Shown here: positions 1-64,000 of the stretch, one piece after another | Position numbering within the stretch: the first letter of the stretch is position 1 | How the letters are laid out: every line of letters begins with the position of its first letter | Origin: Citrus sinensis | Lineage: Eukaryota; Streptophyta; Magnoliopsida; Sapindales; Rutaceae | NCBI RefSeq assembly: GCF_022201045.2 | Contig: NC_068556.1 | Location: forward strand, 21,247,501 to 21,311,500 | Length of the DNA stretch: 64,000 bases | Direction of reading: 5' to 3' | The notes under the pieces: model-generated | Seen by the model: only the letters and a program-made list of their open reading frames with translations | Databases searched by the model: none | What the model was told of the DNA's origin: nothing | Program-made: the position numbers and the translations under genes

Positions 1-894
1 AATAGACTGATTTGAATAGTGAAAACGGCAGTACTTAAGTGTCATAAATCAAATAAACATAAAATCGAAGCGCAAAAACAACTAAAATTAAAAAAAAAAA
101 AAAATCACCTTGACTTGTGTAGAAGGTGGTGGTGAGGCTTACGGATAACAATTAATAAAAATGGTGGGTAATAAAGAGAGAGGATTTATATTGAATTTAA
201 AGAACAGGATGCAAAAGACAAGTGATTGAACCTGACTTGAATTGAGGTCTCTATTATCAGTGACTGTCATGTAACCAAATTTTTTTGGCGGATTCACACA
301 ATTGTCAATTGCCATGCAGTGACGGGTAGAAAATACCAAAAAAGGAAAAGTCATATGAAAACAAACTTAATTTAGAAAAAGGAAAAAAAAAAAAAACCCG
401 TCAAGTAAAATTAGTAAAGATTTATGTGAGATAGAATCATAAAAATAGTAATTTAATTTTTACATTGAATAAGATATGAATAAAAATAAATAAAAGGTAG
501 CGCATTTAGAAATTACTTAATTCTGTTATCTAAAATGTAATATAATTTTTAAAGACATTAAGTTTATTATAATTTGTCCATTTATTTATCATGCACAAAC
601 ATATATGAAAGAATTCCTCAATTTCCTCCAAAGTCTTAGCGTAATGCTGAAAGAAACCAACCCAGCTATTTCCACTTGATGATAGGGCTAATAAATTCAT
701 CTAATGGGACAGAAAATAATTTGTAAAGAGGAGATGCTACAATCATTTTTTTTTTTTACCAAATAATTACGTAAGAAAATTAAAAAAACAAATTGACTGC
801 CAAAACCTTATCTTATCAAAAACCACGTCCACACATCCTAAAACGCTCGCAACAAAGCTCAGCTTTGATATCTCTCTCTTGAGTGACAAAAACA
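1..894. other. intergenic, upstream of FdC1
   Basis: AT-rich spacer with several A or T homopolymers and no ORF that looks coding. The short open frame on the minus strand at 139-354 has no recognisable family signal. The last 100 bases are the probable FdC1 promoter and leader. Confidence 0.6.
806..830 (+). promoter_or_regulatory. overlapping I-box motifs plus ACGT core upstream of FdC1
   Basis: The stretch CCTTATCTTATC (806-817) holds two overlapping GATAAG I-box motifs on the minus strand, followed at 823-830 by CCACGTCC with an ACGT core. I-box plus ACGT elements are typical of light-regulated plant promoters. They lie 65-90 bases before the ATG, so they may be in the leader or core promoter. 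Function is inferred from motif and position only. Confidence 0.4.
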
Positions 895-1353
895 ATGGCA
901 ACTCTTCATTTCAGTCCATCTCCTTCCTTCGCACTCGCAAAGCAAAACCAACCCACCACCACCAAGCTTTCATATATCCACTTTAACCCCGGAAAACGGT
1001 TAGCATCACAAAGATTACTAAAATCAGCAACAGTTGTGAGATCTTACAAGGTGGTGATTGAGCATCAGGGTCAGTCCACAGAGCTAGAAGTGGACCCTGA
1101 TGAGACCATTTTGTCCAAGGCATTGGACTCTGGCTTGACCGTGCCGCACGATTGTAAGCTTGGAGTGTGCATGACTTGCCCCGCTAAGCTTATCAGTGGC
1201 TCCGTTGATCAGAGTGAAGGCATGCTTAGTGATGATGTTGTGGACCGCGGCTATGCATTGTTGTGTTCTGCGTATCCGAGGTCGGATTGTCGTATCAAGA
1301 CCATTCCCGAAGAGGAGCTGCTGGCACTGCAGCTGGCTACTGCTGATGATTGA
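895..1353 (+). CDS. FDC1: plastid ferredoxin with C-terminal extension, FdC1 type
   Basis: Single-exon gene for 152 residues. The start is the ATG at 895; the open frame reaches back to 883 only through a GTG. The first ~48 residues are Ser/Thr/Lys-rich with few acids, as in a chloroplast transit peptide. The rest is a plant-type [2Fe-2S] ferredoxin fold: CKLGVCMTC supplies three cluster cysteines (C-x4-C-x2-C) and LLCSAYP the fourth. After the usual EEEL ending the chain continues with LALQLATADD, the short C-terminal extension that defines FdC proteins. Known for the family: FdC1 accepts electrons from photosystem I but is poor at NADP reduction, implying other partners in the stroma. It lies beside the FRL4 gene, as does At4g14890 in Arabidopsis (recalled). 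Confidence 0.92.
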   Translation: MATLHFSPSPSFALAKQNQPTTTKLSYIHFNPGKRLASQRLLKSATVVRSYKVVIEHQGQSTELEVDPDETILSKALDSGLTVPHDCKLGVCMTCPAKLISGSVDQSEGMLSDDVVDRGYALLCSAYPRSDCRIKTIPEEELLALQLATADD

Positions 1354-1771
1354 AGCTTTTGTAATGTGTTAGTTGTTGAATTGAGAGTTCTGTTTTGCAT
1401 ATTCAGTGTTATTCTGATAATGCCGCGGGGATGCCGAATAGAGTATATTTGTGCTTGCACGTATGTTCAAGCATAAAATAATTCACTTTATTATGTCCTT
1501 TTGGATTTGATGCATATGTTGAATTATGCACTAGAACTAACAATAACTGAATTGAATTAACTTATGTACTATTTTAGAACAAAATCTTGCAAAAATCTAA
1601 GAATACCAGAAACAAAAGCATAAAGCAAGACAGCCTAGTGCACAATAGAGCAATTCCTGGCGGTAATTTTGCTGTAGGCAGAGGAAGAAGCCAAGCGCAG
1701 GCACAAAGTCTTGATATGTAATCTTTTAGAACAAAACCCCTAATAGAACAGCGATACAGGCAGCAATGTTA

Positions 1772-2845
1772 CTAAGAAGCAGGCCGATAGCTAGCCTTCT
1801 TCTGTTTTCTCTGCTTAAGCTTCACCTTGACATTAACACCATTATCAATAATAGCCTGAAGCACGATCTGAAGCTTCCCCTCCAACTTTTCTCCTTTCCT
1901 CGGTGTGTAAACCACATCATGAATGTCATCAGCCAACGCCCTCTGAGCTAGAATACCTCCCACTGCAGCACAAGCAGTTGCATTCCGAGTTGAATCCAGG
2001 TCAAATTTCATATCTTTAGAAATCGAATGAGCCACAACAACCACCTTGCTAGTAACGCGGTGAACAATACAGGCGCGAACAGAGGCTTTCGATATGTAGA
2101 TATCCAGGCAAAACGGTTCGTGGTAAGGAGCCGTAAGCTGATTAAAAGTTGGGGTTCTAACTCTCTTCTCCACGTTGTCATCACTCATCACGATCTTATT
2201 GAATTCATCATCTCTAGAGGCTAGATTCGGACGTGGGCTTTCCTTCCTCTTGCTTTCTTTAGCGTCACTCTTTCTCTTCAAAGCTTCTTTCTTTTGACAT
2301 TCTTTTTTATCAGTCTTTGCCTTTGAAGCTTCCTTCTTTTCACTATCTTTATTACCCTCCTTTGTCTTCGAAGACTTCCTTCTATGAAAATCAAAACTAT
2401 ACTCCTCGAACTCCTTGGAGTCCTTATCAAGTTTATAAAAAAGATCCCCACGAATTCTCATATTATCAATCTCATCAAAATCCGAGTCACCTTCAAAAGA
2501 TGTAGCATCATCGTCATCATCAACCACGTTAACATCAGATTTTGCTTCCTTGTCCTCGTCTAATCCTCTCCACGCGTGTGCTAACCCTGCTGAAACTTGC
2601 CAGGTTTCATCATCTACAAGCTCAACATTATAACCACCAAAATGAGGTCCCTTGCTGCTTAACAATGGCGAAAGATTAGTCCTACTGGAGTAACTTGTTG
2701 ATGAAGTGGGACTTTCATTTTCCTCAATAAAATCGTTCGAGGCTCTTGAGCAATAACTAGTAACTCTAGAAACAAAATGGGAATTCACTACTAGTGATCT
2801 AAGAGTAGTAGTGCTTCGCTGCAAGAAAGTAATCGTCATTTTCAT
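1772..2845 (-). CDS. ribosomal uL18-like (L18p/L5e family) protein, probably mitochondrial
   Basis: Intronless ORF of 357 residues starting at the ATG at 2845; a second ATG follows two codons later. The N-terminus is rich in Arg, Ser and Thr and free of acids for ~35 residues, suggesting a mitochondrial presequence. A long charged, low-complexity linker (about residues 105-225, acidic then Lys/Glu-rich) precedes a C-terminal L18-like domain (about 245-357). That domain has the S-x-K-x-x-x-A and ACAAVGGILAQRA helices and the VVYTPRKGEKLEGK segment, with a basic tail. Bacterial uL18 is ~120 residues, so the linker is an addition. Role in 5S rRNA binding or ribosome assembly is inferred from the domain only. 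Arabidopsis has a similar gene next to FRL4A (At3g22450, recalled). Confidence 0.78.
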   Translation of the reverse strand: MKMTITFLQRSTTTLRSLVVNSHFVSRVTSYCSRASNDFIEENESPTSSTSYSSRTNLSPLLSSKGPHFGGYNVELVDDETWQVSAGLAHAWRGLDEDKEAKSDVNVVDDDDDATSFEGDSDFDEIDNMRIRGDLFYKLDKDSKEFEEYSFDFHRRKSSKTKEGNKDSEKKEASKAKTDKKECQKKEALKRKSDAKESKRKESPRPNLASRDDEFNKIVMSDDNVEKRVRTPTFNQLTAPYHEPFCLDIYISKASVRACIVHRVTSKVVVVAHSISKDMKFDLDSTRNATACAAVGGILAQRALADDIHDVVYTPRKGEKLEGKLQIVLQAIIDNGVNVKVKLKQRKQKKASYRPAS

Positions 2846-3168
2846 TTCAGGGCAGGCGTCACTTTAGAAAGCTGCGTGGAAAACAGTTATGGGTCATAGG
2901 AATACTGGGTTTCGTAGAAGCAAAACAACAAACGGTTGGTGTGCAAAGAGTGATTTAACTCTTTCGAGCTAAACTATTCGCGAGGACTGCTGCCTTTGTG
3001 TACACTCCAGAGTGATTCAAATGTCACGAAATCAAGTAGAATCGAAGAAGGATTTGATATTTCAGTGGGCAGTATCCGAAGTTGAGTGCGCAAGTTTGCT
3101 TTTGCACTTCCTTTTATCGTGTTTGGTATATGCTTAAAAGATGCGCGCATGTTAGTGTCAGGGACCAG

Positions 3169-3207
3169 GATCCGGTGCTCGGCACAAGCTCAGCTGAGCA
3201 CCGGATC
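3169..3207. repeat. perfect 12-bp inverted repeat (hairpin)
   Basis: GATCCGGTGCTC (3169-3180) is matched exactly by its reverse complement at 3196-3207, with a 15-base loop. It is GC-rich within AT-rich DNA about 320 bp upstream of the uL18-like ATG. Possibly the core of a small foldback element. Confidence 0.7.
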
Positions 3208-3394
3208 TGTTTCCGTGTGTCACAACCTCCCCACTTTTCATTAAAAACCTCAGGAACCTAATTTTCAGATATACCGCCAAAAGACCCAACTTTATAAAGA
3301 CTTGAAGAAGATTGTTATATAGCATATCATAAATAATAAATAAAAATTAAAACTTATGGAGAGAGGGCAATGCAAGCACAATGTAACTACTAGA

Positions 3395-4050
3395 GTTTGA
3401 CAAAATTTGACATGATTCGATCCCAACATGAATAAATAAGTATAACTCATTAAATTTAATATGATTATTAAATGGATTAGGTCTGGGTTGATATAATTTT
3501 TTTCAGTGTCGGGTTAGGGTTAAAGTTTTTGACCCATTTATCCAATCAATAACACAATTATATTTTTTTACTTTAAATTAGTTTTTAAGTTCTTATCATC
3601 AAAACTCAAATATTGGACATGATTCCCATTTTAATCTTTTATTTTTTTAAGGATGAACATATATACAGTAATTTATTTATAAAATTTATTTGGATTTAAA
3701 ATTTCAATAGTATAAATATGTAAAATGTTAGTAGACATGTATATTTTATAATATTAATATATTTTACTATTTTCATATATATAATTAAAACTTCAATAGT
3801 ATAAAACGTGTAATACTTTAGTAGATATGTATAATTTATAATATCAATAAAGTATGTCTCTGGGTGTGTGTGTTTAATGTAAATTTTGTTAAACATATAA
3901 ATATTAAGTGCGTTATTGGATAACTCGTTTATTTTACGTGCTGAATTTGGGTCTTAATATTTTGACACGATTATTAAATGGATCGTGTTTGAGTTGACTT
4001 AAATTTGATACGACAGGCACACAACCCGATGATCTATTTTTTCAGTTCTA
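3395..4050. repeat. dispersed-repeat-like AT-rich block
   Basis: The motif GATTATTAAATGGAT followed by a GTTTGAGTTGA-like phrase occurs near 3463 and again near 3970 in the same orientation. The block has the GTCGGGTTAGGGTT and ACAACCCGATG phrases common in plant non-autonomous repeats. No coding sequence and no clear termini, so its class is unknown. Confidence 0.35.
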
Positions 4051-5592
4051 ATAACTATAGTAATTTTATATTGTTAGTAATGAAACGAAAATTTACACAT
4101 AACTTCTTTTTGTTGATAGGTGAAAAGAATTTTTAGGAGATTTATTGAAAAAAAAAACAGAAAATGAGGTAGAGGAAATACACAATGCCTCGAATGTCTA
4201 ACAGATGCTATAAGACGACAATGTGTGTTGCTCGGAAAATACCGATGATGGCCATGACAAAGTCTTTAGTACCTTTTAGGAAGCTTGCAAAAGTAAAGAA
4301 ATTAATATAAATGACCACAGACAGAAGGAAGTACATTGTGGCTAGATTGGACACGTAATTAAATCGATAAGAACACCTCTCTGTCTTATTCTTAAGATTA
4401 AGGATTTAATTTTCTTTGTGCAATGTGTGAATGTAATTTCTTAAAAAAAAATTGAGTTGGACTTTAGTTATGATTGATTCTGAATTAGGCTTATGTATCT
4501 GAAGTAGTGCTAGTGTGTTACTGGCACCCCTCTAAAGTGTTCGTTAGTCCTAAACTCAAAGACTTATTCAAAGGCATTTGTTTATTAATTTTAACAATTT
4601 GTTCGCAAAGTTTTTATGACAATATTCTTTTACTGTTCATTTTGGTAATGGAGTTTTCAAACGTGACATCTAACTTACTAAAAATTAATAAATAAGTAAT
4701 AATAACGTGGGAGTTGGATTTCATTAGAGGATCCAGCTATCTTGCGTCATAAGTTTGGTACTCCAATCATTTGTCTCATAGCGAATGAGTCGTCAGATTG
4801 GGAAGAAAGGTATCTAACAGCTGAGATTTAACATTTGAAAAACGGATAACCGGCTGAAGGCGTAGCACCTGTAAATCGAAAATAAAAAAATAAAAAGGTT
4901 TGTACGTGTAACATCATCTATGATCTTTCCGCCGGGTGAAGTTTATAGGTGATGGTTCTCGGCATTATTGTCTTGATACTGTCTTCTGAAAGCTATGATG
5001 AAGTATTGAATCTTCTTAATCTGGGTTTTGTTTGAGAAAAAACAAGGTTTTCACTCATAAGGTTAGCGTGACAAAAATCTTTCGCTCATAATCACCCATA
5101 ACACCATACCATTGCCTATATTCAAGCGACAATACTAGTTGCAACCTTCTTAAATGTTCATTCAAGTAAAATAATAGCAAAATTAAGGCTAAACAACAAA
5201 TTGTATTCTTTGAGGCATTTTAGCAAACATTTGTATTGACGTATTTTAACAAACTTATTTCCATAAGCGTTTTATCAATTTTCATTCCCAATTCAAGCCT
5301 AATGTTAAAAAACTAATCGCTCAACAAGATCTAACCTATAATCATCAACAATTAGTACTAAAACAATAAATTCATTATCCATTTAAGAATTTGGACAAAC
5401 TCAGCGAACTAACTCAAATTAAAGATGCTGCTGTTGCGGAAAGTAGCCATTGTTGTTGTCGTCTCGATTAGCCGCTGTTGTTGCTATTAATTTATTTGCT
5501 TGATAAAAAATTGCAGGTTTCTTCGATTTTTGTCGAAAGTAGCCAATTATTCATAAATTTTTAGGTTAATTTTGTTATTTTCCCTGTGCTCA

Positions 5593-5668
5593 ATTACCAA
5601 TCCAGGTGCGGTGCAGTGGTTTCTGCCCTCCCAATGAAAATTGAAAAAAAAAAAAATTACCAATCCAG
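5593..5668 (+). mobile_element. 50-bp retroposed fragment with poly(A) and 13-bp target duplication
   Basis: The 13-mer ATTACCAATCCAG occurs at 5593-5605 and again, exactly, at 5656-5668. Between the copies is a 50-base insert (5606-5655) starting GTGCGGTGCAGTGGTTTCTG and ending in ~12 A. A short non-A body, a terminal A-tract and a long perfect direct repeat are the marks of LINE-mediated retroposition of a small or 5'-truncated RNA. The parent RNA is not identified. Confidence 0.65.
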
Positions 5669-6265
5669 CTAACCGATCCGGCCCATTACTTGTTTCTCTA
5701 GTTACTCTTATTTCTCTCTGTGTTTCTTTTCCAGCCATCAGATGAAATCCAACGATAACTTTGGTAAATGACAAATGAGTGGGGTACGAATCACACGATG
5801 CAAAGTAGTTTTTGCCTTCATTAGAAAGGAAAAAAATGAAGTAAACCGAACACATTCAAAAAAATTTAAAATGGGCATATAAAAAATTGAATTTTTTTTA
5901 AAAAAATAATTTTTAAAAGGGGTATTAAGAAGACTTTAAGAGGGGTTCCAATATTTCATCTCATGTATCTATTTGTAATGTACATCGAAGATAATTTTGA
6001 AAAAAAAGAGGGGAAAAAAAACGTTGTAGAATGGGCTTAAATCCCTTAATTGTATAGGTGGGGTAAATAAATTCACAATTTGTTTGTATGTGGGAATAAA
6101 ATTTTTCTCACAATTTCGCAAAAAAGATGCAACCAAAGCGTCGTCCATATTTTACTAAAAGTAGAAACGAATTCAACGAGCTGTGTAAGATTTGCCTAAT
6201 TAAAACTTTTCTTCCCTCTCTAGAAACCTCCAATCTCGACCAAATCCTTTTAATATGTTGATAGA

Positions 6266-6266
<1 letters not shown>

Positions 6267-6294
<28 letters not shown>
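6267..6294. repeat. ATT trinucleotide microsatellite
   Basis: About nine uninterrupted ATT units. Confidence 0.9.
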
Positions 6295-6298
<4 letters not shown>

Positions 6299-7207
6299 CT
6301 CAGTCACATAAATTAAGTATATACTATATTTTCTAATATCAATTTTGACCTCTTAATTTTGGTATCAATCCTGACCTATTCCCGAATCGTGGAGAAGCAA
6401 ACAAGCCCTCACGACAATGAATACGAATATCGTTGTTGTGGTGCACAACGGGAGTACTAAAATACTAAAAACTAAAACCCTACAATCACTTAAAATATAC
6501 ATTTTTGACGACCATCGTCCGCAATCCTTGAGGGGGAAAAAAAAAGGATCGTGCCAGATATTCTACCGCCGAAAGGTCATCCTCGTGGTTCATGTATGGC
6601 TCGACCAAAGCAGTTAGCATGCATTCATTGAACACTGTAGTAAAGTTCTGGGATAGCATCGAGTCGCCGGCCAAAAAAAGACAGCCTGGCAGAGTGAGCC
6701 GCAAACTAACTCAGCGACAATCAATGATCAGATGGAACTAAATACCATCGAACTTTGATTTAATGTTCAGATAATTAGTCTTTTCAAAAAAAATGTTCAG
6801 ATAATTAGAAAATATCGAGCCACCTAATTCTGTTAAATGGGCTACCATGTCGAGACCCAAACTTCAGGTAAAAGAAGACACACGAACACCAAAAAAAAAT
6901 AAAACCGGCAAGACATTCTTTTTACAGCTAATCTACAAACATTGATGGCATTTAATATTCAACATTGTTATCTTCCATCATGATTACTTTCCACAATCAC
7001 CTAGTACTACTAAAAAGTTTTGATCAATACTAGAAAATACAGATACTTCTCACCAAGACAACGTAAGAAGCATGATAACAGTTATAATTAACACACAGCC
7101 ATTGCTACCGTTAAAACGGTTAGTGAATTACAAACCATTTAGAAAGCAAATGAGGTTTAGTAGTCATTATCATATCAGTGGTTACCATCTTCAAAGGGTA
7201 GTCATGT

Positions 7208-8886
7208 CTATCGGTAGTAAGCCTGCTGATAAGCTGGTGCCAAACCATTGCCATAGCCCCCGTATGCAGGATAGTTCATGGGAGCACCAGGGTATGATCC
7301 AGCAAGGGGAGGAGCTGCTTCTGGTGAGTAAGCATAGGGAGGACTCCTGCTGCCATACACCGCAGGTGGAGATGCATATGCTGTCACCCCAGCAGGGTAT
7401 TGAGTGTGTGAGGGAGACCTGACAAATGTAGGAGGTGCTGGGAAAGATGATACATATGCATTGGTCAAACGGCCAGCCTTGGCTGGAGGCATTGGACCAC
7501 CATTGCTAGCACGTGTACGCTTGGTGGCAGGGACTGCAGCTGGCTTCTTTTTCTCAGTCTTGGCCTTCTCTAGCTGCTCAAGACGCTTCTTGAGGTTTTC
7601 TGGAGGGAATTCACCTTGAAGTTTGTAATCTTCAATGCACTTGATGACGGCCCGGAGAGCTGACTGCTCTTTGCGTGCAGCAAGGTGCTGCAAAATTATG
7701 TAAAGAAAAGCCACTAGTTAGCTGAAAGCATAGATTAAAAAAAAAAATTAGGTGCTACTCACTATGAGATAAAAGTACAAAAGTTTCCCACATCCTGAGC
7801 CTCCACCTTCCACAACTAATCAAAGAGAGCTATAAGTAAAACCAGTAGCTTTCAACACTAACTTGGACACTGCACTGAACACCGCAGGTAGCATATAGTT
7901 GGCACATAGAAATACAGAGAAAAAAAGGCTCAACCAAACTATAAATGCAAAAAATGATGACCCTAATCTGCATGAACTTGACCAGAAGTTAACTAGAATC
8001 AGACATTCAATAAGAGGATATCATCCATTTCCATAAAAACCAAACAAATATCGCCTCAATTAAGCGAATTCAATAAAGCATCAAGATGAGTAAGTGAAAA
8101 GATGTACCGCAGCTCGGCCAGCATTATTGGGGTCCTCAAGAATAGATACAGCAGCTTTCTTAGCATCCTTCAGAAAAGCTTTAAGCAGAGGAACTGGGGG
8201 AAATTTGTCCACAAGGCCAACTTCATATGTAAAATGCACCGCATCAAGCTGTTGTCCCCTACTGATTAATTCTTCAATCATCTCTGTGCATATTAAGTGT
8301 TAGGTAACAACTAAAAAGTATTAGCAGCTACACAATAATATTTCCAAAGACAAAATACATAGCTACTACTCGAATATACTAATAGAATACCCTGAGAGGT
8401 GATCTCCATTGAAATGAAATTCTCTTCAAATAGAGACATTCCTCAAGCATAGCCTAAGCGTCATGCTTATAGATGCAAAACAAAATCCTAAACCAATTAT
8501 GGAATTTTGGATATTAGAATTATAGCGTGATTGCAAGCATGCGCTAGTATTAGAACTACCAAGTCTCAAACTCATAATTATCTAGGCCTCTAAACATCTA
8601 ATGACATTAGGGTACAATATCAGCATGGAGTTGTTCATGGCACAAAATGACTTAACACGCTACTAGTTTCTCCAGCATACTACTGGTGTTGCCAACATCC
8701 AACTCCAACCCTAAAAGAGCATCGAATTTTGATTATTTCACAGTAAACAAAGACAAGCATAAAGGCAATTTCCACAAATGCAGCCTCCCCTCCAGTGTCC
8801 CAAGAGTAGTTAATCCAACATAAATAAAGCCTCAAATGATTTGAGACAAAACACAATAGATCACTTTCTTTTTTTTGGTGTGGTGT

Positions 8887-8920
<34 letters not shown>

Positions 8921-10260
8921 GCCTAACATGCACTACTAATTCCGAACTTACATTGTCGGAAACAAAGTTACAAGAAAATACCCACACCCAATTGCTGATG
9001 CATAATAAAGCAGCATGCCAAAACATACAAGCTAAAACAATCAACTGATACCATAATTACACATATACACAGACCATACTTGACCTAGAAACTCATTATG
9101 CTCTATCTCTAAACACAAACTGTTTATTTTCTACAAGCAAACAACAAATGCAGACAACATTTGTCAGGAGCTAACATTGTGACAAAAACTTAATATCCCG
9201 AAATAACTGACAGTAACCTCACAAATTAGGTTATACAAAATCTGTGACATTGTTAACCCATCAGCGATCAAAGAAGTCTACTTGATGTTTCTACTTTGTC
9301 ATCTTCATCGCCCAAAATTAGTTAAATTTCTAAACAGAAGCCTAACAAACAGAATATAGCTGACATACCAGGCATCTTATCACCCAAACCAAGCGAAACA
9401 GCTAGCTTAGGCATCTGCTTCCGCCACGCAGAACCCACCACGAGCTTCCTATACAAGTCCACATCCTCCTTCTTAACGATCCCAAACGTGACCAAAAGCT
9501 GCAAGAACGTATGGACATCCGGCGTCTTCACATTCTCAATCCCTCCTCTCTCCTCCAGACTCGCCTTCCACCTCTCCGCAATCTCCTTCGCCTTCTCCTT
9601 AACACTCGGTGTCACCAACATCCTCATTTTCCCAATCACCGGGTCCACCATCACCGGTATCAAACTCTCCAACACCAACACACACGCCCACCCCAAGTCA
9701 TTCCCGCTCTTGTCACTCCTCTTATCCACCGGAAACACCTCCGATATCGCCTCCATAACAAACTTAGCAGGATCCACGCACTCACTTAACGCCGCCGGCA
9801 ACGCATTCCTCAACTCCTCAATTTCCTTCTTTTTTGTTACAACAAACTTCCAGAACCCCCTCGCCTCCATTTTCAAACAATAACTCATCAGAATCATCAA
9901 CAACCCGTCTCCGTCATCCACCTCGCCGTCGCCGAGCTCCTGCCCCCGCGAGATAGAATTCAGCGTCGCCTCGGTCCGGTCCTCGAGTTTCTCCATTGCG
10001 ATCTCCACGCTGCCGTCGATGGTCACCTCGCGCTTCTTTAGAACGTCCAATGACGCTTTCGTCTGAGTGTCCAGGGTTTGGATTTTGTGCCTGAGCGCAG
10101 CTGATTTCTTCTGGAGGTTTTGCTCGAGAGAAGTGAAGTGATCGGAGAGCTCTTTCCAGAGGAGTGTGCAGCTGGTCATCAACGAGGTCTGGCGCTGGAA
10201 CTCGTCGAAACTCAGCGGATTCAACTCACTTAACTCGCCTGGATCGGGGATCGACCCCAT
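7208..10260 (-). CDS. FRL4: FRIGIDA-like protein 4 (FRL4A/4B type)
   Basis: Three coding exons, 10260-9369, 8283-8108 and 7687-7208, give 515 residues; family members are about 530. The first exon opens with ATG at 10260 (MGSIPDPGEL) and encodes a coiled-coil-prone N-terminus (about residues 20-110), then the start of the Frigida domain with GFWKFVVTKKKEIEELRNAL. Exon 2 continues that domain (GRQ-like LISRGQQLDAVHF and GLVDKFPPVPLLKAFLKDAK). Exon 3 carries EYKLQGEF-type sequence (here DYKLQGEFPPE), a basic KKKPAAVPATKRTR stretch, and a Pro/Tyr/Ala/Gly-rich disordered tail. Known: FRIGIDA acts in complexes promoting FLC expression and flowering-time control; FRL4 members are less well characterised. 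The promoter side holds a 12-unit AG repeat. Arabidopsis homologues are At3g22440 and At4g14900 (recalled). Confidence 0.93.
8889..8919. repeat. 31-base poly-G tract in FRL4 intron 1
   Basis: An uninterrupted run of 31 G on the plus strand, i.e. poly-C in the FRL4 pre-mRNA, preceded by GGTGTGGTGTTT. Confidence 0.9.
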
Positions 10261-10658
10261 GGTTTTCGAGTTAAGTTTGCTACTCGTTTGGTGAGTTCAG
10301 TAAAGCCGAGTTAAAAGAAAGTAAAGTAGTCCGATATTTGAAACCGAACCCTAAAGAAATGAACGAGAAAAGAGGGGCTGAATTATATGATGGTGGAGTT
10401 CAGTAGAAAACAAAAACAAGCTTGCTGACGTGGACGGTTGTTGGAATACCACGTATGAAGGCGACTGTAAAGGATGTGGTCCGCGCTGGATTCTAGAGTG
10501 AGCCGGGGGTGCGTAGGATAAGGAAGGTGGGGGCCGGGGGGGGGGGGGTTAAAGGTAGGTGGGGATGATGATGATGATGTAAGATAAGGCAGTGTTTGGA
10601 TGGAGTGGGAAACTTGCTTTTCCCGGAAACCGAAGTGAGATCGTAAGAGGAAAAAAGC

Positions 10659-10682
10659 AGAGAGAGAGAGAGAGAGAGAGAG
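10659..10682. repeat. AG dinucleotide microsatellite
   Basis: Twelve AG units about 400 bp upstream of the FRL4 ATG; CT-rich on the coding strand, as often seen in plant promoters and leaders. Confidence 0.9.
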
Positions 10683-13000
10683 GGAGCGAGGAAAAGCTGG
10701 GAAAAGTGGAGGGTTGGGTGTGGGGTGGGCCAGGCCCACTGTGACCACCACATGGGTAGAGTCACATAAAGTAAGACATTTCCAGACATATTATTTTAAA
10801 ATACGCGAGAAATAAAAATATTTTATTGATTGTATTGTCACTGTACAGACTGCAGGAGAAGTGAAGATGATGGACACTGACGAACAGCACTGAGTTGATC
10901 AGGCATGCCGCATGCGTGTATCCCGTTGTTTGGTAAAAGCAAGATCTAAAAGAGCATGTCTGCCCGTATATTGGCGGAGCTTCTGTTACAGCAAATAACT
11001 GGAAAGCTGACTACAAAATGAGAACTTATGACGTGGCATGCTTGGGCTGTTATTCAAGAATATTATCTGTAGTAGAAGAATTAAATTGATTGTATGCATG
11101 TGTTTCTTGCTCGGTTCATCGCATGATTTCTTCTAATGATAACACATCATGTATACGTGATATTAAAATCTCCTTGCCACGTGAGAGACGTTCAAACTTC
11201 GACGTATACTTTTGTCGTCGAATTAAATACCACCCAGAACTTAAATACGCAACTCTGGGTTCCTATTTTGTCAACGTACTTTAATTGCTTTTTAGCATTT
11301 ACATCCCTAAAAATGTTTTGAGACAATAATATTGGGGACCATCGGGGAGGTTGGGCCTATGACACGTAAATATTAAAGAACCCCACTTTAATGTGTTGAC
11401 ATTTGGAGGTTGAGGGAGATTAGAATTCAATCATACAAGTTTGTTAATAGTTAATAGTTTCTATATTGGATTGAGAAGTTTGAATCAAGCATCCAACAAT
11501 TTTCAAAATAGGCAATGATTCCATGCATGTATAATTTGACTCGCTAACAAAGGTTTAGTTGAAACTAAGCCTCAAAAACTGAAATCCTTTTAAAGTGTGG
11601 TGCTTGGGTCCACGTTAGGCCATAATTATTGAGCGGAGCTGAATGTGAGATTAAAGGGGAGTGATTTGCTTATGTTTAAAAACAAGACATAAATAGGCAA
11701 ATAGATGGTGCCAAATTGGCAGCGTTCATGCAACAGGAGGCAAACAAAAGCAACCATAAAATGAAAGCTAAGGGGGGCCAACTCACGATGGGTCTTGTTG
11801 AGGTTTTAAATGAACCTGGAACAGATGACACGAGCGAGAGTGTGGCGTCAACTGATTAACAGTCAATAATATTAGGGTATGATAATATCCAAAATAAGAA
11901 TAACTGGGACTTGTAATTGTAAGTTGTTGGGCCAGAGAAACTTGACAAGATGTGCGACAAACGTAGGCAGACATCTGATCGTGCTCAAGTTGGTCATGTA
12001 AATACGTATCACGTATGCTTGTTGGTGATCGGGATGCTTACCTCGTTCACGGTAGCGGCCGACACTTTTGTTATTACTAAGCTAGCAAGGTAATCAAGCT
12101 CTACTAATTCAAAGATTCCATATTTGACTTGCAAAACTACTCAAGAGTGCAGAGAACAAGGGTCACTTCCAGCGTCCTCTCCATTGAAAAATCTCAAATT
12201 TTCTAAATTTTTCGTTACTCAACCCCCGAATTGTGTCGACAACAGAAACTTGAGTGTAAAGTAAAAACTAAGAGGACGCACCAACCAACATTGAATTTTG
12301 CGTGTGTGTGTCCATATATATCGCAGACTTTCACTAACATAAAAACATATTTAAACATAATCAGGCTGGATAATTATTACATAAAAACAAGACCTAAAGT
12401 CATATTACTAGGAAAAAGAAAATCCAAAATTCTGCTCATGAACCCATGTCCACGATGGTAAATTTCCCAGCAACCAAAGGCTGATCAGTGTGATTGTGTC
12501 AAATCCCAACAGTAAGGTATCCAAAGTTCTCACACTGTGTAAAGTTATTAACTTTAATCCCCGCAGACAATGAGTGAGAAAAATAGGAGCAGACAAGCTT
12601 CCCACAGGGCATCTTCAGGCTTGGATTGCCACGAGAACCAAGACCAACAGTAGAACAATAAAATATAAAAAGACCGTAAAATATTTAAAGAAGATAAGAT
12701 GGGCATGCGACATGCAAAGTGAACTGGATCACATGAAGATAGAGGACGTGTCCGCAAAAATTCTTTCCGTACTGCTGAGCCTGGTTAAAGAAACAAACAT
12801 CTCACATTCGCAACATGCGATATTGATCATCATTAGTATTTCTGGCCCGCGCCAGAAGCCTCCGCACAATATAAGGGCAGAAACAGGTCTCAACGGTGTT
12901 CAATTCAAGGTATTAATACTATTTTCAACAACCCAGTGAGTCAGTAGCATCTCCTATACCTTTTCCACTTGTTTGTAACATTAGCCTCTTATAATTATAT

Positions 13001-13158
13001 TACAATTTGGGATCCAGCTATGGTACAACTATGGTACCATACCACAACTACACTCATTTATTAGATTCAGCTATGGTGACAACTGGAGACGGGATCTAAT
13101 AGTTGGATGTAGCTGTGATACGGTACTACAGTTGCACCGTAATTTTCCCCTACAATTT
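13001..13158. mobile_element. hAT-like MITE with 8-bp target duplication
   Basis: TACAATTT occurs at 13001-13008 and 13151-13158. The 142-bp element between begins GGGATCCAGCTATGGTACAA; its reverse complement begins GGGGAAAATTACGGTGCAAC. The two halves pair imperfectly over ~55 bp per arm, converging on a shared TATTAGAT motif near the middle. An 8-bp duplication with GG-starting inverted ends fits a non-autonomous hAT element. No coding capacity. Confidence 0.7.
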
Positions 13159-14669
13159 ATTTTCAGCATTGAGTAATGTTCTACTGTGCAAGTGTGATTT
13201 TAACTCCTATCAAAGGATTGTCACATCCTTGCGGATTGAACATCAATTCATATCAAATTCATGATTTTGTGTATTATAAATTTTTAATCTAATTCAATTA
13301 ACAAATTGGTGAAATTCAATCCAAATCCAATTTATATGTTTGCGAATCGAATGCGGATTTGACCAAATCCATATCCAATCCATCATTTTATAGATTAGTT
13401 TGCGGGTTAAAAATTTTTAATCATGTCCTATCCACGAACTAACTAAATAAAAAAAATAATATAAAAATAATTTTACTACGATCAAATTCAAAATCAAATA
13501 AGATTTTAATAAATTAATTGTTTAAATAAACTTAAAAAATACATTCAAAGTTTCAAAATATAACACACCAAAAAGAAAAAAATCTCATTTATTTACATTA
13601 GCACATAAAAATTAACTGCTAAGGAAATATATATTTTTATTTTATATTATTATCAGCTAAGACAGAATATACTGTTAATATAACTATATTTTAACTTATT
13701 TATTAATAAGTATAATGCCATATTTATAAGTTTAATTTTTTATTAAATAATTTTTTTACTTTTTTGTGAATTTGCAAATTTTAGTAAATTTACATAAATA
13801 AATCCCCATATCCAATCTATTGACTACAGATTTTTTTAATTTCCAATTCAATCTACCAATTTTTAAATTTTTACGGATCGAATTTTTACGAATCAAACAG
13901 ATTGAGCAGACCAAATTGGATTATTAACACCCCCACTGAAAATGTAGCAATTCTCATCTAATAATTGAGTATCCATTTCCAATATTCTAATTATATCTTC
14001 TTATACTCTCCATCCCCCTCAAAATTACTTGAGGAGATGGAAATCTCTATCAATGTCGAGTTCCCAAATAAATGATACTTTTATTTTTCAAATTTGATTT
14101 AATAGTCTTCGAGTAAAAATGTAAAATCCTATTACTAACACAAAAACATCAAAATAAAATAAAGTAGTTAAAATTATTTCCATCAAACTAATTCAATGTC
14201 ATCGAAATTGCATGATAATCTACGAAAATAAAGCTAAAGTAGCACTTCAAAATTAAACATATCCATAAAATTCGCATGGTATAAATATCTATCAACAAAA
14301 TTATCTTTTCCCTTTTTTAAGGGTTTATATTAGCTGTTATTTATATTATTCTTATAAATATTATGATATTTTGTTTATTTACATTCATAGCATTATAATT
14401 CAAATTTTAATTGTATTTACTAAAATTTTTAGAAAAAGTAAAATAAAAATAAAAGTTTAAAAATACCAATGAGGAGGACATGGGGATTTCACCAAATTCT
14501 CATCCTCTCCCTACTAAAATATTGAGTGTTATCCCGTCACTTCCCCAAATAAAAAATTTAGTACGAAGTTATCTATAGACCCTTCCCGAATGAAGAAAAT
14601 TGCTCGAGGCCCCTTTACTGGGGATTTATATCATCCCCACTAAGAATCCATTATGCTCAGTCTAAGTCT

Positions 14670-14830
14670 AAACTGTCCTAACCAGCCATCTTAACGTACA
14701 ACACAGTTTCCTGCTCTGAGTGTGAAGAACCTCTCACCAATTATTAGTCAAACTGTCCTAACCAGCCATCTTAACGTACAACACAGTTTCCTGCTCTGAG
14801 TGTGAAGAACCTCTCACCAATTATTAGTCA
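14670..14830. repeat. perfect 80-bp tandem duplication
   Basis: The unit starting AACTGTCCTAACCAGCCATC begins at 14671 and again at 14751 and is identical through ATTATTAGTCA. Complete identity implies a recent event. Confidence 0.92.
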
Positions 14831-15315
14831 ACATACGGCATAAGGCAGCACAGAAGTCAGCCTCTTTTATTCTGATATTTACAGCAATTGGTTTCTAGTA
14901 AATTTTGAGCTTCACTGGAGCAAACACATGGGGTCTGCTCAATGAACTCAAATCTAAACACTACCTGATGGTAAAAGTATGGAAAAGAAAGTACGAGAGT
15001 GATGAATCACTGAATCAGCACTGCTTGAAATAAGATCAACAGTCAAGGAACACATGATCTGACCAACATGACCTGAAGTCAATAAGTTGTATGATAAATG
15101 GTGTAACACTGTAACATTAGTGGTTTAACCGGAGGATGCTCCCCTCTTAAATACTGTTAGCAATCAAACAACATGAATACCCATTGTCTTCCACACTATC
15201 AAAAGGGGGAAAGAAAAAAAGAAAAGGGAAAAAAATGAGGATTAGTGATTCATGGACTAAATAAAAATACAAACGTTAAGGTACACTATAATTTACCTTG
15301 TAACATACACATAAT

Positions 15316-18300
15316 CTACTTTGATGCTTTGATTTCCCTCCAGCTCTCAATCACAGCCTTTTTCCTGGTCTCAAAATCTACCTTGTCCAGATCAGAAGCA
15401 GTTCCAAGATATCCGTATAAGATCCTCTTTTTCTCCCCAGTTCTCTGATCTACTGTCACAAGACTTGGATTGTTCTCATCATCCTTGCCTAATGACAAGG
15501 GCTGCACACGGGCCCAAACCTTGCGCCCACGACTGTCCTTCTCAAAGTACTCTGCCAACCGCACGGCATCCTTCAACCCAGATTGGTCACCAGCAAACTT
15601 TACTAGAGTTATGCCCAGATGACCTTCTCTTCCATACAAAGATTTTGACTTGCCAGTCCCAAAACCAAGATCTAAGGACACATAAAAAAGAATCAATACA
15701 AGTGAAAATAACTTGTATGAAATTGAGAACACAACAAAACCCATCAGAATTATCATGGATAGAGATGCATTTATAAGGTTTCTCATAATAATATGCACCA
15801 GACACTAATTGTCACATAGGATCAGCTTTGGAAGTAACTGGTGAGAAGTCACAGAGGCCCAAAAGGAAAAAACCCATCTCCTGTAACCATAGAAGACGCA
15901 GAAGAAATTAAATGTGACTCGACTGTTTAGAATCAATCAAACATATATGAGTGAGTGAGTGAGAGAGAGAGATGCAAATATCCAACAGCTGCAGTTAAAC
16001 GGAAGAGGAACATGAAATATCCTGCCAGTTTCATTATAGTTTGAGATTCAGAATTCCACAACAAAGAGGCAATCATATTTTTAACATGGCGACTTTGGAG
16101 ATAACTTTACAAACAATACGAGATCAAAGAAACCATAAAAGAATCATCAAATTATACTATGGTGCTCCATAATCCATTCAATAATTGGAGAGAACCTACC
16201 GTCAGAAATAAAAGCCACACAATTGGATAAACACAAAAAAGAAAAAACAAGTGATAACAAAGATAACGTAACATGACAGAGAACTTCCCATCCACAAACA
16301 CCAATAAATAAAGCAGTTGGTTAGCTGCAGTTCAAAATGTGGTTCTGCCAGCTCATAATCAAAGAATATATAAAAGGCCATAACTCGCATGTGCCTGTAT
16401 TAAAGTTCACCATTGTAGTAGGTCTTCTCAAAGATAAGTGTCATGATAGAGTTATGCAAAAACACTAAGCACTCAACAAATTAGTAGTCTGAAAAAATGA
16501 TGATAATTTTCGGCTATCTTTGAATCCCAAAATATGGCATGTGAATTCCAACATCAAGATAGTATCATCCTAATATGATGCATGTAGGTCAATCCCAGCC
16601 CAAATCAAGAAATTCAAGAAGCGGCTGAATATTTGTGTTGAATTGGGATAATTGCCATGTGCCAAAAAGGTTTACGTGGCTGATCCTACTAATCATTGAT
16701 GAATTCAGTTGAGATTGGTTGTTTGTCACTATAAGCTCCACAGGTCAAAACTGAGGCACAATTGGCAACAGCACCAGTACTTTATAACTTGCTAAATTCA
16801 TGACTCTTCAGATATAATGTATGAGAAAGTAGAACCTGCATGAAATCACCTAAGAGACAGAGAATGAATCAGCTTGAACCAGCATGCACGTATGTCTGAC
16901 TTTTTTACCATGCAACAAAAGAACACTTTAAATGATCAACAGGCAATCAAATTACCTGAGAAAACAGAAAGCCGTGTAACACTATGTTATGGGTGATAGC
17001 ACCTGGAGTTTCTAAAAGCCTTATTTTCAGAGAACCAGACTACATAAATTATCAGCAGTAGCACAGTGATACCAATAACTCTATTAACAGAAAGGAAATT
17101 TGTAGGGCAGACTGGAGCAGATCGAATGACTTCAGTATAAAATAAACTAACAGATGGAACAAAAAATGTCATGTGAAAACTTAATACTTTTACACCTAGG
17201 TACAGAGCACTTACTAGTGACTCATTATCATAAGCACTACTAGAGCTGCACCATAGTAGAACAGTCGTAAACACAACCATAATGATCAGAAACAAATAAG
17301 CAGATAAAACAAAAAATATAGGTAATGAATAGTATTCAAGAGCTCCAGATGTAGGTAATGAATGGTATTCAAGAGCTCCAAGAGCAGTAAAGGTACTACA
17401 AAAATCACATTTAGAATGAAACTTAACCTAGAGAAGCAAATCTAGATCAAACTTTCAAAAAGAATGCCTTGGCTCCCCAAGTCCATCAAGAAAGCACCAG
17501 TCTCGATTTCAGTCTCTGATCAATCCTGGCTAACAAGTTGGCAGTCCTAACAGCCTATCAGGAGAGGGAACCGAGCAGAATTTCTTGCATTTGCTTATAT
17601 TACTTATTTCCATCATGATTCAACATATATGAACTCCCCAGTAAGTTGACAAAAAGTTAAGAATTCTCCTATCCCAACTTTAAAGACTCTAGTATATTAT
17701 TTATTTATTTTCTTTTACGAAGGAAGGTGGGAAGGGAAAAAAACCCTTAAACCTCGTGGCATGCACGGAATATGTACTAAGGTACAAATCAAACTCACCC
17801 TCATAGCACTTGTCGCTAGATTTCTCCCTCATACATCAAAAGCTTATTTCAGATAAGTAGTGGGTCTTTACCAAAGAAGTGATGATTAGGAAAAATTCAT
17901 CAAAAATGATATTCAGTGATGGTTGTTCAAAGAGATGGCACATATACTTTCAAACATGTGGTATTACCAATAAGGGTTGGCTTAATATTGTAATTGTATT
18001 AAAGAGAATCCAACACCAGCGGCTTCTGAAACTATAAAGGACAACACCTTAAGAGGAACCTAGAACTAACACATAAAAAGTGATATGTACACAGCAGGAA
18101 TAATGGAAAACAAGGGTTGCACAATACCTCTTATTGTTTTATCCATTGCTTTGTTTCCCAATCCTTCCATTCGTCCATCTTTACCTTTCCCTGTAAGTGT
18201 ATTATGAATTATCACCACAGGTGGCCACATAATCAGATCATCCTGATTCGCTGCCGCTTCATCAGGAGGTAAAAACTTATAGGCTTTTGAGTTATCAGGA

Positions 18301-21300
18301 GGCTTTGAGTAGTTCCATCCCATTAATACACAAAGAGCTTTGTGTAAGCCCAAGTGATCTACACGCAAGTCAGCATTATCTGAGTTGTAGGTGTGCATTA
18401 TCAGGCCATGCATATCGGAGAAGTCTTTAGAAGACCTGTAATTTTGCATATCAAAGGCATTGAAAATGATGATTCAGGCATTTCTCAGACAGCACCGTCG
18501 GCCTACATCTTGGCACTAAAATGGCAGCAAAGACAATGCATATATACCAGTTTGAGGGTATATTCTAAGGCATACATAGATAGGAAAGGCATAATATGTA
18601 CATTACAGCCACCTAGAAATCAAAAATTATCATCATGCAAGCAACTCTACAAGTTGCAGTAAAGGAAAAACTGAACCATCGCATCAAATTATTATGTTGT
18701 GCAACATTTGGACAAGACCAACTTGTCTTCTAAGACATTTGAAATGGAAATTCACTCCACTGAGTTCAAGAAATAAGTCAAGATTTGGAAGCCATCTCAT
18801 CCTGAAAGAACAGAAAAGCTACGTTTTCCAGTGGCAATAAGCCAATAACAAAGAATAGGCAAAGTATGATCTACCAGCAGATGCATGAGCTATATGAATA
18901 CAAAATATAGAATATTTAAAAAAAAAAAAGAATTGCTTCTTGATATGTAAAATGCAACAAAAGTGCATGTCTGTTCTAAATATAGCATATTAGTGCTAAA
19001 ATGAGAAAGTGGAAACTAAAATGATCAGGTAAGAAGAAAAGCAAACTTCAGTGTAAGCTCTACTGACGTATTACTAATGGAACGGAAGTGTCTTAAAAAA
19101 ATAGCAATATCAAAGAAAGAAAAGTGGATGCTCCAGGTTTGCAATATGCTTGATCGAGGATAATGAAACAGGTTTCAGGTCTGATTTTGCTGTTTTCACA
19201 TGATATAGCATAAAGCTGAATGAGAAAGTGGAAACGAAAATGATTAGGTATTAATTTCTATAAGAGGCAACGGTGGAATTCAACAAGAAGAGAAGAAAAG
19301 AAACATTTTAACAAAGCGAACAACCACAAGGATATCAACTGAGCAAGGAAAATGACCTGCGGTTCAAAAGGCAATCACATCCAATAAGCAAGATTGGAAG
19401 AATATGCCAACCAACAAAAAAGATAATCTGCTCCTCAAGATAAATGGTGGGGGAAAAAATTAACCTAAATGGAAGAAATAACTGTAATGGAAGAAATTAC
19501 CATATCTCTGTTGTTACAACTATGAAGTGAATAGAAAACCAGAAGAGGCATAAAATTACTACAAGTAAACAACTAAATAATTACTGTATCAATATGGAAA
19601 ACTAAGGAACATTCTGATTATACGAAGCATAACTGTGCTTAGCAAAATATTTATTATGCAAAACAGTGAATCATGGGCCAACGGCCCATATTTTTTCCAG
19701 TGAATTATCGATATCATTTCTCTTCATGACCCATATCCTTTTCCCATTTTAACTATATTCTTACCCTGCCGCCAAACAAGTTACCTTATCCATATCAATG
19801 CAACTTTCAGACTTCTTTGCTCATAAAGAAACTATATCAAATAGCATAAAGCTAACACGACACTCCTCTAAATCTGGTTCCCTACAATAATCATTCAAAA
19901 TAGTAACCATTTGATACCTTGTTGCCACCAAATTTCACTATCATCTCCTTGAACTTTGCAATTCACCTTTGCTCTAGAACTCAACAAAATTAATGAGAGA
20001 TTATAGTTCGTGTCTCTCATGATAACATTTAAGGTAATAGCATTGGGGACAAAACAAACAAGCCACACTAAAGGGTAAAAATCAAATTTTAAACGCAGTA
20101 GAAAGCATATACAGCATTTAAAAATAAGCTGTTGAACTTCTAACATGTTTACACTATTGGAGAAACTCCCAGGTCAGCCCAAATACCACCTGTGAATAAG
20201 GTAAATGATATTCAAACATAGTGAACCTTTCATTTACCCAAGCATATGGGAGCTCCACTTCACAGTAATGAACAGTAAAGGTATTGTCAATTACAGTGAC
20301 TCTCATAATCTACAGAAACTAAATGCAATAAAAACAGAAAGGTCACTCAAGAAATTTAAAACACACACACACAGAGAGTCCTCTTAAGCGGGCACCCACT
20401 CCCACCCCCCCCCTCCAACCCCCCCCCCCCCCGGGCAGATTTGCTATCAAACGATATGGTGTGTTGGTGTTTTTATCATTTTTTATCAATTAACTGATAT
20501 GCCATATGATATAATAGCAAATCCGCACGGAAAATTAAAAAAAAAAAAGGCATCTGCACCTGAGAATTATTGTGCACGTGTGTGTGTCTGTGTGTGAAAT
20601 AAAAATTAAACTTCTATATGCATAATTAAGTTAAAAGCACAGTAAAGAAGTGTGTGTCGGCCACTGTGTGTGCACAGAAGTGCAATCTCAATAGCATAAG
20701 CAAACACAACAGAGCAACAATTATTCATCAAAATCCTGCTGCTAAATGTACTACATTGATAATAAATTAGAGCAGTAAGAAAGAAATCAAACAAGTAAGA
20801 CTACTTGGGTCAGCAACTTTGTAGTTACAAAATGTCAAATCAACATCAGAAATGAGAGTCGGCCCTCAAAATAAAGCACACCCAAAAAACTGCACCCAAG
20901 AACTTCATGTTTATAAAGAAAACAAAGCACCAAGTCATTCGAAGGTACTGAATAGGCCTTATACGGCTATAAACTTCTGTTTATAACCACAAAAATTACC
21001 AGGATCTAGCAAAACTAACTTTAAGGTGGTTCATTGAAAGGACTACCATTAATAAAGTTTCCACAGAAAACCTTAGAATATATACATCTGATGTACTAGG
21101 ATAGCTTAAAGGAAAATAACAACACAAGCAAGAACCAGTTCAGTGTTCGGCATGATTAATAATCTCAAACTTTCAGGCCTTAACTGGCTGATAGTCCTAT
21201 CAGACAGGTTTTGCAAGGAAGTTATAAGGGAACTACAATTTCCCTTCACCTAGCCTAGCATGAAAGTAATCAAGTCCAGAACTAAAACAAATACAAACTG

Positions 21301-23984
21301 CGTACAGCAGCAGCCAGAAATAACCGAAAACAGCATTAAAACTTGAAAAGATTTAAAAAAAAACATTCTCCAGAAAATGAGAGAGAAGGAGCAACACAGT
21401 GAATATGAATAGCACAATATTCCATGCGTCAGAATGCGCCAAAACCACAAGATGAAAAAGAACATCTGCAGAGTAATGCCACAACTACAACGCTAAGGGT
21501 CCGTTTGGGATTAAGATTGGGTAGTTGTAGCTTAAAAGATACAATATTAAAGTGTTTGGTAAACGCTAGCTGCTGTAGCTTGAAACCTATGTTGATATGA
21601 TTTTTCACTTGTATAGTAAAAATCCTATTATATCTTTAATAAGTTTGCTAAAATTATTATTTAAAAATTATATATACCGTATACTATTAACTTTTGTTTC
21701 ATAACTACAGCTTTTTTTCCACAGCAGAAAGCTACAGCTCCTCAATCCCAAACAGGACTAAAGACCTCAACTGCCATAGAACAAATTCACAATATCTTGG
21801 CAAGCATAAACCCCAATACTGACATACCATATAAATGCCCTCTTAATTCTACTTAACCATCTGACACAGGAACTACCCAGCTCTACATCCCACTAAACCA
21901 TCTGACAGAGGAACTACCCTCTACTTCTAGAAAGCCCTCAATCATCTCCAAACAAATCATGCCCAAGGTAAAGCGCTCTACACATATCTTCCTTGAGCCC
22001 AACAGACTGGAGTTCGCAGACTGAGAGTTCTGTGCAAATTCATCATAAATCCACAGACCATAAAACAAGAAATTGAGGCACTGCAGGTAGCCCCCATAAA
22101 GGATGCAAAGACACGCACAAAAGCACTTTGGAAAGAATTTTCAAAAGGCCAAAAGTATACAACCAAAACAAAGTCTTAATATATCAAGTAAACAAGTAGA
22201 CATATCAGCTTTCTATTTCAGATTTCTATGAGTAAAAATCAGAGAAAAGCTACAAATTATTTGGGGGAGGGGGATGAGAGCAGACATTTTTTCACGTTCC
22301 AGACATTGATTTAAACTCAAACTATTGAAAAGAGTATTATAAAAGTAGTAAATTCTCTTTAATTTCCAAAATATAAGTTCCCAAATCAACTAATTCTCAA
22401 CTAAAGCTGTAAGAACAATGATAAGCATATAATATTTACATATTTTACCCTTAACCTACTGAGTTAATTAGACAAAATTTTCGAAGAACATGCCCAGAAA
22501 TAGACAGCAGAAAACCAGACTCCCTTCCTCTTCACCTTAAAGATTATACATCTCCAAACCTGTGTCATTTAGATCCTTCAGAACTGAAAAGTAGCCGATA
22601 AACACATGCAAAACAAAACGCCGCCATCAACCAGTGAAGAAAACCACTAGACTTCCTATATAACAAGAAGAAACATTAAACCTCTACAAAAAGTTCTCAT
22701 TTTGCTTCTTACTATATATCTAGCTGTCCTGTCTATTTCTAAAAGCAAGCTTGAATAAGACAAGCACCGCCACTTATCAAGCTTGAGAAACATGAAAAAA
22801 ATAAAATAAAATAAAAATAGGACTTCAATTTCAACTATATGGAGAAAGAAAAGTCTAATGCTCTACAACTGACATAAACACTGCAACTTCATGTCTATGC
22901 TATTCCAACAAACGCAGGTACTAAACAACCAAAAAAACAAAAAACCCAGTTTCACACTTTTGAAACAAGCCTATCCAAGAAATGGACAATAGGAAAAAAG
23001 GGCAAATTCAAATATATACTATCACATTTCACACAAACTGGCACCTCATTCACCTAACCACTAAGCAAAAAGAAAAGAACAATTTTTCTGTTCCATAACA
23101 ATCAAATATGTCAAAGTAATAGAATTGCTCACAAGTATATCAAAAGTAATGAAAACCAACAAAATTCCAACACAAAAAAGAAAAAAGAAAAAAATAAAAA
23201 AATAAAGAATCACAATGGTCTTATATTGGTCAAACCTGCGACAAGCGATACATTGAAGCCGTCCTTGCTTCCCATCCTCCACCAAGTAACTCTTCCTCAG
23301 TGCCACATTCTCATTAATAACCTTAACAAAATGCAAAAACACCTTCTTCAGCATGGCGTGATCAACTTCATCATATTTATGCTTCACCACACTCGGACCA
23401 ACAGCACCTGGAGTGGTCCTCATGTACTTAGCGGCCCTCGTTTCTTCATCAAAATGTCCGCTGGTCCCCACTAGCCTATCCCTGCTGGAATTCGCACGAG
23501 ACATAAGATGTTGCAGTTCCTTCTCCTCATCCACGCCGAACTTCCTCTTCATCGGCCCCGGCCCATTGATATACTCCCGACGGTCGCGAAACCCTGCCGC
23601 TTCAGGACTAAAATGAAATTCAGGCCGTAAAAGGCTGTTGTGACGGGGAGTGAAGTCGTAATCGGGCGGAAGGGCGAAGTATGACCGAACGCTGCCGTCA
23701 GCTAGGACGATGGTGCGGCGTTCGAGCATGTGGAAGCCGTAGGCTGGTGGTGGTGGTGGTGGTTCGGAATAGGGGAGTGGAGGTCCGTGTGAAGAGAAAG
23801 AAGGGTGGGTCGGGGCGGGTAGGGATTTGGGCTGGGCCGGGCTGGGCTTATTGGGGGAGGGTTTCGGTTTCTGGTCGGAAGGAGGGTTTTTGGGTGATTC
23901 CCAGCGGGATTTGCGATAGGAGGAAAGGGCGGAAGAAGGAGGAGGTTTATGAGATGAAGATTTTGGGTGATTGCCGCCGGCCAT
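15316..23984 (-). CDS. XS-domain protein (SGS3-related fold, At3g22430 type)
   Basis: Three coding exons, 23984-23236, 18435-18128 and 15671-15316, give 470 residues. Exon 1 (ATG at 23984) encodes a Pro/Ser/Lys-rich disordered region, a basic segment around GPGPMKRKFGVDEEKEL, and LQCIACRR. The exon junction joins this Cys pair to MHGLIMHTYN, making a C2H2-like finger before the XS domain. Exon 2 holds the first half of the XS domain (DLIMWPPVVIIHNT), exon 3 the second (GHLGITLVKF, then RLAEYFEKD and GRKVWARVQP). XS domains bind RNA in SGS3, which works in trans-acting siRNA production; the role of this single-XS protein is not known to me. Intron 1 is about 4.8 kb and carries a MITE; intron 2 is about 2.5 kb. 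Confidence 0.85.
17319..17384. repeat. 33-bp tandem duplication in XS intron 2
   Basis: TAGGTAATGAATAGTATTCA and the following AGAGCTCCA are repeated about 33 bases later with one A-to-G change and a diverged end. Confidence 0.8.
20402..20432. repeat. C-rich tract in XS intron 1
   Basis: Poly-C runs of 9 and 14 bases separated by TCCAA, i.e. G-runs on the transcript. This follows a short AC repeat at 20361-20371. Confidence 0.85.
21494..21761. mobile_element. PIF/Harbinger-like MITE with TAA target duplication
   Basis: TAA flanks both ends (21494-21496 and 21759-21761). The 262-bp element starts GGGTCCGTTTGGGATTAAGA; its other end, reverse complemented, starts GTCCTGTTTGGGATTGAGGA. A GTTTGGGATT end with a 3-bp TAA/TTA duplication is typical of Harbinger/Tourist-type MITEs. 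It lies within intron 1 of the XS gene. A diverged relative is at 60531-60807. Confidence 0.8.
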
Positions 23985-25046
23985 TCCCCGGGATTTGAAT
24001 AGAATTTAGGGTTTTGGATGCAGAGTAGCTTGTGATGTTACTTGTTACTCTGGTGTGAGTTGGAACTAGTAGGATACGATGTCGGCTCCGTCGCTCCTGG
24101 GCTTGGCCATTGGCGGAAAGAGATTCTGTTTACGTGTTTCCATTTTTGTCTATTTATATAAGGGTATAATTACTTTTTTGTTCAACTCATCACCGCATCG
24201 TCCATTTTTTTATCAAGCTCATGCAATTTATCGTGTGCCTTCTTCTCATTGCCTCGTCAGGATTCTCTCGTGATCTAATCTCCTTTTGAATGAATATATA
24301 TGTGATATCTGATCCTTTTATAAACAAATATACATGTGGTGAAAAAATTAAAACTTATCTATACAAACATCTTAAAAAACTAATGAGAGCTCAAATTAGA
24401 AGAAGATACCCCTTCCCCCCCCTTTTAACTTCCCACTTCTCTCTCTTTTCACCCCAGCGTTACTTTAGTACTTCACATTTTCACCCCAACGTTACTTTAG
24501 TACTTCACATTTTGCGTTTTAATAGATCCACAGTACTACTGACCAAATCCGAAAGATTTAACAATTCGGATCCATCATGGATAGTTTTGCACAACGATGC
24601 AAATTGTTATATTCGCAGTCCAAAAAACAAAAAATATAATATTGAAGTAATTTCATACTAGCTTTTGTTACTTTCATCCAAATATCTCATTCACACACAG
24701 TCAGTTTCACAACTGTAAGAAATGGAGTTCTCGATTACAATAAGAACATCCCATCATCCTACATAAATTCTCAAGCAAGCTTTGGTAGCATATAATGCAT
24801 TCAACTCTCTAGGATATAGAATTCTCAACTGAAATATTACCCTCCTGATTAAATAAAACATGGATGACTTTTTAATCACAATATCAAATGGAATTCCTTT
24901 CAATTCAGTCAAAAAGACAACCTAAGAAAATAAACTGAAGAAAATTATCAAAAACAATTCTTCTACAAGACAGACATACTGAACGATGCAAAACTAACAT
25001 GTAAACAAAACTTGCAGCTTGATGAACCAATAGGAGATGACAAAAC
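23985..25046. other. intergenic between the XS and RPS18 genes
   Basis: Starts with the XS leader, which has a TAGGGTTTT (telo-box-like) motif just upstream of the ATG. The rest is noncoding as far as I can see. It contains a 32-bp tandem duplication at 24450-24513 (CACCCCAGCGTTACTTTAGT and copy) and the RPS18 3' flank. Confidence 0.6.
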
Positions 25047-27359
<2,313 letters not shown>

Positions 27360-27486
27360 GGCTGGAGATGTTCGTTTCTCTTTTTTCCTTTATGGTTGAC
27401 TTTTGTGCCTTCGCCTTCTCCGGAGGTGAGTGTAGATGGAGGTATGATGTTGGTTATAAAGGGTGGCCTTCCAAACTCTGAAGGCC

Positions 27487-27495
27487 AAACCCTAG
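27487..27495 (+). promoter_or_regulatory. telo-box upstream of RPS18
   Basis: AAACCCTAG, the interstitial telomere-like motif common near the transcription start of plant ribosomal-protein genes, about 130 bp upstream of the ATG exon. A TTATAAAG sequence lies at ~27454. Role inferred from motif and position. Confidence 0.55.
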
Positions 27496-27606
27496 AGAGG
27501 GCGAATTAATTAGCATTGAGTTGAAGCACGTGTTGATCTGTGCGAGCGTGCGACAGAGCTTGTGCTAGTCGGTTCTATGATGAACAGATAACATGGTGCG
27601 TCCGAT

Positions 27607-28224
27607 TTATGGCGCGTTTAGTTATGCGATTTAAGAATTAGAATTTAGAATGGGAATAATTGATAATATAAAATGAGAATAAGAATGAATGTGCTTATTA
27701 TTATTATTATTAAGAAGATATCAATAAATTTATAGGAAATGGTTTTACAGGATTCAATCGTCTTATCGTGAAATATTATTGAGAAATAAGAATTCATGTT
27801 ATCAAAAGGTTTTTTTCGCAGTTATTTCTAATATAGAATGAGTCAATCGTTTACTTCGGTATCTTATTGAACAAAAGCGGTAATATTCTTCTTCCATTGA
27901 TCAATAATTTTAGATTCTTCTTGCTTTGATCAAGAATTTTGATTTTTGGAAAGTACTTGATTATCCAATAATCACAATTATTATAATAAATAATAATAAT
28001 AAAAATGGCAATAATTAACTTATGACATTTTACTCATTTAGATCTTTAGATAAAGTAAACACATCAATGTGAAATTGTGAATATAACTCATTCCAAATCA
28101 AATTTCGATTCTTACATTCTTATAGTTCAAGTAAATAATTTATTCTTATTCTTGTTCTTGATTCTCATTACTACTCTTTTCAATTCCAACTCATTTCGAT
28201 TATCAATTGACGAACATACCATTA
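27607..28224. mobile_element. Harbinger-like MITE with TTA target duplication
   Basis: TTA flanks both sides (27607-27609, 28222-28224). The 612-bp interior begins TGGCGCGTTTAGTTATGCGA; its reverse complement begins TGGTATGTTCGTCAATTGAT. Internally it is AT-rich with repeated GAATAAGAAT/ATTCTCATT phrases and no ORF. Ends are imperfect, so an old insertion. Confidence 0.55.
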
Positions 28225-28449
28225 ATGAGTTGAAAGCTTCTACTGGTGATCATAATTTGTGATTTTTTTAAGTCAAATTACTTATGAATTTTTTTTTCAA
28301 TATTACAATTCGAAAGTTTTCAGATCTTGTCAAATAGAACTACTACATTTATGTTGCAATGAAAATTTAAACTCGTGATAAATGGGATATTTCTATTTTC
28401 TAAAATTTTCAGGTGTTATTTGTGTGTGCATGCGTCTATATATATATAT

Positions 28450-28665
28450 ATATATGAGTGATGATACAGTCACAAACTCTTGTACAAGTTTATTTTGTAC
28501 AAATTGATGTGATATTAATTCATTAGCTGAATGAAAATATAAAATAATATAAATAAATAATGTGGGTTAAGAGATATTTAATTCAACCAATAAATTAATG
28601 TCACATCAATTTATACAAAATAAATTTGTACAAAAATTTATGGCTATATCATTATTCTATATACA
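28450..28665. mobile_element. foldback or MITE element with ~65-bp inverted arms
   Basis: The left arm (GTGATGATACAGTCACAAAC, then TTGTACAAGTTTATTTTGTA) pairs with the reverse complement of the right arm ending near 28660 (AATGATATAGCCATAAATTT, then TTGTACAAATTTATTTTGTA). Both arms continue with AAATTGATGTGA-ATTAA. Outside the arms are TA-rich sequences, so a TA-type duplication is possible but cannot be delimited. Confidence 0.65.
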
Positions 28666-29772
28666 TAGAAAGAGAGAGAGTGTGAGGGAGGAGATCAGTA
28701 ACCTCGTAAAAAAAACTTTTAATTTTATATTTATTAATATTTATTAAACTTGAGATGAATTAATCAATGAGATTTACTGAAATTAGATATTTAAAAATTT
28801 TTAATATTTTCCCTTTATGTGTAGAACCCACTCTAAATCTTTTTCCCCAGTATTTTCTCTCTTCGTTTGTTGTGCTCTCTCTCTCTCTCTCTCTCTCTCC
28901 CTTTCTTCTCTTATCCCTTTGTTGTTCTCTCTCTCTATACTCTTTATCATACATGAAAACTTAGTAATACTGTAAGGGGAATAATGAATAAAATAAAACC
29001 TCGAATTTACTATTTCGTAAGAAGCACATCAAAATTAGATCGGTAAAAGTCTCGAAGATTTGGTCCCATGGCCATGGATTCAATGATGACACAGGTGGAG
29101 CATTTTCTTTCGTTTTTAAAACTAAAAAGAGAATTATGAGATGAATTTAGGGAGAGTAAAATATTTTTTGTAATTGAGAGAAAAAAAAAAGAGTTAGAGA
29201 TTAAAAAACAAGAGAACAGAAGAGAGCACGACAAAGGGTGAGATAAAATACCGTGGAGAAAGATTTGGAGTGAAGTCCACATGAAAGAGATAAAATATTA
29301 AAAAATCTTAAATATTTAATTTTAATAAATCTTATCCATTAATTCATCTAGATATTAATAAGAATAAACTAAAGGTAATTTTAGGAGCTGCTAATATGCC
29401 CCGTGTGTGTGTATATATTGGTTTATTACCCTACTAATAAATTTTTGTAATCTATACGATGTTAATCAATTAAATAACAATTTAAAAAAAAATACTTAGG
29501 ATTACATATTACCCATCTCAACTACTATTCTTATTTAAAAAAAACGCAAGAGTAATATTATAATTCTTGAGTAAAATCTAATTATTTTTATTAGCACTCA
29601 TTTTCATTAGATGATTACTTTCGTAATTTGTCAAACAATTTAGTGTTTAATTCACTTATTCAATAGATTATTTATAAATACCTCGAGCGATTGAGATAAT
29701 GATTAGAAAGTGTTCGAACGGTTACCCCAAACGGCGTCATCCCTAACGGGAGAAAACAAGTCCACACCAAAG

Positions 29773-30069
29773 TTAAAGGGGGTGATTATGCAATATAGTT
29801 GAATTATAAGTACGCAAATAAAATATCGTACTCCTGGAAAATGCACAAAATGCCTCACGCGTCCATTCGGATAAAATCATCAAAATTATAATCTCTTGTA
29901 ACTTTCTGTCTTCTGAGGGTGAGAGCAGCAGCGTTGAAGCAGACAGCGGATGTTTCTTAGAGTGCAGTTTGGATTTTGCTGATGGATAAACTTGGTTATT
30001 AGGTACAAGCAAGACAAGAACCAGAACAAGAATGGCTATAACAATTGTAGCAGCAAAGACGGATCCCAT
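29773..30069 (-). CDS. small hypothetical protein with N-terminal hydrophobic segment
   Basis: An ATG-initiated ORF of 98 residues at 30069, in a good leader context (AAACACAAATGGG). Residues 4-23 (VFAATIVIAILVLVLVLLVP) form a strong signal anchor or signal peptide, followed by a Lys/Ser-rich stretch. That is the shape of a small secreted peptide precursor, but I recognise no conserved peptide at its C-terminus. In the +1 frame the late part would instead read DYNFDDFIRMDA then stop, so the true C-terminus is uncertain (a frameshift or an unseen intron). It could also be a chance ORF. Confidence 0.35.
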   Translation of the reverse strand: MGSVFAATIVIAILVLVLVLLVPNNQVYPSAKSKLHSKKHPLSASTLLLSPSEDRKLQEIIILMILSEWTREAFCAFSRSTIFYLRTYNSTILHNHPL

Positions 30070-30485
30070 TTGTGTTTCGAGTGTCGCGAAGAAAATTCTG
30101 AAAGCTAACTCTGAGTGTAAGTGATGAAAACTTTTCCTGAATCTTTTGGTTTTTGTTTTTTCTTTTTTTTTTTTTAATTTCCTGCTGTCTGCTTATTTCA
30201 TATGTTCATATGCATAACTGCTTGTTGCGTTGCCTCGTTTCCAAGTTCCTTGAGTTCTCCTCAACATTAGCCTCTCTTGCCTTATTTTATTCAGATATTT
30301 GCTCGTTACGATGAGTAACACTGTACTCATGTAGCTTGGGACACAAAGAAAAATGCTAAATGCCAAAAGAAAGAAGGAAAGACTATAGAAACGACAGCAT
30401 GTTTTATGTCCCTTTTTTTTGTTTTACTTTTGGCCACTAGTAGCATTAAAATAATAGTAAAGAAGTCAAATTTAAGCCTTATCCG

Positions 30486-32755
30486 TGCTAAAAAAATAGA
30501 GTAGAGGTTTAGCTAGCTAAAGAAATGAGAGAACCACGAGAGAAACGGCAGCAGTTTCGCTTTCCATTTCTTTAACTAATTTAAATAATAAAAAAATAAA
30601 TAATAATAAAGAAATGGAATAACGATATAATAAAATACAAAGCTTATCCTCTAACCAAGTTTCCTCATCCACTCCTCTCTCTCCTCACGGCAAAGCACTA
30701 TCATCATTCACGGCGAGTGCTCTTTCTGTCTCTCCTCCTCCTCACGGTCTCTCCTACTCACGGAAAGCACCCTTTCCCTCTCTCCTCCTCATAGAAAAGC
30801 AGCACTGTTTATGTCTCTCTCCTCTATTACGGGCTCACGGCAAAGCAGCACTCTCCCTCTCTCTCGGCTCTCTTGGCAAACATTAAGTAAGCAAAATCGT
30901 GCTTTTTTTCAACTTGTTATTTTTCTTTTACTTTCCTTGCATTTTCTCGGCAAACAATAAATAAATGTCATAAACAATGCAAGATATGATAAACTTCCGT
31001 GATTTTGTGTAATAAGCTTCTGGAATTTATTTTTTATTTTTTTGACATTTCTTTTGCAGGTTCGAAACTAATTGAAAAACAATTGATTGGTGTTCTAATT
31101 TTTGTTTTGACATTTCTGTGAAAGATTTAGTTTTTGGTAGGTGTGGGCGTGTTGGATTTATATAATATCATTCCAACTCAGGCCCTTAACATCCATTAGT
31201 ATTCTTATCAGATCCGGAATGCAAAGTGTTGGGTGAGTGTCATTCATCTGCACTGCAACTTTTTCAGGAAAATTTTCCCAATTCACAGGCTCCCCTAATC
31301 TCCCTTCATACCGTACAATGATATCTTGAACGGAGGCAGAGCATAGAGTATATTGTTGCTTCAACCGAAGAGTCTTTCTTGCTATGTATTCATCCCCAGG
31401 ATATAATACATAGCAAATCTAAACACAACAAAAGTTTTTCAGTCCACATAGCATACTCGTACCAGTACAAATGTGGAAAAAGAAGCACATGGATTCATTT
31501 ATTATCCATACTTTCTCAACATTTGTGATAGCTGCATATGCTTTAGCATGATCTCCTGTATTGAAAGCATGTAAATCAAAGTCTTCTGCAGCAACTTTGG
31601 TAGACCAAAGGCGAAGGTTTAATGTGGTTTTAGTTTTATATCCGGGAATTGGGACATCATAGGCAACATCCATCACATTTTCTCCTCCAACCTATTTTTT
31701 ACGTCCATCTGGCCCTAGAATGACTTCACCATAGAATTCCACGGGATATGACACATCATTTGTAACAATTTCTCAAGGACTGCCAATCTGCAAAGAGATA
31801 CTTCAATTATTGGACATATTGCCAATCTGCTACAAATAAATTAACTAGTTCTACTAATAATAAGAATTATAAACCCAACCTCGAGCCAACTTTCTGCAAC
31901 TTCTTCCTGACCATCTTTAGTGATGAGTTGTTTAAACAAGCCATATTTGTATCTAAGTCCATATCCCATGCTGGGTAATTAAGTGTAGCCAAAGAGTCCA
32001 AAAAGCAGGAAGCAAGCCTTTCTAAGCCTCCATTTCCAAGTGCAGCATCCAGTTCCTTCAGTAATCAAATGACAAGTTTAGAAGAAAATCCCCTAAACTC
32101 ACAAAGTAAGACGTCAACTTCTCTGATTGTATGATCAATTGACAGCTATAGATTCACAAATGCACTTGTAATTAATTCTGAAAATTATTTTTGGAGCAGA
32201 GTATAGCAAAATTATCTGACCTGCCTAGCAACATCTTCTAAATTGTGACCCAACTTTCTTAAAGCCTCTGTCCATGAGACCCCGACAACTCCAAATTACC
32301 TATTGCATTTAATAGTGCTCTACCCTGCAACAATATCTTACCATAATGAATAACATTAGCTGGAAAGAATGCAAATCAAGAGTGCTGCTTTGCCTTGAGC
32401 CCCTGACAGAGGAGAGAGACGAAAACAATGCTGTTTTGCCGTGAGGAGGAGAGACAGAGGAGAGACGGAAAGGGTGTTTTGCCGTGAGTAGGAGAGACCG
32501 TGAGGAGGAGGAGAGACGGAAAGAGTGCTTTGCCGTGAACGAGAATGAGTGCTTTGCGGTGAGGAGAGAGGAGTGGATGAGGAAGCTTGGCTAGAGGATA
32601 AGCTTTGGATTTCATTTTGTCGTTATCCCATTTCTTTAGTCATTTTTTTTTATTGTTTAAATTAGCTAGAGAAATGGGAAGCGTAACGGCAGCAACTGCT
32701 GCTGTTTCTCTCGTGCTTCTCTCATTTCTCTAACTCTTTAGCATTTTCCAAAAAA
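30486..32755. mobile_element. inner Pack-type element with ~390-bp inverted repeats
   Basis: Left arm about 30486-30885, right arm about 32370-32755, inverted. Matching blocks include GAAATGAGAGAACCACGAGA / GAAATGAGAGAAGCACGAGA, AAGCTTATCCTCTA-CCAAG, TTCCTCATCCACTCCTCTCT, and several CTCACGGCAAAGCAC units. That last phrase recurs about six times in each arm, a subterminal-repeat layout. Between the arms lie ~1.5 kb of captured alpha-glucan phosphorylase exons and introns. The arms share the terminal GAAAATGCTAAA motif with the outer element, so the two are probably one family. Confidence 0.7.
31158..32324 (-). pseudogene. captured, decayed alpha-glucan phosphorylase fragment
   Basis: Minus-strand pieces of a plant alpha-glucan (starch) phosphorylase in native order, separated by intron-like gaps: GRALLNAIGNLEL, then [56 protein letters not shown] through ITNVEKVWIINE; and ICYVLYPGDEYIARKTLRLK through VQMNDTHPTLCIPDLIRILM. 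This is an internal part of a ~900-residue enzyme and lacks the catalytic C-terminal, pyridoxal-phosphate-binding region. It is broken: a frameshift after AIGNLELS, a one-base loss near NYPAWG, TGA in place of the Trp of IGSPW, and TAG in place of Trp after DGRKK. Introns are kept, so the copy came from genomic DNA. Confidence 0.85.
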
Positions 32756-32792
32756 ATATAACCCGAGCGCAAGATCTGCATCACATTCACTT

Positions 32793-33402
32793 TGTTAAAG
32801 AAAAAAAAAAAAGCGGCCATTTAGTGACGAACAAAGCCGCCAGTGGCACCAGCCAACAACGACCTTGTTGACAACAGAGGAAATTGTTGTTGGTTAATTG
32901 ATAAGTTTCCCTTTCCCATTAGATTTAAATAAATTAGTTTATGGATTTTTTTATTTATTTAAATTGTTAGATTTTTTTTTTTTTAAATTTAAATTGCTAG
33001 AAACTGAATGGATTAAACTTTTACTAGACAAAAATTTTGGAAACTTGTGTAATTACTTATTCTTAATACAAATGTTAATTATTTTGTAGGAATTGAGAAT
33101 TTAGAAAATGAGCATACATTTGAAGGGTTACAAGAAATAGGAGCTAACAATGTGTTTGAAAGTGTGCAACCGAAAAAATATGAGTTAACGTTTGGGATGT
33201 TATTTGATAGTTATAAGGAAATCTTCGTGTTTTACAAAGACTACAGTAAAGAAGAGAGGTTTCCCGTGAAGGTGCAAACTAGTAAGAAAGGGAGCAATGA
33301 CTATCAAGGGGATAAGTCGTCGTTGGTGTGATTGTTGTTGGCCGGTGCTACCGGCGGCTCCATTCATCACAAAATGGCCTTTTCTTTTCTTTTTTACTTA
33401 AC
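32793..33402. mobile_element. ~610-bp inverted-repeat element carrying a FAR1-like fragment
   Basis: The left end (TTGTTAAAG, A-tract, GCGGCCATTTAGTGACGAAC, then AAAGCCGCCAGTGGCACCAG) matches the reverse complement of the right end (TTAGTTAAGTA, A/G-tract, GGCCATTTTGTGATGAATGG, then AGCCGCCGGTAGCACCGG). Both continue into CCAACAAC. Arms are about 70 bp. The interior holds an intron-like AT-rich stretch and an exon-like piece. The element lies inside the outer element at 30332-33640, to the right of the inner one. Confidence 0.65.
33090..33330 (+). pseudogene. fragment resembling a FAR1-type DNA-binding domain
   Basis: After an AG acceptor (ATTTTGTAG) an open frame reads IENLENEHTFEGLQEIGANN, then KKYELTFGMLFDSYKEIFVF, YKDYSKEERFPVKVQTSKKG, and stops at a TGA at about 33330. 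The GM-x-FDS-x-x-E-x-x-x-FY-x-x-Y-x-x-x-x-x-FPVKV pattern resembles the start of the FAR1/FHY3 (WRKY-GCM1-like) DNA-binding domain. The metal-binding Cys/His part is absent. There is no ATG and no downstream exon, so it is a captured exon or remnant rather than a gene. Confidence 0.65.
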
Positions 33403-33640
33403 TAATGCACAAATCTCGCTTTTGGGTGGGGGGGGGGGGTTGCTATGAGAGGATAATGTTTTTTAGTATTGATAAGGCTCAAATTTCTTGTTTTTTGGCC
33501 TTTTTTAATTATTTTGCTGCTACTAATAGCCAAAAGTAAGAGAGAGAAGGTGGCGTGAAACGGCAGCCATGCTGCTGTTTTTGTCGTCCTTCTCTATTTA
33601 TTTTGGCCATTTAGCATTTTCCTTTGTATCCCAGCTATAT

Positions 33641-34797
33641 GAGCAATAATGTGCTAGCTAGAAGAATTGCGGTTTCGCATGTGGAGGAAAGCTTTATTTA
33701 CTTTTAGATAAGGATATCTAGGTAGCATCTTCTTTTTCATGGTTGCCTATAAGAGCAGACTAATTCTGAAACTGTTGATATCTCTCGTTTTAGGTTTTTC
33801 ATTTAGTTGATTATCTGGTAATGGGTAATATGGTGTTTCTTGGCATGTAGTAACCCATAAGTTCTCTCGTATGTGCCACTAGCTCCCATCTAAGAGTCGT
33901 CTAGACTATCTGTGGCAAGTCCTTATCTCCAGGAGGCAGGATTAGTTATGTACATGACAATCACATGTGGAGAAAAAGTCTTTGCTCCTTGTTTCTCCAA
34001 AAATATTTCATCTTAAATGAGGATATAGAATTAAAGTACTAACCAATTATTAATCGGCACCTTATTATTGCATTGATTAATATAGATGTGTCCCCTTGAT
34101 ATTAAACTATGTAATTATAGACATTGTTAAACATAATATTAAATTTGTGAAGAACCAAAAAGAAATGAAGATGGCTATTTCAGCAAAGGATTGCTAGGCG
34201 AATAGCTAATGCCATCTGTGCATTTTCAAAGCTAGTGGCCAGAACAGAGAGAATCTCTAATTGTTGTAGCAGGCCAAGCAATACCATTAAGCATAGTACT
34301 AGAGAATCTATCAGACGGAAGACTTGAAACAGAGATGTCAATAATTGTTAGAAGTAGTCTACATAAACTACAAAGACGAAAATGCTGACTGATGCGATTA
34401 TTTAACAGGGAATGAAGCTCTCCTTGTTAACAAATGCAATCCGTCTGGGATACTATAATAGGGCAAATGGCTAATCTGAAATCAGTCCAGCTTTAATTTT
34501 AGCCTTCAATGAACTTTTTCCAGATCTATATTAGGTAGGAATGAACAGTAAAAATAAGAACAAGAATGTTCAAATAGAAAAGAACAACACAAAATAAGTT
34601 AACCGTTGAGCGAGAGATGCATTATGAGGACCATTGTGGCCTGTGAATACTGAGATTTAGCTTAGAATCCTGGCTGTTGTGACCGAATTTATGTTTTGAT
34701 CTTTATCATTCAATAATTTAACCTAGTTCATTTGCTTTTTTTCCAAAACTACATAATTGCATTTTTTGTTTCAGCATCTTTATGTACTTCCTTCCTA
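33641..34797. other. intergenic, upstream of PSB27-H2
   Basis: No convincing coding sequence. A first exon of the downstream gene could lie here (see that entry). One candidate is the short frame from the ATG at 34412, but nothing supports it beyond position. Confidence 0.45.
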
Positions 34798-35494
34798 ATG
34801 CTGTCCTTCATCAACCTTTTCTGTTTCTTCACTGCTTCCCTGTGGAAAGCAGATAAACTGCATTCGAGGACTCATGTTGTTCTGCCTCCTGTAGAGGCTG
34901 CATCAAGTCGCCGACATGTTATATCTTGTAGTAGTACTGCATTGGTCGCTATTCTGACTTTCAACTGCGGCTTAGCTCCTTTACCAGTTCAAGCTGAAGA
35001 TATGTCAAATGGCCAAGATGAAAAAGAGGAAGGAGTTATTGGAGCCATCAAATCACTTTTTGATCCAAATGAGAAAACGAAATCTGGGAAAGTTCTGCCA
35101 AAGGCTTACTTGAAATCAGCAAGAGAGTTGGTGAAGACACTGCGGGAGTCACTAAAGGAAGATCCTAAGGATATCGCTAACTTTAGGCGCAATGCAGATT
35201 CAGCAAAGGAGTCTATTCGAGACTATTTGAGCAATTGGAGGGGACAAAAGACGGTGGCTGGTGAGGTATGTATATTTGGCTAACTTGTATGACTTCGAAG
35301 CACTCGTATGTTTTATGGGGTTGGTTCCATATGAGTTACTTGTACCTCATTTGCAGGAATCTAACGTTGAGCTAGAGAAAGCAATTAGATCCTTGGCTAG
35401 CTTCTACTCCAAGGCAGGCCCATCTGCTCCACTTCCAGGAGAGGTTAAATCTGAAATATTAAATGATTTAGATACTGCTGAAAAATTTTTATAG
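34798..35494 (+). CDS. LPA19: PSB27-H2 / LPA19-like thylakoid lumen protein
   Basis: Two exons are visible: up to 35265 (donor GAG|GTATG) and 35357-35494. The mature part matches the Psb27 family strongly: GVIGAIKSLFDPNEKTKSGK, VLPKAYLKSARELVKTLRES, DYLSNWRGQKTVAGEESNVE, ending EILNDLDTAEKFL. Before it, SSRRHVI followed by a hydrophobic stretch and VQAED looks like a twin-arginine-type lumen signal with an A-x-A cleavage site. Known: LPA19 assists C-terminal processing of the D1 precursor during photosystem II assembly. The start is uncertain: the first in-frame ATG is at 34798, but the residues it adds (MLSFINLFCFF) do not look like a transit peptide. An upstream exon spliced at about 34777 or 34852 is likely. 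Confidence 0.85.
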
Positions 35495-36330
35495 TTGCCT
35501 TCCCATCTTAACCTTGATGTATATCATTTTAATTTGCTTGTGCATGTGTATTTCAGAAATCCAGGCTGCTTTCTTTCCATGCCTTTTTCCTTAACTGAAA
35601 ACTATAACAGTAAGGACAAAAATCCATATTCAATTCTACCATTTGTTCCACATTCACATCATGCCGTCACACCAACCAACCGTGAGGTCGAGGATTGCTT
35701 TGAGGTTTAATGCAGCATTATTTGATTTACATAGTCCCGAGTGTCTGTCAAGTTAAAGATGCCAAATTCTTCAAAACGTTGCAGTCCCGAGTAAACAAAA
35801 GCAAAGCAACATTCAAGATTTACTGGATCCATCTTCATTGACGCATACTTGACATTCAGCAAGATAATTTTATAAATTACAAAATCCATAACCCAGCAAA
35901 TACCAATTACATATCCCGAACAAAAAGCTAGTAGAATGATTTATTGCCTCAAGATCATACTGTTCTGGTTTTTAACACCTATACTCTACCGGACACAATT
36001 TAGTCATCAAGAAGGCAAGATTGCTTTAAATCTCCTCAACGTTCGCGGGACACACTAGAGACAGGAGCAACTCTCTGCCCTCCATATTTGTACTTGTTGA
36101 GCTCGTCTCATCAGAAGGTCTAGAACAGATGAAAAGATTTGAAAATTTCTTGCCCTGATCAATTGAAGCAGCACATGTCCCAGTAATGATATGAGAGTGA
36201 ACCACCAGAAATCAAAAGAACACCTTTTAATGCATATGGTAGGAGCCGGTGATGAAGTTATAACCCTCTTAACAATAATCTTAAGGCTACATGAAGAACC
36301 CCATCCCCAGTCCATGAATCCCGTGAAGTA
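35495..36330. other. convergent 3' region between PSB27-H2 and HISN5
   Basis: Holds the 3' flanks of two convergent genes. No further coding signal. Confidence 0.55.
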
Positions 36331-38896
36331 TCAAGATCGTAGTAGAACCCCTTTTGAGCTGCAAAACAAACACCATTCAACTTCAATAAACTTTAGACTT
36401 TAGTTTTATGTGTCCTGATGTCATCTTAACTTCATGAAATAAATAAATAAATGAACACTTCAAATAAAACGTTCATTTAACTATACATTTACACGGGACT
36501 TTAATGCACTTTAATGCGCTACAACTAATAATGAAATTACACTATTGCTTATGTTTCTATCCTCAAATTTCTCACCAATTACGGCTATGTTTTTGAGAAA
36601 AGGATTATGCACTCAAAAATCATTGCAACTTGTTTTTTTTTTTTTCCAAGAAGTAAAGCAAACCTTGGTATAGTTCCACGGCGACGTGGATCATACTCTG
36701 TTGCTTGTCGGAGAGCCCTAGCAAAAGCTTTGAAGGTTGCCTCAATAATGTGATGAGAATTTTTTCCAGCAAGCTGTGTTCAACCATTATTTGATTACTC
36801 TTAAAAACTCAAGTGGAACAAAAACAAAAGAATTCATAAATATTAGAGGCCCACTCTTCTGAGCAAAGACCACAGACATAATTCACCAAAATTAACAAGA
36901 TTCTATAATTTACAAAGAAATTCAAACAAAATGCTCAGAACAGAATTTAAAATTTGCATTCAGGTAGCCATAAATCCAGTTGACAACGGAATATAATTTG
37001 TCCAATACAATGAGCATAAAGGGCATCGTTTAACCACAATTAATTTTTAGTTCCTAAACAAACAAAAAAGTTTCAATGATTTAAAGTTGAACACACCAAA
37101 TTTATGAGGCTCTCGGCAATTTACCTGTCGAATATGAAGAGTCATTCCAGAAGTGTTCACCAAAGACTGGAAAAAGTGCTCCACCAACTACAAATAAGAA
37201 AGTTCAAAAATATTAAAAATAATACTGGTAAAATAAATCCAACAGAAAATAGAAAGAAACAGAAACAACAGCTTTAACTATACCATAATTTAAGAAACTC
37301 TTGAAGATGCACAAAGTATAATATCAACTTGACATCTCCACAGAAGAAATTTCAACAATAATTTATGTATGCAACAGATTCAGATATCTAAATGTATAAG
37401 GATGGAAGTAAGAGAAAAGCAAAGTACTTGAGTGTCGTAAGTTCCAACTCTCTGTGTGGGAATTTGCAAATCATAATTTAAATGTGGCCGTCCAGATAAA
37501 TCCTGAAACAAAGTAATCTCGAAATTTGAGCATTCTTTCAAATTCACCAAGTAGATAAAATGTATAACCATAACTATGCCTCACGAAAACATAAATATAT
37601 ATACAAAAAGAGAGTGAGACTCAAGATCTCAGGTAAAATGAAGCCTAAAGCCCTAAATCCTCTCACCTGTGCAAAAAGTCAACTTTCACACACTAAAAAG
37701 AAGATTCTCATCAGTAGAACCGAGTCTTAAGGATCATCCACATTTCCATTACGCATTCTTCTTTTACAGTAATATCTCAAAAAAAAAGATAGCTTTTCTA
37801 AACACTTAAAAATCACAGAACCAGCAAGTTATTAATGGCTCCAGGTTATAATTTGCAGGCTGAAGGCAACAAATTTTTTTACTTGTAACTTTCTCATGAT
37901 TTACATTAATTCTAGTGAAACTTCGATAAACCTATCAAATTTATCCTAACCGAATGTCATTCTTTTCCCTATAGTTCATATAAATATAGATCTTAAAGTT
38001 CTCAACGTAATCTTGTTAATCCTCAGCTAATCAGCAGAATATGAAACAAGCATACCAATGAAACATGAATCAAAGCTTCATCAAGAGGAGCTGTAAAATC
38101 ACCAAACCGATTAATTCCTTTCCTATCACCAAGAGCCTGCAGCAATGCCTGCACAACAAAAGTGCTAATTATGCAACAAAATTTCATCTTGCTTGAACAT
38201 AAAAAACAAAACTAACACCGTTTTGAATAGTTACCGTGCCAATGGCAAGCCCAACGTCTTCATTGGTATGATGATCATCAATGTGAATGTCTCCGGTTGC
38301 CCTCACGTGCACATCAAATAGCCCGTGCGAAGCCAGTTGCTAAATACAAATAGAACCAAAAAAAGAAAAATCAATACGGAAGCAAATTTAATAAACATTT
38401 TATTACAAATAAAGAATATAATAATAAAGAGAAAGTAAAATACATCAAGCATGTGATCTAGGAAGGGAATGCAAGTGGATGAATCAGCAACGCCAGAGCC
38501 ATCGACGTTAATCTTCACAGAAACGTTGGTCTCTTTCGTGACTCTTTTCACTTCCCCAATTCGACCTGAAATAAGACAAAGAACAATAGTTCAAAAAAGC
38601 AAACACCAATAAATTGAAGTTAAAAAAATGAAATCAGAGTCAAAAGCAGGGGTTTGACCAGAATCGACGGCAGAGGAAGTTGAGGCGGACCCGTTGTTGT
38701 GTTTGCTGTCGCCGTCTGGGTTTAGAGAGGCGCGTGGTGTTGTGAGGGAGTTCATGCGGCGCGTTGAGGAGCAGTATTGTGTGGAGATGGGGAGAAGTTT
38801 ACGAGAGAGATTGGTTTTTGGTTTAACGAGGAGCCGGCGTGAGGACGTGGACGAGATTGAAAGGCGAACAAGGCGAGCTGGGACCGAGAGCTCCAT
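36331..38896 (-). CDS. HISN5: imidazoleglycerol-phosphate dehydratase, plastid (histidine biosynthesis)
   Basis: Eight exons: 38896-38659, 38565-38444, 38339-38235, 38148-38056, 37502-37428, 37187-37125, 36773-36664 and 36358-36331, totalling 834 bases, 277 residues (Arabidopsis about 270). Exon 1 encodes a Ser/Arg-rich plastid transit peptide (~residues 1-78). The enzyme core starts at [20 protein letters not shown]. The metal-binding His motifs are intact: [10 protein letters not shown] at about residues 139-148 and NSHHIIEA at about 237-244, with LDHMLD and VEHFFQSL conserved. The C-terminus is SSKGVLLRS. It dehydrates imidazole-glycerol phosphate to imidazole-acetol phosphate, using two Mn per site in a 24-mer. 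The ATG at 38896 is the first in frame. Confidence 0.96.
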
Positions 38897-40664
38897 TTTA
38901 CACACTATCGTTTCCAATGTCGCAGAGAGAGTAGCAACGCCAACACGGCTTTTGCTAAAACGCAGCGTTTTTTCTGTTTCTGATCCTCATTACTAGCAGT
39001 ATTATTGAAAAAACAAATGGAGAAAATATTTTATTTTTTTAATCATCTATCAATAACGTTGGTCGTGCGCCAAAAGGAATGATGAATCGAATTTGAATGA
39101 AATCTTAAATGAATTGGGTAAAAATTTTATTAATTTAATTTTAAATTATTTATTAAATAAATTGAAGTATTAGCATTTTTATTTGTTCGTTTGTTAAATA
39201 CATATTTGTTTGATTTATTTAATTCATTTAGGTGAAGTAAATTTTGTTTTATTTACTATTTGTTTATATAACAAATCCATAAAGATTAAATTGAATATAA
39301 ATTCATTTATAAAATTATAATTAATAAATAAAAATTAAGCAAAATAAAATATAAAAAGACCAAAAATTTAACATCCCACAAAATACAAATTTATTATCAT
39401 TTATAATTATTATGTTAACCTTCAAACTAAATTTTTTTTTCATACATATTTAAGGATAAATAAGTAATTTAATTAAATTAAATGAATTTTAAATTAATGG
39501 ATTGCATTCGATTTATTTATAAACGAACAAACGAATCAATATTTTTAAATCCGAATTCAATTCGTTTAAATAACTAATTGAATTGAATTTATTCATTTAT
39601 TAAATAAATCATTTTTTTAAACCCAAATCCATTTATTTCGTATAAAATCAAATCGAATAAACGAATACTGATGCTAGTAAGAGTAATTGACTACAACTCT
39701 CTTTTTAAAGAAAGTTGGTGACACTTTCTCTATATGCATAATGAAAGTCAGAGGGTTAAAAACAAGCATTTGCTTAATTTACATAATTTACAATCAATAA
39801 AATAATGTAAAAATGGCGAGTAGAGTAATAGGACTAGTAAGTGAATTTTACCTTATTGTAGATTATATTAGAAATACCCTAAAAATAATATATTAAAGTT
39901 GAAATATTAAAAAAAGATATATTATAGTTGTAAATATGTGAAGTTAAATTCACAACCACATACCTTGAATTAAAAAAAAAAAAAAGAGAAACAAAAAAAA
40001 TACAAAAATGAACTTTTTTTTTTCTTTTTTTTCTTTTTCTAGTTCTGCAATTCATAGCCAAAACCCAAAAATGAGAGGGGCGAGAGAAGAAAGAAAGATA
40101 AGACTATTTGAAAACTAGATGACATTGAACTTAAAATATATGAATGTGATACAAAGAAGGCCTATGAGCTTGGTACAATAGGGGCTCACTATTATCAAGA
40201 AGTTTTTTAAACTAGTTACAGGAAAAGCTTGCTCAAATGTCACTTGCCTCAAATACATCATCTGTCATGTAGTGAGCTTGCTTGACATTTTCACATATTT
40301 AAAGAACGAATTGCTACATATAAATGAAAAATTAGCGCTCCGCAGAGAAGCTATCAACTTGTAGACTCAAAACTGATTCCATTATTTACACTTCGAACGG
40401 CACTTGCTTTTCACCGCTTTTCACCTTTCGACAGAAAATGTGCTATTACAGCAGCAACAGCAACTTCTTAACCAAGACCTCGCAGAAAAAGCACTTCTTG
40501 CATGAAAGGAAAAATTTTAAGCCTCGGAAATGGTGCTAGAGCCTGAATGTCCTTTCCTTGGAATCACTAGCATAGGAGTTAAAACCATGCATGAAAAGGT
40601 GCAATTTGAGATTGAGAGAGGCAGTACAGCATACAGAACACCTGGTGTCTGAGCTATGTGCATA
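38897..40664. other. intergenic between HISN5 and the PHD gene
   Basis: Very AT-rich. 39040-39680 is a low-complexity block with TTCGTTTGTTAAATA / AACGAACAAACGAATC phrases facing each other, like a degenerate dispersed repeat. No gene recognised. The right end is the PHD-gene 3' flank. Confidence 0.5.
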
Positions 40665-49117
<8,453 letters not shown>

Positions 49118-51063
49118 AAACTCCAATTGATTAGCACAAACCCTAAACTTTGAAACTTTTGTCTGTAACCATTCCAAATTCACCACAAACACCAAACCGA
49201 ACTCTACAGTTCAACACTTTCTTTCATAATTCACAATCAACCCCCAATTACTCCACGAAATCAGAACAAATACAGTGATTACAAACCCTCAATCTCTCTC
49301 GATCAAAATATTGCGCCAAAAACCACCAGATCTGAAGCAAAACTAAAACCAAAAAATAAAAAAAATGAAAATAAAGAAATAATTAAACGCCTTTTCTGAT
49401 TTTTCACGTTAAACAAAACGTCGACGGAACGGAAAATAGACAAAGAACAATACCTCGCCGGAAGGCTAAGGATTCCGTTAAACGCAATTTGACGGCAAGA
49501 GCCACCGTTTGCTGACGTAATAATTTCCCGGCGAAGAAAACAAAGAGAGAGAGAGTTTTTGGGTTTGGTTTTTTTAATGTCCCTTTATAAATAAACTAAA
49601 ACCATCGTGCTCTTTTCACTATTCCCTTTGGTTTTTTATTTTTATTTTTTTCATATTATATTTTCGGGTTAATTCTTATATATATATGTACACGTGTTTT
49701 CAGTAATTACATTTCGCACAAATTTCCCTCCAAATCTTGTTTTATGATTAGTCCGAAAACCAAGCTGGACAGTAAATACCCGCACTGATATTGCCACGTA
49801 CTATTGGCCCCGCAACGTTTCATTACTTGGCAGGATCAGGGATGGTTGAAGCATAATGCTGACTGTGTTTTTTTTTTTTTTAATTTATTTTATGGTTGGA
49901 CTGCATTAGTACTGTGTTGGGGGATATTTAAGAAGAAAGTGAAGTGAAATCGCGGGAGGTAGCGCGTGAGAGAGAAGGTGGGTGGCATCAGAGAAGGGTA
50001 TCTGAAGCGCATTTTAGGTGAAGAAAAAGCTGGAACTGTTCCCCCTGACGAGAACGAGATCGGGGTTAATTTCCCTGGGATTCAGTCCTCAAATAGGGGC
50101 AATAGGGGAATAGGGCACTGGGTGAGTTTTGGTAAAAAACAAGGCTGTTTCAGTTTTTTTAACCAGAGTTGAGTTGACGGATGCCTGTAGCTCTTGTCTC
50201 TTTTTTGTAGTTTTGTTTCCAACGTTCTTGTTTGACATTTTGACCGCAGCAATTTAGAGGCATCAGCAGCGTCCAACCATCGTGTGGGCCCGGCCCATTT
50301 TTTTCAACTAAATCAGAAGCGGCCCGTGATGCGGACATGATCCAACCTTAACTTTGCGGGCCTAGTTTTCCCCGTTCTTAAGCAGAATCTTGCTTGGTAC
50401 AGTATCGATTTGGATGCAATGTATGCCACAAATCTCTTTTCTTCATTTCACATTGCAATACTAAAAAGAAATTCACTGATCTAATGACCATGAGCATGGT
50501 TTAATTAATTTGTACTCAAAAGAAAATCAACGAGTCGAGTAAATTATCCCACTAACAACTATGCGATCCATGAAACACTGTGCGCCCAAGGCCCACGCCA
50601 CCAACCATGGACCTCCCAGCACGGAGGATTTTTTTTTTTTTTATTCGAGAAGATGCAATAAAGTAATGAAAAATTCAATTACCATCTCCAGCGAAAGTGA
50701 CTATAATATAATTTTTTTTTTTAAAAATAAAAATATTATTTTTAAGTGATGGGAAGGCAATCTCAAGGCTCTATTTTGAGGATTTGTATTGTTACGTGGT
50801 TGATGTGAAATGAAACTACTAGTTATCAACCGCTTTGACAATTTTATTCCAAAAGCACCAATAGACTCAGAGAAAGTACCTCTTTATTTCACTAAGAAAC
50901 ATTTTCCCTCCAGGTACTAATATTATAGCAAACATCAAATATAATAATGTCTCATAGAAATACAAAAGAGCTAAGCCACTCGCTAGTTATTTAATAACTA
51001 AAAGAAAGAGCGAAGGAACTATTCGTGCTATTGGAAGAAGCCAAGTTTAAACGCTCTAAGGCC
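49118..51063. other. intergenic between the PHD and RPS24 genes
   Basis: Starts with the PHD-gene leader and promoter. A possible 5' UTR intron is suggested by AG-like ends but not proven. Around 49950-50180 an open frame without ATG has locally higher GC, but no family signal. The GGGCCCGGCCCA motif at ~50287 is a site-II-like sequence with no adjacent gene I can identify. Confidence 0.45.
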
Positions 51064-52611
51064 TCACTTCTTCTTCTTGCCAGCTTCAGCCTTGGCCTGC
51101 ACAAAGGTATCGACTGTTTAAGTTGATGACAGAAATTGAAAAGAAAGGGAAAATAATAATAATAATAATAATAGTTCTTAAAGGAAATAGCTTTAAATTT
51201 CATCACCTTCTTGACACCTCTGATCTTCTTTTGCCTGTTTTTCCTCTCTTTCATCTGCTTCCTTGACTTCTCAACCTTGGTAGCCAGTCCATTCTATCAT
51301 CCATCAAACAATTATGAATCAACGGTACGTTTTTATTTTATTTTTGGGGTATTAAACCATTTAGTATCCGAATATTACATTGAGTCCCACTAATTCAGAT
51401 TCAAGTCTAGTAAGACCATTAGGGTGACAAAGTTCTCCAAATATTTAACGTAATTGCATTCCCAAGCCTTTGTTTTTATTTTAATTTTTAACAATTTGAG
51501 ATTTTTTTTTCTTTTAAACTGTCTGAAAGCCACTCAATTAATTTTAAGTTTAACTCCATTGAAACATTTTCAACAAATCAAACAAGTGAAAATACATAAT
51601 ATTTTCAAGGATAAAGATCCTCTCCTGATCTGAGCTTTTAATGATCTTGTGCCATGTGTATTTAAGTGATAGTGTATGGATATAATTTAACTTCTTTATT
51701 TTCTTTATTTATTAACTACCAATTACCCATGTGAATTTTTGCTCAGGAGAAGATCAAATCATGAGATAATCATAATCTTATTTTCAAAGCCTATAAATTA
51801 TATGATATTAAAAAAAAAAAGTAAATTCGCTAATCATTTAAGTGAAACATAGTAGACTAAGAGATAAATTAAATTTAAGTATAGAATATAATTAGAGATA
51901 CCATAAATAAACAAGCATTAAATTAATTAATTACCCTGATTAGCCTGTACTTGGGCTCAAACTTCTTTGCACTCTCAACAGAGTCATAGATGAGGCCAAA
52001 CCCAGTTGATTTCCCACCTCCAAAATGTGTACGAAATTTGAACACAAATATAGCATTCGCATCCCTCACATCATACATCCTCGCCAATTTCTCCTTCAAC
52101 TCGGCCTTCATCGTCGCCAAGCAGGAAATTAAACACGAATTAATATCAATAAACAAACAAAATAAGAATACAAAAATATCTACAGAACTGATCAGGATCG
52201 AACATCCACAGAGATATTTTATGAACATAGGATCGTCGGCACCTGATAAACATTAAATATAAGCTAAATTAATACCTTTGAAACATTGGCTCGACCTGGA
52301 TGCAGAACATCGATAACCTAACGTGTCAAAAACAGCCAAAATAATATTTTCATCAGTTTAGTTTAGTTATCACCATTCCAAAATAATTAAATTAATTTAC
52401 TTTTAAACCATTAGAGATCAAAATAATAAATAATCATGCAAGTGAATAATCAAAGTCCATTTTACATTTTCTCAGGATCCAAACAGTGCATCAAAACAAT
52501 CGAAAAAGTTAAAAAAAAAAAAAAAATTTGAGAGCTCACAAATTGTTTCCTCGACAGAAGCCTGTTGGTCATGAACTTTCTGGTTCGGATGGTGATCGCC
52601 TTGTCAGCCAT
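51064..52611 (-). CDS. RPS24: 40S ribosomal protein S24 (eS24), cytosolic
   Basis: Five coding exons: 52611-52540, 52317-52276, 52105-51935, 51293-51207 and 51096-51064, all phase 0, giving 134 residues. The protein runs [74 protein letters not shown], then the basic [18 protein letters not shown] and [10 protein letters not shown]. Length and every segment match plant eS24, a small-subunit protein near the body. An AG acceptor (TTTTGCAG) 4 bases before the ATG and a GTAAGC donor near 52722 suggest a 5' UTR intron, common in plant ribosomal-protein genes. Confidence 0.95.
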
Positions 52612-52697
52612 TTATCTGCAAAATTGAAAAATTCAATCGTTGATTAATTATAATACACGAGAATAAAATCGAATGACTTCGATTACTGTACGTAACG

Positions 52698-52706
52698 AAA
52701 CCCTAG
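52698..52706 (+). promoter_or_regulatory. telo-box in the RPS24 leader
   Basis: AAACCCTAG (written on plus; CTAGGGTTT on the gene strand), about 90 bp upstream of the ATG and probably inside the 5' UTR intron. Confidence 0.45.
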
Positions 52707-52858
52707 TTTATGACTTGCTTACGTCTCAATGAATCAATTGCACTGCAATGCAAAGCAAGGCTCAAGTGTCCGGCATGAAATGGTGCAGATGGCACTTAAT
52801 TAAGGGAGGCTGCTGCTGACGGTTCAGAGATTCGTGGACTAACTGTTAGCTATGGACT

Positions 52859-52864
52859 TGGGCC
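52859..52864 (+). promoter_or_regulatory. site II element upstream of RPS24
   Basis: TGGGCC, the TCP-binding site II core found in plant ribosomal-protein promoters, with a related AGGCCC at 52878-52883. Paired with the nearby telo-box this is the usual arrangement for growth-linked expression. Inferred from motif and position. Confidence 0.45.
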
Positions 52865-54892
52865 AAAAATACTATATAGGCCCTTACTCTATCTTATTAG
52901 ACTCCATTGAAAAGCGATAAGGCTCTATATCGGTAACGTGTATGGTCTGATTACGTGCGAGGATTGAGGACTATGTTATCTTCAATTTTTGAAACTTTTG
53001 CCGAGTAGGTAAGGAATTTTGGGATATAAATTAATCCCATTATCTTTTAGTTTCACTATTTTCTTAAAAAAAAAATCAAATAAAGCTCTATTTGCATGAA
53101 AATGGCCAGTAGTGCTAAGTGTTTCAAAATTAACGTCCCATACCAAAATTGTATTTTACAAGTAGTTTGTTACAATTTTTTTTCATTAATTTAGGGTAAT
53201 GAAAATTCAATTTTCTCTTCGCCCATAAGAGTTGGGTTTGAACATCAAACCTCTTATTTTTACTCAAAATATTTTATTAATCATATCCGAAAGGTTTCAC
53301 TATAATCCCAAAATTTTTGCTTTACATAAAATATGTTAAAATACTTAAGGAATAAAATTTACAACTAATTGGGAGACGTAATAAAAAATTCAGAAAATAC
53401 AACTGCATAAAAAATACATTGATGGAGCCCCATGGAGTTTTTTGACCGTGTATTAATTATTAGGAGGAGATAGGTCGTTTTGTCACTTGTGTGAGTCATA
53501 TATTAATCATTAAAGTCAAGGAGAAAAAGCTCTAATCGACTTAATGCATATATTTAATTACTTCATGTGATCCAACACACAGTATAATCGACACAAATCA
53601 GAGAGATTAATTTTGCATTAAACTCAAAGCTGTGATGGCTACGGCTGACGTGACAGAAGCCCACCGACATTAATTTGGACTGCTTTTAGTACGGACGCTC
53701 TGCATTTGTCCTTTTTTTTTGCTTTCTTTGAATGGGATCCAACGTGAGGAAGTTGCTTTGCAAATTGTAAAGTCGCTTTTTAAAAGAGAGTAATAAAGGC
53801 ATCTTTATACGTGTAACGAGAATGGATTAATTACTTTTCTTTGTTCCAATAACTTTAGTTTACATGTCTCGTACGCAGCCAGCAGCCAGCAGCCAACGAT
53901 GGAAACTAATATTGAGAAACTATAAACTAGTATTAAGAGGACCTAAGCTAGATGCATTTAACTGTAATTTACGACGTCAAAACCTGCATAATTTGTGCGT
54001 GAGGCCTAAGTTACGGCTAAAAATAACTTATCATTTGTTATATTAAGAAATTAACGGGTTAAGTTGTGTTGTGTCGGTACGTAAAGTTTAATTTACGGTT
54101 AAAATTATAAAATTAGTCGTATGTATTTAATAAATTTTATTATTAATTTTAAAAAATTAAAAAATCTGCCAAACATTTAAGTTAACTTTTAATTTTTTTT
54201 TAAAAATCCCAAACGAATTCCTAATAAAATAAATTTCATCATCTAATAGACTAATCTTTTAATTTAGATATTAAAAATCTTGAGCCTAACACTAAATACT
54301 AAAGAATGTTGTTATCTTTATGCTTACAGCTTGAACAAGTGTTTTTAAGCATCAATAACATTTTATCAAATATTATGAAATAAGAAAAGCTAGAAAGTCG
54401 AAAGCACTTTGGTCAGCACTAAACCGTGCATGAGCAGGGAGCCAGATGGTAAGGACAAGTTGGCAACTTGTAAATCCAGGAAATCACATGGCACAAGCTT
54501 GAAGTTAGGTTCATGATGCATACAAGCTAAACCACCAAATCCATTCTTTTTTTTTTCTTTTCTTTTGCGAACATTCAAATGCTTTATTATTGTTGTGAAA
54601 AAGTATATACGACAGTGGCCAAAAACTTAAATTGCATGTGCAGCTCAAAAACTTCTTCAGTTGCATATTCTTTTTCGGGCTTCTGGGAAACGAGATTAGT
54701 TTCTGGAGAACCCCTCTTTTCTTTCATCTTATAATAATTCATTAGCGGGTAATATTGTACATTAGCTGGTCAAAGACAGTCTACTCTGCTTGTACAACTA
54801 ATATCCGCCACGTCAATTTTTCCCGTCAATGGTTAGGCAACTTGTGTATGATTCGAGGATCTTTGCGAGGCTGCTGAAAATTATCGATGACT

Positions 54893-57800
54893 TCACTGGC
54901 TTGAAACATCAACAGAATCAACTGGAAGAGAAGTTGCCCGGTGAAGGGAGTGTGGGAGTAAAGGAGTATAGTAACTCTTTGCAGTGACCATTTGCTCCGG
55001 GCTACAAGGCCAATTCATTTGCTCAAAACTGTGTACCCTTTGATTGGCCACATTGCCACATTTCTTCTCATCACCTATTGGTAAACATGATGTGAGGTGC
55101 TTGGTAGGCCTATGAGCTATTGTTCTTTGTGGAGGTCTATTGCTTTCGGGTTCAGGTAAAACTGAAGAAGGAGAAACTTTGTCGTCTGATGCTCGAGTTT
55201 TGTCATCGGTTATCAATGTTAAGCTTGAAGATTTGTATTTGACACCGAGTTGTTGGTCTCTAAGCTCCCTCAGCTGTATTTGATACTTTGCTTTAAGCCA
55301 CCTTAGCTCTTGCCTAATTTCATTTTCATAATCATCCAAGAGACCGTAATCCATTGCTGAATTCATGGAGAAACAGTTTCTTTCACGGCATTTACTCTGA
55401 CTATCCATATTTATGATCTTCTCCTCTGCTCCATAACTTGACTGGTTCAATGTTTTGTGCTCCTCATCGCAGTGTATGTCTCTGGATCCCTGTGAACTTA
55501 ACACTGGTCCCTCATGCTGAGCCCAGATATTGGCATAGTGAACAACAGCCGATTGTGGTGATGCAGCCTGGTCTGCACCTTCTGGAGCACATTGTTCTGC
55601 CCCGTCAACTTGATATGTGATCTCTTCAAATCGGCCATGTATGGCAGCACATCCATCTTTAGAACACTGAAGAACCTGAAGGTTCTTGGCTCCTGACCCA
55701 TCTGATAAAATATAATCTGGTAAGCAACCATTTGAAGCACAATTGTGACAGAAACTAGAGCGATGTGGACTTTCTTCCATTGCCATTCCCCTTTTCCACT
55801 CGGGCACTAAAGAAGCAATTTCACTATCAATAATTTCTGCTATTTTTGTCACATCTTGGTCGGTGATATCAAGCTCGGATACCATTTCAGTAGCGACACT
55901 CAATGCTGTGTCTGTCTGAATGTCAAAGGGGAAGTAAATGTTTCGTATGCGTCCTACAAAAAGGAACAAGGAAATGGAATTGATTAGCACTCTAATGATA
56001 CCAAAGCATAAGAATGGGATATAAAAGTAATACGAGAGGATAGCTCGGAAATCTTACCTTCTTTATCTGCAATTCTAAGCCTTAGAAAGATGCCATCATC
56101 CTCTCTACGCTTACCTTTGATTGAAATGTCAAAATTTGTCAAATGCTCATCCTCTTGACAAGTAAATAGATCAATTTCACTCTCTTGAAACTCATGTGGA
56201 TGGTAGTCTAAACCATTCTCTGTATCATAACCAATGTAATGGCCACATCCATTGTTGGAAGAGCTATTGCTGTGGTAAATTCCGTATAGAGATTGTCGAA
56301 GAAGAGGGCTTATTTCATCATAGTCTGTTTGGTACTGTATCATCCTCAGATCGGAGTCATAATCATCAATTTGGAGAAAAGGGTCTGTCAAAAGCTCCCT
56401 AGCAGAAAGCCTAGAAGACACGGTTGCTAAGCATTTTTCAATGAATTGTCGCACCTCAGGATCCTCTACTTTGAACAGAGCTTCTGGCTTTTTACCCTAT
56501 AAAAAACATTGCTAAGTGTAAGAGGAGAGTTGACAATATGAAACACTAAAATGTAAAATTTGAGAAGTATTAGCACATACAGAGATCACTTTCTTGTAGA
56601 TTTGAGCAGGGTGAGTGCATTCACTATATGGATAGTCAAATGTGACCATCTCCAAGATGCACATTCCGAAAGAGTATATATCGACTAATTCATTGTATTC
56701 CTCTTCATACACTTCAGGGGCCATAAACTCTGGCGTTCCTGATCAAAATATATAGCCAGAAAGAGAAAAAATTACGCAAAATACATAATCTAACAATTAA
56801 AAAAATCTCATCTGAGCTGTTTCAATTCATCATTTCACAGAAGAAATCTTGGAATACGAAGCAAATGATTGAGAATATTGAGATATGATTTGGTCAAGGA
56901 AATTGTAACTCGATTTTCAAATTTGACATTGTGATAATAGATAATATTAGAGGAAATCTGCAACAATAAAGCTTACCAACACAACGAGCAGCATGAGATT
57001 TGCGGAGGATTGCAGCAAGGCCAAGATCCCCAATCTTGACTTCCCCTTGGTTTCCATTGACAAAAATATTGTCACATTTGAGATCTCTATGAATCACCGG
57101 TGGGTCACGGCTATGGAGATAGAGAAGCCCTGACAAAATTTGCCTGCACCAATGCTTCACAGCTCTAATATTAACTCTCCTGTGTTTTAGCCTATACCTA
57201 CACAAAAACAAGAAACAGATTAAAAAGACCAATATAACACACAAAGAGAAATTATAAGAGAGAGAGAAAAAAAAAAAAAACCCACAAAGAGAAATTATAA
57301 GACAGAAAAAAAGAGGATAAATTGTGGACTTTTAAAATGCTTACTGCCTGAGGGTACCCGAGGTGAACATTTCAGTAACAAAGTTAATATTTCTATTAGC
57401 AGTATCAACCCAGGAAGTGTAAAACTTCATGATGTTTCTGTGTTTCAAGGTCTTAAGCAGGTGAATTTCACAGTAAAGCCTCTCAAGTTCCTCAGGACTC
57501 TGCAAGAAATCATAGAGCTTCACCTGATTCCATGCTACCTCAATTCCTTCGTATTCATCAAAGGCTCTATAACTGCAGCAAACAAAAACACACACCAGTA
57601 AGCCATACCCGCGAAATTAATCTAACAATCCAAAGAATCCAAAAAGGATCATGTTTTGCAAAAATTCCATAAGGGTTTTCAAAAAAGCTAAGGAATGGAA
57701 TCCTTACACTGTCTTTGAAGCTCCTTTACCAAGAATTTCATTGTACTGCAAAAAACAAAAACAGCAAGATTGAGGAGTTCAAAACCAAAGCTCAAACTGA

Positions 57801-57920
57801 AGAAACAATATTAATAGTCCGAGCAAAGATAAGGTAGCTTACTCTTCCATATCTTCCAGTGGGATCAACTTCAACAAACTCGGAGGAATCTGATTCTTCT
57901 GGGCTTGAAACACCATTCAT
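54893..57920 (-). CDS. WNK2: WNK (with-no-lysine) serine/threonine protein kinase
   Basis: Seven exons: 57920-57843, 57745-57708, 57572-57345, 57197-56977, 56738-56581, 56496-56058 and 55953-54893, giving 740 residues. The kinase domain covers about residues 24-285. The WNK hallmark is clear: the glycine loop LGKGASKTV (31-39) carries Lys37, while subdomain II EVAWNQV (50-56) has Asn54 where other kinases have the catalytic Lys. HRDLKCDN (151-158) and DLG (172-174, in place of DFG) are intact, as is the [20 protein letters not shown] segment. After it come an OSR-type region ([12 protein letters not shown]-like before the last junction, then [20 protein letters not shown]) and a long low-complexity C-terminus. 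Plant WNKs act in clock, flowering and ion or osmotic signalling; the substrate here is unknown. WNK2 naming rests on gene order and similarity. Confidence 0.9.
57239..57302. repeat. short duplication in WNK intron 3
   Basis: CACAAAGAGAAATTATAAGA occurs at about 57239 and again about 43 bases later, separated by a GA run and an A-tract. Confidence 0.8.
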
Positions 57921-58708
57921 TATCCTTGTGCAAGCTAGATTCTTTTGACTCCACAATGCAACTGCTACAGAGAGAAAGGGAGGAGGGGAGAGGAAAAGGG
58001 GAAGATGATTATAGAAGTGACGGAATATAAAGAGAGGAAAAAGCGAAAGTGGGTGTAATCATGACATAGTTTTTAGCGAAGGGAAAGAAGATGCCAAATG
58101 AAGCTGAGAATGAAAAGCAACGAAGTGAGGCAAAGGCATAGTCAAGTCCCTCAAAAGGACAAAGAAAGGGTAAATTGCCAACTACTCAGATACAACGAGG
58201 CAACGCAGAGACCCCAAAAAGATTTCACGAGGTTGTCCCCACGTAGACAAAAACCGGACACAACAGCCTCTCCCCGTCTCGACTCTCAAGTCTCTAATCT
58301 CTTCACGAGCGGTAAAAACCAACACAAACCAAACCAAACCAAACAAAAACGAACACATTACATAGACATTTATACGCACATAAAACAAATACAAGCAATT
58401 ACGACCACGGAGACGCACACAATTGCAAGACGTGGACCAATATAAATCTAGTACCATATAGTGTGATAAAGGCCACAAATGGGAATATGGGAAAAGAATC
58501 AAATATCATATTTCAATTCCAAAGGGGGGAAAAAAAGAGATGAAAACGAGTCAAAATATCATATTTAACATTTTGGTTACGATTATCTTGCGGTGCTTTT
58601 ACTCATATACCAAAATTTAAATGTTGATAAAACTCGAGGTCGAGGGAGTGTATTAGCTAGCTAGTCACAAGTTAAATAGACTAAACAATAAAATAAATAT
58701 CCAACCTC

Positions 58709-58731
58709 ATTATTATTATTATTATTATTAC
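58709..58731. repeat. ATT microsatellite
   Basis: Seven to eight ATT units upstream of the WNK gene. Confidence 0.85.
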
Positions 58732-59574
58732 ATATCTATATACATAAGATATGACTCACTATAGTTGAACTGTTCGCTCACAAGGTGTTGTTACATCGAT
58801 GGCTATGATCTATCATGTTATAATCCTTGTATAACTGTGATTAGGTGTTGAAAATAATATGAGTAGGTGTGTTGAAAATTCGAAGATGGAGATGAAGACT
58901 TTTGATTTTGAAACTTCTTGTGCATTAAAACATGGGTGGCCAGTTTACTTTCAATAGGGTCATTCAAGAACAATACCAAATGCCAAAATATCAGACGATT
59001 CATTGGCCCTTTCAATCTCCTCTCTTTCAGTCCATCGTGCTTCAACCTTGTACTATGGACAATGTTTGTCGTTATTGTTCCTTTGAACCTTCTCATTGGA
59101 ATGAGAATAGAGCATCTAATAAATAGACTTTTTGTGTGGCTCATAAATGCTCTTGGTATATTATCATTTGGACGGTTGTATGAATTTCTTTGATTCCTTT
59201 TTCTTCGGACTCATCTTCTCTTCTGATTTTAAACTCTTTTAAACAAAATATGAGCATGTGATTTGAGTTAATTACTAGGTAAATATATGAATGTATTTAA
59301 ATTTTTATCATATATCATTCTAAATATATACATCATATAGATTTCTAAAAGCTCAAAAGAATTAAAATTAATGAAGATTTTTGACAAGTGTTGATCCCAA
59401 AATATATGTAGTCGTGAGTTTCTTGTTATTCCTAGATTTACAACGGAGTTCACACATCATCAAGTTCGATCGACCCTTTTCACCATCATCACTGAGGAGT
59501 CTCACAGCTCGTCCCACAGTAAATCAGGTCGGGTCAATTCTTTTATATCAATAATAAATTATTTAGTAAGTTTT

Positions 59575-59760
59575 TCTTAAGAGATAGATAGCTGAGCTGG
59601 TTGTCCTCTAACTACGGAAGCAAGAGGTCAAAAAAAAAAATTCAATTCCAAGTTGGATAAAATTAATTTGGAGTTTGATAGGGTGAGATAGCATAACTGC
59701 ATGGTGATTGGACTTGTATCAAGCAAAATATATATATAATCATGTAAATGATGATTATTG
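59575..59760 (+). mobile_element. possible tRNA-derived SINE
   Basis: TAGCTGAGCTGG (59589-59600) fits the RNA polymerase III A-box consensus, and ATTCAATTCC (59640-59649) fits the B box apart from its first base. The spacing is about 50 bases. An 11-A run interrupts the sequence just before the B box. Ends and target duplication cannot be set, so this is a weak call. Confidence 0.3.
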
Positions 59761-60530
59761 AATTAAAAAAAAAAATCAAAAAACATCTTCTTTTGAATTT
59801 TTTATTTTGACCACACGTGACAAATAATAATATGAAGTTATGAACCTCTCAAAAAAAAAAAATTATTGAAATGCTATGTAAGCTCACTCATATGAGATTA
59901 ATTTTGATCATTTTCTCTCAATCAATGGGAGTTGTACAATTGACTGTAGAAGCAACGTACGTCGATATGTGGTAGCGCGGGAGTTGGGGACACATGGATG
60001 ATGGTACATTTTGGTCCTTTTGTGCGTACTCGGAAGTTTTATGTGAAGGCGCGGCCGTCCCGTTAAGATGAAAGATCTAATTGTTGTTACGTACGTGTTA
60101 AATTGATGTTATTAATTTTATGTTCCCGAAGTAGATGACTTTTTTTAATTAAAATATCAACGTTCTTTAATTTAATTTGTACAGTCGGTGCCCCTCAAGT
60201 TTCGACACGTCCATCCCAATTTCCGGACTTCAGCAAATCAGTCAGTGTTTCTTCCATTCCATTCAAGACTCTTTTCTATATCTCATCTGAAAATAAAGGA
60301 AAAAAAAAAATCTCTTTTCTATTCTTGAATCTCGAGTCACAGGATAGGTTCGTCCGGAAAGAAAGAAATTAAATTTCGCTGTTTAGAAATCACACGACAA
60401 TATATATATTTCGGAAAAAATACAACTACCAAGATAGTGGCTTGTGTGGTATAAACACCTTTTGAAGTTGTTTTTAATCATAAAGCTATATTTTATTTTG
60501 GGGCATATTATGGAAGCAAGATTTTTTCAC

Positions 60531-60807
60531 GGTCTTAAGTTGTAATTAGGATTGAGTTACTATATCTTTTAATTTATAGTTATTGAGAAAAAAATTATAA
60601 TTATATAACAAAAGTTAATAATATGTAGTAAATATAAATTGTAAATAATAATTTTGATAAAATTATTAAAGATATAAAAGATTTTTTATCATATAAATAA
60701 AAAATTATATCAATATAACTTTCAAGTTACAGCAGTTAGTGTTTACTAAATACTTTAATACTAGAACTTTTAAACTACAGTTACCTAAATTTAATCCTAA
60801 AAGCACC
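60531..60807. mobile_element. diverged Harbinger-like MITE, same family as 21494-21761, inverted
   Basis: On the plus strand CAAGTTACAGCAGTTAGTGT, then TTACTAAATACTTTAATACT, then TTAAACTACAGTTACCTAAA matches the reverse complement of the 21.5-kb element (CAAGCTACAGCAGCTAGCGT, TTACCAAACACTTTAATATT, TTAAGCTACAACTACCCAAT). I judge it near 80% identical over ~65 bases by eye. The outer ends GGTCTTAAGTTGTAATTAGG and, reversed, GGTGCTTTTAGGATTAAATT are also related. No clear target duplication remains. Confidence 0.6.
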
Positions 60808-61164
60808 ATTAAAACTAAAAAGAAGGGATTAATAGTTCAAGGGAAAAAATTCAATTCTCCCTTGTGGTCAAACTCCACTACTTAGGATAACTTCTTTTAA
60901 TTAGAGAGTCTATTTTTAGGTTGTGCCCGTTAAAGTCGGTCCCGATAAATTTTTAATTTACAATATTAACATAAAGCTATGACTATATTGGAGTTTATCT
61001 ACAATAGAGTATGAATCTTAACTACATATATAAAGTGATAAATAATAAAAAAATTATTATAATTTATTATTTATTATTTATGTGTGATTGAAATCCGTGT
61101 TCTATCATAAATAAATTCTAACATAACCAAACACTTAGCATAATGCTATGTAATATTAAAATGA

Positions 61165-61590
61165 AAAAAAGTGGGTTGAAATTAATGAAGTTAATTGGGG
61201 GTGGGGGGAGAGGTTGATTCTAATTTTTGTTTTTCCACAACGATACACTGATTGTGGAATTTGTGATTGAAAACATCTTCTAGCGTTTTTACTCTTCCAC
61301 GGTGAAAAAGTGGGTTGAAATTAAAGACATTAATTAGAAAGAGAGAGAGAGACTGATTGTAAATTCTGTTTTTCTACAACCATATTATTGATTGTGATTT
61401 GTGGTTGAAAACGTCTCCTAGCTTTTGTACTCTTTCCGTCTTTCGAGTTGTAAAAGTGGTTGAAATTAGTATGAAGATAATTAGAGAGGGTGTGAGGTTG
61501 ATGATAATTTTTGTTTTTTCCACGGCAATATTATTTGATTGTGGTTGAAACTTGAAAACGTCTCCTAGCGTTTGTATTCTTTCAAGGCAC
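61165..61590. repeat. three diverged tandem units of ~140 bp
   Basis: Units begin at about 61165, 61304 and 61450. Each reads (A)-GTGG(G)TTGAAATTA, AATTA-AGAG, GTTGAT or CTGAT, ATTTTTGTTTTTCCAC, ATTGATTGTG, TTGAAAACGTCTCCTAGCGT, then TACTCTTTC. Periods are about 139 and 146 bases. Confidence 0.8.
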
Positions 61591-61853
61591 GGGCACGATT
61601 GTGTGGTCCGTGCAATTTCACAGGATAACACTGCTAACAGCAAATTATGCGGCGATTTTTTTTTTTTTTTTTTTTCTTTTCTCGTAATGGGTTTGTATTT
61701 ATTTTTATCTTTATTTTTCTTTATTCGGTGGCAAGCACTGCGTTTGTAAAATCGTACATAATATATATACTTTATAGGACCTCTCCCGTCATCCCACCGT
61801 CCCATTTTCTATTGTTTACTCCACATCCAACGGCTGATGCTGCAGTCTGTAGC

Positions 61854-61970
61854 TTACAGATTCTGTAAGCCAGTCAAGTCAGGTCCATACTTCATAATCT
61901 CCACTATCTCTTCGAAGGCTTCACCAGCCTTCAAGGCTTCAATACCAGAATCCTTACAACTTGCATGGAA
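61854..61970 (-). pseudogene. orphan coding-like 3' fragment
   Basis: On the minus strand an open frame reads AYIFHASCKDSGIEALKAGE, then AFEEIVEIMKYGPDLTGLQN and Leu-stop. It is flanked upstream by a stop and has no ATG. The codon pattern and the amphipathic helical look suggest the last exon of a real protein or a relic of one. I do not recognise the family. Confidence 0.35.
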
Positions 61971-63335
61971 TATGTAAGCGTGCAGTCAATAATTAGGGCT
62001 GCCAAACTTGTTCTTTAGTGATGATTTTAGTGGTACGGAGAATTTCTTTTTCTTTTTTCTCTCTCTTTTTTTTTTTTTGCCCTCATTTCTATCGTGCTTT
62101 TTTTTTTTTTAATATTACTTTCCTTCGAGAAAGTTTTGAAAGTGGAAGCATCACTCTTTGTTGGGTGGCATTGGGGAATATGGCTTTGGAGAATATCCTT
62201 CAGTGATTTCGAATTGGGCATTCATAGTCAACTCAGCTCTCGTTCGATAATGAAGTGTTGAGTTAATACTTATTAATGTGGTTTCACGTTTTTATGATAA
62301 AAAAATTTATTATTTATGTCAAAATTAATATTTATTGATAAAATTCACAGCATTTTAATATCATATAGGACTTCCAAAAAAAAAAAATTAAAACGAGTTT
62401 CCGTTTTCAGTTATCTTAATACCATTCAAATCAACCATTGTTTGTAGACATTTAGAATGGATAAATACTTATTTTGTCATTATATTTTGAGTTAAGTGTC
62501 TGTTTAATTCTTATGTTTTAAAAAATTACTGCAAGACATCCATTGGTAGTTATATTACAATCATATCTCTATTTTTCTTTATTTTTATAATAATACCCTT
62601 GCAACAATATTCTTGGGGATATTAGTGAAAATGAAAAAAAATATAAATTTATCAAATTAGCCTTAAAAAATAAAAATTAGTTGTTATTATTTTACTTTTA
62701 GGATTAATTTAGTAAATTAATTTTTGATAAAAAAATTAATAGTAAGATTGCTGCAAGGATATTAAATATTGCTTTCAATTTATTGGTATTAATTTATTTA
62801 TAAAAAATAATTAGCAAGATTGTTACGAGGGTATGACAAATACTAGTTGTTTCATATTGATATTTATTTCTTAATTTGCTAATAAATAATTATTGGTTAA
62901 TTTACCAATTAATTTTTTTATAGATTAAAAAATTAATGTAAAAAATATTGTTGCAATGATATTATTATAAAAACAAAGAAAAAGTGATCCTTAAGAGTAC
63001 AATATATTTAATAGTAAAGGTAACTTGAGGTATTTTTAAAAATATAGAGATTAAACGAACACTTAAATTCAACTGTAAAAACTAAACCAGCATTCACCAA
63101 ACTTGAAATCAACGGTCTAAGCATTCATACGAATTGCAAGTAGGATGAGTGATTTTTTTTTTTAATTTTCCCAATTACACTGATAGCACCTAAATAATGA
63201 CACAATCCATACATCATCTAGAGTAATACAAATTAGGTGAAAACTACTTTAGAGAGAGAGAGAAAAAAAAATCAGTTCTACTAATAATGGACATGGAAAT
63301 TGTTACTGCTAAGCATGGGCGGATCTAGCATGTGA

Positions 63336-63361
63336 CCAGTGGGGGCTTGAGCCCCCACTGG
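63336..63361. repeat. perfect 11-bp GC-rich hairpin
   Basis: CCAGTGGGGGC, loop TTGA, GCCCCCACTGG. It sits in a GGGCGGATCTAGCATGTGAC context like the ends of a common class of plant repeats, and is followed by an A-tract. Confidence 0.8.
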
Positions 63362-63597
63362 CCAAAAAAAAATTGTAAAAATAAAAGAGAAAAATATTTT
63401 TATTTTCTAATTATCCCTCATTAAATTTATTAAAATAGTCACTATAAATTATATGCCCCATAAAATTTAAACTTTAACTTTTAAGAATTATAAAAACTTA
63501 TATTTTAATTAAAAATAATGATAGCCCTCCACCTAAAATATTTTCTATTCTAAAAAATAAGACTAATTCTTACATTTTCTATAATAATAGTAAAGAG

Positions 63598-64000
63598 TGT
63601 TAACATATATGTTTCCATAATATTGATTTTGATGATAACAAATAAGTTTAAGAATTATTAATCTTTTAAGCTCAAATTATTTAATATTCTTTTTAAATAA
63701 ATCATTATTTTCACATTATAAATGTTTTGTATTTAATGGAAAAATGATTTTATGAAATTGATTGTTTTTATTCTTTTTAAATAATAAATCATTATTTTCA
63801 CATTATAAATGTTTCATATTTAATGGAAAAATGATTATATGAAATTGGTTGTTTTTCAAAGTTTATGGTTTAATTGAAAGCATTTTGAAAACTTTGAAAC
63901 AAACAAGTATTGCTTGAAATTTTGGTGAAGGACTTATTTGAAAAGTGTCATAGCATTTTGGGCTATAACATAATTTCAGAAAGTTTTGGGATTAACAAAG
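63598..64000 (+). mobile_element. possible start of a Copia-type LTR running off the window
   Basis: TGTTAACATATATGTTTCCA followed by ATTGATTTTGATGATAACAA resembles the 5' end of many plant Copia LTRs (TG start, then a TTTTGATGATAACAAA phrase). The element would continue beyond the window, so neither the CA end nor the primer-binding site can be seen. It includes an ~85-bp tandem duplication. Confidence 0.4.
63687..63857. repeat. ~84-87-bp tandem duplication
   Basis: TTCTTTTTAAATAAATCATT begins at 63687 and a copy with a 3-base insertion begins at 63771. Both continue through CACATTATAAATGTTT and TTTAATGGAAAAATGATT. Confidence 0.85.

Follow-up and report, generated by a model that had tools for sequence, protein, structure and literature searches.

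Two nested MULE elements in Citrus sinensis, the inner one a Pack-MULE that holds a phosphorylase gene fragment

A complex of inverted repeats in Citrus sinensis, lying within the 64,000-nucleotide stretch of DNA analysed here (the window), consists of two nested elements. They are very probably two related MULEs, of which the outer is an older deletion derivative and the inner a younger Pack-MULE that inserted in the left terminal repeat of the other (Table 1). A preliminary description made from the sequence alone had recognized three inverted-repeat elements and fragments of host-type genes in two of them. The alignments and genome searches below reduce the elements to two and the captures to a single one, of a phosphorylase gene, and they bear out the insertion of one element into a relative.

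Table 1. Features of the nest, in positions of the window
Feature	Positions	Strand	Remarks
Outer element, left flank	30326..30347	+	Inverted-similar to right flank 33623-33643; no 9-bp direct repeat
Outer element, distal left terminal inverted repeat, GGAA-type end	30348..30498	+	Contains left AAAAAAATA copy
9-bp target duplication AAAAAAATA, left copy	30490..30498	+	
Inner Pack-MULE, left terminal region, GAGT-type end, TC-rich subterminal repeats	30499..31159	+	
Captured alpha-glucan phosphorylase fragment, four exons and introns	31168..32333	-	
Inner Pack-MULE, right terminal inverted repeat, GGAA-type end	32378..32749	-	
9-bp target duplication AAAAAAATA, right copy	32750..32758	+	
Outer element, proximal left terminal inverted repeat ("small" left arm)	32759..32860	+	Aligned part 32761-32860
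Outer interior remnant: leader and coding start of FAR1-type MULE transposase	32877..33294	+	Peptide match 33062-33298
Outer element, uninterrupted right terminal inverted repeat, GGAA-type end	33334..33622	-	
Outer element, right flank	33623..33643	+	Inverted-similar to left flank

Results

Arms and number of elements

A repeat search of the window reports 21 pairs in inverted orientation in the interval 29.8-34.2 kb. All three arm pairs of the preliminary description are real, in that they align above shuffled sequence (100 single-base shuffles in each case). The inner arms are identical in 297 of 363 columns (82%) and score 395, with a shuffle maximum of 28. For the outer comparisons, gaps and mismatches were penalized less severely than for the inner one. 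Aligned by themselves, the outer pair scores 166 and the small pair 86, against shuffle maxima of 49 and 54, respectively. However, the outer left arm (30316-30495) and the small left arm (32761-32860) are consecutive parts of the uninterrupted right arm (33334-33656). When the inner element is left out, left and right arms align as one stretch, with 220 of 336 columns matching and a score of 225 versus 57 for shuffled sequence. The outer and small arms are therefore the halves of one split terminal inverted repeat, and this colinearity contradicts a three-element reading.

The genome searched comprises 299.7 Mb in 11 contigs. A sister copy of the outer arm that lacks the insertion is found at C8:27323983-27324240, where it spans positions 42-306 of the arm. 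Sister copies of the inner family and of the outer family each occur without the other, so the nest is not one fixed unit, a point on which the preliminary description had made its reading depend.

The inner element

The inner element (30499-32749) is 2251 bp long. Its first bases are GAGTAG, and its right end reads GCATTTTCC, the complement of GGAAAATGC. The left region continues into sequence shared with sister elements, as far as 31136 in three of the four compared and to 31159 in one. An exact 9-bp AAAAAAATA is present on both sides of the element; the word is nearly all A and occurs at 17 of 63,992 window positions, and this low complexity makes the duplication less telling than a mixed 9-mer would be. 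The recurring subterminal unit noticed earlier in the inner arms is confirmed by CTCACGGCAAAGCAC, for which all seven matches at up to three mismatches fall within those arms, with 0.77 expected in the window. The end motif said to be common to inner and outer arms fares less evenly. GAAAATGCTAAA is present at three ends, two exact and one with a single mismatch, and the end motifs are related, but the 12-mer taken alone does not reach significance, with four window matches (one of them distant, at 11291) against 1.43 expected and nine of 100 shuffles reaching four.

A tblastn search of the inner element at 1e-3, using one family transposase peptide of 591 aa as query, gave no transposase match. 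The element thus combines MULE-family terminal inverted repeats and a 9-bp duplication with a fragment of a non-transposon gene and no transposase, and it is a Pack-MULE, as had been suspected. A hAT identity was set aside because the duplications are 9 bp long and the large relatives carry MULE transposase sequence.

The phosphorylase fragment

The cargo of the inner element is a broken phosphorylase piece of ~1.17 kb on the minus strand, introns included, and comes from a type of gene that acts in starch metabolism. PF00343 was found in all three phosphorylase frames tested (E = 7.3e-29, 1e-11, and 1.7e-11), and the best solved structures are those of alpha-1,4 glucan phosphorylase. Structure 8r48, which is labelled chloroplastic/amyloplastic, matches with E = 4.7e-21 and 6.3e-39, ahead of the cytosolic-labelled 4bqe (E = 2.4e-12 and 1.4e-26), which suggests that the piece is of the plastid type. 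Inspection by eye reveals four exons, two frameshifts, and one stop. The introns, whose borders were also set by eye, lie at places matching those of a gene at C6:25912009-25913650 and themselves hardly align with it. Because introns are kept, the capture would have been at the level of DNA.

Within the span searched (31150-32360), homology to phosphorylase ends at 31168 and 32333. In a DNA search, the piece matches only itself and the C6 gene, the latter in four blocks of 71-82%. A peptide search with one 86-aa peptide recovered the C6 gene (77%) and, less closely related, a place on C8 (54% and 68%). No close donor gene was found in the genome by either search. The G+C content of the piece is 38.0%, compared with 35.8% for the window.

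Comparison of the piece with the C6 gene gave a dS of 1.58 and a dN of 0.13 over three in-frame pieces that cover 514 bases on the gene side. These are exon 4 and the portions of exons 3 and 2 that lie downstream of the stop and of the frameshift, respectively, with exon 1 and the rest left out; one piece, whose two versions differ in length by two bases, was compared as far as the shorter one extends. The ratio indicates that the two sequences would have diverged mostly as working genes, which points to a diverged phosphorylase paralog as the probable donor, one that may be lost from the genome.

The interior of the outer element

The outer element measures 1015 bp once the inner element and a single copy of the duplication are subtracted. 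Over ~418 bases, the piece in its interior shares 82% identity with C6:14288257-14288667, and it matches at least 39 other genome places at 72-85% (40 of 105 candidates were scored). In the coding part, 50 of 79 residues (63%) agree with residues 13-91 of an open frame at C5:153958-155730 that contains a FAR1 domain at residues 69-153 (PF03101), a MULE domain at 274-368 (PF10551), and a SWIM domain at 559-586. The outer-cargo peptide alone gives no Pfam match to FAR1, since the piece ends early in that domain. What had been taken for a second captured gene piece is the N terminus of a FAR1-type MULE transposase and no host capture. Capture of a host FAR1 gene is rejected, as the relative compared has the MULE transposase domain in the same open frame.

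An element of 5639 bp at C6:14283435-14289073 has outer-type ends, and its 9-bp repeat, AACTAAATA, is exact. Transposase sequence is spread over several of its frames; this relative is broken. Given the transposase N terminus inside it and this C6 relative with transposase, the outer element of ~1 kb reads as the product of an internal deletion in an element that had a FAR1/MULE/SWIM transposase, its interior being a remnant of the transposase gene of the family.

Relatives of the inner element and their cargoes

A search of the genome with the left arm produced 31 matches, the window's own two arms included. Two large members of the inner family were recovered, at C5:4489297-4495105 (arms matching in 581 of 693 columns) and C7:14995197-15001066 (636 of 782). 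Both contain transposase-like stretches, in more than one frame and at 54-75% to the reference peptide, so that a decayed FAR1-type MULE transposase lies between their arms; PF10551 was found at C5:4490995. The frames are interrupted, and the left side of these members has no recognized end. As to the full-length copy with transposase that the preliminary description proposed to look for, the three large relatives examined all carry transposase sequence, the C6 element being broken and the C5 and C7 members decayed. Long open MULE frames are present elsewhere in the genome.

Other members of the inner family carry pieces of two further gene types, in agreement with the proposal of a gene-capturing family. 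An FBD/F-box-type LRR piece lies inside C6:12441878-12444212 and C5:36745042-36747487, and a third element, C3:8659907-8663363, contains an 88% copy of it; an open relative of 437 aa is found at C7:9511987 (90%). The start of a mannose-1-phosphate guanylyltransferase gene is carried by C5:3216834-3217853, with 94% identity to C6:14922762 and 83% to C4:485665. The frames of ten sister stretches were inspected (two stretches incomplete at one edge), and seven frames from six of them were sent to Pfam. Matches above the curated cut-off were obtained for C6:12441878, C5:36745042 (one of two frames), and C5:3216834, and none for C5:15977167, C1:15497938, and C3:45047588. Two outer-family elements, C5:15977167-15978350 and C9:8625313-8626647, have interior frames that appear similar by eye, the C5 frame having 97 aa and no Pfam match; this interior is possibly another captured piece.

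Pairing of the ends

Allowing one mismatch, the end motifs of the inner family have 38 and 40 matches in the genome versus 5 and 3 for the reversed patterns. These 78 matches include six inward pairs within 10 kb, from five elements, each combining a GAGT with a GGAA end. The same pairing is seen in each of the six outer-family elements resolved, five by motif search and C6:14283435 by eye, as its right end GAGTGCTACTA is outside the motif pattern. Thus, every one of the 11 sister elements that were resolved has one GAGT and one GGAA end, and so has the window's inner element. Thirteen pairs entered the end search, of which eight were resolved by motif search; C1:19647, C6:17155, C8:2140, and C4:2475 were left out, and C8:24810062 was left out of the end comparison. 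The 9-bp flanks of the eight elements scored agree at 9, 9, 8, 8, 7, 7, 6, and 5 positions; those of C6:14283435, which is not among the eight, are exact. By eye, end type has no consistent link with the direction of the transposase, which starts on the GAGT side in the C6 element and on the GGAA side in C3:45047588 and C3:8877473.

The left and right ends of the outer element (30348 and 33622) are both of the GGAA type, which sets it apart from the sister elements resolved. A target duplication is exact at the inner element and absent at the outer borders, where there is no 9-bp direct repeat and the flanks GGACACAAA and TTTGTATCC are inverted, not direct. Their inverted similarity extends over ~22 bp up to the ends, with a local score of 27 that was reached by 22 of 20,000 random pairs of 60-mers from the window. 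A longer terminal repeat behind these flanks was considered and rejected, as in the searches made the matches of other copies start at or inside GGAA or a few bases away and not in the flank proper. A genome search with the left flank found only its own place; it also missed the inverted right flank and is thus insensitive.

Ranked by identity, the outer left arm is nearest to GGAA-type arms, and all six GAGT-type arms are the lowest of 18. For the outer right arm, the two types are mixed in the ranking. In a tree of the arms, the GAGT and GGAA labels form no clades, and the window's two outer arms are not supported sisters; both are nearest by path to C8:27324728. The ends of the outer element would be accounted for if one end had been duplicated in inverted orientation along with its flank, or if two elements had been joined.

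Discussion

The colinear arms, the exact duplication, the identity of both cargoes, and the relatives with transposase are observed directly, and the history that we consider very probable builds on them. The outer element would have kept its terminal repeats and the first part of its transposase gene after an internal deletion. The 2251-bp Pack-MULE would later have inserted into the outer left terminal repeat, thereby making the 9-bp AAAAAAATA; to call the outer element the older one in a wider sense goes beyond the nesting order itself and is presumptive. The phosphorylase DNA was probably captured by template switching during gap repair, and the Pack-MULE presumably moved with a transposase supplied in trans by a relative. 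Judged by their sequences, neither element would be able to move by itself.

A nest of three separate elements of an uncharacterized capturing family, two of them with captured host genes, would account for the arms that the repeat search gives at all three levels, and MULE-derived FAR1-type host genes do exist according to PMC8599713. It is nevertheless very improbable, because the outer and small arms form a single colinear arm and because the FAR1-type piece, with its many other genomic places, belongs with a frame that has a MULE domain. Equally improbable is a phosphorylase piece that adjoins by chance, as a segmental duplicate or a retrocopy, with no capture. Its single-copy status, the DNA search finding only the piece and the C6 gene, would suit such an origin, but the piece is enclosed by the arms of an element whose flanking repeat is exact, sister elements carry other gene pieces in the same position, and the retained intron positions argue against a retrocopy.

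The ends of the outer element admit a more serious proposal, which is compatible with the history of two related MULEs and to which we give somewhat less than an even chance. Its left end would be an inverted duplicate of the right end together with ~22-33 bp of host flank, made by aberrant repair, so that a normal left end and a target duplication would both be missing. The two GGAA-type ends, the ranking of the left arm, the flanks that are inverted-similar right up to the ends with no direct repeat, and the other copies that stop short of the flank are all consistent with this. On the other hand, the similarity of the flanks is short, the ranking of the right arm does not separate the end types, and two arms that are not supported sisters yet lie nearest to the same C8 element fit a join of two elements as well.

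Taken alone, the nest is an ordinary outcome of MULE activity, and events like it are well known. The literature describes Pack-MULEs, nested MULEs, and FAR1-type MULEs alike. The inner element resembles plant Pack-MULEs in its MULE terminal repeats, 9-bp duplication, and non-transposase gene fragment, and its family resembles them in multiplying captures by transposition, the LRR piece being present in three elements. It is not different in kind; it sits inside a relative, and the close donor gene was not found in the searches made. Nested insertions are reported for 36% and 41% of candidate coding MULEs in maize and rice, respectively (PMC3903597); in the present nest, a Pack-MULE from a related family is what inserted, and it lies within a terminal repeat. 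A model in which genes are captured through gap filling or template switching has been published (PMC8277862).

CitMule, a Jittery-type, FAR1-type MULE of citrus, is described in PMC4334395 as having short degenerate terminal repeats and no long ones. The present family is like it in its FAR1, MULE, and SWIM domains, its A/T-rich 9-bp target duplications, and a TC-rich stretch near one end. In contrast to CitMule as described there, the large inner-family members have arms of 693 and 782 aligned columns. The likeness to the Jittery/CitMule clade is one of domain content only. No earlier description of the present family was found in the titles and abstract openings searched, a body of literature with subscription journals mostly outside it.

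The unusual points are the highly diverged phosphorylase piece and the outer element, which has the same end type twice, short inverted flanks, and no target duplication. As a tentative and rather doubtful joint proposal, the inner element would keep a piece of an ancient phosphorylase paralog that is now lost, and the family would need two different ends, GAGT and GGAA, with the outer element showing the outcome when both are the same. If the lost-paralog reading is true, the transposon is a fossil archive of a missing gene; the phosphorylase piece offers a concrete example where captured DNA may outlive its donor. With ends that are paired but different, it would be easy to test which requirements the transposase has at either one. 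In this one genome, a MULE family with a FAR1-type transposase and long, repeat-rich ends has taken up pieces of three gene types.

Four of the eight open frames of the window that were sent to Pfam gave a match, Psb27 and Frigida among them. A minus-strand open frame at 29776-30192, which has a hydrophobic start and no Pfam match, lies just left of the nest. Since this frame adjoins it, the nest may sit upstream of a gene.
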